From Cokeromyces recurvatus (taxonomy: Eukaryota > Mucoromycota > Mucoromycetes > Mucorales > Mucoraceae), in NCBI RefSeq assembly GCF_025118155.1, contig NW_026251405.1, positions 478,947 through 542,946 of the forward strand: DNA of 64,000 bases. The letters run 5' to 3'. This document shows positions 1 to 64,000 of this stretch, piece after piece (position 1 is the stretch's first letter; the number at the start of each line of letters is the position of its first letter). The translations under genes were made by a program, and so were the position numbers. The notes below the pieces were generated by a model, which did no database searches, was not told where the DNA came from, and saw only the letters and a list, made by a program, of their open reading frames with translations.

Positions 1-1058
1 CTTATGCCAGAGTCACAACTTTTGGTTTTAGCAGATAAAACCCTCTGGAGTTTCCCTCCTAGTATTCTCTCTCCTAGTTCTACCACCAATAACACCACTA
101 CAACAACCACATCAGCAGCGAAACGAAGTGGACGAGCTGTAAGTCAAGGTACTGCCTTTTTTCATGTTGGAGAATGCCTTTCGAAGACATTTGTTTGCGT
201 CGTAAAGACCAATACACTATCAGCAACGACAATTCGAGTCCTGGAACCAGTGATGACAGATGAAAACAAAAAGACAAAATCATTGCTAAAACGGCTTGTA
301 GTGAAAAGTAATACAATGGCGGGTCTTTTAAAACCCTACAAGGACTTGTATTTACCAAGTGAAGCATCCTCTATCAATTTATTGAAATCAATGATGTGTA
401 TTTCATCATCAAAGGAGATTGGTGTAGTGGATATGAAGAATTTTGGAGTGCAGGCATTGCTAGATCCTGAAGATGAAGCATTAGAATTTGTTTTTAGTCG
501 ACCCGATGTTCGACCGATCACCATTTATAGAATACAGTTTGCAGAGTATCTTGTCTGTTATAATGGTAAGTTATTTCCCCAAAAAAAAAAAAAGAAAAAA
601 AGAAAAGCTTCATTATGTTCTTTAATGTTAATTTTGTGGGTATCATTAGAATTTGCATTTTTTGTTGATCAAAGGGGAAGATTTATTAAATCAAGTGTCC
701 TAATTAAATGGGAAGGAATACCGGATTCATTTGCACTATTTTATCCTTATATACTTGCTTTTGAACCTGATTTTATAGAAGTTAGACATGTCCATTCGGT
801 AGAGTATTTTTCTACAAATGCGCTTCTCTTCTCCCTCCACTTTTTTTTATTTATTTATTTTTTTGAAATTAAACACTTTTTTATTTATAGGGTGAACTTG
901 AACAAATTATTCGAGGTAAAAATATTCGTTGTACCAGTACAAATACCCATAATGCAAGCATACAAGGAACAATGGATGACCCTGAACACGAAGGCTTTCA
1001 ACTTGTATTCCAATTAGAAAAAGATGCAGGCAAAGAATGTTCTACTATTTATGAATAA
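1..1058 (+). CDS. Rho guanine-nucleotide exchange factor, C-terminal CNH domain (5' partial)
   Basis: This is the 3' end of a gene entering from the left edge. The encoded segment reads as a citron-homology (CNH) domain: a strand with LLVLADKTLWSFP, a FFHVGECLSKTFVCVVK strand, and the typical end EFAFFVD, IKWEGIPDSFALFYPYILAFEP and FIEVRHVHS. Three exons are supported: up to 565, 650-798 and 891-1058, with GT-AG introns at 566-649 and 799-890 that restore the frame. The last exon encodes GELEQIIRGKNIRC and ends in TAA. CNH domains in fungal Rom1/Rom2-type RhoGEFs bind small GTPases and act in the Rho1 cell-wall-integrity pathway; that role is inferred from family. A complete paralogue with the same domain lies at 19036-23175 on the other strand. 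The DH and PH domains would lie outside the window. Confidence 0.85.
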
Positions 1059-1319
1059 AACAATAACTTTTTTTTTTTTGTTCTTGACATGAAGGCTGTT
1101 TTAAACCTGTGTGGTATTTTAGACCTTTTTTTTTTTTTTATTCGATAATACAATCTAATTGTACTCTGATACGATTTGTCAATGAGTGCCAACTATAGCA
1201 AGAAAAAGAAAAAGGGGGGAGAAAAGGATATGTCGGAAAATAAAAAATAAACGTTTAAACTCTCTTTTTTTTTTTTTTTTTTCCTTCTATTTCCCTTTTT
1301 CTTTTTTGTATTAATAATC

Positions 1320-1918
1320 ATGTCAAGTAAAAATCAACTTCCACCCCCTAATCAAGATATCGAATCATTATGTTATCTAGAAACAATGTAAATCTAATAT
1401 TTATATAAAACAAAAAAGAAAATAGTTCAAAGAAAAAAATTTTTTTTTTTTAAAAAAAAAAAGATAATTAACTCTTTGTTGACAGGTTTCAAGAACATGG
1501 TTACGATGACGGGTTTAAGGCTGGTGAAGAATCAGGGGAATTAGAAGGTCGTATTGTTGGTTGTGAAAAGGCTTTTGATTTAGGAAAAGAAATTGGATTT
1601 TATTCAGGATGTGTAGAAATGTGGACTGAGTTATGTAATCAATATCCTGATAGAGTATCTTCAAAGTAAAGTACACTAACAAAAGCCATTGCATGCTTTA
1701 TAAATACAGAAAGAACTGACTGATGATTTCATGTTAGAGCTCTAAAACAAATTGAAGGGTTAAAAAGGTTGATTGATAGTTTTCCTACCTTTAATGATCA
1801 CGATGTTGACTTGTTTGCTTTAAGAGATAAAATGAAAAACAAGTTGCGAGTCATTAGTTCATTACTTGGTGTCAATCAAAAATATATTATGGCAGAGGCA
1901 CCCAAAATGACCTACTAA
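1320..1918 (+). CDS. LTO1: LTO1/ORAOV1 homologue (Yae1-type deca-GX3 protein)
   Basis: Three exons (1320-1387, 1486-1665, 1738-1918) give a protein of about 142 residues. The middle exon encodes a run of glycines spaced every four residues (GYDDGFKAGEESGELEGRIV, then GCEKAFDLGKEIGFYSG). This is the deca-GX3 motif that defines the Yae1/Lto1 family. In yeast, Yae1-Lto1 adapts the cytosolic iron-sulfur assembly machinery to load a cluster onto the ABC protein Rli1, needed for ribosome biogenesis and recycling; the function here is inferred from the family. Length fits Lto1 rather than Yae1. Exon 1 is short and its last codon (ATG, Met) is split by the first intron. It lies downstream of the RhoGEF end on the same strand. 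Confidence 0.85.
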
Positions 1919-1999
1919 TATGTATATACCCTTTATTCAAAAGTATGATAGAAAAAAAAGTAAAATAAAATACATTATTTAAAAGAATGAAAATAATTA

Positions 2000-2151
2000 T
2001 TATTCAAGCTTAAAGTTAAGATGAATGCAAGTAACCGTCTTTCCATCTTGATCAGATATCTGAATATTACCATCGAGCGGTAATCTTGGTAATTCTTTAG
2101 GAATCCAAGCTATTTATATAAATGTATATATATTATTTATCATTAACATAA

Positions 2152-2182
<31 letters not shown>

Positions 2183-2661
2183 AAGCTTATACATATATTA
2201 TTACCTGTAGCATCTAATTCTAAATCACCTGCATTTAAAGGGCAATCTTTATGACCCATAATATCAGAATTCAATACATCACAAAGATCAAGTTGTTTTC
2301 TAATTTTTATCATTCCCATTAGGTTTAAATCAATATCCACTTTTCCACTAGTAACATCCTTTACTGTATAAAATGGTTAGTATTTGTTGCTTCTGAAAAA
2401 AAAAAAAGCTCTAGTGGATACTTTACATAAATTGCCTTTTACTTGAACATGAATATTTTCTCCTGTTTTAGGCTGTTTAGGTGAAATATAGACACCATCT
2501 TTATAACCAATTAGTTGATGTGTAGAAGGATTATTACATAGTGACCATATATCACCATGTTCATCAGGTGCCATAAAATGCTGTTGTTGCTGACCAGCAA
2601 GTACTGCTTGCGTAATTAAAGCAAAAGGAAATAATAGTAATGTTATAAGAAATGCTTTCAT
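2000..2661 (-). CDS. NPC2: NPC2-like / PG-PI transfer protein (ML domain, secreted)
   Basis: Three exons read on the minus strand (2661-2427, 2363-2205, 2109-2000). The N-terminus is a clear signal peptide (MKAFLITLLLFPFALITQAV). The mature part has ML-domain features: WSLC near the start, a GDLELDA strand, the cysteine pattern LDLCDV...GHKDCPL, and a closing strand ending GKTVTCIHLNFKLE. ML proteins of this type bind sterols or phospholipids in the vacuole or secretory lumen (Npc2 in yeast, and fungal PG/PI transfer protein). About 175 residues is normal for the family. Which lipid is bound cannot be told from sequence. The intron 2 donor is GTAATAATA and the third exon resumes with AWIPKELPRLPLDG. 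Confidence 0.85.
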
Positions 2662-2776
2662 AATTGCGTAAAAGAAGAAGAAGAAAACAAAAAAAAAGGG
2701 TTATATCATGATGTAGATATCATTCTCACATTGAAGTAAATGGGGGGAGGATGAGGGATTTGTCTCGGTCTTTTAT

Positions 2777-2807
<31 letters not shown>

Positions 2808-3451
2808 GTATTTTGTATTTTATAATAATGCATTGTAAATAAAAATTATCTGTATGGAACAAGACAAAAATTCAGAATTATAGAAGAGAATAACACTTAC
2901 TACTTTTGCATATAGATGATCACCGTTAGTTGGTGTTCAATTCCCTTTTGAGTTAATTGTAATAATAAAACTTTTATCCGGATATAATCCTCCCTTATTC
3001 AATGATAGTCATAGTAAAATCTATAGGCGACAATTTCTCTTATAGTCTATTTGCTTCTTCAACGTGCTTGCTGAGATCAGTCTTCGGAGAGATGAGCCTC
3101 CTAATTAAATTAATAGGAAACCCTTCTAGTCTATCTTAACTTTATACAACGACGTATTATTGTTTATTTTATTTATTTATTGTAACCAGTTAATAATCAT
3201 ATGAACGTTATTACACCTGCTATTATAAAAATAAAAAAAAGAAATGCCATATTAGGCTTCAAACTGAAATTTCCTATTGGGAATAGGTGTTGGTTATTTG
3301 TACAAGATCTCAATATCCCCCGCTCCCCTCCATATAGATATGCCTCTTCTCTCTTATTGACAAATTCAAATAATAGGAAGAAAAATGAAAACAAACTATT
3401 ATACTTTATTTCCTTTAGGGAAAAATTTTTTTTTCTTTAAAAAAAAGTCAT
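2662..3451. other. Intergenic region upstream of NPC2-like gene
   Basis: No supported gene. It contains the promoter side of the NPC2-like gene and the 3' flank of RPL19, with long T tracts near 2783-2807. Short open frames on both strands lack family features and look like chance. Confidence 0.5.
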
Positions 3452-4191
3452 TTAAGCTTCGAGCTTTTCAGACTTCTTGTTAGCACGACGTTCACGGAGA
3501 GCCTTGTTCTTGGCACGGAGGACTTCAGCTTGTTCAGCAAGAGTCTTAGCACGAGCCTTTTCAGCCTTAGCCTTGTGAATGTGTTCCATCAAGACACGCT
3601 TGTTCTTGAAACCGTTACCCTTAGACTTAAGGTAAAGTTGGTGATAAAGGTGCTTATCGATCTTACCAGCTTCTCTGTACTTGGCAAGGAGACGACGGAG
3701 GACACGCATACGACGCATCCAGATAACTTGGCTGGACATACGAGCATCGGCAGTACCCTTTCTCTTACCGTAACCCATGTGACGACCCTTACGCTTGGCA
3801 GCATTACGTTCAAGAACACGGAAACGAGATTGAGAGATTTCGGGCTTACGAATGATGAGACCGTCCTTGACGAGCTTACGGATGTTAGCACCTATTAAAG
3901 AATAAAGAAGAAAAAGGAATATGGGAATGAGAAATAGATTCTTTAATATAATGCGTTTGATTAATTTTTAAAAAAAAAAAAAGAAAAAATCTTACGAGAG
4001 TTGGCGGTGGCAATTTCGTTGACTTCGTTAGGATCGAGCCAGATCTTTCTTTTACCACACTTGAGGACGGAGGCAGCGAGACGCTTTTGAACAAGCAAAC
4101 TGACCCTATTTAAAAGAAATCAAAGAAATAGAAATACATATTTGGTTAATATCAAACAGAAGACATCATGTTGAAATGTGAAGCATTACAT
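3452..4191 (-). CDS. RPL19: 60S ribosomal protein L19 (eL19)
   Basis: The translation matches eL19 along its whole length: [32 protein letters not shown], then [31 protein letters not shown] and a basic helical tail ending KKSEKLEA. It is a structural protein of the large ribosomal subunit, where the C-terminal helix reaches toward the small subunit. Exons are 4191-4190, 4105-3996 and 3891-3452. The first coding exon is only two bases: AT at 4191-4190, completed by the G at the start of exon 2, so the start codon is split by an intron with donor GTAATG. Ribosomal-protein genes of fungi often have such a very early intron. The codon choice (CGT, GGT, AAG) is more biased than in the neighbours, as expected for high expression. 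Confidence 0.97.
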
Positions 4192-5006
4192 TTTTAAAAT
4201 CGACTAAAGCGAAAAAGAGGAGGCAACATCATTTTTGCTCCTCTGAACCTTATTAAAAAAAAAATTTGCTACGAAGGTATAAGCCACACAAAAATTTATA
4301 ATATAATTTAAAAGAGCGACAATACTATTTAATTGTCCAATTAAGATATCAATAGCTAAATACACCCTCCAAATCGAATGAAGTGTATGTAAGCTTACAT
4401 AATAAATGTAACAACATATTGTGTAGTATTTGACATTTATTTGAGAAAAAAAAAACAAAAGGGAGGGGGAAAGAGTGCTTATAGGTTATCAGTAATATAT
4501 ACATACATACATACACACATACATATACTTGTATACATATATATCTGTACACAATTTATTAGTTAATAATTAAAAATTGTACTTGATTTATGCGGATACA
4601 ATAGAAAATAGAGGGATCCAGTCCATCAAACACCTAATCACACTGTACCTTATTATAAGGAAAAGAGATGTGATAAAACAATTAGGGTTTATGTCATCAT
4701 TATCAGTTAGCTACTACTTTTTATAATCTATACTGACACGATAAGGATTACATTTGTTAATGATAATAATGATACATACGATTAACTTGGTAGTCACTCT
4801 TATTGTTTATTCATGATGTGAACAGATAGAATCAAGTTATTACTAATACAACAAGATCTATGATATGTTTAAAGACTAGAGCAAAATGGTATTCAAAAGT
4901 GATAATAGATAGTAAAGAAAATATACAATTTATTATAAATAAAGGAAGATACAAAAAAAAAAAAAAAAAAAAAAAAAAAGAAATAACTACAATAAGGAAT
5001 TCAATA
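4192..5006. other. Intergenic: RPL19 promoter side, microsatellites
   Basis: No supported gene. It holds the RPL19 upstream region, an ACAT/CATA-rich microsatellite around 4499-4550 and a poly-A tract at about 4953-4980. It ends at the 3' end of the coiled-coil gene. Confidence 0.5.
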
Positions 5007-5887
5007 TTAATTTAACTTGAGTCTTTTAACTTGTCTTTCGTTAGAAGGATGTAACTCTTTTGCTGTTACTGACTTATTACTTGATTCTTCAGAATCTAGT
5101 GTGTATTATTATTATTTGAAATGATATTATTTACCTCTTTTTTTTTTTTCTTTTTTTTCTTACCTTCTAATTTTATGTGTTTCTTCGTCGTCCTTAAAGC
5201 ATTTGCCCATGATTTACTAATTAGTCTTCGAGCACCCCAATAACCAATACACATATGTAAGGGCACACCTAAACTGGACGCTTCACGTTCAACCATTTCA
5301 AATGCTACTCGCTGTGTATTAATATCAATTGACTTCCATGATTTACTAATATCTTCATTTCTTTCTTTCATATATTTTTTTAAATCAGACACAACATGAA
5401 TCATTGTCTTTTGAAGTTTATACAATCGAAGGCCTGCTTCTTCATCACTCACTTTCATATATTCTCTTGTCATTCGTCTTAGTTCAACTAGTCGATTATC
5501 TTTCTTTTTCTGATCATCTACCATGACTTTAGAAGGAGCTGGAATACTACGGGCTGCTACTACTGATAATAAATTAGATGTTGTAACATTATTTTCGTCA
5601 TTGTTTTGCCTTGATAGTAGACTATTATTATCCATTATGGTTTCCTTTAAATTATTGAGTTCACTTAGTATCGTTGTTTGTCGTTCACTATAAGTATTAA
5701 GTTCTTGATGGGATTCGTTTAAAGCTGTTTGTAAATAGTCTACTTTTTCTTTGAGTTTATTTACAGAATCGGTTAATGTCTTGTTTTCATCTTTTAATAA
5801 TGTTAATGTTTGTTGTATAATGGTATAATCTTGTTTCAATTTTTCATTGTCTTTTGTAAGCCTATCAACTAATGAAGCATTTAACAT
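5007..5887 (-). CDS. Coiled-coil protein of unknown function
   Basis: Two exons (5887-5164 and 5095-5007) give about 270 residues. Residues 1-85 are a heptad-rich coiled coil (VDRLTKDNEKLKQDYTIIQQ onward). A linker with an Asn-rich patch follows, then a conserved-looking helical domain containing RRMTREYMKVSDEEAGLRLY and GVPLHMCIGYWGARRLI. Exon 2 adds a basic tail ending NERQVKRLKLN. I chose the ATG of MLNASLVDRL at 5887 because the upstream in-frame extension reads as low-complexity 5' UTR. I do not recognise the family. The C-terminal KRLKLN-type basic stretch could be a nuclear localisation signal, but that is a guess. Confidence 0.7.
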
Positions 5888-6354
5888 GGTTTTTTTTTTT
5901 ATTGGGGAGAAATAATAATACAAAGTTTTTTTTTTCTTTATAAATAGAGAAGAAAAAGGAAAATAGAAAAGTGAAGGGGGTATTATTTAACAAGGGGAAT
6001 AATATGAGTATCGATTTACAAGATAGACTTCTTCTCCACTTTTTTTTTTTTTGTTAAAAAAAAAAAGAAAAATCTATTACATAAAATTAATGCGGGAAAT
6101 TTCATATTTACTTTTTTAAGAAGAAGAAAAAGAAAAAAAAAAGAGGCGTTCACTCTATTTATTAACTTATGTTTAATAGTGAGTAAAAAATGAATACTAT
6201 CATTGCTTTACATTACATGCAAATCCTTGTCTTTTTTTCTTTTTTTTTCCTTTTCTTTCAATAAAAGTTATTTTTTTTTCCTTTTCTTTTAGTGGTTCAA
6301 ATGCCATTTAAAAACAGGAACCAATCGAACTTGTACAACTGTAAAAGATTTTTA
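5888..6354. other. Intergenic between coiled-coil gene and HUB1
   Basis: No supported gene. It has poly-T and poly-A tracts and serves as upstream region of the coiled-coil gene and 3' flank of HUB1. Confidence 0.45.
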
Positions 6355-7175
6355 TTATCTATAATATAATTCAAGATTCATACCATCATGTAATTCATCT
6401 AACAAACATTCTTGTTAGTTTAAATATGCATCTTATAAATTCAACTTTACTTACAATCAGCTAAGGTAATGTGATCTTTAAATTCTTTATACCATTTTTT
6501 GAGCACAATTTTATTTGGGTCTGTACCGATTTGTGCTGCTACTAATTTTTTAAAATCTCCAACAAGATCATTGGGCGAGCACTTGATTCTAGCTTTTTTA
6601 CCCAATCTATCATTGACTTCTATTTCAATAAGATTAAAACTAGCCTTCTTTTTTTGAGGACAATTTTATTATCCTAAAAAAAAATAAAATAAATAAAACA
6701 ATAAGTAAAGGAATTCGAAGAATAAAAAAAAAATGAAAAGATCTATTAAAGATAGATAGCTTGCCTTATTTTCATTTTTCATTCTAGATGGTGGTGGACT
6801 GCGTGATCTGTGATGGGATCTTTTTTCATCTCTTGGTGAAGATTCTCTTCTATCATTACGTCGACTATCATATCTTCTTGGAGAGTAATCTCTTTTGTAA
6901 TGACCGGATGAATCATCTTTTCTGTAGCGAGGTGAATAATCTCTTCGATAATTAGGTGACCGTGAACGTTCTCTTCTACGATCTGGTGACCGAGAGCGTT
7001 CTCTTCTACGATCTGGTGAACGAGAATGATTAGAAGATCTTTCTTTTTACGTGATGGTTCTTCGGTTGAAGAATCTAATTCAAAGAAGAAAAAAAAAAGT
7101 CAAACTTTGTCTGTTTTGGTTGGATTTATATAAACATTTATATTTGCCTTTATCGTGCTTTTTAAATTTCAACAT
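6355..7175 (-). CDS. HUB1: Hub1/UBL5 ubiquitin-like modifier with N-terminal RS-rich extension (apparent frameshifts)
   Basis: The C-terminal 75 residues are an unmistakable Hub1/UBL5 fold: [56 protein letters not shown], then [14 protein letters not shown] in a separate last exon (6398-6355). Hub1 binds HIND motifs of the tri-snRNP protein Snu66/SART1 without covalent conjugation and modulates splice-site use. Upstream, the exon at about 7080-6765 encodes an arginine-serine domain with tandem [10 protein letters not shown] units and many SP/RD repeats. Splicing it onto Hub1 uses what looks like a GC-AG intron (donor AAG|GCAAGC). Two one-base gaps block a clean frame: the A5 run at 7044-7048 and the A7 run at 6649-6655 (minus-strand bases); one extra A in each would join all parts. 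An alternative acceptor inside the second run could also repair that join. Start is the ATG at 7175. Confidence 0.75.
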
Positions 7176-8190
7176 TTTTCAACAACAAGTTTAAAGAAAA
7201 AATGATTATCTATTATAATAGTATGCAATAATGCATTTTTTTTTTCTAAAAAAAAAAAAAAAAAAAAAAAAATCGGAGATGTTGGAGTGACGCATGCTTC
7301 ACCTGTAGTAAATTGAATTCTTAAGACAAAGGATATTTTCTTATTTTAAAGGCAAAAGTTGTACTAACTTTTAATCTATCACTTTTCTTCCAAATGTTTA
7401 TACAGATACTTAGTTCGTTTCTCAGAGTGTATAGCTCCCTGATCCTTTAATATCATAGTTTTTACAAAAAAAAAAAAATACTTTGCAAATATGAAAAGAC
7501 AGCTGTTAAATAGTAGTCTTTTTTTTTAAATCCTAGTTGTCTTGTAGTTATTTATATTTGTTAGAAAGAGGCTATCTAGCGTGTCCTTTTACTTTATACT
7601 CCCTTAAAGTGCTTTATAACTTTTTGCTCTTTATTTTATTAATGAGAATTGTTTTAATTTTAGCTGTGAATAGGTTTAAATGATATCATTAGTCCCTTTA
7701 CACACACTTCTTTAGATATTATATACTGTCTAGACTTCCTTCCCTTTTTTATATCTATCTATTGGCCAGAAAAAAAAAAGAAAAGATAGAGTATATATGC
7801 CTTTATGAAGAAAAGAATATTTATTTCAATTTGATCTTATTTCCTCAAATATCGAGTAAAATGATTACTATTTCTCGATTATCATTGATGTCCTCATTTC
7901 TTTTTCCTTTATCTATTTTATTTTTTTTTTTTTCTATTTTCTTCCTTGATCCGACCCGGGCCATGATGATATATTCAATATCTCGTGCCCAATAGTTTTC
8001 TAATTTATTATAATAAATAAAATATCAAGCGTAGTATTACTAAAAAAGGCGTTTTTTTTTTTATTTTTATTTTTTTTAGTTCAATTTTTTTATTTTATTT
8101 TTTTTATTTTATTTTTTTTATTTTATTTTTTTTATTTTATTTTTTTTTTTTTTTTTTTTTTTTGTTTTTTCTCTCATCTCTAATAACATC
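7176..8190. other. Shared upstream region of HUB1 and ubiquitin-domain gene; T-rich tandem repeat
   Basis: This is about 1 kb between two divergently transcribed genes, so it should hold both promoters. From about 8040 to 8165 it becomes a nearly pure T/A tract built of repeated TTTTATTTTATTTT-like units ending in poly-T just before the start codon at 8191. A short open frame at 7862-7995 (hydrophobic) has no family features and I do not call it a gene. Confidence 0.5.
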
Positions 8191-8886
8191 ATGTCGAGTG
8201 AAACAACGAATGACAGTAACAACAAACCATCATCATCATCTGATCCCAATAGATCTATTGAGTTATCCATTAAATCTCTTGAACAACAAGTAAAAATGGT
8301 CTCTGTACCTAGAAATGCATCCGTTTTAGATCTAAAGCATAAAATTGAAGTTTTATTTGATGTCGATAGTATACGTCAACGTTTAATTTTTCAGGGAAAA
8401 GTTTTAAAAGATGACAAAAACTTGATGGATTATGGTAAGTTGGTTAATCAGTAAAGACGAATATAAACTCATGTATATATAATACAGAAAACTTGGATGA
8501 TGGTAAAGTCATTCATCTGGTTATTAGACCCTTGAATGCGCCACATAACCCAGAAAATGGTAATTATTAATATATTATATGACTCGACTCTTTTTTTTTA
8601 TTATTATTATTTAAATTAATAATTATATTAGATGAACCACAACAACAAAGAAATAACAGGAGGCCAACAGGAAGAAGAGGCATTTCTTCAGGATATGCTG
8701 TAATAACGTTAGATGCCACTTTGGCAGATTTAACAGGTGGATTGGGTGCTACTAGTGGTTCTGTAAGTTTTGATATAGACAGATAGATATGAAGTAGAGG
8801 AGGGGAAGGGGAAGGGGAAGGGTAGAGAATTTAGTTTTATTTATTTATTAATGTATATTTATATATTTATTTATATGTAATATATG

Positions 8887-8929
<43 letters not shown>

Positions 8930-9945
8930 ATGCGTGTGTGTATGCGTGTATATATGTGTGCGTGTAGCTTTTACCTAGTCTATTTAATAATTTACAACAA
9001 AATAATACGAATAGTCCATTTTCGCCTTCTGGAAGAACTGCTTCCCCTCGATCTGTAAGTTACATTATGCTTATCAACTTTTTTTTTTTTTAATTTTTAT
9101 TGTTTTTTTTTTTCTTTTTTTAACCAGGGATTTCTTCAAATTTTAACATCAAATAATAATAACAGTAATAGCAGTAATAATAATAATGATCGATCTTTTA
9201 GACGTACTAGATTAACTACTGGATTGGATGGAATAATAGATTTGATGGAAAATGCGAACCGAAATACTACACCTTCATCATTAAATACAAGATTAGCAAG
9301 AACGTTAGCTTATACAAGAGAGATTAATAACCTATTAGATACACCACTTAATGAATGTAAGTAATAAATAGATACATGTCTATTATAGTCATTCATATGA
9401 ATTATATTTTTGTATTCTAGTTGAACACAGTAATAGCACAATGCTCAGTTTAAGACCTACATTATCCGCTATTCATGAATCTAGACAAGTATTATTACAG
9501 CAACCTAACCCAGCATCACAATTAGCTTTAGTTTTTGATCAAATAGCTAATTTATTTGAAAGATTGAGTTCTTATTTTAGAGATTTAAGTCAACAACTCT
9601 CTAGAGCTGAAGAAATGGTAATATTTTATCTATCTTGCACAAGTTTATTATGACTAACTTTATACCATATAATAGTCGAATCAACATGCCCATTTATTAA
9701 GAGCAGCTAGAGTGATACAAATTATAAGTTTAAGTCAACATTTCCTAGCTGCTGCACTTGTAAATGTAGATGCTCAAAATTTGAATGCTGCTACTAATAC
9801 GACTACGACTAATACAAATACAAATAATACGACCGGTGGTACATCTGCAAACACTAGCACATCAACAGAAGAAGAATCAAATAAAAGAAAGAGAGAACAG
9901 AGCGATGAAGCTGAATCTTCTTCCTCATCAAAGAAAAGACAATAA
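8191..9945 (+). CDS. Ubiquitin-like domain protein (BAG6/Scythe-like architecture)
   Basis: Seven exons (8191-8434, 8488-8559, 8632-8762, 8968-9054, 9128-9356, 9421-9617, 9676-9945) join in frame. Residues about 22-95 form a ubiquitin-like domain (IELSIKSLEQQVKMV, RLIFQGKVLKDDKNLMDY, VIHLVIRP). The middle is Asn/Ser/Pro-rich. The region from LSLRPTLSAIHESRQVLLQQ to SLSQHFLAAALVNV is a helical segment resembling the BAG6 central domain. The C-terminus has acidic and basic low-complexity stretches ending in SSSSSKKRQ, a possible nuclear signal. N-terminal Ubl plus this helical segment suggests a BAG6-type chaperone adaptor in protein quality control. That assignment is inference; the Ubl domain is clear. 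The intron at 8763-8967 carries a long GT/AT microsatellite. Confidence 0.8.
8820..8967. repeat. Intronic TA/TG microsatellite
   Basis: A run of (TA)n then (TG)n and mixed TGTATG units fills most of the intron at 8763-8967. It is a simple sequence repeat likely to vary in length. Confidence 0.8.
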
Positions 9946-10107
9946 ATGATTTTAATCTAAAGGTTGAATAATTTTATTTTATTTAATTTAACTTTATTTA
10001 TTTTATTTTGGTTTTGGTTACAATTTACCTGCATTATTTCTTTTATTTTTTTTTATTTTATTTTTTTTTTCTTCTTCTTCTTCTTCTTCTTCATTCCTCT
10101 TATTATT

Positions 10108-11142
10108 ATGTTACGTAGTCGACCATTTTTGATATTAAAAAGAGTGTATCATTATAATCGTTATCAAAGTGTAGAATCATTAAGAGAGAGATATAAAGAA
10201 AAAAAGCTTCGACATATCCATGCTGCAGAAAAAGATAAAGCAACCATTCTATCTATGAATACATTACATAATCAAAATAAATTATTTGAAGATAAGAAAA
10301 AAGCAATCTATGGACTTGGCTTTACATCACCTAATGAAGTGTAATTATTTAAAGGAAACAAAGAAGAAAAAAAAAAAGAAAAAAAAAGAAAAAAAAGAAA
10401 TACTCATATTTATAGAATAGTTTTATTAACAATGAATTGAATCTAAGTCATATTGATGTATATGGATTTGATTATGATGTAAATTTAGAATAAAGTGCAA
10501 AATAAGTGTGATAACTGTTTAATAAGGCAGATCTTTATAATAACAATAACATAGTATACACTTGCAGACTACACAGATAATTTATCTTTGACTATTTATA
10601 ATTCACTTCGGGATATTATGGTCGATGTATTTAAATATCCTAGACAAATTAAAGGTAAATTATCATTATTATTTCGTATATATCAGAGTAATGAATAGAT
10701 AAATATGATATAGACTTCAAATTTGACTCTAATTTTGCTATAAGAGGACTTCATTATGGTACCTTATAGATATATATGTATATGTATGTACATATATTTA
10801 ACAAAGTCTATATTAGATTTTAATAATGGATGGTTAATGAAGATAGATAATATGGCTAATATCCAACTAAATACAATACACTGTAAAATACACATACTAT
10901 GATATATACATATATACGTGTATATTTATAATTTGACTTGTGTGTACTATAGTAGGACGTGAACCTATACAAGATGTAAATAAAATTATAGAACTTCATA
11001 AAGGTCAACATATTTCTCCAGATTATCTTCGAACAAATATGTTTCAATTAAGCGATTTATTCTCTATTCCTCAAGCAACTCTTTTAAGCGATGTTGTACA
11101 ATACTTTCGAGACCATAACATGAAGTAATAATAATATTAATA

Positions 11143-11182
<40 letters not shown>

Positions 11183-11882
11183 ACATGTAAAGTCTTTTTA
11201 TTCATCTATTTTATTCATCTTATTTTTTTTTGGCAAGCTTTCATCCTCGATATTTATCAGATGATGTAAATATAGCAGCTCGAATCTTACATACAGGAGC
11301 GCACGGTATAGGAGGCACACTTCATTTAGATGTAATGAAAGATTTACCTCGTTACCTTGAGCGTTCTCCAAAGCTAGTTGATTATCTCGAACATTTACGA
11401 AAGCAAGGCAAAAAGACATTCCTGTTGACGAACAGTACGTTAGCCTTTATTGATAAGGGCATGACTTATTTGACTACGACACATGATTGGAGAGATTTGT
11501 TCGATTGTGTCATCGTATCAGCTCGAAAGCCAGAATTTTATTACCATTTCCATCGACCCTTTCGAAGAGCAAATGAACCTAACTGGGATACTGTAGATAA
11601 CTTTCTACCAGGCGAAATATATCAAGGTGGAAATATGAAAGATTTTGAAAGATTGACGGGATGGAAAGGGTAAGCTGTGTTAAGTATTTAATAATAATAA
11701 ATCCCCACAATCCCCACCTAACTAATAGAGTTTTTTTTTTTTTTGTTCTTTCATTGAAACAGTCAGAGAGTACTCTATTTCGGTGATCATATATTTTCTG
11801 ATCTTATAGAAGCTTCAATTCAACATGGATGGCATACAGTTAATGTGAAAAAAAAATAATGAAATAAAATAAATAAATTTCC

Positions 11883-11918
<36 letters not shown>

Positions 11919-12476
11919 TTTTTTCCTTTTTCTTCTTTTTAATTAATCATTACTAAAATTTAGGGAGCTATTATACATGAACTTGCAAAGGAAATCGATA
12001 TTAGAAATCAGCCTTCGTATCGGCATACTTTGTCTTGGTTAATTCGTTTAGAAAGTCTTTTGAATGAAGCACAAACTACAAAAAGTAATAATAAACAAAT
12101 AAACCATAACGATCAACAACTTGAAATTCTGATAACTGAATGGAAAGAAGAAAGAAACCAAATCAAGATAAAACTTAAAAATGCCTTTAATGAATCCTTT
12201 GGTAGTCTTTTTCGAACCTATCAAAACCCTTCTTATTTTGCAAATAAAATTCAAAGATATGCTGATATTTATATGTCGAATATTACAAATTTGGATCATG
12301 TTTCTGTCGATTATGTATTTTATCCAAATCGAACTTATTTACCACAGTAAGTTATTATTATATAATTTGTTGTTTTTTTTTTGGAACTAAATTCCTTTTT
12401 TTTTTTTTTTTTAAGTGAGCGATTTGTAGAAACATTGATTGATACAGGCGGAAAGATCAGCAAATATTTACTATAG
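10108..12476 (+). CDS. HAD-superfamily 5'-nucleotidase domain protein (NT5DC2/3-like)
   Basis: Ten exons: 10108-10340, 10421-10478, 10555-10654, 10714-10758, 10817-10882, 10953-11124, 11238-11669, 11763-11838, 11964-12346, 12416-12476. Splicing exon 1 to 2 creates [20 protein letters not shown] then DYD|YTLADY, the HAD motif I block (DxDxT) of IMP-GMP-type 5'-nucleotidases. Later signatures are [46 protein letters not shown] (motif III region), [13 protein letters not shown] (motif IV) and [20 protein letters not shown]. These follow the animal NT5DC2/NT5DC3 pattern closely. Exon 1 starts [20 protein letters not shown], which is basic and lacks acidic residues, as in a mitochondrial presequence. 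The substrate is unknown for this subfamily. What looks like a separate 78-codon frame at 10108-10344 is exon 1 of this gene. Confidence 0.88.
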
Positions 12477-12634
12477 GCGGATTTTAAAATTGTGTTGATG
12501 TGTACAACACTAAATATAGTAGAAGCGTGTTAAAATTAACTTATTTACATAAAATAAAATAAAACCTTTATTTCCTTCTTTTTCCTTTTTATATATATAA
12601 ATCTCTTTTCCACTTACACTTGTATTAAAAAAAA

Positions 12635-12939
12635 ATGTCTTATTTATCTGCTGAAAAAGCAGAGTCAGAACTCGCACAAAGTATCAAAAAGGCTTGCAGT
12701 GTGGAAGAAACTGCGCCAAAACAAAAACATGTTCGAAGTAAGTTTATTGAATGTTCATCATCTCGAATGAACTAATTGAGAAAAATAAAATAAAAAGAAT
12801 GTATTGTATATACTTGGGACCATAGAACTTCAGCCATTATTTGGAATATATTAAAAGTACAGCCTTTACTTTCTGATGAAGTACAAACCTTTAAAGCTTT
12901 AATTCTTGTTCATAAAGTTATTAAAGATGGTCATCCTAA

Positions 12940-12978
<39 letters not shown>

Positions 12979-14263
12979 AAATGGGGTATTTATTTATTTT
13001 AAAAAAAAATTGTTTTATATATATATATATATACATATATACATATATACAAATATATATGTGTAGGTTATTAAAGATGCACTTCGAGAAACAAGTTGGT
13101 TAGAGACATGTGCGAGAAGCGTAAATATGGATAGTATGCGTGGTTATGGTACTCTTATTCGTGCCTACGTTGACTTTCTTTTACATAAACTTCAATATCA
13201 TCGTGCACATCCTGAGTTTAACGGAACTTTTGATTATGAAGAATATATTAGTTTAAAGAATATTGATGATCCTAATGAAGGGTGACTAAAAAAAAGAAAA
13301 AAGAAAAAAGAAAAAAAATAGCAAGGCTTACATAATACTGACTCATTCTTTTGTATCATAGTTTTGAGACAATCAATGACTTGATGATTTTACAGGATCA
13401 TATCGACCGTTTCCAAAAGGTAGTTTTCAGTAGTTTCCGTCATCATTCTAATAATGAATGTCGTATTGCTTCTCTTGTACCTTTGGTAGAAGAAAGTTAT
13501 GGTATTTATAAGTTTATTACCAGCATGTTACGAGCTATGCATCAAAGTAAGTTGGGAGAAAAGCAATATGTCTATAGACCCTACATAAACTTATCCTCCT
13601 TTATATATATACACAGAAACGGACTCTTCTGATGCACTTACACCTCTAAGACAAAAGTTTAATTCACAACATTATGCACTTTTAAAATTTTATTATGAAT
13701 GTTCCAATCTAAAATATCTTACAAGTCTCATTAATGTGCCTAAGCTTGCCCAGGATCCACCTTCTTTTATGGATGGTAGTACGCCTAAATTACCTAAACG
13801 ACCCGAGGTAGCTCGTATTGAAGCACCACCCACCCCAGCACAAGCAGCCTCTCCAGAGCCTGTCATCGATTTTGGACCCAAAAGCAAGCAGAGCAACAAC
13901 GGGAATATGAAGAACAGCAAGCACGACTTGCTCAACAGCGTGCTGATGAACAGGAGCGTATACGACAAATGCAGCTTCAACAACAACGTGAATATGAAGA
14001 GCAACAACGCCGTATGGCTGAACTTGAGCGACAACGTCAAGAAGAATTGATGCGCCAACAGATGCAATTGCAACAAAATGGTCGTTTAAATGAGCTGGAA
14101 ATGCAGCTTTTGAACGCACGTAATCAATTAGAGCGAAATCAATTGATGTTGGAACAATATGATCGACGTGTTAAAGCACTTGAACAAGAATTAGCCTCTA
14201 TTAATGCTAATTCCCAACAACGAGATCAATCCAAAGATGAATTGATTCGTTCTCTTCAAAGTA

Positions 14264-14294
<31 letters not shown>

Positions 14295-16638
14295 GTAAGG
14301 AAAAGAAAGTTAATCTGTATCTCTCTCCCTCTCTCTCCTTTATATATATATATAGATGAGATTCAAATGTGGAAGAATAAATATGAAGCATTAGCTAAAT
14401 TGTATAGCCAATTAAGAAAGGAGCATATTGATTTGTTGAACAAATATAAAGGACTTCAAGTCAAGGCCAATTCTGCACAAGAAGCTACAGAAAAACTGGA
14501 ACGCATGCAAGCTGATATGCGAGCTAAAAATATTGAACTCGCCGATTTAATTCGTGAACGTGATAGAGCTCGTAATGAATTGGCTCGTCTTCAAGGTGTA
14601 AAGTATAATAGAAATAATAATAATAATAATACCAAACTATGTCATTGCCATATACTTATTCTCTTTTTTTTTTATTTCTTCCTTTGATTATGTAGAATCA
14701 ACGTGAGGATATGGATCGTTTACGTCGTGAATTAGATGATGCTCGCGACCAAATACAAAATATGGGAAGATCTAAGGGAGATGAAGTCAGTGCACTTTTG
14801 ACGAAATTCAACAAAGAAAAACAAGAGCTTGAAGCTAGTTTAATGGAGAAGCAAGCATTAATTGATGAATTCCTCAAACAAATTGAAGATCAACAAGGTG
14901 AAGCTGATCACATTCGACAAGTAAATTAAAGCATGAAAAGAAAAGAAAAGAGAAATAATATGAAGAGAAATTAATTAATTACTTTTTTTTTCTTTCTTTC
15001 TTTGTAGGAAAAAGATGAAGAAATTGCTGTCTTACAAGCAGGCATGGATGAATGTCTCTCTCAACTTGCTGAATTACAACAGGTAAATGCATATAATTAA
15101 AATAGAAGGAGAAAAAAAAAGATGAAACTCAATTTTGTCATACAATAGAATGACAGACAGCATGAGCTTCAAGAAGAACTGAGTCATTTGGAAAGTCAAC
15201 AAACTGATAAATTAAATCAAATCTTGGGTAAATAATGACAACGAGCGTCTTTATAAAAAAAAATGTTCTCTCATTATTACTATTATTATTAACATTAGAT
15301 TGTATCTTGAGCACCTCCATTCAAAAAATAAATGGCTATCTTTATGAAATGGATGCACCTAATTATCATGGTAATGAAAATGCAACACCTGAACTAGCAC
15401 TTTCTATGATTGAAAGAGCTAGTATCACATCTGTTGAATTCATGTCAGCCTTTAGCAAATTCCTTGATGGCAGTAATACCGGTGATCATACTAGTACCAT
15501 TACACGTACACTTGAATTTGCTGATACTATCGTTGATGTCCTTCAACATGCTAAGGGCATCACTCAATATGTAATGAGAGATGAAGATGGTGAAGAATTA
15601 GTTAAATTAGGCAAGGCCTCAGCTGAATCTTGTATTCACTATTTTAGTAGCGTCATGTCAACCTATCTTAAAATGTTACCACCAGCACAACGTCCTGAAG
15701 TTGTAATTCAGGGTGATATGCGAGTTCAAGAGGCACTAACAAAACTCTCCCAAAAGACCGAGGACCTTATTTTGACAGCTACTACTGATGTCAACAAGAT
15801 GGCAGAAGGAGAGATTGGTGAATTAGTGGAACAAGAGATGTCTCGAGCAGCACGTGCGATTGAAGAAGCAACTGCCAAGATTCAAGAACTTATGCGACGA
15901 CCAGCAAATCCATCCTTTTCAGCAACGGACATTCAAGTTCATCAATTAATTTTGAATTCCGTCTTGGCACTCACAAATGCCATTGCAAATCTTATTAAAT
16001 GTGCTACAGCCTCACAACAAGAGATTGTCTCACAAGGACGTGGAACATCTTCAAAGGCAGCATTCTATAAGAAACATAATCGATGGACTGAAGGTTTGAT
16101 TTCAGCTGCTAAAGCAGTAGCAGTCGCGACAAACATGTTAGTAGAAGCAGCTGATGGTGTGATCAGTAAGACACATTCACTTGAACAACTTATTGTTGCA
16201 TCCAATGAAGTCTCTGCTGCAACTGCTCAGCTTGTATCTGCTTCACGTGTTAAGTCTAGCTTTATGTCACGTACTCAAGAAAGATTAGAGTTGGCTGCAA
16301 AGGCTGTCAAGGATGCTGCTGCAGAATTAGTTAAACAAGTAAAACAACTTGTAGCCCAACAAAATAAGACAGATGACTTGGATATTGATTTTAATAAGTT
16401 AAGTGTACATGAATTTAAACGTCGTGAAATGGAACAACAAGTAAAGATTTTAAAGTTGGATGCTGAATTGACCAATGCTAGACGTGTTTTAGCCGAAATG
16501 AGGTAAAGAGAAAAAGAAAAGAATGAGGTGATTTCATGTATTCTAATTTATTTTATTTTATTTTATTTTTTTTTTTTTTTTGTAAAATATTTATACACAT
16601 ATAGACGTAGCGGTTATCATACTGAGGAAACAGATTAA
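12635..16638 (+). CDS. SLA2: Sla2/End4 (HIP1R-type) clathrin-actin adaptor: ANTH, coiled coil, talin-like I/LWEQ (one apparent frameshift)
   Basis: Eleven exons: 12635-12737, 12798-12940, 13067-13281, 13362-13546, 13617-14260, 14356-14597, 14696-14920, 15008-15082, 15149-15227, 15299-16502, 16605-16638. The N-terminus is an ANTH domain (SAEKAESELAQSIKKACS, KHVRKCIVYTWDH, TFKALILVHKVIKDGHPN), which binds PI(4,5)P2. A Pro-rich linker follows, then a Gln/Glu-rich coiled coil from about 13875 to 15227. The last big exon encodes the THATCH/I-LWEQ actin-binding module (DIQVHQLILNSVLALTNAIA, GLISAAKAVAVATNMLVEAA, SNEVSAATAQLVSASRVK). The protein links clathrin-coated pits to actin during endocytosis and polarised growth. 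The frame changes at the T4 run 13870-13873: PVIDF leads into WTQKQAEQQREYEEQQ only if one T is added, and no intron fits there. Confidence 0.93.
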
Positions 16639-17029
16639 ATTAAATATTTGCTTATAAATTATTATTTTGCCAAAAGACAAAAAAAAAAAAAAAAAAATAA
16701 ATAAATAAATAAATAAAAGAAAACAATATAATACTTTAATAAATGTAGAATAGAAATGACTAAAATTTTACTTAGAACGCATAACCAGAGTTGTTAGCAT
16801 ATATCATATCAGTCTATTATACAACAACACTAAACAATTTATACACATAAGACACACAAGATGTTATAAATACAAAACATGTGTACAAGTATTGTTTACT
16901 CAGAGTTGAGCAAAATATAGATTTTTAATTATTCAAGATATTAAAAATAAAGCTAAATTAACCCATAAATCTTGAAAATATCTCGTTTTATAAATAAAAC
17001 AAAATCGATGAATATCTGGTGAAACCTCT
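16639..17029. other. Convergent 3' flanks of SLA2 and CsbD-like gene
   Basis: AT-rich spacer between two convergent genes, with a poly-A tract and AAAT repeats around 16680-16718. I see no gene in it. Confidence 0.5.
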
Positions 17030-17353
17030 TTAGAGACCAGACTGACCAGCATTTGATCTACCAGTAGAGTATCGACTGGTAGTGTTGGTTTGACCAGTTG
17101 AGAATTGATTCATAGGGTCTTGAGGAATGTTTTGTTCGGTATTAGTATTGTTACCATAACCAAAAGCATTAGAGGCTTTATCCTTAGCACTTTGAGCAGT
17201 ACCTCTAGTCTCTCTACAGGTGTCACAGTTATCACCTTGAGCTTTACCATGAGAGCATTGAGCAGCACCTTCATTTTGCATTTGACTATTACCAACTGCA
17301 CTACCAACAGCCTTCTTAATGTTACCAGCAGCAAAATCGTATAATCCACTCAT
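17030..17353 (-). CDS. CsbD-like stress-response protein
   Basis: A single exon of 107 codons, starting at the ATG of MSGLYDFAAGNIKKAVGSAV. That opening is the standard start of fungal CsbD-like proteins (small, hydrophilic, often induced by stress or in resting cells). A Cys-containing segment (QCSHGKAQGDNCDTCRETRG) departs from the usual CsbD pattern and could bind a metal, which is a guess. The tail is Asn/Thr/Gln/Ser-rich and probably disordered. The reading frame stays open upstream of 17353, but that part reads as poly-A-rich 5' UTR, so the ATG at 17353 is preferred. Biochemical role is not established for the family. Confidence 0.75.
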   Translation of the reverse strand: MSGLYDFAAGNIKKAVGSAVGNSQMQNEGAAQCSHGKAQGDNCDTCRETRGTAQSAKDKASNAFGYGNNTNTEQNIPQDPMNQFSTGQTNTTSRYSTGRSNAGQSGL

Positions 17354-17556
17354 TTTTTTTAAACTAATAATATAATTCAAAGAATAGATGATTAAATTAT
17401 TATTATTTTTTTTTCTCTTTTTATATGAATATCGTGTGTATAATAACAGCCTCTCATTAGGATGATGCATAATAGACCCTTGTATAATAAATAGTCTATA
17501 GCCCATAATAGAGTAACAATTTTATTATATAAAAATATATATTATTTCCCATAAAG

Positions 17557-18695
17557 TCAATAAGACGTCAACTTGTTTCTTACAAGTCGACTTAACCTTG
17601 TTTGATCTTCTGTGGAACATTTCAACAAGGTAGATAGGATAGGTACCAGTTGAGCCTTTTTTTTTTTTTTTTTATAAGAGAAAGAGAAAATACAGGTTAA
17701 TTTGTTTATTTGGATTATTTTACTAATAAATGTTACTTTACTCTTGTATTTTGTCTTTCTAAAAATTTAATTATAACATTACGAAGATATTCTACATTAA
17801 TGGTTGTATCTACTCTTGTTTTATTTAATTTACGAATCTCTTCTCGAAGCATTTTATTAATAGTTTTTAAATTATTTTCTCTATCTTTCGCTTGTTCTAA
17901 TAAATCTAATTTCCTCTTTTATAATGAAAAAAATAAAATAAAAAAAAGATAATTATTATGTAATCTTATATTTATATATATCATTTTACACATTGCATAC
18001 ATTCTGCTGCATTTTTATTTTATTATCATGCTGCCAATCTTCCTTTTTTATTAATTTATGCTGTTCGTCAGGCTTCTTTTTTTTATTAACTTTTGCTCTT
18101 CCGCTTCTACTGTTGCCGATAATGATTCACTGTGATTGAAAGTACACAACTCTTCTATTGTTAAATGATGTGTAACATTGCCCTGCTGCTGCTGCTGCTG
18201 CTGCTGTGGTGGTGGTGGTGGTGGTGGTGGTGATAATAATGACGTGTCTTTTTTAAATTCTTTTTTACAATAACAGCATATGTTTTTCGTTATCGTCTTT
18301 AAGCTTTCTCTCTTTTTCTTTAATGCAACACGATTATTACTATTAGACGATAATGTCATTTCTTCTCGAGCAAGGAAATCATTATTTTTCTTCTTTTCGT
18401 TGTTATTGTCCTCGAGTAAGTCAAACAGTTGTTTGATTTTAGTGTCACCTAATTGGCTTAGCTTTGAAAATAACATAAATTGTTTATCATCATACCGATT
18501 CTTATAAAAAGTCAGTTGTTGAATAAGAGCTTGTGCCCTTTCTAATTCCTGTCGAATTAAGTCTGCTTCTCTAATAAAATGTAAAACATTCTTTTTTGAT
18601 TCTTCTCTTTCAAGTCTTAATTCTTCAATTTCATTCATCAGACGTCGTGTTTGCTCATGTAAATCATTTGAAGTATAGTATTGCTTTTTAAGCAT
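17557..18695 (-). CDS. Golgin-like coiled-coil protein with C-terminal GRIP-type domain
   Basis: Exon 1 starts at 18695 and encodes a coiled coil (TRRLMNEIEELRLEREESKK onward), then a poly-Pro/poly-Gln tract and a Glu/Lys-rich stretch. Exon 2 (17915-17742) and exon 3 (17655-17557) are short, lie in intron-like spacing, and splice to give VEYLRNVIIKFLERQNTRAQ and LVPILSTLLKCSTEDQTRLS. This is a GRIP/GRAB-type Arf- or Arl-binding domain as found in golgins that tether vesicles at the trans-Golgi (Imh1) or cis-Golgi (Rud3). Exon 1 to exon 2 joining is uncertain. Either one T is missing in the T8 run at 18077-18084 and a GTATGC donor at 18000 is used, or a weaker GTTAAT donor before the stop at 18051 splices to a nearby acceptor. 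Function is inferred from the domain. Confidence 0.75.
18181..18230. repeat. Coding trinucleotide repeats (poly-Gln and poly-Pro)
   Basis: Tandem CTG units followed by GGT units on the plus strand encode eight Gln and eight Pro in the minus-strand golgin-like gene. Such tracts are prone to length variation. Confidence 0.9.
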
Positions 18696-19035
18696 TTTAT
18701 ATATTTATATAAATATAAGATTAAAGGAGGAAAGAAGAACAAAAAAAAAAGCGAGAAAGAGAGAGAATAGGAGTCTTATAAAGTAATGAAAAAAAAAGGA
18801 AAGAAAAGATGTATAACAGTACATATGATTTGCCACCTTATTTGGATTAAAATGTGTAAGGGAACACAGTATATGAATAAACTTCTTGTTCTATCCTATT
18901 ACAATTATTTAGCCTCTATTTGTTTAATGAGGCTTTGATATATGTATATACAAATATATATTTGTATATACATATAAATACATATATTTATTTATATATA
19001 TATCTGTGTGTTTACATATTGGGTATATCGTTTTA
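18696..19035. other. Spacer between golgin-like gene and RhoGEF 3' end
   Basis: AT-rich, with an ATATAC/TATATT palindromic microsatellite around 18940-19000. No gene seen. Confidence 0.5.
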
Positions 19036-22000
19036 TTATATATTGGGCTTTAATTCAAATATACATTGGTAAATAGCATTTGTCTTATCAAGCATTGTTC
19101 CTAAAATATAAGCACCTTTTGATTTATGTCCATTCTGTAAGCAATGAATATTTTTCCCTTGTATAACTTGTTCCAAATGACCCTATGATAAACAAGTTAA
19201 TATGAATGAAATAATCATTTCCTCTCTCTTTTTTTTTTCCCCCTTACATCAATAGCACTTCTTATCTCAATAAACTGTTGTTCAAAGGCAATAATATAAG
19301 GATGATAGTAAGCAAATGCTGTTGGATTGCCTTCCCATTCAATTATAAACTGATGTTGAGTTCTTCTTCCTTTTTTATCAATATAAAATGCGTACTCTAA
19401 ATATAAATATACATATTTTTAATATAACAATATATGCTTTATATATATGTGTGTAGCTTACTATCATAGCAAATAAGATAATCTCCATTTGGAACTTGAA
19501 ATAAAGCTATTCGTTTAATAGCAAGATTTAATTTTATCTGTTCATCTACTTTTTCATTTTTTGTGATAAAGTGAAGATGTTTATCTGATGGATCAAGTAG
19601 AGCTATAATAATAAGTACTATATTGTATATATATATATAAATCTCATATCATTTTTTTTTCTTTTACCTTCAGGCTTTTTTGTTTTCATATCTACTGTAA
19701 TAATGCCCACTGGAGTTGTTAATAACAAAATGGATGAAGTATTATCTAGAGCCCATACATCACAAGGACTATAAATCGGCTTCAAATGCGTTACTTGTGT
19801 ATTCATAAATGAAAATTGATTTGTAGACAAACGCATGAAGCTTTTTAAAGCAGATAAATTCCTTTTTGTTTCTATCATCTTGGGTATGGATGGCTCATAA
19901 AGATCAATCTCAGTTCCATTCATAGAACTTGATTTTCTAGGAACACAAATCAAGGTACGACCTAAACAGACCCCAACATGAAAGAAAGATACATGAGTCC
20001 TAATTTTTCTTCCAAAATTTTGGATACTGTTCCCGTCAATACTGTTGACGATAATATCAGACGGATACTGCCAGAGAACTCTATCAGCCAGTACAAGAAG
20101 AAGTCGGTATTCTTCAAGGATATGAACTTGATGAACGTTATCAAGTGGAATAATTTTGCGTGGTATAATTGTATTATTGGAATTATCATCAATATATCCC
20201 ATATATAAGCCTGAATCTGTTCCTAGTAAATACTGTTTACCTTCAGCTTTTTTTTATAATAATCAAAATTTGTTTTTAGCTTTCTTTTTTTTTTTTTTTT
20301 TTTAATAGAATAATTTATATATATTACCAAAGATAGTCATATGATGTATTTTGATGTCAGCAAAGAATTCATATTGTTTAATTCGATCTACTGTATTAAA
20401 GATAGGTGGTTGTTTTATAAGCTTTATATCACGCTGCCTTTGAATAGCTTCATACCAGGCTTTTCGATTTGATTCATTAGGCGCATATAGTGTATAAGCG
20501 TCTTCTAAATTCTTTCCTAGATGATATAATTGTATAGGAAAAACCATACTAGATTGATCTATAATGATAGACTTATATGGTGAAATCTTGTTATTTAATG
20601 ATGGAGAAGGACTTGAAGACATGGGTGTCGAAAATAATAAAGTTTGTGTTGCAGATCGTTTTCTATGTAAATTTGTATTTTTCATTAGAGGAGGCAGTAG
20701 GATTCCTAGCATTTCAATAGGTATTGGCTAACATAAAAAAAAAAAAAAAGTTACTCATTAGAACATATACCTATATTATATACATATACATATATCTATA
20801 TATTCATATCTATATTTATATTACCCTCCTTTGAATGCAATAATATTCGGATGCATTGATTCTTGAGATTTTTGCAACTATTAAATAATGATCAAATAAA
20901 ATAATTTGATATTCAGTTGAGTTTAAGCTTGGAGACTTTCTCAAGATGCCTTGTTTAATAATACTTCGTTTGGGGTCTAGCAGCCTCAGATCAACACTAT
21001 CTTTTTTGTTCTTAAATCTTAAATGCCGATGGATTTGCTTCAAATCGAACTTCATTTTAGCTGTACCTGCAGCTTGATTGACGCGTTGTAAGAGGCGTTT
21101 AATGGTATTTATGACATTAGGTAGTTGAACTTTATCAGGATGATAAGGAGATGTTGTGTAAGTGTATATTTTGTCAAGTAATAATGTGTATCTTCCTAAT
21201 CGTGTGGTTGGCTTGGTAAGGTACCCATTAAGTTCTAATTTACGTGATATAATATTTCTTTCTGTTTGCTAAAAGGAAAAAGAAAAAAAAAGGGGGGGGA
21301 AAGTGGAGAAAAAGAGAAGATAAACATAACTTATTTATATAGGCTGTAAATTAAGAAAACAAACAAGCAAACAAACAAACAAAAAAAAAATACCTCAGCA
21401 AATACAGCAAATTGGGGATTATTATATCTTTCATGTTCATAAGTGTGCCTTGCTTCATGTTGTTTTGCACCATAATATACAAAAGGTTCAAATTGATCCA
21501 CAAACTGCTGCATTATATCACTTATTTGTGAAACAATTGGATGTCTTTCCTGTCTTGTCTTTAGGGCCCACATTAATTCTGTACTTATATCACGAATTTC
21601 TATTATGTTTGAAAACACTTTATCGATAAAGCTATTTCTTTTTCGTTGAGGGATGATATCACTGCTTTTTAAAGGCTCTAACCACATCTAATATACGTAA
21701 CACTCTTTATTTATATTGCTGTTCATTACATTATATGCATGCATTGTATACCTTTATAACATAATCTAAATCTTTTAAAAAGTTTTGTTCTGTATAAATT
21801 AATTCAAAAATCGTTTCTTGTCTTTTTCTTTCTATTGCAGGCATCGATATTACGATATAGTCTTCAACTGTTTGACTCCATAAAGGCTGATTCTTTGCAG
21901 TTTTATAAATATGAGATGCTGTTGTTGTTGTTGTTGTTGTTGCTATTTGCTGTGTATCAATATGATCATTACTGCTGTTATGCTAAATAGAATAGAAGAA

Positions 22001-22269
22001 TGTTATATTCATATTTATGATACTAAAACACGTTTAGTTTTACCGATCTTCCTTTTTTTGGGCAGGTGTAACTGTAACACGGGTATAGGCTATTATTACA
22101 GGTAGGTGAGTAACAATAGGTTAATTCTGTGTAAACTCCGTTGGGTAATTGCTGTTGTTGGCAAGTTCGAGTGGACCATTCTTTATCTGTAAGACTATCA
22201 TCCACTTCTTCATCACTATTAATAGTTGAAGAAGAAAGTGCAGTAGTAGGATGAAATAAATCTGTCGCT

Positions 22270-22310
<41 letters not shown>

Positions 22311-23175
22311 CATACTACTGCTACTATTACTGGTGGTACGATGATTACAAGTTACAGGGTGATGATAAAAGAGTAACTCATTAAATTGATATAATTCTGT
22401 AATATCATCCATGAATGATTTTTCATAATTTATTTCATGAAAGAAACGTTGTGATTCTAATGCACGACCGACTTGTAGAGCAATAAAACGATTATTGACT
22501 CCCAACACTTTCTTTAAAATGTCCTTTATAGATATATAAATAGCAGAATAATAATTGATAGTTAATCTTAAATGACATACATATGACGATATTTAACCTT
22601 AGTAATAGTACTAAGTTATATTATAATTATATATGTATGTATGAATATATATACCACAGCTTCTTTTCCATCAAAAACATTGCTATATTGAATTTCATTC
22701 TTAATTCTATCAGAGAGAATAATACAGCATTTCATTTCGTATGCAATAGAAGATAAGGATCCTGGATAGTGTTTGCGTACATAATATTTATCTTTGTTAT
22801 GTGTTTGAGGTGGTGATGTTTGTGCTATGCTATTATGTTTTTTTGTTGCTGAGGAAACTATTATAAAATAAAGGGAGTGGGGAGAGGGAGGGAACAAGAA
22901 GAAGAAGAAAAAAGAATTAATAAGCGTATTATATATAAATATGTATGTATATCATATAATTCATTTATACCATAAGAGTCTTCATTATTATTTTTTGTAG
23001 TAGTATATGTATATAGTTCTAAGATATGATCAATAGTTGTATCTGAAGTAACAAAATTAGTATTAACTGACTTTGTTGTCGATAAAGATCTTTTTAAACG
23101 AGAAGCATGTTTTAATAATTGACTTCCATTTCTTTGTAATAAGTTTTGCTTTTTCTCAGTAGGTACTGTTGCCAT
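19036..23175 (-). CDS. Rho guanine-nucleotide exchange factor (DEP-like, DH, PH, CNH)
   Basis: Eleven exons run from the ATG at 23175 to the TAA at 19036: 23175-22971, 22857-22655, 22523-22044, 21982-21752, 21687-21394, 21268-20825, 20727-20328, 20246-19668, 19602-19462, 19396-19248, 19182-19036. Order of domains: a basic N-terminus; a DEP-like region (FDGKEAVDILKKVLGVNNRF, ALQVGRALESQRFFHEI); a Thr-rich linker; the DH domain (RKRQETIFELIYTEQNFLKD, KPTTRLGRYTLLLDKIYTYT); a PH-like region (IKQGILRKSPSLNSTEYQII); and the CNH domain (LLGTDSGLYMGYID, RLLLVLADRVLWQYPSDI, IEWEGNPTAFAYYHPYIIAF). This is the architecture of Rom2/Tus1-type GEFs that activate Rho1 at growth sites. GEF target is inferred. 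It is a paralogue of the fragment at 1-1058. A GTA-repeat encodes a poly-Thr tract near 22270-22310, and a second Thr tract lies near 21915-21943. Confidence 0.9.
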
Positions 23176-23743
23176 TCTCCGAGGGGGGGGGGGAATGAAT
23201 AGTAGGCTTATATCATATATAAATATGTATATGTAATGAAAAAAAAAGAAAAAAAAAAAAGAAAAAGAAAAAAAACTTATAATTAGTTGTTATACTTGCG
23301 TCTGTTTAAATTATCATACTTTTTTTTTTTTTTTTGTATTACAATAAAACAATGTTTAAGGCATCCCTAATATTCAATTAAAAAAGTTGATGGGAATTAA
23401 ATGCTATTATTGTTCTTCAATCAAAGTAAATATTACTACAACTAATTACGTTTATAAAGAAAAAAAATAGGAAAATATCCAAGGTCGCTTCGTTGTTGTC
23501 ATCTTATTCATACTATAGTAAAATGATGAAGGAAGTCTCTACAATGATAAGCATGATATATACAGGAAATACGAGCTTTCTAATTCATTTAGGGAAAGAA
23601 ATAGTTAAATTATTATCTCAGTGAATATTACTGAGCATGTGTATGAATATGAAAAAAAAAAAAGATAATAATTCTAATGTGTTTTTTCAGTACATTCCTT
23701 CCTCCCTTTTTTTTTTTCAAAGTAGTTTTTCTTTTATTATTCT
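23176..23743. other. Intergenic between RhoGEF start and RabGAP 3' end
   Basis: Contains the RhoGEF upstream region with G8-10 and A-rich tracts near 23185-23275 and a T16 run. No gene seen. Confidence 0.5.
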
Positions 23744-24245
23744 TTAATCATCTTCATCATCATATTCTTTTAATAACCTATCTACTTCTTCCAAGACATC
23801 AGGACTGAGGTCTTCATCTTCTGATATATCAGAATCGTCACTACCAATAACGTGTTTATCAGTCAATGACTCATTCTCTTCTTCTTTCTCTTTTATCACT
23901 TCTTTCTTTATTTCCTCTACTTCTTCTTTTTCTTTTGTTGCTTCTTCTTTTAGAATTTCTTCAAGCATAGCATGATCCTCTTCAAGTGTAATATTTTGTA
24001 ATTCGGAGGAAATAGATGCATCTGTTGACTTTGATCTTAATTGGGGTCGACTTGCCTTAGCCAATTTGGCTCCTGTAGCAAGCAAATTATCGAATATTTC
24101 TCTACCAAGACTTCTTTGTTGCTCTGTAGGCTTCTCTGTCAATTGGAAGGAATGAGCAAATTCATGATCAAAAAACTTCTCCAGTGTTTCATCTGCAAGG
24201 ATGATCATTCTAGTTTTGATATATTATGTTATTTATATATGTACG

Positions 24246-24276
<31 letters not shown>

Positions 24277-27200
24277 GTTACCTTAGAGAAGCTAATGATA
24301 AATATGGCTCATTCTCTTTCATTTCTGCATATTCAAATGAATTACGCAAGAAGGTTGAGACTGCATTAAGATAGTCTTCGTCTTGTGTGTAGTTTCTAAA
24401 AATCCAAAGTAATGTCTCTGATAACTGAAGAATTTCATCTTTGTTAAGATAGTCATCTTTATCCACATCATGCAAATCAAAGAATAGCTTTAGTTGAGAA
24501 TTTAAATCACCTTTATAAATAGAGCCAATACCAACAACGGTATCCTGATTATTGTAGATGTTAAGGTTAAAGCATTGTAAAATATTGTAAAGCATGACTT
24601 GTTTACCTGGAAACTTATACTTTGAGTATGATGAATATCAAATATTTCAAATAATTGATGTAAAAAGTTTTTTGCTACTTTTAATTGTCTTTCATTATTT
24701 TGATCTTCACCATCTATTTTAGCCCAAGGTGCAAGTGATCCAATAAATATCTCAAACGATCTAAAATCCATTTTAGAAGAAGATTCATTGTGGCTCGTTG
24801 CGGGTTGCTGTTGTTTATAATAAAGTACATTATAGAACTTATCATATATAATACCTAATTCTGTTTTATTTAAACCTGCTGTATTGTCCAAGTTACGTAC
24901 TGCAGATCGCTTTGTAAAGGACTCAATGCCTGCAACGACCTTTAATTGATGTGTCTGTCTTAATTCTCTAACAAGCTCATCTGTCACATTACTGAATTCA
25001 CGATAAGCAACTAATAATAGTTCATTGAATTTCTAAAATATTTTTCTTTCCCTTTTAGCTAAAAAAATAAAAAATAAAATAAAATAAAGTTTTTTATTTC
25101 TTCTTACTGTTAAATTCCTGGCTTTCGGATTATCTGAATTAGGATATAAAGGTTGATCCAAACAAGTGAAATAACGCTTTAAAATATTCATGAAGGTGCC
25201 ATCATCTGCTGCTTCTAATAGCTTGTCTCCGTTGATTTTAAGTATGGCTATAATATATATATATAAGTGAGTATATATTGAAAACGAACATGTATAATAT
25301 TTACCTAGACTAATGTATATTAATAATATAAATAGAGCAGGGAAAGAAAGAAGAAAGAAAAAAAAAAGAGGGGAGTAGCTTAGGTTAATTGTAAAAAACA
25401 AATAAATAAAATTAGATAGTTTACCCAATTTGAAATAGTACTTTAGGACCTTCCATGAAGAAGCAATCTAAAACTCTAAACGCAAATAATAATGGCATAG
25501 AATTGATATACAAACTTAAGAACCAGGGTAAACAAGCAACTGAAAGTTGAATGTCAGTTTTTTTAAAATGAGCATATAATTTAGGCATCGTCTTTTCCAA
25601 CAAATGTTCAAAAATAATTTGATCCAAAAGAGCCCCGTACATAGATGTGCTATAATATCCAGGCAATAAATCATCACACAAAATACCTAACGTAAAGAAG
25701 GCTTGCTCTTCACTCATATAACTAATGAAAACAATTTAGAACTTGAATAATAAATCAAAAAAGAAAAACTTCTTACATAAGAATAGCGGAGGTAACAATA
25801 TTCATAGCTTGACAATATCCCAATTCAGGGTCTTTCCATGAATAAGCACTTAGCACTCTTCTTAAACTATTAATACCCTCAGGTTGTTGATAGGCTTTAT
25901 ACTCGGGTAAAGAACGGTTTAAATCCTTTTCAATCTCTTCTAAACTTAGCGAGCTCTTATCCTTATTTTCTTCTAGGATGCGATCATATAATCCTTGATT
26001 CATGAACCGTTCATAAATTGCCCCTGAACAGACTTCCCAAATTTCACCACGCAATCGATTAGGTAATCCAACACGGATTAGTTTCGCAAAACGTGGATTT
26101 TTTGAAATTGTCAAATTACGCCCATACTCTAAAAAGTGAATAGAATAGAAATATTCGAATTGTAACTTTCTTTTTAATATATACAAATATTACCATTAAA
26201 ATATTTTTTCCAGAGCTTCATTTTACTTCTTTCTTTCAATTTTTTAGGATCACCAGGGAAATCAAATTGTAGGCCTAATCCACCTGGAATATTTGTGTTC
26301 ATATCTTCAAGGTCTTTATTAGAAATAATAGATTCAGAAGCGCATGTTGTTAAAAATTTTTTCATCATTCTCATATGTTTAATTTGACTCTTTAAATTAG
26401 CAGTTAATGCTGTTGAGAATTCCTCGTAATCTTTTTCACTTCTGTAAAATATATAAATAAATCTACTTTATATATATTTTGTATCTACTAAACTTACATA
26501 TTCAAATAATAAATAGATTCAGCTTGATGCCAATTCACGATTTTTATAGAAAAAGGCTCAGGTCGATCTGATAATAACTTTTCAACACGACGAATGGTAT
26601 AAAGAGGCATAACAACTTCAAAAAATCTATTTTTATCAGTTGATTCAAAGGTCAAATAAGCTTCTGAAAGGGAAAGTATGCCTGTATATTCCGTTATAAT
26701 ACGTTCATTGGGGCTTAATGTGCTCTCTTCGTTAACAGGATGAATGGTATTACTAAATGAATAAGCAAGATGTTCTGTAAGTGGAAGCCTATATCTAGCT
26801 CTAAATCTTTCATCACGTTTTTGTGCTTCAAGATTTGTTTTAAGAGGTTGCATTAATTTTCTAATATCAGCTATAGGTAATGAAGCCATTCTATTAGAGG
26901 CTACATCCGCATCATTAACAGCTTCTATATCACTATCTTTAATATCAATCGACATCGTTCCACTTCCAGGTGCATGTTCTAGTGCTGTACTCTTTAATAC
27001 TCTCTGCATAGCTAACCCAGTAAGTTGAACTAAAATATCGTATACTTCGTCTCTTTTAAATAAATTGGAAAAAAAATGCTAGAAGAAATAATTTAATTGT
27101 TGGAACAAGTTATGTTTAACATGTTATACTTTTTTTTTTTTACCTCACTTTTATCCTTCATATAAATCTTGATAGCATCAGAAAATACACCACGTTTAGA

Positions 27201-28131
27201 TCGCTCTTTCTTAATATCTTGGACATCTTTAAGTTCTAATAACAATTTAGTCTCAAAACCCAACAAATATGAGTAGAATGCCAAATAATTTTCACTAATA
27301 TAAATCCATCCTTGACTTGTAAATCTATTTGTATGATAAGCGCTTGAATAGTCTACAGGATAGCATATGGAAATTAGAAACAAAAAACAATTATTATAGA
27401 ATGCCCTTCCTCTCTCTCTTACAGCTAACAAGTCTTTCATTTGGAGATACACCAAATGTCTGCCTAAAGCTTCTTGAAGCTTTTCTAACTTTTTCATCTG
27501 TTGAAATTTCATCTGTACTGGAGGAGTCTATATATAAAAAGCGTTATTACCATGTAATATAATTTCTATGAATATAATTATTTTTTATTTACCTCTACGT
27601 GTAACAATTGAATTTATCTTTGTAACAATAAAAGGTTCTATTTCTTCCTTATCTAGACTATCAAGTAAAGGTAATAAATTTACTAATAATATACATGTAT
27701 TTAATATCTAACTTATTTTAAAGCATTCAATTATACATCCTACCTTCAATCCAGCTCCAAGCTAGCTCAATGTCTTTTTCTGTTTCTGCCACAGCAATTT
27801 GTAAAAAAGTGTTATTTACACGTCGAAATAAAATACGATAAGGTGATTGCTTTGTATCTAATCTGTTATAATGAGAAGAACCCAAAACAAGATATACATG
27901 TATAATAATTAGCATTTATTTATATTTTATTTATATATATTTATATATTTTGTCAATTGTTATTTACACATTTTGAAGTGTACCCAAAACACTTTTCATT
28001 ATACCATTTTTTTGTGTCTTTGTTTGTTGCAAGATGAAGTAGTTGTTTTCCTTCAAATTAGTCCAGAATGTATTGGTATCTATTTGAGTTGGAAGCATGA
28101 ACAACTCAAATGTTAGATTAGTTGTAGTCAT
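23744..28131 (-). CDS. GYP2: GRAM-TBC RabGAP with EF-hand (TBC1D8/9 or Gyp2/Mdr1 type)
   Basis: A long gene of about a dozen exons from the ATG at 28131 ([16 protein letters not shown]). In order: a first GRAM domain ([20 protein letters not shown]), a second GRAM domain ([20 protein letters not shown]), the TBC domain ([65 protein letters not shown]), an EF-hand ([20 protein letters not shown]) and a Glu/Asp-rich C-terminus ending KEYDDEDD. Both catalytic fingers are present: the Arg of IxxDxxR and the Gln of the YxQ motif, so it should be an active Rab GTPase-activating protein in membrane traffic. The EF-hand loop has Asp at 1, 3 and 5 and Glu at 12, so calcium binding is plausible. Target Rab is unknown. 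Confidence 0.9.
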
Positions 28132-28212
28132 TTCAATTATTTATATTGTAGTAGTTAAAAAGAGAAAAGAAAAAGAGGGGGGAAGAGAATTCGAGAGGAG
28201 AATTAAATAATA

Positions 28213-28252
<40 letters not shown>

Positions 28253-29490
28253 AGAGAGAGAGAGAGAAAAGAAGAAAGGAGTATCTGGGGGACAGAGTTA
28301 ATAAATTTACTAGTGGTGTGCGAAAGATGAGAACTAATTTAAGAGTCATAGCCCAAGATTGAGTAGAGGAGGGAGGAGGATCGGCTTGCTGTAGAAAAAG
28401 TAATCAAGTTCATGTAAGATAAAATAGATATAAAACCAGCATATTTGCCAAGAAGTAATAGAGTGGATAGTCCGATACTTCTTACTAAGTAGATGATTTA
28501 GAAGGAATGGCATAGGCTTGATAATCGTTTCTGGTATTTGTGGTCTACGATATATTGTATGCTGAGTAGTTATTAGATAGTCATCCAAGTCGCCAACGGA
28601 TACATCTATTACATCCTATAAATGATATCAGTCGCTAGAGAATGGAATCTATAGAAATTATAAATCTTCTAGCAGAAAGAAGCATTGAGTTAGCTAGGAT
28701 GGTTCAGTTTGTATCTAAACTATCTTGCAGAAATTACTGTTGAAGGTGTCTACGTTTTTAGTATCTAAGGAACGTATTTCGAGTTACCACTGTTCTCATA
28801 ATGGTATTCTCGAAAGTATGTATTATTGTGATTTAGTAGAGGGTTGTTGGATATATGAGACAAAAGAGTATTCTCTGGTAGTGATAAAGAGCATAATAAA
28901 AACTGTGTATGAGGAATATGAAAGCTTTTATACATTGAGAAAAGCTTAGTCAGGTGAAGTAATACTTTAAAAGATGAACGACTTGAGGCTACTAAAGATT
29001 TGCTGAATACAATTATTTCAAGTATCTTCTAATTGTATATATTGACAGATGGGTAGGTGTGTTGATAGCTAGTCCATACTTAAGTCGGGAAAGAACTAAT
29101 TGTTAATAGAGTCCTTCCATAATGCCCACTCTAACTAAGGAAGATCATAAATAATTCTCCAGGGAAGTATCTTAATCTTCTTGTAAAATACATCGGCCGT
29201 ATCAAACACCGTTCACTTCTCAAAAAGTGTTCAGTTACTTACAAGTAGAATGTCTAAACATGATACATATTGACCTGTCTAAAAGGTCGGCATACGTTTT
29301 TTTTTTTCTAAATCCTATTTTTATTACTTTATTCAAATTCGTCGTGACACATTATTCATAATTTTATTCTATATGTGATTTCAAGTGGAAACACTGTAAT
29401 TAAAGCATTATAAATAAAATTTCCCATTATCTGTTACATTTTTAATATTTTTATATAATTTCCTTTTTTATTATTTTTATATATTTAAAT
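28132..29490. other. Shared upstream region of RabGAP and BOS1; coding-like debris
   Basis: This 1.36 kb gap separates divergently transcribed genes. Near 28213-28265 it holds a poly-A tract followed by an AG repeat. Between about 28340 and 28950 the composition is less AT-rich and there are open stretches on both strands (minus 28346-28620 with IYRRPQIPETIIKPMPFLLN; plus 28725-28949). I cannot match them to a family; they may be remnants of an old gene or element. Confidence 0.4.
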
Positions 29491-30472
29491 ATGAATTCAT
29501 TATATAATAATGCTTTAAAGCAGTGTCATGCTCTCCAGAAAGATTTGGATAGTAAAGTATATTTAAACTAACATTTACAGTATAACTAATTATCATCCTG
29601 AATACTCGTATAGAGTTCCAATTAGGGCAAGATGCTTCGGCAGGATTACAAGGTAATTTTTAAAAATGATGTACTTTAATTTTCCTCATTTAAGTTAATA
29701 TTTATAATATAATAGGTCAAATTTCAGCTTCTTTTAATGCTTTACAAAGATCAATTGATGAATACGAGCATTTAGCTAAAAGAGAACTGATTCCAGTAAA
29801 AAAAGAAACTGCTTTAACGTAACTAAATATAATGTATACATTCTGAAACAAGACCAAATGCAATTAACATTGTTTGTTATTATTATTATTTTTTATAATG
29901 CAGACGGATTGCAAAATTTCGACAAGATTTACAAAGCATGAAAATGAGATTTGAATCTATAAAGAAACAACAAGAAATGATTGCAAATGAGCAAAATAGA
30001 GATAATTTGTTAAGAAGACCAAATAGAGGTTCATCAACTGTTGTAAGTTTTTTATTTATTTATTTATTTTTAATTAAGCCTAAATTCATGAACTTGTTAT
30101 TTAGCCCGAACATCCATATCAACCACTATCTCGAGATGAATTTGCCATGAGAGAACAGTCTTTTGTTAGAAATACAGATTCTCAACTAGATGAGTTTATT
30201 GGTCAAGCACAAAGTTTATTGGAGAATTTAACAGATCAACATAGTATCTTGAAGGTACACAAATAAGTTAATTATTTTATTATGGAAGAATTCATATATT
30301 ATAAATATAGAAAACACAAAAGAAAATATTAGATACGGCAAATCACTTGGGATTATCACAAAATGTGATTCGATATATTGAAAGAAGAACAGCGCAAGAT
30401 AAATGGATATTTTATGGTGGTATGATCATTACTGTATTCTGTATATGGGCTATAATATATTTTATTGGCTAA
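29491..30472 (+). CDS. BOS1: Bos1/membrin Qb-SNARE
   Basis: Six exons (29491-29556, 29616-29652, 29716-29818, 29904-30042, 30105-30254, 30311-30472) give about 218 residues. The N-terminus [20 protein letters not shown] and [20 protein letters not shown] match membrin/Bos1. A SNARE helix includes [20 protein letters not shown] and [20 protein letters not shown]. The protein ends in a single tail anchor ([20 protein letters not shown]). Bos1 is the Qb-SNARE on ER-derived COPII vesicles and early Golgi, pairing with Sed5, Bet1 and Sec22. The family's length and tail anchor fit. Exon 2 is only 37 bases. Confidence 0.9.
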
Positions 30473-31715
30473 TTTATAATAAAAACTACTACTACTACTA
30501 CTACCGCATAATATATTTTGGTAACATTATTCTACTAAGCCTATATCGTACACCCAGGTAACAAAGGTAATCTTGTTTAGGAAAAACGCGGACTTTACGT
30601 GTTTCGGGAAAATGACTGTCTTCAAGGTCAACAAATGTTCCTTTTAATATAAATGCGTCCTCTAAAAATATTTGATTTTTATAGTCAAATGGAATCCACA
30701 GAGAATTCATAAAGAATAGCCAATTAACTTCATACATATGATATATGTATGCAATATATAATATTTGAATGTAGAGTACAACAAGAGTAAAATTTTCGAG
30801 CTTATTTATACTATCTGTTCAGTTCATTGTCATTGTGTCAAGCAATAAGTTTTAATATAGTACTAAACTGCATAAATCATATTCATTTAGTTCAATTCAT
30901 TCTTTGTGTTATTACTTGTTATTTATTAGGAAAAATTGGGAAATAGAATAAGCTTATGTAATATATACTGGTTCTTTGATTTTCTATTGCCTAATAAGCA
31001 TTTACATTTGATATGGCCCCGTTTATACAGTAAAATAGCACAAGATTCATCTTCTTCTTTATATGTATATATATAAACTATATTTTATAAAGGAGAAGAC
31101 TCATATTTATGTATTTATCATTACATGTTTACGATATATTTGTTTGTTTTTGGCCAAATACTAAAGATCCTTTTTTAAGAATTAGAGAAAAGGCATCCTA
31201 CTATATATATATCTATTTTATGTACGTATATTATTTTTATTATTCTAAACTTACTATACCCTAAACATAGTAATATACTTGGTCTTCTCATTCTTTTAAT
31301 GTTTGTTTCGTCGATTATATTTGTTGTTTTATGTACACATATATATAAGTATCTGATATACTTCCAAAAAAAAAAAAGACCCTATACATAAACATATACT
31401 ATCATATAATATTGTCATATATATTACGTAATATGACTTATATTCTATTTACTACCTATTTAAAATAAAGCAATACTGTTTATTAGTAACTTAAATTTAT
31501 AATATTCTACAAATACATATTCTCTCTTGAGTTAAGTTTTCCAGCACTCAAAATACATTAATCATGAAATTATCAGAATTAACTTTTATTCACCTGCTCC
31601 CACAAATTAAAGTAGCGTCCAATGAAATCCTAGTAGATTATTTTATACGTCATAAAATGTACAGCTTTCTTTTTTTTTTTTTTTTTTTTTTTCTTTTGCT
31701 GAAGATTTTTGACTA
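30473..31715. other. AT-rich intergenic region with possible WWE-like fragment
   Basis: Mostly simple AT-rich DNA with an ACT trinucleotide run at 30484-30502 and poly-T before ETP1. The only structured piece is the minus-strand open frame at 30501-30737 listed separately. No complete gene is seen. Confidence 0.45.
30501..30737 (-). pseudogene. Possible fragment of a WWE/DDHD-phospholipase-like gene
   Basis: A 78-codon frame reads MYEVNWLFFMNSLWIPFDYK, then LEDAFILKGTFVDLEDSHFP and KVRVFPKQDYLCYLGVRY. The pattern W-x-F...W-x-PFDxxxxxxLEDAF followed by a V-x-V strand resembles the WWE-like region at the N-terminus of DDHD-domain phospholipases. Nothing downstream or upstream in any frame continues the protein, so if related it is a stranded fragment. 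The resemblance is weak and from memory, and chance is possible. Confidence 0.25.
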
Positions 31716-33550
31716 ATGTCAAATCATAAAGGGCCACCTATTGCATCTGTTTCTCCAACAATAGAAAAGGGAGAACATTGTCACGGTATATTAAAATTTA
31801 ACTACGATTCATCAGCAATATCTACAACTACAACCAACATTCAAGATACTTCTATTATATTATGCACTTATGCAATACCATTTCATTTGTCAATACCTGA
31901 ATTCCTTGAATTCATTGCACCAGTAGATCCCTTTGTTAGCCATTATAGAATTGTTCGGTAAGTTTGTCATTTTTATAAAAAAAAAAAAAAGAAAAAAAAA
32001 CATCAAAAATAAAGCGTTTATCTTTTTGGTATATAATAAAAGTGATGTAAATCCAGATCTATACATGGTTTTAATGAAATTCAGAGATCCATATTCTGCA
32101 AACAATTATTATAAACAATATAATAATAGATTATTCAGTTCTATGGAAGTAGGTTTGAATGTTATTTTATACAAGTATAAATATATATTAATGATTCTAT
32201 TTTGACATAGCCAGAAAAATGTAAAGTTATTTATATTGAAGCAATAGAAATAAACTCTGTCACTATACCACCTTATACATTCCCTTTTATACAACAAATG
32301 CCAACTAAAGAAGAAGAAGAAGAATCCTTACCCATATGTCCAGTTTGTTTAGAGCCTATGAACGAAAATACTACAGGCCTATTAACAATTTTTTGCCAAC
32401 ATACATTTCATTGCCACTGTTTATCAAAATGGGGTGATGGCAGTTGTCCAGTGTGTCGATATTCACAAAAATCTAAAAAACTGTTATTACCTTCTGAGGT
32501 AGATACATCTTCATCATCTATTAGCATACAAAATAACTCTACAGAACGAATGATTGGTGATCAGGATGAAGATAACGAATGCGCTTTATGTCATTCAAAA
32601 GAGAGTCTTTGGATTTGTTTAATTTGTGGAAATATTGGTTGTGGAAGATATATGAATGCTCATGCCTACGAGCATTATCGACAAACAAATCATCTTTATG
32701 CACTTGAGATTGACACACAGCGTGTATGGGACTATGCAGGTGACAACTATGTTCAACGTCTGATACAAAATGCTGTAGATGGTAAATTGGTGGAGTTACC
32801 GAGTGCTGCAGATTATGATTCAAATGAGAATGTAGCAATACAGGTTTGATAGTAATAGTAATCAATAGAAGTGATTCATACTATTTATTTATTGACTTTT
32901 TTTTTTTTCTTTTTTTCTCTCTTTCCATTTATAGGAGAAATTGGAAGCCATTTCAATTGAATATAATTACTTGCTTAGTTCACAATTAGATTCTCAGCGT
33001 ATTTATTATGAAAATCAAATAGATGAGGTTTCATCACAGTTATCCGTATTAGCATCACAATCAAAAGCATTGTTAGAAAAGTTTGATAAAATACAAAATG
33101 AAAACAAATCATTAGAGATTTCAATCGAGCAGAAAGATAAACTTTTTAGAGATTTAATCAGAACAAAACTTGATTCAGACAGTGATTTGCATATTTGGAA
33201 AGAAAGATTTGAGAATGCAAAAGACGTATGGTCAGAAGAAAAAGAGGTACGTATATAGGGGGGAAAACTAAATAAATATCGAGTGTCAAGATTGAAATTA
33301 TATGTATTTATTTATCTATTCGATATTATGTTAGTTGACAAATTCTTTGTCAGAAATCAATAGTCTATTGCTTAAAAGTATTGAGGATAGAGAAAAGGCA
33401 ATTGATGAGTTAAGCGACCAAATACGCGATTTGAATTTCTTTTTGGAAGCCCGTGAAAAGGTTCAGGGACATCCAGAGTTGGAAGGTGGAAGTGTTGAAA
33501 CACATACACGGCAAGTTAAACCTTCAAGACGTAGAGGGAAAAGATTATAA
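31716..33550 (+). CDS. ETP1: ETP1/BRAP2 homologue (BRAP2 domain, RING-H2, ZnF-UBP, coiled coil)
   Basis: Five exons (31716-31957, 32043-32148, 32211-32843, 32935-33246, 33335-33550). The N-terminal BRAP2 RRM-like domain includes CTYAIPFHLSIPEFLEFIAP and YMVLMKFRDPYSANNYYKQY. The RING follows (ICPVCLEPM, FCQHTFHCHCLSKW, CPVCRY), then a UBP zinc finger (CALCHSKESLWICLICGNIG, CGRYMNAHAYEHYRQTNH, RVWDYAGDNYVQRL) and a coiled coil starting EYNYLLSSQLDSQRIYYENQ. It ends in a basic tail SRRRGKRL. All zinc ligands appear present. The family comprises E3 ubiquitin ligases: BRAP2/IMP modulates MAPK signalling in animals and Etp1 affects ethanol tolerance and nutrient signalling in yeast. The substrate here is unknown. 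It is convergent with the glutamine synthetase gene, only about 215 bases apart. Confidence 0.94.
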
Positions 33551-33766
33551 TAACTTCATTACATATATATATATATATATATATATACCATTTACATTGT
33601 ATTTTTTTTTCTTTCGAATGATAATAAAAAGGTTAAATATTAAAAAATATTGATATATTTTAAAAGTAAATTTATTACTACATGACGAAAAAGAGATAAC
33701 TTTAAATGATTATAATGAAAAAAAAAAATGTAAAAAATGTAAAAATGAAAAAATGAAAAAAAAAAA

Positions 33767-35382
33767 TTAAAGAGTAGAGAATAACTCATGATACTTGGGT
33801 AATGGCCAGTACTTATCAGCAACAAGTCTTTCTAATTGATCTGCATAAGAACGAGCCTTTTCCATGGCAGGGGCCATCTTATAACAAGCATGATCCGCAG
33901 CAGGCTCAGACTCTAAGATAGGTTGTGCTTCGACCAATAAATGATCTAACTCTTCAACAGCTTCTTGAAGTCCAGAAATAATAGGTGCCAATTGAGCCAA
34001 CCATTTTAATTCAGGTGCAGCTTCAGCACCTATTTGCTTTAAGAAAGCAGCGGATTCAGAGAGTTCACGGCGATAACTGAAGGCAGCAGGAAGAACATGT
34101 TGAAGTAAGAGACCCAAGAGGGTTTGTGCCTCAATGACGATTTCCTTAGCGTATGTTTCACTCATAATGTGATAACGACATTCAAGTTCTGCCATTGAGA
34201 AGACACCAAGACGAGTGAGCATCTCTGCATTCTTGGGTGTCAAAAGACGTTTGAAAGCTTCAGGGCTCTTGGTAATATTCACAAGGCCACGCTTAGCAGC
34301 CTCTTGGACCCATTCTTCAGTATAGTTGTCACCTTCAAAACGAACATTCTTGGTCAAGGTAATATACTTACGAATAATAGCAAGCATATCTTCGTCAGAA
34401 GCAGTTTCCTTGTCACCCATTTGTTTCTTAAGGTCATCCTTAATTTCCATAAGAGCAGAGGCAACTGCAGAGTTAAGGATGGTAACAGGGAATGCAGCTG
34501 ATTGCTTAGAACCTACAGCGCGGAATTCAAATTTGTTACCGGTGAAGGCGAAAGGTGATGTACGATTGCGGTCAGTCAGATCACGGTTTAATTTAGGTAA
34601 AGTAGCGACCTTAAGATCAAGTGTAGTACCTTCAACACGCATTTGAGTAGTTTCAGTACCAGCAACGTGTTTATTTACAGGACGACCTTCTTCGATAGCA
34701 TTCAAAACCTCAGTAAGTTCAGAACCTAAAAAGACAGAAATAATTCCTGGAGGTGCTTCTTGAGCACCAAGACGATGATCATTAGAAGCAGAGGCAACAC
34801 CAGCACGCAAGAGGTCACCATGGTCAAGTACAGCCTTGAGTACAGCGACCAAGAAGATTAAGAAACGATAATTAGTTTCAGGAGTAGAAGAAGGATTCAA
34901 AAGGTTTTCTCCACGATCTGTAGCAATACTCCAGTTACAATGCTTACCAGAACCGTTAACACCCTTAAAGGGCTTTTCATGGAAAAGACATTTAAGTTTA
35001 TATTTATGTGCAACACGATGCATAATATCCATCGTTAATAAGTTGTGGTCAACGGCAAGCATAGCTTCTTCAAACTGAGGTGCAGCTTCGAATTGGCATG
35101 GGGCAACTTCATTATGACGTGTCTTAATAGGTACACCCAGTTTAGCGCATTCAAGTTCAACTTCACTCATAGCAGCTAAGACACGACTTGGGATCTTACC
35201 AAAATAATGATCTTCTAATTGTTGGTGACGAGCAGGAAGTCCACTAATTAAAGTACGTCCACATGTCTTAAGATCAGGTCGAAGTGCATAAAGTCCTCTA
35301 TCTATCAAGAAATATTCTTGTTCTGTACCGAGCGTAGTGTAAATTTCTTTTGTACGAGGAACATCTATTAAATAATGTCAAA

Positions 35383-35429
<47 letters not shown>

Positions 35430-35504
35430 TAAATATATCAATTAATTTCCGAATTAACAAGCCAATCAGAGCGCTTAAAATAAGATAAAGTGATAAGCTC
35501 TTCC

Positions 35505-35543
<39 letters not shown>

Positions 35544-36386
35544 CTTCTTTAATAGGTTCAATAAGACGAAGAATTTCTAATGCAACTTTAGAAATAACTG
35601 AAGAAGATCTTAAAAGCACAGACTTTTCATCAAGTGCTTCTCCATTATAAGAAATAAAAACTGAAGGAATATAAAGAATCATTGTGCCATGAGGACCTTC
35701 TTGAAGAAACATAGGACTACGTAAATAAAAATGAAATTTGCATTAAGTTATTATTACTTTATTCTTGCTTTTTATAAATATATATGTATATATATTACCT
35801 CTTTGTATCCCAAACAGTATAACCACGAGCTTCAAATGTAGTACGCATACCACCTGAAGGGAAGGAAGAAGCATCAGGTTCGGATTGCAATAACTCTGAT
35901 CCAGAGAAAGCTTCAATAGCAGTAACCTTAAAATAAAAATGGATAAGCATGATGATTTAATTTATATGCATGTAAATATATATATATATATATATGTGTG
36001 TGTATGTTTACCTCAGGAAGACCGTTAGCAAAAGTGGTTTTTAAAGCTAAGAAAGAGTCGTGCTTTTCAGCAGTTGTACCATTCAATGGCTGAAACCAGT
36101 GAGTAAAATGTGTAGCGTTACGTTCAAGAGCCCAAACTTTAGCAGCATGAGCAATTGCATCTGCAGTAATTTTATCTAATGTTTGACCACCTTTAAGTTG
36201 TTCGCAAAAAGACTTATATACGGGTTTAGGAAGTCTTTCTGACATTTCTTTAGTACCAAATACATTAGAACCAAAGAAGTCAGAGATAACTTGTTGTCTA
36301 CCAGCATTATCCTTAGGGAATTCAATAATACGTGGGACTCTACTAACTCCCCCACTAACAACATTAATACGTGCTTGTTGTGACAT
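33767..36386 (-). CDS. Glutamine synthetase type III
   Basis: Four exons (36386-36012, 35926-35799, 35716-35544, 35364-33767) encode about 757 residues, the size of GSIII, not the 360-residue eukaryotic GSII. GSIII hallmarks are the N-terminal [83 protein letters not shown] and [16 protein letters not shown]. It makes glutamine from glutamate and ammonia with ATP. Active-site glutamates, the [10 protein letters not shown] loop and the [18 protein letters not shown] segment are intact, so it should be active. GSIII is found in bacteria and scattered eukaryotes, so this gene type is a marker of the lineage. Codon use is strongly biased, suggesting high expression. Long poly-A/poly-T tracts sit in introns 2 and 3. 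Confidence 0.95.
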
Positions 36387-36428
36387 TTTAGATAAATGTC
36401 AAATTTAAATAAAAAAGAAAGAGAAAAA

Positions 36429-36469
<41 letters not shown>

Positions 36470-37050
36470 GAGGATATTATGGTTAACTATATACACACCA
36501 GTAGGTTATCAGATATGCAAGAATAAAAGACACGTCATATCATTTTTACAGAAAAAAAAACGCGTAGATATTTACCAATCAGTTTTTTAGTTGCTGTAAG
36601 AAAAAAATTCCCTTTTTCCCTTTATATATTTAGAAGAGAAGAATCAAAATTAATCTCGGACATTTTATTATTATTACAGTGTTTCAGCTCAAGATCGAGA
36701 CGAATAGAAATTTTTTTTTGAATTAATGGGAATTTGATTTGAGAAAGAGCGAAAATAAATTACTGTTAGTTTTTAGACAAATAAAGAATAATTTGTAAAC
36801 AATTTATATATAAATATTTTAGTTGTCAAAGGATGAAGCCGTGTTCTCTATGGTAATGTGTTGAGTAAGAACAGTAGGTTTTTCCCTTCCTTCCTAAAAT
36901 AGAAAGTGAGATATCATGTATATTTTTATTAGCATTGTATCTCTAATCCACAGTATGCTGTGATGTTTGCATTTGAGTATTATTATAAGAGTATTTACCA
37001 TTGAGAAGTCTTGATAGTTTCAAATCTTTTATCTTACAGTTACTGCGTAT
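36387..37050. other. Upstream region of glutamine synthetase III
   Basis: AT-rich, with an A30 tract at about 36435-36466 within 100 bases of the start codon. No gene seen. Confidence 0.45.
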
Positions 37051-37659
37051 TTAATATTCACACTTTAAAGTTAATACAAATACTTTAGATATTCTGAATT
37101 CATTAATATCAATCACTAAAGACTTTAAAAACTTTGATCTTTGTTTGAATTCATTATATAATATATTAGCCGTTTCAGAAAGTACTCCTCTTATTGATAC
37201 TAAATACTTGTTTTTCATACCATTGCCAAATACAATCAAAGGTACTACTAACTTTGTTTTTTTTTAAAGGATGTCTTTGACTACCGCTGTGTCTTCTTAT
37301 GTTTACGGCTTTTTTTTATTTATTGTATTCTTTCATTTGGACTTGTGTGCTTGTGCCTAGCAGGATTATACTTCTTTCCACTATTCAAAAGAATATTTGC
37401 CATTTCAGTATTACTTCATTGTCTTCACTGATATGAATGGAAATTAGAGGGTACTGATTTAATATCACGAAACGTGAATAAAGTCTCTAGGTTGCTCAAA
37501 ATATAGTTATATAAATAATATGATTATTTTTGACAACAATTCTAGACGCAATAATTTAAGTTTTAAGGTTTTTAATCTTTTCTTGACTTGTCTACTTTCT
37601 CTCTTGTAAAAATTATTTAAACCAAAGCTGATTTGCATTTCAGTATTTGCGGTTTTCCT

Positions 37660-37706
<47 letters not shown>

Positions 37707-38700
37707 GATACCATGGCCGTCAGATTGTAAGGTACAGTAGAATAAATCAGAATTGTTTTCAGAATTAAGGAGATTGTCCATGCTGAAGTATAATAAGATT
37801 ATTTAGTAACTAGTTTTTTTTTCCACATGGATATAGTCGTATAATTTCTTATCTATTATAGTCCGGCTTTTTTAAAGTTAAAAGTAATATTGAACTGTTT
37901 TATATAATCCTCGTAGCTTGCCCCGGCTTGTACTTTTGTTATTGCTTGTAATGATTTACTATGAATAGTAATATATCGCCAATACAAAAATGGTTGAGGA
38001 GTCATAGCAAATATTTGAGGCATTTTCCTCTTTTTGTTATTCCAGTTATTGTGTATTTGTTTGATATTAGCAGGCATATATTTCAGAGCAAAGATAAATT
38101 CCTTGGAAGAGGAGGAAAGATTTATTAAGGTAGGAATTAAATTCATCCATTCCTTGAGGTTAATATAGATTTCAAGTACTCTAGTCATATTTTCAATAGT
38201 AACCAGGTCAAAACTATTAGGCCAGAGTGTGCTTCCTTCAAGTCGGCAAAAGTAAGCACAATATCATCAAAGATATACCGTTTATTTGTTTGTTACATGT
38301 TAACCTAAAATCAGCTGGCACATGGAGCACTAGACGTCTTGTTGAATTATTACAACTATGTTATTTAATCTCTTATTAACAGCAATATAGATGTCGATAG
38401 AAATTTGAGCACGGAGGATTATACTTCTAACGAACCTACTGAGGATTATACTTCTAACGAACCTACTGAGTTTAATAATCGTCTCTATGAATATATTTTT
38501 GTATTTTATTCTGATAATTGATTCCAAATAGAATGTTTCTGTATATTTTTTATAGTTAAAACTGAGGGATTTTTTGAACGTCTCATCTAAATAGTGATTA
38601 TTGTTTTTTACATTGTTTAGAAAGAGCACTGGCATATCCTGCCTCACTGCATGAAGAACATTCTACTATGGCTACAGAGGTACCTGATATCAATTGCATC
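37051..38700 (-). pseudogene. Decayed TnpB/Fanzor-like (OrfB-type) gene, tentative
   Basis: Minus-strand frames at 38700-38630, 38647-38330, 38188-37858 and 37260-37053 read as pieces of one broken protein. The first has CSSCSEAGYASALSKQC, like a zinc knuckle. The second includes FNYKKYTETFYLESIIRIKY and RFVRSIILRAQISIDIYIAV. The third includes MPQIFAMTPQPFLYWRYITI and IKQFNITFNFKKAG. The last has LIVFGNGMKNKYLVSIRG and VIDINEFRISK, resembling the late RuvC region of OrfB/TnpB-like nucleases (VFGxG then xDEFRTSKxC), but the following cysteines of the zinc ribbon are missing. Stops and frame changes separate the pieces. The family call is from motif memory only and should be treated as a hypothesis; that it is a broken gene is better supported than its identity. 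Confidence 0.35.
38414..38467. repeat. 27-bp perfect tandem duplication
   Basis: A 27-base unit beginning GAGGATTATACTTCTAACGA occurs twice with no gap (38414-38440 and 38441-38467). In the minus-strand relic it duplicates nine codons (LSRFVRSII twice) without shifting the frame. Confidence 0.95.
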
Positions 38701-41226
38701 TGTTTTTGCTTATCTGATAAACGCCTTTGTTTCCCTTCACCTTTTTCTATGTTTGTCTATACATTGTCCTTTTGCGTCACTTTCTTTTTTTTTTTTTTTG
38801 AAAATATAACGATCAAAGAGTTTATATGAAATTATACTTTTACGATTTGACATCAAATAAATTTCATAATAATTCAACGATCACCAAAATAAGATAGTCA
38901 GAGTTAACTATCCTTTATTTAATTCCAGATTTAAAGTACCTGGACAAATAATATAAAAGAAGGGATTTCAACTTATTTATATACTCCTTCATGATTTATA
39001 AATTTAAGGGCACGTCAAACAACAATTATTAGAAGAAATATTCTACTCATAGGTTTAATTCTAATTAAAACTTACGAGTCTCACAGTCAAGATAGACTAC
39101 TAATATTGGTGTTAGATTGGTGAAAGAGGAAAGAAAGAAAAAATTTTGTGAGAATTTTTTATAGTGTTTTATTTAAAAGAAAAAATAAAATATAACAATT
39201 AATGGGTCTTTTTTTTTCGAAGTGACCAGCTTCTTTTATAGTTTTTAACAAGCATCTTTTATCGATTCCTTGATTCTATATTAGAAATATGGAATTTAAA
39301 GGAAATGATGATAATCAATCTATATTTGACATCTAATGTACAATCTTGATTTAGCGTGCAATATTATTCGATACAATTTGTTTCTTCAGGCATTATGCCT
39401 TGATTCACTAAGTAATTTTCTTTTTGCTAGCATTTACTACAATGTTCTAAGATTAGTCTGATAAAATAACAAGTAATAGTTGTTATCAATCTGATGTTGA
39501 TGATGATATTATTAGTTGAATATTATACATAGCTATTATAATTAGATATGCTTAATTATGTAGTGTAATATTTCTTGTAAAATATCAAATAAAAATAATA
39601 TAAAGACAAAAGAAGGTCAACGAGAGTGAACAATAGTTCTAAAGTCAATGATTTTATTTGTGGATTTAAATTGATAGGGCATTTATAAGAATTGTTAAAG
39701 AAGTGTGAGATAAGATGCGAATCAGAAAAGTATTAGTTACTACTTAATAAGATATGTTATAGATAATGAAGTGTTAGAAGTCTTTAATATTATTTGATGA
39801 AGTGGATCAATAGAGTTTCGGGGGAATCTAAATAAAATTCCTTGAATAATTTTCTGATCCTCATGTTTAATCAAGAAACATGATACTATAAGTCAACTCA
39901 TGACATGTAGTATCTTTTATATGTATCAAGTTTTGAAAATTATTGTTGATAAGGTAGAGATAAAAAAGAAAGCAGAATAAATCTGTGAAAATTTTGTACA
40001 AGGCTTTTATTATTAATTGAATAAAAATAAAAATTAATAAAAATAAAAAATTGAATCCCTCAAAATAAGTGCAAAATGAATCCTTATTTATATCTTGTGG
40101 AGAACAGGTTACTTTGCGACAGGAACAGAATGAAGATATCTTGAAAGAAGAATATTTCCCATAAAATGATTAAAGTTATTTTGTTTGAGCTTTCTAGTCT
40201 TTGCCCTGATTGAGAATTAATCTTAGTTAACTCATTCTAATAAAAATTAAATTATTCATGCTCGATCTAGTCGACTATTTTTCTTGGAACTAAATAACGA
40301 GGTCTCGTTTTTTCATACTTGTGAATGATATAGGGAAGATATTTTTTGATATAGATTTCTTTGTATTCTATTCATTCTTCAATGTACTACTTGAATGAAT
40401 ATCAATATATTTTATAGTGTATAATGTATAGATAGTATATGATTATATTTATAAATTAGTATATTAGTATATTAAATAATAATGTGGATATATAACTAAT
40501 AGATACAATCTATAATTCATATATCTTTATCATTCATAACTCTTTACACTATTGTTTGGTTTATCATTATCTCGTAATGTTAGTATTTATTATAATATTA
40601 TTTTTCTTATCACAAGAATGTCTTATAAACTGAAATCAAGTAATATTATACGCATAAAGTATACAACTAATGACTATAATATCATTCGGTCCTTCATGAC
40701 TCTGATCTGTATACTATAAGATATTATGTAATACATCATTATATACACAACAATTATATTATTGAAGCTTATCAGTTGTGATATAAATAACGATAAATGA
40801 TATCATCAACACAAATAACATGTATTAAGCTACTTCTATATTGAATAAGCTTTGTATAGATTTTATTTTTCAATATGATGTATCATAAACTACCTTTAGA
40901 AAACATTAAGTAAAGCATAAAGTATATCTCTTTCGTTATCTTTTTGCACTCAAAACAATTACAAGATAAATCTTAAGTTGCTCTTTAATTCGTTCTCTAT
41001 TTCTTTTTTTAACTGGTTGATATCCTTAGCACACAATATTCGATATAATAATTTACAAGAGCCAACTCATTGAAAAGATTACAAACTCGATATAACGACA
41101 ATTAAAAAATATATAAAATATAAAGTAACAATTAAAAGACAGAAGGTAAATTTCATTGGTTGAGTCACGTGATTTTTAAATTTATTTATAGTTATATTTT
41201 AATTAAAAATTTTACAATCAACAGCT
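38701..41226. other. Gene-poor AT-rich region
   Basis: About 2.5 kb of very AT-rich DNA. No open frame has family features on either strand and I see no repeats with clear boundaries. It probably consists of decayed sequence. Confidence 0.45.
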
Positions 41227-41298
41227 TCTTCGGTAGTATAGTGGTGAGTATCCCCGCCTGTCACGCGGGAGACCGGGGTTCAATTCCCCGCCGGAGAG
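41227..41298 (+). tRNA. tRNA-Asp(GTC)
   Basis: A 72-base cloverleaf without intron. The acceptor stem TCTTCGG pairs with CCGGAGA (one T-G pair), followed by discriminator G. The anticodon arm is CCCGC-CTGTCAC-GCGGG with anticodon GTC, and the T arm is CCGGG-GTTCAAT-TCCCCG-like with a good B box. The D arm is of the TAGTATAGTGG type usual for eukaryotic tRNA-Asp. CCA is not encoded, as expected for a nuclear gene. Confidence 0.96.
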
Positions 41299-41879
41299 TT
41301 CTTTTTTTATTTTTTAAGTGTCGTGCTCTTTATTCGGAGACATAGTAGCTTCATTTAGTTTGACTATAAATTTTTATATTTTATATCAGTTGCGTCTAAA
41401 AATATTATATTTAGGCTGTTTTGTCGTATCGTGACAGTAGTGTCGCAAGAAAGATTTTTATTTGCTTTAATAGTCTATTATAATTCTTATAAAAATTATT
41501 ACAATATGATTTTTATTGAGTAAAAAGATAATATTTTATTATTTTTGTTAACTTGATTAATTATAAGTCAATTCTAATAGAATACAAATTTTTATAACTT
41601 GGAAATAAAATAAAGTACGATAGTAGTTTGTTGTGCCATCATTTTTTATTGTGATTAATACCTATTAATAAAGTATTACTTAATACTAACAGTAATAATA
41701 GAATATAGAAGGATGTAGAATATCAACAATATAGTTTGAAGAAGAAAGACTTGTAAGTATAATTTTAGGTGGCGCTTAATAAAATTCTATATAACTGCTA
41801 TATCAAAGTACAACACTTTTATTTTTATTACCTATCAGGATGACGGCTGTTGTTCTATGAAAAATAGATAGTTCACATG

Positions 41880-41924
<45 letters not shown>

Positions 41925-42064
41925 AAAGCAAGTTATTTTACAGCATGACTAATATATTCTCTTATTGCTAAGTGCATTTTTTTTTTCAATATAAAATACT
42001 AATTTACAGGAGAATTATTATAAAATATGCAAACATCGTAAATAATGAAGTGTAGTGATTTTCA
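41299..42064. other. Intergenic between tRNA-Asp and HSPA12-like gene
   Basis: AT-rich, with a T run just after the tRNA (Pol III termination) and an A40 tract at 41881-41920. No gene seen. Confidence 0.5.
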
Positions 42065-44009
42065 TCAACAAATTGCTTGATTTTCGTCGTCATATTTATC
42101 ATCAGCATCAAAATTACAACGAAGCTTATGCACAATACCTGCTCCAAAGTCTGCTTCCATTCTAATTTCTGTCAAACCAAAATACATTCTATTATAAAAT
42201 ATAAGTTAAATAATTTTATTAAGCGATTTTTAATAATATTAATTTACCTCACTGTATAGGATATTCTTTCTCCTAGAATAACATTAGGTAATTCAGGTAT
42301 TGGTACTGAGATAGCAGCTACTTGTTTAACTCCTGACTCATAAACGTATCTTGGTTCTAGTCTATCATCTGTAGCATACAAAACAATATCTGTCGCTCCA
42401 ATTGTTCCATAATAAACAAACATGGTTTCTCGAATACAATGATCTATTGGTAATAAATTACCCTTTCTTACAAATACAAGAAACCTTGATGTACAACGAA
42501 TACTTCCATCAGGACGTATTACGCGAGATGAAGGAGGATCTAAACTTTCGTCAAACGGTAAGCCAGCATTGATACCATATGTTCGTCGAGAAATACGAGA
42601 CGTTACAGTCCGAGGATTAAGTCCAAAATAGACAGCACCTCTTACAACAGCTAGTGCAGCTCTTGGGGGACATAAGATTTGATTAACTCTAGTGGAAAAT
42701 GCTTCTTGTACTCGATGATACAAATAATTTGAAGAACCAAAACCACCAACAAGAAATATACAAGAAAGTTCCTTATTGGGGATTGAGTTATACTGCTTTT
42801 CCAATAATGAAATCTATTTACGTTAAATTGTTAAAGAGGGAAAATAGTCACCGTGTTTTATACTTTACTACACGATCTACAATAGGATCAAACACCTTTT
42901 TCTTTAATTCATCTGCTCTAAGTACCATTATACCTTCATCAAGACCACTATCCTTTTCCATATCAATTTCATCTAAATTAATAGAAAAGGGTAAAGTCAA
43001 ATATTGGTCATCTAATCCATCGAATTCTGGTTTTATATTATTAACAAACTGATCCATCAAACTATTAATAACAATAGCAGGTAGACTTCTAACTTGTTGA
43101 CCTAACCTTTCTTCTAATAAATCTTTAAACTTTTTATCCAAAAATATACTTCCACAGCTTTCGCCAATACCCTTTGTCACTTCTTTGAGTCGATTTGTAT
43201 TTTGTATCCCATCATTAATAATTTCAAACACAATTAAATCAACTGTTCCGCCCCCAGCATCACAGATTAATATGCGGTCTCCTTTTTTCAGGTTGGCTTG
43301 ATCGCACATTCTCTCGCAATAAAGAGCAGCTGCTTCTGGTTCTGATATAAGCATTAGCCTATCTTCTGAATCCTCCTTTCGAACCAAGCCAGCCTTTACA
43401 GCGGCTTTTCTCATAGAATACTTTGCTAAATCTGACCACATCGCGGGTACTGTTAAGCAATATCGAAAATGATTTGGATCATAATTTTTGGCAAATCCTT
43501 TGCTAAGCTCTTCTAAAACATATTCATGAAGTGCTTTTAAATAATCAGCAATAATATCTACGTTAGACCTATTTTTTTTTAAGTTAATTAAGATATAATA
43601 TCTTCTTTTTTTTTTTTCTTACCGATAATTTTCTGCTATGCCCCTTTGTAAGGATTCATCTAAATTGAGTTTAAAGTTTGATAAAATTATATTTTCCTTA
43701 GCAGCTTGTGGTTTAAGCATCATCTTCTTGGCGCCATGTCCCCATTCGATCATTACAATTGGATTAGATCGTTTATAGACTAACAAAGTATGTGTTTTTG
43801 GATAAAAGTCTCCACCTTTTTGCGGCCTTGATAATTTCATGTTATATTTGATAAAAAAAAACCACATATAAATCACTTTTTTGTTACCATTTTTGTATAT
43901 CAAAAATTTCAGGGGTTGTCGTTATATGAGTGAAAGCATACGAAGCTCCAGAAAAAGTTGTACCAAAATCATAAGCAATAACAAGCTTGTAATTGTCTTT
44001 GCTGTTCAT
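42065..44009 (-). CDS. HSPA12-like Hsp70-family ATPase (copy 1)
   Basis: Five exons (44009-43888, 43826-43623, 43568-42852, 42813-42248, 42188-42065). The actin-like ATPase fold shows the phosphate-1 motif YDFGTTFSG, the phosphate-2 motif ICDAGGGTVDLIVF and the adenosine motif FLVGGFGSSNYLYHR. Between them lie RLMLISEPEAAALYCERMCD and GIGESCGSIFLD. The pattern is that of the HSPA12A/B group, which keeps the nucleotide-binding fold but has no canonical Hsp70 substrate-binding domain. The C-terminus ends in a beta-rich region and a Asp/Glu-rich tail. In fungi, members of this family are multiplied and their roles are mostly unknown; ATPase activity is inferred. It stands head-to-head with a paralogue at 44425. 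Confidence 0.9.
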
Positions 44010-44089
44010 TATTAATGCAATTGTTTAAATGAAGAAAGAATAATGTGTATAAAAAACGAGCCTAAATGCATATTAAATGATTTAAACAC

Positions 44090-44131
<42 letters not shown>

Positions 44132-44424
44132 AGCAGTAAATTGATCTAGGACCATGCGTACAGATACAAAAGAAAAGAAGATAAAATAAAATAAACAACG
44201 TGTTTTTATCAATGTGCTATATCCAAGATGTATTATAAATAATACAATACACTTCTATAACTATTGCAACACTATGGATGGATATTATTATAATAATAAA
44301 TTTTAAAAAAAGGCTTATAATAATACAAAAATATTATTGTAGCACCTTGTATAGCCCATAAACGTTGTACCATTCCTTTTTTTTTTCTTTTTCTTCTTCT
44401 TTTTTTATAATATAAACTGGGTTT
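44010..44424. promoter_or_regulatory. Bidirectional promoter region of the HSPA12-like pair
   Basis: These 415 bases separate the two divergent start codons, so both promoters must lie here. It contains a T32 tract at about 44093-44126 and a pyrimidine-rich stretch at 44378-44406 just upstream of the plus-strand start. No specific factor site can be named from sequence alone. Confidence 0.5.
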
Positions 44425-46204
44425 ATGGTTACTCCATTTTCTGATAAAGACTATCCCATTGTCATTGGAATTGACTTTGGTAAATTCAATTTATTAATAT
44501 GAAACTAGAAAGTATATATGTATATATATATTATTTTTTATTTTTAGGCACGACCTTTTCAGGTGCATCTTATGCTTACATGAACGATAACGAAATTACA
44601 GACATTAGTAAATGGTAATTAGCAATAAGAAAAATATATGTGTATACGTAAACTAACTTTTAAACAAAATATTTATTTACTCTTCTGTTAGGCCCGGACA
44701 ACCTGATTATAGTTATCCAAAAGTAATGTATATTATGTATATATACTTACATATATCTGTGTATAACAATTAAATAATATACTCTTTATTTGTAAAATAG
44801 TGCCCAACTGTTTGCGTAAGTACTTATTAGACTTCTTTTATTATTACTGTGAAATTCATAAATATACATTTGCCTTTTATAGTTATATAATAGAGATAAT
44901 AATGTAAGCTCTCTACTCTTCATGCATATATGTTAAGGACTAGAGAAATTTAACTGGATTAAATAGAAACTAATTCAATGGGGTAGATCAGCTAAATCTG
45001 GGAAATCTAAATTCCCTAATATTACTATTTTGCAGCAATTTAAGCTATATCTGGATGATAGTCTTGAAGGAATTGTAAGGCAATTACCATTAGATTTAAC
45101 AGCCACTGATATTATTGCAGGTAAATAGTATACACATGTATAAAAAACTATATGTATGTATACATACATACATACATAAAGAATCTCATATTATCAATCA
45201 CAAAGATTATTTGCAAAAATTTTATGCATGTGTAAAAACGGATATGACTAAAAAAGGATTTCATAAGGATTTTGAAAAGCAAGCTCGATTTTGCTTAACA
45301 GTATGTTGTATAAATTTTTTGTTTAGAGAATTTTAAAGTACTAAAAAAAAATGTATATTAGGTTCCAGCCATGTGGTCAGACAAATCAAAGCAAATTATG
45401 AGAGATGCAGCCTTGAAGGCAGGTATTATAGATGCTAGTGATCACAGAGATCGACTCATGTTAATCTCTGAACCTGAGGCAGCTGCACTTTATTGTGAGA
45501 AGACATGTGATAAATTCAATATGCAGCATGGTGATGAATTTATGATATGTGATGCTGGAGGGGGTACTGTTGACTTGATTGTATTTCGAGTTGACATTGA
45601 TACATCAGGTCGACGTAAATTTAGAGAAAGTACAAAAGGCATTGGTAAATCTTGTGGATCAACATTTATAGATCGAAATTTTAGAAAACTTTTAAGAAAA
45701 AAATTAAAAAAAGTGATTCGAAGGTCGCCTAATGGAATAGTCAAAATTCCTGAGGCCCCTCTCGATCATATGATGGATATTTTTGTCGGTAATTATATAC
45801 ATATTGTATAAGTAAATATTAGTTTAAAATGCTAAGTCTTCAAGCATGTGTAGATAATTTAAAGCCATTATTTGATGGAACAGATGATCTTTATTCAGAT
45901 ATATCTATGGGGTTCGATCTTGTTACCAAAACTGAACCTTCTATTGGTTTAGATGAAGGCAACATGACATTTACAAAAGAAGAACTCAAGAACCATGTAT
46001 TTGATCCTGTTGTTCAAGAAGTAGTTCATCTCTGCCGTGAACTAAAAAAGGATACGACCAACTTAAAAGCCATTTTTATGGTAGGTGGTTTTGGTTCATC
46101 CGCTTATTTATATAATCAAATGGAAAAAGAATTCTTGTCTGAAAAAATTCGAATTGTGCAGCCTGATAGACCAGGTAAGATAAATGAAAAATAGTAATAC
46201 AACA

Positions 46205-46248
<44 letters not shown>

Positions 46249-46905
46249 GCTCACATATAAATTCAAAAATAATAAATAGAAATGGCAGTGTCTCGGGGAG
46301 CTGTCATTTTTGGAATGTGTCCTACAAAAATTGCTACACGTATACCTAGATTTTGGTATGGGATTGAAATTACAAATATATTTGATCCCAATATAGATCC
46401 TCTTGAATATAAGGTTGTTCGACCAGATGGTAGTATCCGCTGCGATAATCGATTCTCAACTTATGTTGAGCGAGGAAAGCCTTTAGGTACACCCTTTTTC
46501 TTCTTCTTTTGTAAAATTTGTTAACTTTTATAATACTTATATACTTGTCTTAATCATTGATAGATATTGATAGTTGCATTTCACGTAGCTATACTACTTA
46601 TTATCCAAGTCATACAGCATGTACATTTTTTGCTTCTGATAGTAAAACTGAACCTAGATATACTATTTCTACATCCACAACTAATATTAGAAAAGTATTT
46701 GATTTTGAAATTCCCATGCCTACATTACCAAATAAAAAGAATGGTGATCCAGTTCCATTAACTATTAAGGTAACTAGATATTTAATCATTACATTAAATT
46801 CTTATTTTTATAATTATGTAGATGTATTTTGGTGAAGTAGAACTTCGTGTGGAAGCTGTTATTGAAGATCAAACTTATGCTGTTGTCTGTAATTTTAATG
46901 TTTAG
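44425..46905 (+). CDS. HSPA12-like Hsp70-family ATPase (copy 2)
   Basis: Twelve exons: 44425-44479, 44548-44614, 44692-44722, 44801-44815, 44883-44903, 44967-45120, 45206-45300, 45362-45788, 45845-46174, 46280-46486, 46564-46769, 46822-46905. The order of motifs equals copy 1: IGIDFGTTFSG, LMLISEPEAAALYCEKTC, MICDAGGGTVDLIVF, GIGKSCGSTFID, FMVGGFGSSAYLYNQ, and a closing KMYFGEVELRVEA. Exons 4 and 5 are microexons of 15 and 21 bases (CPTVC, LYNRDNN); both are needed to keep the frame between PDYSYPK and KLIQWGRSAKS. The two copies share domain order and wording (AMWSDxxKxxMRxAAxKAG), so they arose by duplication followed by divergence. Intron numbers now differ greatly (11 versus 4). Confidence 0.9.
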
Positions 46906-47018
46906 AAATATAACAATAAAAAAAAAAGAGGATTGTTTTAAGCTTATATATAATATTTAGCAAATACTATATTCTTTCTTATATGTAATTAATAATTATT
47001 TACACCTACACTGTGTAA

Positions 47019-47049
<31 letters not shown>

Positions 47050-47848
47050 GATACAGCACTTTATAAAAAGTAATCAAATCATGTGCGTTAAAGAGGCTAC
47101 TAATTATAACAACTATATTATTAGTGAACATCTTACTTTTATATTAGCAATGAAGGCTATGTATAAATAAGCCCTTTTATTTTATTTTATCTTGATAAAT
47201 TAACTACTTTTTGAATCTTGAAAATAAATACAACTTTTTGATATTCGCACAATAATGTGATTAAGTACTATATTCGTAACAAAGACAATATGCAATTCTA
47301 TCATGTACTGTATCTGATTTGATATAATAATGGCATATATCACTTTATATATAGAATAGCTCAGAGTTTGATAAGATAATTATATAAACTAAAAAATAGA
47401 TATTTTATAAAGATGTCTAATTATCATGTGTATGTCATGACTGGTACTATTAATATCATTAAATAGTTTAACAATGTGTATAATTTTTCTATTTTTATTT
47501 TATTATATTATAGAATAACGTTATTTTCCTTTTATACATCAATATATTAGTATTGTTGTAAGTTTTCAATTCTTTTACTTTTGTTATACCAAAATCAAAT
47601 ATCTGTATTACATTAGGGCAAAATATAAAAATATCAGAAAATTTATAAATTCAATAAAGAACATATTCATTTACATATAATAATTCACTACATTTATTAT
47701 AACTTCTTAATGTCATTTTCTAACTGATATGCGATACTGAGCTATTGTAATAGATAATACTTACAACTATATTGAACACGAATTAAAAAAAAAGAAAAAA
47801 AAAAAAGCAGCCGCTAAAGACACTGAGAAGAAAAAAAATCAAAAGGAA
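46906..47848. other. Gene-poor AT-rich region
   Basis: 3' flank of the HSPA12-like gene with a T28 tract near 47022-47049. No gene features seen up to tRNA-Pro. Confidence 0.45.
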
Positions 47849-47920
47849 GGGCTTCTCCGGGAATCGAACCCGGGACCTCTCGCACCCTAAGCGAGAATTA
47901 TACCACTAAACCAAGAAGCC
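47849..47920 (-). tRNA. tRNA-Pro(AGG)
   Basis: Read on the minus strand it starts GGCTTCTTGGTTTAGTGGTA. The acceptor stem GGCTTCT pairs with AGAAGCC with discriminator C. The anticodon arm CTCGC-TTAGGGT-GCGAG gives anticodon AGG, and the T arm carries GGTTCGATTCC. No intron and no encoded CCA. 72 bases. Confidence 0.96.
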
Positions 47921-50910
47921 ATTGTTGTTTTTCCATCACATTTAAAAAATTATATTATTTATCAAATATATTGAAACACCGCCAGCCAATCAAAACGATT
48001 ATAATTTATGACGTGTTTAGTCGTTTATTGTTGGAGTTAAATCTTATATTATAATGAAGATTTTTTTTTTTAGAATACTGCTTTAAATAATATAGTATGT
48101 TGAGTGGAAACAATTTTACATATGCCTTTACTAAATAAATATCTTATTATGTATAAAGTTAATACACTTTGTAATATTTGATATATGCTTATATTGAAAA
48201 AAAAAGCTTTTTTTTCTTTAAAGATTATATAGTATGTTATTATTACTATTAATATTCTCTTTAAGTTAGTGTTATAGAACAAGCTCTGGAAATGAGCAAA
48301 AGTAATATTATAAAGGATGAATTACATAATACAGAATGAACTATAAGCCTGAATATATAATAAAACTCTGTATATAATATCTTGTAAAATAATATAAAAC
48401 TTATTGACATCGTATCATTTCTAAATATTTAATTTTTATAACCTTGATAAAGTATTCAGATCGTCTTTGATCCAATTAAATAAAAATATAAAAGACATCA
48501 AGAACCTATACTCAGATCAAACGACAAAATTTTTATTTTAGACCTCAATCAAATTATTATACAATTATAACGCCCAATAGATAGTCTATATATCAGTCTC
48601 TTGAATCAACAAGATATATATCTGAATACTAACATTGTTTCACGACTCTTGTTCTTTCATAGTTTTTTTTTATTTTTTTGATTCAGGATCTACTCGTATA
48701 AATATAAGCAGTTGTTTAGGCACGATATAATCTTTATCTTTTTAATTCTCTTTTTTATTATCTTTTTTACATTGAATAAACAGTCTCGAACTATACTTCT
48801 TTTTCGTATTTTTTCTCTTTTCATATCTTTTATTTTTAATATAATCCATAATATCACAGTTAGTATATGTGATGGTACATCATGCAGAAAAAAAAAAGCT
48901 ATATAGAACTTACTTAACGTATAAAGAAATTAGGTTTTTTTTTTGTGTCAATGATTATGTTTATTATTATTTAATCTAACAAATTCATTTTATTTATTAC
49001 TTTTTCATATAATAATAACTATTACAGATTAAAAAAAAAAGCAGTAATTCAAGTAAAAGGTATTATACAATTGAACATAGCTGATCCCAAAATAAATATG
49101 TACATTATTTAACTTATACTATTCTTATTATACTAATCTAAAAATATTATGACATATTCTAACAAAAGGATTATTATTGATTGAAACGAATAATGCCTGA
49201 AGAAGCCAACTATGTCAAATAGTATTATATGTTAAAGCTCAATTAGTTGGAATTATTAACATTATTTACTATTCAGTATATTGCTTTTATTTGAACGATA
49301 TCTTTATTATTGTATTTAATAAATCATAGTTTATCTTTATTGATTTAGCTTTATAGAAAGTGACTATTATCATTATTGTAGTTTAAATAAGAGAAATAAA
49401 ACAAAAGAGAATAATTTAAAACTTGCCAAATAATATTTATTGAGGATAATAATAAAATAAGGGTTAGTAGGATAAAAATATTTTTATATTATATGTTCCG
49501 TTGAGTATTGTATTTTTGAGAATAATGACAAGACTATAGAATACAACTTGTGAAAAATAATAATAATAGAGTATAATCTAATATTACTTTACAGACAAGG
49601 ATAACAAAATATATAATATCTTATATTTGACTTGTAATCGATCTCTTCAGATCATAAGGAAATTAAGATATTTCGAGATATTTCAGTTGGTTTATCATTA
49701 GCTTGACTCAAATTGTTTTTATATACAAAATTTCATTACTTTGGTAAATTTATATTCAATAGTTATCAATTACAACATGGCCTATTGTTCCTACAATAAA
49801 TATAATGCTATTTTATTTCTATTTTACAGGAAATAGATATTATAAAATTGAAAACCACTATCTAATTGAATTAAATTATAGATTACATCTAATAACAGCC
49901 ATACATGAGGTTAAGTAATTAAATTTTAGAGTATTTTTCGGTTTTAACATGCTAGATTACTATTAAAAGATTGAATTAATTTTATAGTGTATAATACGGT
50001 TATATGAATATTGAATGTCAATCATAACATTTCGAATAAAGTATATTTAAAAAGATGATGAATTCAATGATACTGAGTCAGATTTATTATATAGATTGGT
50101 TGAGAGTCAAACATTGTATTTAAAGTATTTGATGTTTAGACAAAAAGTAATTTACACTAAGATATACAATGCTAAAGCGTAACAAACCAAATCAGAATAT
50201 ATACACATAAATGTATAAGAAAAGTATATTCATTATTCAACTATCGTCAACATAATTACGGAGAAAATAATGATATATTTTTTCTGTATCTGAGAAATGA
50301 TCTGCACACTCTCTGTTGATATTGATCTTTCACCATTCATCATTAAGTTTCAAAATATCTAGTAGTTAATAATAAATGCACAAAACAATTAATGCGTTCT
50401 TGTCTATAAGCATTTCCAGGATACAATACTGACGTCTATCCCCTTTATTCCATATGTATTTATCTATTCATTCATTTTAGTCATAAATTACTAAGTTATT
50501 TAATGATAAAGAATGGTGAATATAGATTCTTATTTACATAAGATACCTTTACCTACTTTAATATAATACTGATTTATAAAATATAATTCAATATATCTAC
50601 TGTTAACAAAAAAAAAGGAGATGTTTTTTTTTTCTTTTGATTCAAACAGTAACATATATTCCTTGACTTATTCTATAACATATTACTTACAATATTATAT
50701 TATAATCAAAAATAATTAGTAAATATCATTAAGCTAGAAATACATGAATTTATGATAAGATTATATACATGTATATAATACATGATTATCACACTTTTAT
50801 AATTTGGCTATAGCGTGTTATTATTTTACTAATTTGTTGCAAAATTCATAAAACTGTGTCTTTGATTCATATTTTATTCATAATTTATCTTGACAAATAT
50901 ACAAATACTA
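47921..50910. other. Gene-poor AT-rich region
   Basis: About 3 kb with no open frame that shows family features. The frame at 48712-48906 is rich in Phe/Ile and looks like translated AT-rich DNA. No clear repeats. Confidence 0.45.
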
Positions 50911-52165
50911 TCATTGTTGCTTTACAGCCTGTTCATTTTGTTGCTGGATTGTTAACAATCTATTTCTTTCAGCCTCTCTCATTTTCATTAACGTTATTGA
51001 TTCATAGTCATTATCTGATAATTTAGATGGAATAGAGTTCTAATGTTAACATGTTAGTTTTTCATTCTTTTATATTTTTAAACTTTTTAATACCTGAAAA
51101 GCGGGTATATTACTCAAGTTTTTGAAAAAAGAAGATTGTGATACAATTGAAAATAAAGGTTTTCCAGTTGCCGTAGTTAATCTACTATGCGTACCATATA
51201 AAGCAGCCTGAGCTTCCTTTTTTAATTCTTCTGCTTTAATCATTTTTTCAACTAATGCAGGTGGTTTGCCTGTTGCCCAATAAATACTTTCAAATTTTGA
51301 TAAAGTAGGATCTGTATCTTTTTTAGTAATAATACTATACTAGATAAACACATAAATATTTTCACAAGTCGAAAATAATAAATAAATATGTATACTCACA
51401 GCATCCACTACTGTTTTAAATATAACAATTGCACTTCCTTTCTTTTTTTCTGATAATGCTAGTGAATCCACTTCAGCAATTGAATTTAATAAATCATAAA
51501 GATCTTGCTCTGAAAAATCATATTTTTTACGCTTCCATTTAAACTTTACTGCTCCTAATTCATTTTCTGCTGATGTTTCTTTTTGGATAATAATAAAAAA
51601 AAAAGAAAAAGTTAACAAAAAAAGAACAATACATACATCTTTATTATGCATTTTACCTGGCTCAGTAGGCTTATTGTTTTCGGTTGCCCAATTTTCTTGT
51701 CTTCTTTTAGCACCTTCTTCACGTAAACGAGCTAATTCTGCTTCATATTGTGCTTTGGCTTGATCCTGGTCGGTCTTGGCTCTCTTTGCTTCCTTTTCTC
51801 GTCTTTCTAAATCTTCTTGAGCTTGTCTTCTCTTGGAATCCATCTCTTTCTTTTTTTTCAATTGTTCTTGTCTTGCACGATGTCGTTGATCATATTCACT
51901 TCTCTTTTTTGGATCTAACAATAAATCTTGTGCTTGTGTTAAAGCATGAAATAGTTTGGCTATTATAAAAAATATAAATTCATTAGAAGTGAGTTTTATT
52001 AATAATCTATTTTTTTTTTATGTTTTGTCATGTACCTGCATCTGGACTGGGATTTTTATCAGGATGAACCTTTAAAGCCTTTCTACGATAAGCATTTTTA
52101 ATTTCTTTTTCAGATGCCGTAATTTCAACACCTAAAAGTTCATAGTAATTTGTTTCCTCCTCCAT
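50911..52165 (-). CDS. CWF23: DNAJC17/Cwf23-type J-domain spliceosome factor
   Basis: Starts [20 protein letters not shown] and has a complete J domain with the HPD motif in [12 protein letters not shown], then [21 protein letters not shown] long charged helix follows ([20 protein letters not shown] onward), then an RRM-like segment ([51 protein letters not shown]) and a C-terminal helical tail ending [11 protein letters not shown] domain, charged helix and RRM in this order define DNAJC17 in animals and Cwf23 in yeasts, which help Prp43-dependent spliceosome disassembly. Five exons are implied: the first holds the J-domain start up to about 52037, the second begins near 51961, and further introns lie near 51580-51657, 51345-51400 and 51040-51092. 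It is divergent from the snoRNA host gene at 52.3 kb. Confidence 0.88.
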
Positions 52166-52375
52166 TATGTAATTTACTTCACAAGAAAAAGTAAATAAAA
52201 TAAACCAAAGTAAACTGAGTTCAAAAAATGTTAAGAAAGGAAACTAAAATGGTGTGACGGTTAAATAAGATGAGGAAAAAAAATTTTTTTTTTACTAAAC
52301 TATTTAAAGTTGACATATTTTTCTTCTTTTTATTAAAATCCATATTCTTTCTTTCTTTTATATACAATAAAAAAG
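52166..52375. promoter_or_regulatory. Probable shared promoter of DNAJC17 and snoRNA host gene
   Basis: The DNAJC17 start codon is at 52165 (minus) and the first putative donor of the snoRNA host transcript is at 52376 (plus). The host's first exon and both promoters must lie in this 210-base stretch or partly inside it. It contains T and A tracts (52277-52293). No defined factor site is claimed. Confidence 0.4.
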
Positions 52376-52406
52376 GTTAGTTATACTATACATTTTATAT
52401 GATAAA

Positions 52407-52505
52407 AGTATCATTAGTTGTGCAAAAGATGTTTTTTGTCAAACAAACTAGAGTTTCTGATTTATTGATGTGAATTTCTTTCACTGATGCTAAATTAATG
52501 ATACT
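52407..52505 (+). ncRNA. snR78: Box C/D snoRNA, snR78-like (25S Um2421; second guide Am2220)
   Basis: An external stem of AGTATCATTA (52407-52416) and TAATGATACT (52496-52505) encloses the RNA. Box D' is CTGA at 52457-52460 and box D is CTGA at 52484-52487. A C'-like box TTGATGTGA lies at 52465. Box C is imperfect (AAGATGT near 52427). The guide before D' (CAAACTAGAG) pairs with 25S ACUCUAGUUUG; the fifth base from D' faces the U of GACU, Um2421 in yeast numbering. The guide before D (TGAATTTCTT) pairs with AAGAAAUUCA, placing A2220 opposite the fifth base. In yeast these two sites use different snoRNAs (snR78, snR47). Confidence 0.75.
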
Positions 52506-52662
52506 TGTTATATTTTATTTTAATGAATAGTCATTTTAATTTTTTTTTTATAATGTATATAATAGATTTTATTTTATGTTTAAAATAAGTGTAAAATATA
52601 TTGAATAAAAGAAAAAAGGTAAATAAATCCATCAATCTATAAAAAAGATGAAAAAACAAAAA

Positions 52663-52760
52663 GAAAAGATTTAAGTGATGATTCGACTTTTTTAAAGTTG
52701 GAATTACCGTCTGAAACTTCTGTAGAAATCAAATTGGCTGTTTACTGATTAAATCTTTTT
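52663..52760 (+). ncRNA. snR77: Box C/D snoRNA, snR77-like (18S Um578)
   Basis: Box C GTGATGA (52675-52681), box D' CTGA (52711-52714) and box D CTGA (52745-52748) are all canonical. The terminal stem is perfect: AAAAGATTTAA before box C and TTAAATCTTTT after box D. The D' guide GTTGGAATTACCG pairs with the universal 18S segment CGGUAAUUCCAGC (13 pairs, one G-U). The fifth base upstream of D' is A, facing the U after CGG, which is Um578 in yeast (position equivalent to E. coli U531). It sits inside the intron 52619-52832. Confidence 0.93.
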
Positions 52761-52944
52761 TTTTTGTTTTCTTCATTTGAAATATAATTTATATTCTGGG
52801 GAAAAAAGACTAATCCATTTTTATTTTGCTAGGGTTCAAATATATTCGTATAATTTGTGTTCCTTTATTTTAACTGTTATGGAAACGCCACTTTTTAAAA
52901 GGTAATATTTGATTTCCATTCATTTCTCTTTTCCTCGGTATTTT

Positions 52945-53051
52945 TCATTTTTAAAAAAATGATGATGCTTAGATGACGAGTCTGACGAGTCATTCAATGT
53001 TGATAAAACTCTTTAATTCCATTCATGCTTTTCTGAAAAGAATGAAAATAT
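52945..53051 (+). ncRNA. snR75: Box C/D snoRNA, snR75-like (25S Gm2288)
   Basis: Box C ATGATGA (52959-52965), D' CTGA (52982-52985), C'-like TGTTGATAA and D CTGA (53033-53036). An outer stem TATTTTTCATT pairs with AATGAAAATA. The D' guide TTAGATGACGAG is complementary to 25S CUCGUCAUCUAA, and the fifth base upstream of D' faces G of CCUCG, Gm2288 in yeast numbering. A second guide before D (TCCATTCATGC) is complementary over 11 bases to GCAUGAAUGGA, only about 20 bases downstream in the same 25S segment. It lies inside the intron 52902-53099. Confidence 0.9.
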
Positions 53052-53157
53052 AGAATGGAGAAGAAAATGATGGAAAATAATTTTTATTTTTTTTGACAGT
53101 TGCTAATTTAATTATTATTAGACGTTTCCTTTCCCCTTTCTTTTTTCCTTCAAGAAA

Positions 53158-53187
53158 ATAAATAGGACTCTGCTTTGTCCTATTTTT
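53158..53187 (+). other. Perfect stem-loop in a host-gene exon
   Basis: AAATAGGAC (53160-53168) and GTCCTATTT (53177-53185) form a nine-pair stem with an eight-base loop TCTGCTTT. It lies in the predicted exon 53100-53196 between two snoRNA-bearing introns. It lacks C/D boxes. It could be a structural or processing element, or a transcript feature without function. Confidence 0.6.
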
Positions 53188-53235
53188 CATTTGATGGTAA
53201 GTTTTCTATTTACTATCTTTTCAAAAAAGAAAAAG

Positions 53236-53325
53236 TAGATATTTTTCTGATGAATTTATAAAACAATTGACAAGCATATGTCTGATTTTTATGAAGAGTT
53301 TTTTAAATGCCTGAAATTTATCTTT
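53236..53325 (+). ncRNA. snR74: Box C/D snoRNA, snR74-like (18S Am28)
   Basis: Box C CTGATGA (53247-53253), D' CTGA (53282-53285), C'-like TATGAAG and D CTGA (53311-53314). A partial terminal stem is formed by GATATTT before box C and AAATTTATC after box D. The D' guide GACAAGCATATG pairs over 12 bases with the 5' end of 18S (CAUAUGCUUGUC). The fifth base upstream of D' faces A28, methylated in yeast by snR74. It lies inside the intron 53197-53392. Confidence 0.92.
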
Positions 53326-53475
53326 CTTTTTCTTTTTTTATTCTAAATTCATATAATATAATTTTATTAACATTTATTTATCGTTATGATAGACTTAACA
53401 AGTTAAATTAAGAATGATTTTTCTTTACGTATAGAAATGTTATTAAGGTAAAATTCTTTATTATTATGATTCTTT

Positions 53476-53575
53476 TTTTTTTATTTAAATGATGATACCT
53501 AATATCACGACGGTCTTCATAAAAACCTTGATGAAAACGGCTTTTAGCCCCTACATACTGAAAATAAAAAAAAAA
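53476..53575 (+). ncRNA. snR73: Box C/D snoRNA, snR73-like (25S Cm2959)
   Basis: Box C ATGATGA (53489-53495), C' TTGATGA (53528-53534) and D CTGA (53558-53561). The terminal stem is TTTTTTTATTT before box C and AAATAAAAAAA after box D. The 5' guide TCACGACGGTCT pairs over 12 bases with 25S AGACCGUCGUGA in the peptidyl-transferase region. With a degenerate D' box CATA one base beyond the guide, the fifth base faces C2959, the yeast snR73 target. The D' box is weak, as is common. It lies inside the intron 53448-53643. Confidence 0.88.
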
Positions 53576-53660
53576 AAATCATAATTATTTAATGTGTATT
53601 CATTGGTAATTTTTACTAACATATTATTTTCCTTTCTCATTAGGTATGTGTACATAGTTT

Positions 53661-54366
53661 TCTCTTTTTTTTAAAAAAATAAATAAAATAAAATTTTCTT
53701 TGTCACTAAGCCACATTTTTATTTGTGAATTTTACGTTTTTTAACATGATACACTTTATAAAAAAGTAATTCATTTTTGAAGGAGCTTAATTCTAAAAGC
53801 AGTATTTTTTGAATTATTAAAATTAAAAGGGTAATAATATGGAGACAGTCTACGAAATATTTTATTGTAAAGACTGTTATATGTAGAAAATATATAACGA
53901 CATCATCATAAAAAAAAGAGCGTTTATTTGATGAGCATCCTTAAATTTCAAAAATTAATGAGAAATTTAATACAATCATTTATTTTTAATCCAAACTATT
54001 TTTTTTTTTTAAACGTCAAGCATATAGTTTAGTTAGTAAAACTAGATATACAAATATTATAAGGAGGAAAAAGATAGTAAAAGAGTCTATTATAAACATA
54101 AAACTGTTGATAATGTTATGCTCTTTACGACGAGACAACTATATTTCCAGTCGATTACTATAAAATTGAAACAGACGCTAATAGTTATATGAACTATGAT
54201 ATGCCTTTATTATCAATTTTTTAAAAATGGGAGAAAGGGAGGAAGAAGTGTGTCGCTCTTTTTGGTCTATACCTGTATTTACAAAAATTCTATTCAAGCT
54301 GTCTTGTCATAATATGTAAGTCGATAAAAAATCAAAGAGCAAAAAAGAAAAACTACAAAAAGAATT
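53661..54366. other. AT-rich spacer between snoRNA host gene and tRNA-Gly
   Basis: No open frame with family features. I looked for further C/D boxes with an snR72-type guide (25S A876 region) and found none. Confidence 0.45.
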
Positions 54367-54437
54367 TGCGCGGTCGGGGAATCGAACCCCGGCCCTTCGC
54401 GTGGCAGGCGAAGATTATACCACTTAACCAACCGCGC
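54367..54437 (-). tRNA. tRNA-Gly(GCC)
   Basis: Minus strand, 71 bases, starting GCGCGGTTGGTTAAGTGGTA. Acceptor stem GCGCGGT pairs with ACCGCGC, discriminator A. The anticodon arm TTCGC-CTGCCAC-GCGAA gives anticodon GCC. The T arm has GGTTCGATTCC. No intron. Confidence 0.96.
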
Positions 54438-54510
54438 TTTTGTTGTTTTCTGAAACATTAAAGATGATCTTAATTCATACACAATTATTTTGAAACACTG
54501 CAGATAAAGT

Positions 54511-54585
54511 CTAATTTCACAATTGTGAAATTTTGTGAAATTAGACCATTTCACAATTGTGAAATTAGACATTTCACAAAAAATT
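54511..54585. repeat. Tandem palindromic TTTCACAATTGTGAAA repeats
   Basis: A 20-base perfect palindrome AATTTCACAATTGTGAAATT (54513-54532) is followed by an 18-base one (54548-54565), with extra half-sites TTGTGAAATTAGAC and ATTTCACAAAA around them. The block is just upstream (on the minus strand) of tRNA-Gly and about 0.9 kb before the Tnp2-type transposase. It may be a subterminal repeat block of a transposon or a protein-binding cluster. Confidence 0.85.
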
Positions 54586-55451
54586 TTGAAATTTTGGAAG
54601 ATTAAAAATTTTTTTATACCAAATGAAAGAGAAAAATTTGCTCATTTTGAATATGTTAATTTTTTTTATTTGGTTAAGAATTGATAGAGATATTAGCATT
54701 TAAAGATTTGTTTAATGATTAAAAAATATAACAAATTTTTGGGTATAGTCTTCTTTACTAGAAAATAAATTTAGAATCCCGACATTTTTTTTTCTTTAAA
54801 TTTCATTGGACAAAAATATTTTTTTTTTATTTTTTTGAATAAGTCATCAAATATAAGCGTGTGTTAGCTGTGTTATATTCTGAATTCAAAAGAAGTTGAA
54901 AAAAGATAATTGTAGCAATAATTCATTCAAGATGAATGTTTAAAATGTAAAGTCAAAGTAAGTCTTTTTTTTAAGAAAAGGTCAAATTATTTAACATTTT
55001 CAAAAAAAATTTATTAAAAAAATAATAAAAATTCAACATGTACAGTAATGAGTTATGTATAATGTCAATTGTTAAAATAAAACTTATATTATTACTTTAC
55101 AATAAATTACTTTATCTAGTAAGATTAATTTGTCGTAGTTGAACATAATGTCAAAATGTCTAATTGTCATTCCAAAATCAGCTTGAATGTAGATGTAAAA
55201 ATTAAAATATACACTTGTTAAAACAATTAAAAATAATAAAACTATTTATTATTTTTCAAATGTAAGATGCATCTTCTCTTGATTGTTAGTTTTTTTTTTT
55301 TTTTCTGAAGAATGAGTAAAAAGAAACTCAATTTTTTAAGTTTAAAATACAGCAATAAATTTAATCGTCTGTAATAAAATTATTTTCTTCTTTTTTTATT
55401 ATCTTATATTGATTATTAACAATTCAAATTAAATTATAACTTCATTGCAAC
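54586..55451. other. AT-rich 5' flank of Tnp2-type transposase gene
   Basis: No gene seen. It should contain the transposase promoter. I could not find a convincing terminal inverted repeat partner for the element on its right side. Confidence 0.4.
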
Positions 55452-57970
55452 ATGTCCATTCAATTAAACAAAGACCAAAGAGAATGCAAATGCTCAACTT
55501 GCTCTCAAAGTGAGTTGGGATATAGGGTTGTCCACAGACATACAGCCCGTATACATCAAGAAATTGATGAAGGTCTTGCAGATGCAAATGCAATTGAACA
55601 AAGTAAATAAAAACTATGCATTTCAAATGTTATAATTAATAAATGCAATAATGCTAACTTTTTTTTTTGTTATCGTGTTAAAGATGTTTATGATGCAAAT
55701 GATGATCTAATTTTTGAAGATAACAATGCCATTGATGCTATTGAATTAGAGGATATGGATTATCTAGAAGGAGAAGAAGATGTAGTTGAATGTATGTATT
55801 ACCTTTTAAAAAATAATATTGCTATGATAATCTTTATATAAATTATTTATGCTAACTTTTTTATTTATTTCATATATAGATGAAGCTAATGATAACTTTG
55901 CAACTAACGATACAAAGTTATTCAACATTAGTGAAAATGAAGCTTTACCTTACTTCATTATGATTTTCTTGACATTCTTCCAAGCCAATAATTTAACCAT
56001 TACGGCTACAGAAAGCTTGTTCAAGTTCATGAATGCTATACTTTTTCTACTTGGAATTAATTATGCATTCCCCTCTAAACTCCAAACAATTAAATCTAAA
56101 ATTTCTGCTAATTATGCTAGCAAGGGTATTTATTTTATTTATTTATTTATTTATTTTTTTTTACTAATACTAATTTCTCATTATAATAGATATCAAAAAA
56201 TATATTGTTTGTGAGAAGTGCAATGCAATTTATGTATACGAGGAAGTTATCGATAATTCGAATACAATTAAAAAATGCAGTAATAGAACACTTCCCTCGT
56301 ATGCTAATGGAATGAGAGCACGATGCAATCATCCATTAGTAGTTAAAAATGCTAGCAACGATTCGGTCAAACCAATCAAACGTTATGCGTACAACTCAGT
56401 AAAGGCAACTTTGATGAAGTTTTTCATGCGCCCTACTTTTGAGCAAAAAATTGAAGAATGGAGAAGTAAAACTGTAATGCCTGGAATGATGTTTGATATC
56501 TTCGATGGTCGATTTTTTAAGGAATTCAAGAAGGATGATGAAGACGAACCATTTCTTCAAAAAGAAGGTTCATTAATGTTAAGTTTAAATGTTGACTGGT
56601 TTACTCCAACTCAAGGAATGAAATATCACGTAGGTGCCATATATTTGATCATTAATAACCTTCCTCGTAACGAGAGGTTTAAAAAACAAAATATGATTCT
56701 TGTTGGCTTGATGCCTGGTCCTCGTGAAGCTGCTCTTTCGGAAATTAACCATTTCCTTCGACCTATGGTGGACGAGCTCCTTGAACTATATGATGGAATA
56801 ATTATACCTACATATATGGCTCCTAATGGAAGAATGATTCGCTGTGCTTTGGCTTCGGTTAACTGTGATTTACCCGCAGTTAAAAAAGTATGTGGCTTTA
56901 CAGCTATTAATTCCTTTGTTCCCTGTCACAAATGTGCAGATACCTTTCCAGCCCGTACAGATAATCCAGTCCAAAGATGTTTTTCTAATGTTGATTGTTC
57001 TTCTTGGCGTCTTCGAGACAGACATAGCAACTATGAACAGGCACTTTTGTGGAAAAATGCCAGTACAAAATTAGAACGACGAAATATTGAACAAAAATAT
57101 GGAGTCAGATGGAGTGAATTACATAGATTGCACTACTTTGATATTATACGTTGTAACATTATAGATGGTTTACATAATCTTTATCTTGGTACTGCTAAGA
57201 GAATGATTCAGCATTGGATTAAACCAAAAAGCAATGGACAGCATAATATCAGACCTTTTTTAACTAGCAATGATCTTGCCGAAATGGCTGAAGAGGCTAA
57301 AAATATAATAGTACCTCCAAGATTTACACCATTAAGCTCAAAAATTTCAGCAAACTTTTCGGATATGAAAGGTGACGAATTTAGATCTTGGATTCTGGTA
57401 TATTCACCAATTTTATTAAAAGGAAGATTAACTGGTGAACATATGATTAATTGGATGCGATTTGTCGATGCAAATCGTATTCTTGCCTCTCCATCTATCA
57501 CTCATTACGAGGTTAACCAAGCCCATAACCTTCTGGTTGAATTTGTTAGAACAAATGTTATGCTTTATGGTGAAGATTTTATCACACCAAATATGCATTT
57601 TCATTTGCATATTCATCAAACGATTGAAGACTTTGGACCTCTATATTCTACTTGGCTATATAGTTTCGAACGAACTAATGGTGATATCAAGGCAATTGAT
57701 ATTAACTATAAAGAAGGTTTAGAGTTCACGTATATGGAAAAATACATCCAACAAGTACATATGCAGGATTATATCAACATTTTACCTAGTGTAATTTCTT
57801 CTAATCCTGTTATGGTTGTTATGATTATAGTCGTCTTTACAACTAAGTTAATAGAAATAAACCATCATTTATTACATAATAAAGAGGTTATTCAAATAAA
57901 ACTAGTGTATTGTACTTCACAGCATTATATATACATTCTATATTCAGTTTTAATAACCGGTCATTGTTAG
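55452..57970 (+). mobile_element. Tnp2/CACTA (CMC)-type transposase gene with introns
   Basis: Four exons (55452-55602, 55684-55791, 55880-56125, 56190-57970). The N-terminus has a Cys-rich start CKCSTCSQSELGYRVVHRHT, then an acidic region, a zinc-ribbon-like CEKCNAIYVYEE with later CS and RCNHP ligands, and a catalytic region with LMLSLNVDWFTPTQGMKYHV, GAIYLIINNLPRNERFKKQN, VGLMPGPREAA and HYFDIIRCNIIDGLHNLYLG. This wording is typical of Tnp2-like DDE transposases of fungi (Plavaka group of the CMC superfamily). Candidate acidic residues are D in NVDWF and D in IDGLHNLYLG. The frame ends at 57970, 28 bases before the target duplication of a Tc1 element. The last about 50 codons (VMVVMIIVVFTTKLIEINHH) do not look like the domain, so the native C-terminus may be lost. 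No element ends were identified. Confidence 0.8.
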
Positions 57971-58000
57971 AATATTCAAGCATTTAAAAATAATTATATA

Positions 58001-58089
58001 CACCTTTTCCGGAAATTATTCGTACACTTTAAAAATAAAAATTCGTGCACTAGAAAAATAAAAAATCAAGCAGTAAAAAATAAAATTTC
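58001..58089 (+). repeat. Left terminal inverted repeat of Tc1 element
   Basis: Starts CACCTTTTCCGG directly after the TA target site. Its inner part includes TTCGTGCACTAGAAAAAT. Pairs with 59936-60024. Confidence 0.93.
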
Positions 58090-58545
58090 AATCACAGACA
58101 AAATAAAATATTGTACACTTAAAAAATAAAAATTAACACATTAGACTAATTAATATTTCGTGCACTTTGAATTTTTTGTTATGAGCTCACTTATAATGTC
58201 ATGTTTCTTGATTAAACATGTGGATCATAAATTTATTTAAGAAATTCTATCTATAATCTCCTGAATCTCTCTTGATCCGCTCCATCTAATAACATTAAAA
58301 TTACTAACACTTCATTGTCAACAACATACCTTATTTGGTCGTAACTAACACTTTTCTGATTCATATCTTATCCTCATACCTCTTTAACAATTCTTATAAA
58401 TACCCCCATCATTTTAAATTCATAAATAAAAATAATTGACTTTAGAACTATTGTTCGGTCTCGTTAACGTTTTTTTTGTCTTTTTGTTATAATATTTTTT
58501 ATTTGTTATTTTCAAAGAAATATCACATTTTTATTTTGAATTAAA

Positions 58546-59867
58546 ATGGATCAATTTATACATGAAGATGGAAAAGGCAAATCATTCAACGAAGAAGGGG
58601 ATGAAGTTGAAGTACTTCAGATGGAGGTCGACGATCCTGATTATCCTATTGCAGATATTACAAGTTATGGGGAATATTTAGATTTAAAGCCTCCCAAAAA
58701 ACCTCATAAGGCTAACAAAGTTGTATCCAAAGAGAAAAAACGGGTAGTAAATGAAGAGTCTCAAAACAACAAGAAAACGTATCGAAACTATAGAAAGGAA
58801 GAAATGGACTATTTCTTCTTCCTTGTAGGTGAGAAGGGTATGTCCGTTCGTGGGCAGCTAAACAAATAGGTGTTCCTGCTAGTACAGCTACTTCATGATA
58901 CAAAAAAAGTCTTGAGGATCCAGACGAACTTGTCAACAAAGGAAAACCCGGAAGCGGAAGGCCTGTGGGAAGACCTCCTATCTTGAACGATGCCCATCGC
59001 GAGTACCTTATCAATTCGGTTGATGAGGATGATTCAGGCATGACCTTGGATCAAATGAGGGATAGATTAACCAGGAACTTTGAAGGACTTGAGATAAAAA
59101 AATCTGCCTTCTATACTTTTGTAAAGGAAAAATGCAGAATAAGCTGTAAGAAATCTTATTTTTATCCTGAAGATAGAAACAGCCCTGAAAAGATTGAGGA
59201 GAGATACAAGTGGGTTAAAAACCTGTTGGGTAATACTGATATTGATTATCAATTCAACTGTATTTTTATTGACGAAGCAGGATTTCATATCAATATGAAA
59301 CGCTTTTTTTCTTGGTCTCGTGTCGGTAATCGCGCTATTGTTAAGACACCAAAAACCAAGGCTAAAATGACAACTATTTTGGGCGCTATTTCACCTTATG
59401 GAGTTATAAACGTAAAGGTTAGAACACCAAAAGTAACAGCATCCAAGAAAAGAAAGCTTGGAAAGGAGAAAGAAGAAAGAAACAGTTCAATTGGCACAGT
59501 TATAGGCCATTGCTTCAATTTCATCGCCGATACTATTGATATCTTGGATCAGTACGAGGAATTTAAAGGGAATTATCTTGTTATGGATAATGTCCCAATC
59601 CACAAGCACCAGGATATAAAGAGCTATATCGAAAGTCGCGGTTACTTTTGTTTGTATCTGCCCCCATACTCTCCTGAACTGAACCCAATTGAACAGTTTT
59701 GGTCCGTCTGTAAAAGCAAACTGAAGAGAGAGCCACTCTTAGAAAGCGAAACCCTTACCAGTCGCATAAGGGATGCATGCAATAGCGTACTTTTAAGTGA
59801 TTTGAGAGGGTTCTGCAGATATTCGATCCGGAAGTTTGATGATTGCTTGGAACGTAAACCACTTTAA
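58546..59867 (+). pseudogene. Tc1/mariner transposase (DD34E), one frameshift and one stop
   Basis: Starts at the ATG of MDQFIHEDGKGKSF with an acidic N-terminus, then a helix-turn-helix (AAKQIGVPASTATS) and a linker rich in Gly and Pro (KGKPGSGRPVGRPPILND). The catalytic core has D in CIFIDEAGFHIN, D in YLVMDNVPIHKH and E in SPELNPIEQFW, with 34 residues between the second D and E (DD34E). All three acidic residues are intact. Two lesions lie in the DNA-binding part: the frame shifts at the GGG run 58852-58854, and a TGA at 58896-58898 sits where the context (ATS-x-YKKSLEDP) suggests a Trp codon, so G to A. From the ATG at 58965 the rest is open for 300 codons. The element is probably non-autonomous now. 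Confidence 0.9.
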
Positions 59868-59935
59868 AAACTTGATACATTTTGTACATTTGATACAATG
59901 AAAAAATGCACCAATAAAAAAAAACATAATGCTTG

Positions 59936-60024
59936 AAATTTTATTTTTTTACTGCTTGATTTTTTATTTTTCTAGTGCACGAATTTTTATTTTTAAAGTG
60001 TACGAATAATTTCCGGAAAAGGTG
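59936..60024 (-). repeat. Right terminal inverted repeat of Tc1 element
   Basis: Reverse complement of the left repeat, ending GGTG before a TA at 60025-60026. Confidence 0.93.
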
Positions 60025-60232
60025 TAATTTTATCTTCTTATTACTCATCATCCTTATTCACAAAATATATAAATACTCTTACATTATTAACACTTACTTG
60101 GTAATTTATAACACATAACAATACTTGTATTGAGCTTAATTCTTAATAAAAACTTATTGACAAGCCTCAACGTACTTCTTCTGTCTATCTTATTTGTTAT
60201 TTCTTTTATTTGTTATTTTAACTATTTAAACT

Positions 60233-61060
60233 TACCTAAACCACAACACTCTGCTGATGACTTAGAGGCGAGATATGAGTGGTTTATGAAATGGAAAGAC
60301 TCTGATATAGACTTTACAAAAAATAAACTGTATCTTTATTAACGAAGCTGTATTTCATATAAATTTAAGAAATAATTGGGCTAGAACTGATACTAGAATA
60401 CCTGCCATAGTGAAGACAACTAAAACAAAGATCCCAATTCATACTATCATTCGAGCTATACAAGCATCTAGCTTCATTCATGTAACGATAAAGAAACCAC
60501 CACCACCAAAAAAAAAAATCAAAGTAACAAGGCATCTACAAGCAAGAAAAGAAAAGTAACAAAGGGCAAAAAACATACTATTGATACATTTATTTTAGAA
60601 CCAGCTACAGAGTATGTTGATAATATTAATGAGAGCAGTGCGCAATATAGTTCAGAAATGATATCAAAAGAGTACGACAACTGTGCACTTTATCAAATTC
60701 ATGAATGTTCTGCTTGATATCTTGGAATCTTAATGAAGATCTAAAAGGGAGTTATTTGATGATAGACAACTGCACTATACATAAATCAAAACTGATAATG
60801 AGGAAAATCGAAAGTCGTAGCTATAAGCTGATGTAGCCGCCTGTATATTCGCCTGAATTAAACCCAATTGAGCAGTTTTGGGGCAATCTTAAAAGGAAAA
60901 TTGAAACGTCACAAATTGTTGACTAAAGAAAAAATTGTCTGATAGAATTGCTGAGGCATGTAATGTCATACCTGCTGAAAGTCTATACAACTTTGCCAGT
61001 CATTCTAAACGACAAATCATTCGACGTTATAATAAAACTCCATTCTATTCGCTTTGAAGG
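60233..61060 (+). pseudogene. Relic of a second Tc1/mariner transposase
   Basis: Pieces in different frames spell a decayed transposase: LEARYEWFMKWKDSDIDFTK, then FINEAVFHINLRNNWARTDT, GSYLMIDNCTIHKSKLIMRK and YSPELNPIEQFWGNLKRKIE. The first catalytic Asp is replaced by Asn (FINEA instead of FIDEA). There are several stops and indels. It differs from the intact neighbour throughout, so it is an older insertion of another family member. No inverted repeats were recognised around it. Confidence 0.85.
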
Positions 61061-61668
61061 CAAAAAAAAAAAAAAAAAAAAAATACATAACTTTAAGTCA
61101 ATTTGATTCAACTTATTGTGCTATTTCTCTTATTTTAAAAGAACAAAATTTCTGGACATAGAGGAACAATCATTTTTGGCCTAGTGCCATTAATTTTTTT
61201 TTCTCTTGGAAAGTGACATTTATTTTTTGATTATGAACATTCAATTTTCTCAAAATGACAAAATTTACCATTCTCATTGTATTTTGAATTTTTTAATTTC
61301 TTGATAATGTATGTACTTTCATTAAACTAATTGTTTATAATCTTCATCAGAATTTTTTTAAATTTGCATTTCTTTATACCAGAAGAAAGCAAAATTGTAT
61401 TTTATTCAAAGCAAAAACAAAAAAAAATAAGTTAACAACCAGATGCATAATTGAAATAAAATAAAATAAATGCTAGCCCAATTATCACACAAAGGCAAAC
61501 ACTGTTTATAATTTTTGTATATTAGAAGGAAAAATCTAGTAATTTACTCTGTCTCATTTAGTGAAATTATGTGAGTCGCAAGGCAGAAACTGAGCTTTGT
61601 AAAGAATAAAAAAAAAAAAAGAAAAATTTCTCTTCATATTTTTTTTTTTTTTGTGCTTGTTTAGAACT
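61061..61668. other. AT-rich 5' flank of BRCT gene
   Basis: No gene seen; contains A and T homopolymers and the promoter side of the BRCT-protein gene. Confidence 0.45.
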
Positions 61669-63551
61669 ATGCTTAATCCAGATATTAACATTCACAAGAA
61701 GAAATCAGGAATAGTACAGCTTGTTACTGATAAGAAAAAAAAACAATTATTTGAAAATATTGTTTATCTTATTGATGATGCCTTACCTGTTGCCCAACAA
61801 CAAGAGGTAATTAAAAAGAAGAAGAAAAAAGAAAGAAAAAAAAAAAGTAATTATATTAAAAGATTTCTGTAGTTAAAAAACATGTTAAATAGTAATGGAG
61901 GCACATTAGGGAATTTGGAGAATAACATTCCTAATTTATACATCTCAATGAATAACTGTTCTTTACAACAGATAAAAACTGTTTCTGTAAGGGGAATAAA
62001 AAATAAGTTTGTCATGTGTTAATGAATTAATTATGTAGCCATTTTGGGTTAAAAATGCTATAATCAGGGGAATTGTTCAAAAGTAAGCTAATTCGTTAAA
62101 TGGATTAGTTTTTGTATTGATATTATTAACATCATTTCGATTTTAGGAAGCATGATAGGAAAAAACAATTTTTATCCGGGGAAATAATTTTGTTATCAGA
62201 TGTAAGTGTGTAAAATAGCTAAAAAAAAAAGAATTGCATGACATATTTATTATTTACAGCTACCGGAAAGTAGAAAAAGAACTATCTTCAAAGAAATAAA
62301 TCGTTATGGAGGTGAATATAGTAATGAAATAACAAAAAACATTACATGCCTGGTATGCACTTCTGCTAGTGGTGTAAGTTATGAATACAACAAATCTATT
62401 TCTACGATTTATCATCTTATGTAATTAGGAAACTTACAATGAATGTATAAAAAGAAATATCCCAGTTGTTCTTCCACAATGGCTAGATGATTGTTTTCGA
62501 TTTCAACAAAAGTTCGACTATAAACCTTATCGCCTTCCATCACCTTATGTTTATTACTTTCAAAATCCACGTCCTGCACGTCTATTTTCCTATCCAACAG
62601 ATACTAATTCTTTAAATTCTATTCTCCCTCAAGGAATAGATGACAGAGAACCCATATTTAAGAACCATTTCATTTACTTTGGACAAGATGTAATGGCAGA
62701 TCAACGTAAATTGTATATGATGCCTATTATAACAAGTTATATTGAACGTTTAGGTGGCCGTGTCATGAATGATTATAATTCTGATTTGACTACCATTGTT
62801 ATATTAAAATATCGTTCATCTGAAGAATACATACAAGCAGCTAAAGATGGTAAATGCATTGCAAGTTTTTGGTGGATATCAAATACACTTGCAAGAGGCT
62901 ATCTATGTTCTCCTCTTTCTGTCTTGTTGGATTATCCTATACCCAAGATAGGTATCCCTGGTATGATAGATTGTGTACGTTCTCATGATCAAAATGAAAG
63001 ACAAAAAAAAAAAAAAAAGTACTTATATGACGTGTCAAATGTAGGTTATTGCGATTACAGGATATAAAGGTGCTCAGAGGACATTCCTCAATGCACTAGT
63101 AATTGCTTCTGGAGCAAAACTTTCTACGTCTCTATGTAATGGTACAACGCATTTAATATGTGCAAGGTATTCATTATTATTGATTATTAAAGATGACTAC
63201 TTTTTTTACTTATTAAAAAAAAAAAGTCATTGTGCTAGTAAATATGCAGATTTGAATAAATTTCCAGCAATCATTTTGGTTAACCATATTTGGCTAGAAG
63301 AATGTTATACAAATTGGAAAAAAATCGACTATAAAAGTGATCGACGATATAGTTATATTCCTCAAAATAACAAATCATTAGACCATTTAGTAGCCAGGAC
63401 TTGTTTAATGCCACACATATTGAAACAACGAGAACGTGAAGTGTTAAATGGTGAGCCAAAAATAACCTATCAAGAATTTAAAAAGAAAACAGGAAAGACG
63501 GCTTTAAGACTTGCAAAAAAATTTAATAATTTTAATACATATAAAGCATAA
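61669..63551 (+). CDS. Multi-BRCT protein (Rtt107/Brc1/PTIP-like)
   Basis: Eight exons: 61669-61806, 61873-61986, 62039-62082, 62147-62201, 62260-62373, 62429-62974, 63045-63166, 63227-63551. The pieces join into four BRCT repeats: LFENIVYLIDDALPVAQQQE with NMLNSNGGTL and VSPFWVKNAI; EIILLSDLPESRKRTIFKEI with RYGGEYSNEITKNITCLVCT and VLPQWLDDCF; FKNHFIYFGQDVMA with YIERLGGRVMNDYNSDLTTI and IASFWWISNTL; and VIAITGYKGAQRTFLNALVI with ASGAKLSTSL and ILVNHIWLEECY. Each repeat keeps the conserved GG/GA turn and the Trp near its end. The pattern resembles the N-terminal half of Rtt107/Brc1, scaffolds that bind phosphorylated histone H2A and repair factors at damaged replication forks. The usual C-terminal BRCT pair is absent: the protein ends about 70 residues after repeat 4. 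Confidence 0.88.
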
Positions 63552-63659
63552 AAAGATGAATAATTCAATGTGTATACATAGTTTATTGTATATTTATTTT
63601 ATTTTATTTTATTTATTATTTTTTTTTTTAAACATACAAATATACATTGATATATATGT

Positions 63660-64000
63660 ATATGCTTAATCTAAACTTGCCAAGGTTGCTGTGCATAATA
63701 ATCAGTAGAAGGTTGAGAATAAGTTCCATATTGCTGCTGTACAGGTACATCAAAACGAGGTTGTTTTGCGTAACTGTAAGTATTACCATCTTGTGCAGAT
63801 CGTTTTTAATGAGGGCGCTACTGTGGTTGCTGTGGGTGTTGCATTAGCACACGCTAGTAGACGTAAAGTTTGTAGAGATCAATAAAGGAATTGAGTAACA
63901 GAATGACTACGTTCCAATAGATATTGTCTATATTGTGTATCAATTATCGCCTGAAATTCTTTTTGCAAAGTTTCACGTGCTTTTTCAAATACATTCAGGA
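63660..64000 (-). pseudogene. 3' end of a Gln/Tyr-rich gene, partial, frame disrupted
   Basis: On the minus strand the last 50 codons read KRSAQDGNTYSYAKQPRFDV and PVQQQYGTYSQPSTDYYAQQ, ending PWQV and TAG at 63673. Further upstream in the same frame comes MQHPQQPQ, but a TAG and a TAA interrupt (near 63808-63825), both one C-to-T change away from Gln codons. A helical piece in another frame at the edge (NVFEKARETLQKEFQAIIDT) also runs into a stop. Either introns I cannot place or real decay explains this. The gene continues beyond the window, and I cannot name it. Confidence 0.35.

Follow-up and report, generated by a model that had tools for sequence, protein, structure and literature searches.

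The snoRNA locus of Cokeromyces recurvatus is located on the plus strand at 52.42–53.56 kb of the window, the whole stretch of 64,000 nucleotides that was analysed, and is composed of five box C/D snoRNAs in the order snR78, snR77, snR75, snR74 and snR73. The GC content at 52001–54000 is 23%. The predicted host of the snoRNAs is divergent from a DnaJ-domain gene on the minus strand, whose first exon (52037–52165) matches Pfam DnaJ (E 1.3e-14) and whose start at 52165 is 210 bp from the first predicted host donor. Further along the plus strand, two transposase-like ORFs were identified at 56174–57970 (Transposase_21/tnp2, E 4.3e-12) and 58899–59867 (DDE_3, E 7.8e-25). The window also encodes tRNA-Asp(GTC) (41226–41299), tRNA-Pro(AGG) (47849–47920) and tRNA-Gly(GCC) (54367–54437). 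Hsp70-like gene pieces on both strands at 42244–46194 appear by eye to be a diverged pair, and the one piece that was scanned scored 19.9 bits with Pfam HSP70, just under the 20.6-bit cut-off. The window forms the end of its contig in this 28.05-Mb genome.

Box C (RUGAUGA, with variants in two) and box D (CUGA), which define box C/D snoRNAs, are found across the set. The first snoRNA, snR78-like (52422–52489), has a degenerate box C (AAGATGT, 52426–52432), a D' box CTGA at 52457–52460 and a D box CTGA at 52484–52487, and is enclosed by an external 11-bp stem (52406–52416/52496–52506). The snR77-like snoRNA (52669–52757) features box C at 52675–52681, D' at 52711–52714 and D at 52745–52748, with a terminal stem of 11 bp (52664–52674/52749–52759). 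For snR75 (52957–53038) the C, D' and D boxes are located at 52959–52965, 52982–52985 and 53033–53036, and for the snR74/SNORD27-like snoRNA (53242–53318) at 53247–53253 (CTGATGA), 53282–53285 and 53311–53314. The final snoRNA, snR73-like (53487–53561), contains box C at 53489–53495, box D at 53558–53561 and a degenerate D', CATA, at 53518–53521. The earlier note described five C/D snoRNAs with canonical boxes, which holds for box D, as this is CTGA in all five; the full box C, RTGATGA, is found in only three, since snR74 and snR78 carry the variants given above.

Covariance models from Rfam place four of the five snoRNAs, and in the expected order, though two of these scores fall below gathering. 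The highest score was for snR75 (Rfam snR75, 68.1 bits against a gathering of 40), which was the single match reported for this family in the 28-Mb genome. The snR77-like snoRNA also passed gathering with Afu_300 (43.4 bits), while snoR77Y (39.8 bits) was below gathering for the same RNA. SnR74 matched SNORD27 with 43.4 bits (E 1.1e-5, gathering 52) and snR78 matched its own family with 38.0 bits (E 0.0013, gathering 48), both below gathering. No significant Rfam family match was provided for snR73 at threshold, and this snoRNA is identified by its C and D boxes and a 12-bp guide.

Guide pairing was carried out with segments of yeast rRNA in place of C. recurvatus rRNA. All five snoRNAs form duplexes of 12–15 bp with these segments, and by the box-plus-five rule each duplex is in register with a known yeast site. 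The fifth base upstream of D' is opposite 25S Um2421 for snR78, 18S Um578 for snR77, 25S Gm2288 for snR75 and 18S Am28 for snR74. The target register of snR73 depends on the letters chosen as D', so its 12-bp guide leads to 25S Cm2959 only if the non-canonical CATA at 53518 is the D' box, and one-base shifts lead to Cm2960 or Am2958. On the yeast rRNA segments, these are the same five targets that the earlier note had assigned. When the segments were compared with 19 modified yeast positions from PMC8307265 Table 1, all 19 fell on the right letter; four of these (578, 2258, 2421 and 2959) had been used to fix the numbering, and base 1 was the starting point for the first 18S segment. Within the window, an exact complement of at least 9 to the rRNA segments is found at four of 346 CTGA sites, all inside the cluster, a count from which snR73 is left out because its D' is not CTGA. 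In the shuffled-guide control (n=6920), 16 reached 9, 4 reached 10 and 1 reached 11, and because the segments were picked on account of the hypothesis, this control tests the place and not the choice of target.

A second 10-nt complement to 25S, CCATTCATGC, is located before box D of snR75 (53019–53028) and is present in the Rfam consensus as well. By the rule it would direct modification to G2307, which is absent among the sites in the passages of the PMC8307265 table, and it is perhaps an accessory pairing. A 32-base stretch of 25S had no match in the genome with up to 3 mismatches allowed; the rDNA is probably missing from the assembly or differs from this stretch at more than 3 positions. 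A genome search with a 15-mer complementary to the snR75 guide had a match in the snR75 gene only, which is uninformative on the rDNA because the 15-mer extends three letters into box D', and these letters are not expected in rRNA.

The degenerate box C of snR78 and the lack of a canonical D' in snR73 could mean that some of the five have decayed and no longer give a stable guide RNA, as might the score of snR78 (38.0 bits vs gathering 48) and the absence of an Rfam family at threshold for snR73. This is very unlikely, as both snoRNAs retain canonical D boxes, both have 12-bp guides that keep register with the known site (given CATA as the D' of snR73), and D' boxes are often degenerate in any case.

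Each of the five snoRNAs lies alone, as the earlier note had stated, within a GT...AG unit (155–214 nt), and these units are predicted to be introns on the plus strand. The snR78 host is predicted intron 1 (52376–52530, 155 nt, GTTAGT...AATAG), followed by intron 2 with snR77 (52619–52832, 214 nt), intron 3 with snR75 (52902–53099, 198 nt), intron 4 with snR74 (53197–53392, 196 nt, GTAAGT...GATAG) and intron 5 with snR73 (53448–53643, 196 nt). The four predicted non-coding exons between them are located at 52531–52618 (88 nt), 52833–52901 (69 nt), 53100–53196 (97 nt) and 53393–53447 (55 nt). The donors read AAG/GT in four units and ATG/GT in one. For comparison, four of four coding introns from two protein genes in the window, three in a glutamine synthetase gene, where the protein served to place them, and one in the DnaJ-domain gene, where the reading frame did, have an AG/GT donor and an AG acceptor. 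A YTRAY branch-point-like motif is found 18–31 nt upstream of the acceptor in four of the five units: TTAAT in unit 1 (31 nt), CTAAT in unit 2 (18 nt), TTAAC in unit 4 (21 nt) and CTAAC, within TACTAAC, in unit 5 (23 nt). Intron 3 exhibits no clear motif of this kind at a usable distance from its acceptor. The spacing from box D to the acceptor is 43–84 nt across the units.

The spliced host, taken as 52300–53760 with assumed ends, has no ATG ORF longer than 13 codons, and an ATG ORF of at least this length occurs in 92% of 500 single-base shuffles, which bears out the earlier claim of a transcript with no coding potential. Between snR75 and snR74, the predicted exon contains a 9-bp hairpin at 53160–53185 with the arms AAATAGGAC/GTCCTATTT and an 8-nt loop. 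In the three stretches folded (52373–52540, 53101–53196 and 53140–53196), this exon hairpin carries no AGNN loop; stems capped by AGNN are the motif of yeast Rnt1. A polycistron that is left unspliced and cut by an RNase III enzyme, on the S. cerevisiae model, would share its order with the yeast polycistron and could make use of this one hairpin, but it is extremely improbable given the separate GT...AG units of all five snoRNAs, branch-point-like motifs in four of them, a loop of 8 nt instead of the AGNN tetraloop of Rnt1, and the intronic clusters of R. oryzae described in passages of Luo et al. 2013 (PMC3596301). For the intronic arrangement, the four junctions listed in the earlier note (52618/52833, 52901/53100, 53196/53393 and 53447/53644) are correct, and the snR78 unit at 52376–52530, absent from that list, is added here.

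The S. cerevisiae snR78-snR72 polycistron, which is processed by Rat1p and RNase III according to the title of Qu et al. 1999, has the five common guides in an order identical to that of C. recurvatus. The yeast polycistron carries seven snoRNAs and is unspliced, whereas C. recurvatus has five that are predicted to be intronic. The identity of order was expected from the earlier note, and both the Rfam matches and the guides confirm it. In Luo et al. 2013 (PMC3596301), this set is cluster I (snR78-77-76-75-74-73-72), and the locus described here encodes five of its seven members, in order. With one snoRNA per predicted GT...AG intron and a host lacking a long ORF, the locus has the apparent organisation of the intronic form of cluster I. 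The same authors report three snoRNA cluster sequences in nearly all fungi analysed, with 323 of 460 analysed snoRNAs predicted intronic and 83 introns verified, and all intronic in Euascomycetes, Basidiomycota and Rhizopus oryzae. They also describe snR78, snR75 and snR72 as scattered in some Basidiomycota, so the order of cluster I is not universal.

The closest published case in these sources is cluster I of Rhizopus oryzae, which like C. recurvatus belongs to the order Mucorales, has intronic snoRNAs and has lost snR76 (PMC3596301); it belongs to another genus, and the comparison is with the published text. For another mucoralean, Lichtheimia corymbifera, eleven C/D snoRNAs are described as mainly conserved among basal fungi, in passages of PMC4133162 that give neither their names nor their arrangement. 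In Neurospora crassa, intronic snoRNA clusters with transcripts identified by RT-PCR are described in passages of Liu et al. 2009 (PMC2780460), with UHG-like non-coding hosts that, as here, carry C/D snoRNAs in introns. However, CD5 of N. crassa carries both snR78-type and snR72-type guides and a snR76 homologue, CD12, is present, while neither snR72 nor snR76 was found here. Candida likewise has a conserved cluster I with intronic members and a non-coding host, according to sections of PMC5033589, though exonic and intronic snoRNAs are mixed there, unlike the present set, whose five members are all predicted to be intronic.

At the cluster locus, both snR76 and snR72 are missing. The snR72-type pattern, TTCGATTAGTN{3,5}NTGA, had two matches in the genome and its reversed control pattern one; both matches (L003 and L004) were rejected, as they appear coding-like by eye and have no Rfam snoRNA match. 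The first version of a snR76-type pattern had 0 genome matches and its control 1, and a looser version had two matches (L005 and L006) and its control 0; these two were rejected as snR76 because there is no Rfam snoRNA match at either place and neither shows a complete snoRNA by eye. Because the patterns are narrow and were built on yeast rRNA, not that of C. recurvatus, their negatives do not prove absence. For the snR73 snoRNA, AGCCCCTA before box D was also considered as a snR72-like second guide and rejected, having about 7 contiguous pairs that are out of register for Am876; by-eye reasoning on 25S letters suggests that this pairing is likely chance. The pattern negatives fit the losses in the passages of Luo et al. 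2013 (PMC3596301), where R. oryzae has lost the snR76 intron and most species have lost that of snR72 from cluster I. We consider it doubtful that C. recurvatus, and perhaps the Mucorales at large, is without snR76 and snR72 guides altogether. If true, the sites that correspond to 25S Cm2197 and Am876 would either carry no methylation or depend on unrelated snoRNAs as guides.

The snoRNA anatomy, the guides, their order, the GT...AG units and the lack of coding capacity can be read directly from the DNA. The locus is very probably a non-coding spliced host with five intronic C/D snoRNAs, the version of fungal cluster I (snR78-snR72 in yeast) found in Cokeromyces, from which snR76 and snR72 are missing at this site. 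Splicing, debranching, exonuclease trimming and guided 2'-O-methylation are the established route for intronic snoRNAs, and from the sequence we infer transcription and these same steps at this locus. A UHG/gas5-like non-coding host gene would be transcribed by RNA polymerase II and then spliced, and each of the five excised introns would be debranched and trimmed by exonuclease to the C/D core, yielding one snoRNA. Each snoRNA would then guide fibrillarin to one rRNA ribose for 2'-O-methylation, with 25S Um2421, 18S Um578, 25S Gm2288, 18S Am28 and 25S Cm2959 as the proposed sites.

The earlier note held that the set and its order seem older than the split of these fungi while maturation changed, a view that the passages of Luo et al. 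2013 (PMC3596301) support. On that account the change in maturation was on the Saccharomyces side, where the unspliced form is put down to splice-site degeneration. Progressive intron loss has been described by Mitrovich et al. 2010, as cited in the text of PMC5033589. Since cluster I is widespread and intronic in R. oryzae in print, this evolutionary claim is already published; an intronic cluster I is already described for a mucoralean, and the interpretation is right in substance and not new. The literature search found no paper on both Cokeromyces and snoRNA, so the C. recurvatus locus seems undescribed in the literature searched. It is useful for annotation, because Rfam gathering scores alone recover just two of its five snoRNAs (snR75 and, through Afu_300, snR77). 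For the biology of the group, it leaves the view of the system unchanged and extends a well-described case to another genus of Mucorales: a snoRNA set that keeps its order across fungi, while in the Saccharomyces line its release has passed from splicing to cutting by RNase III.
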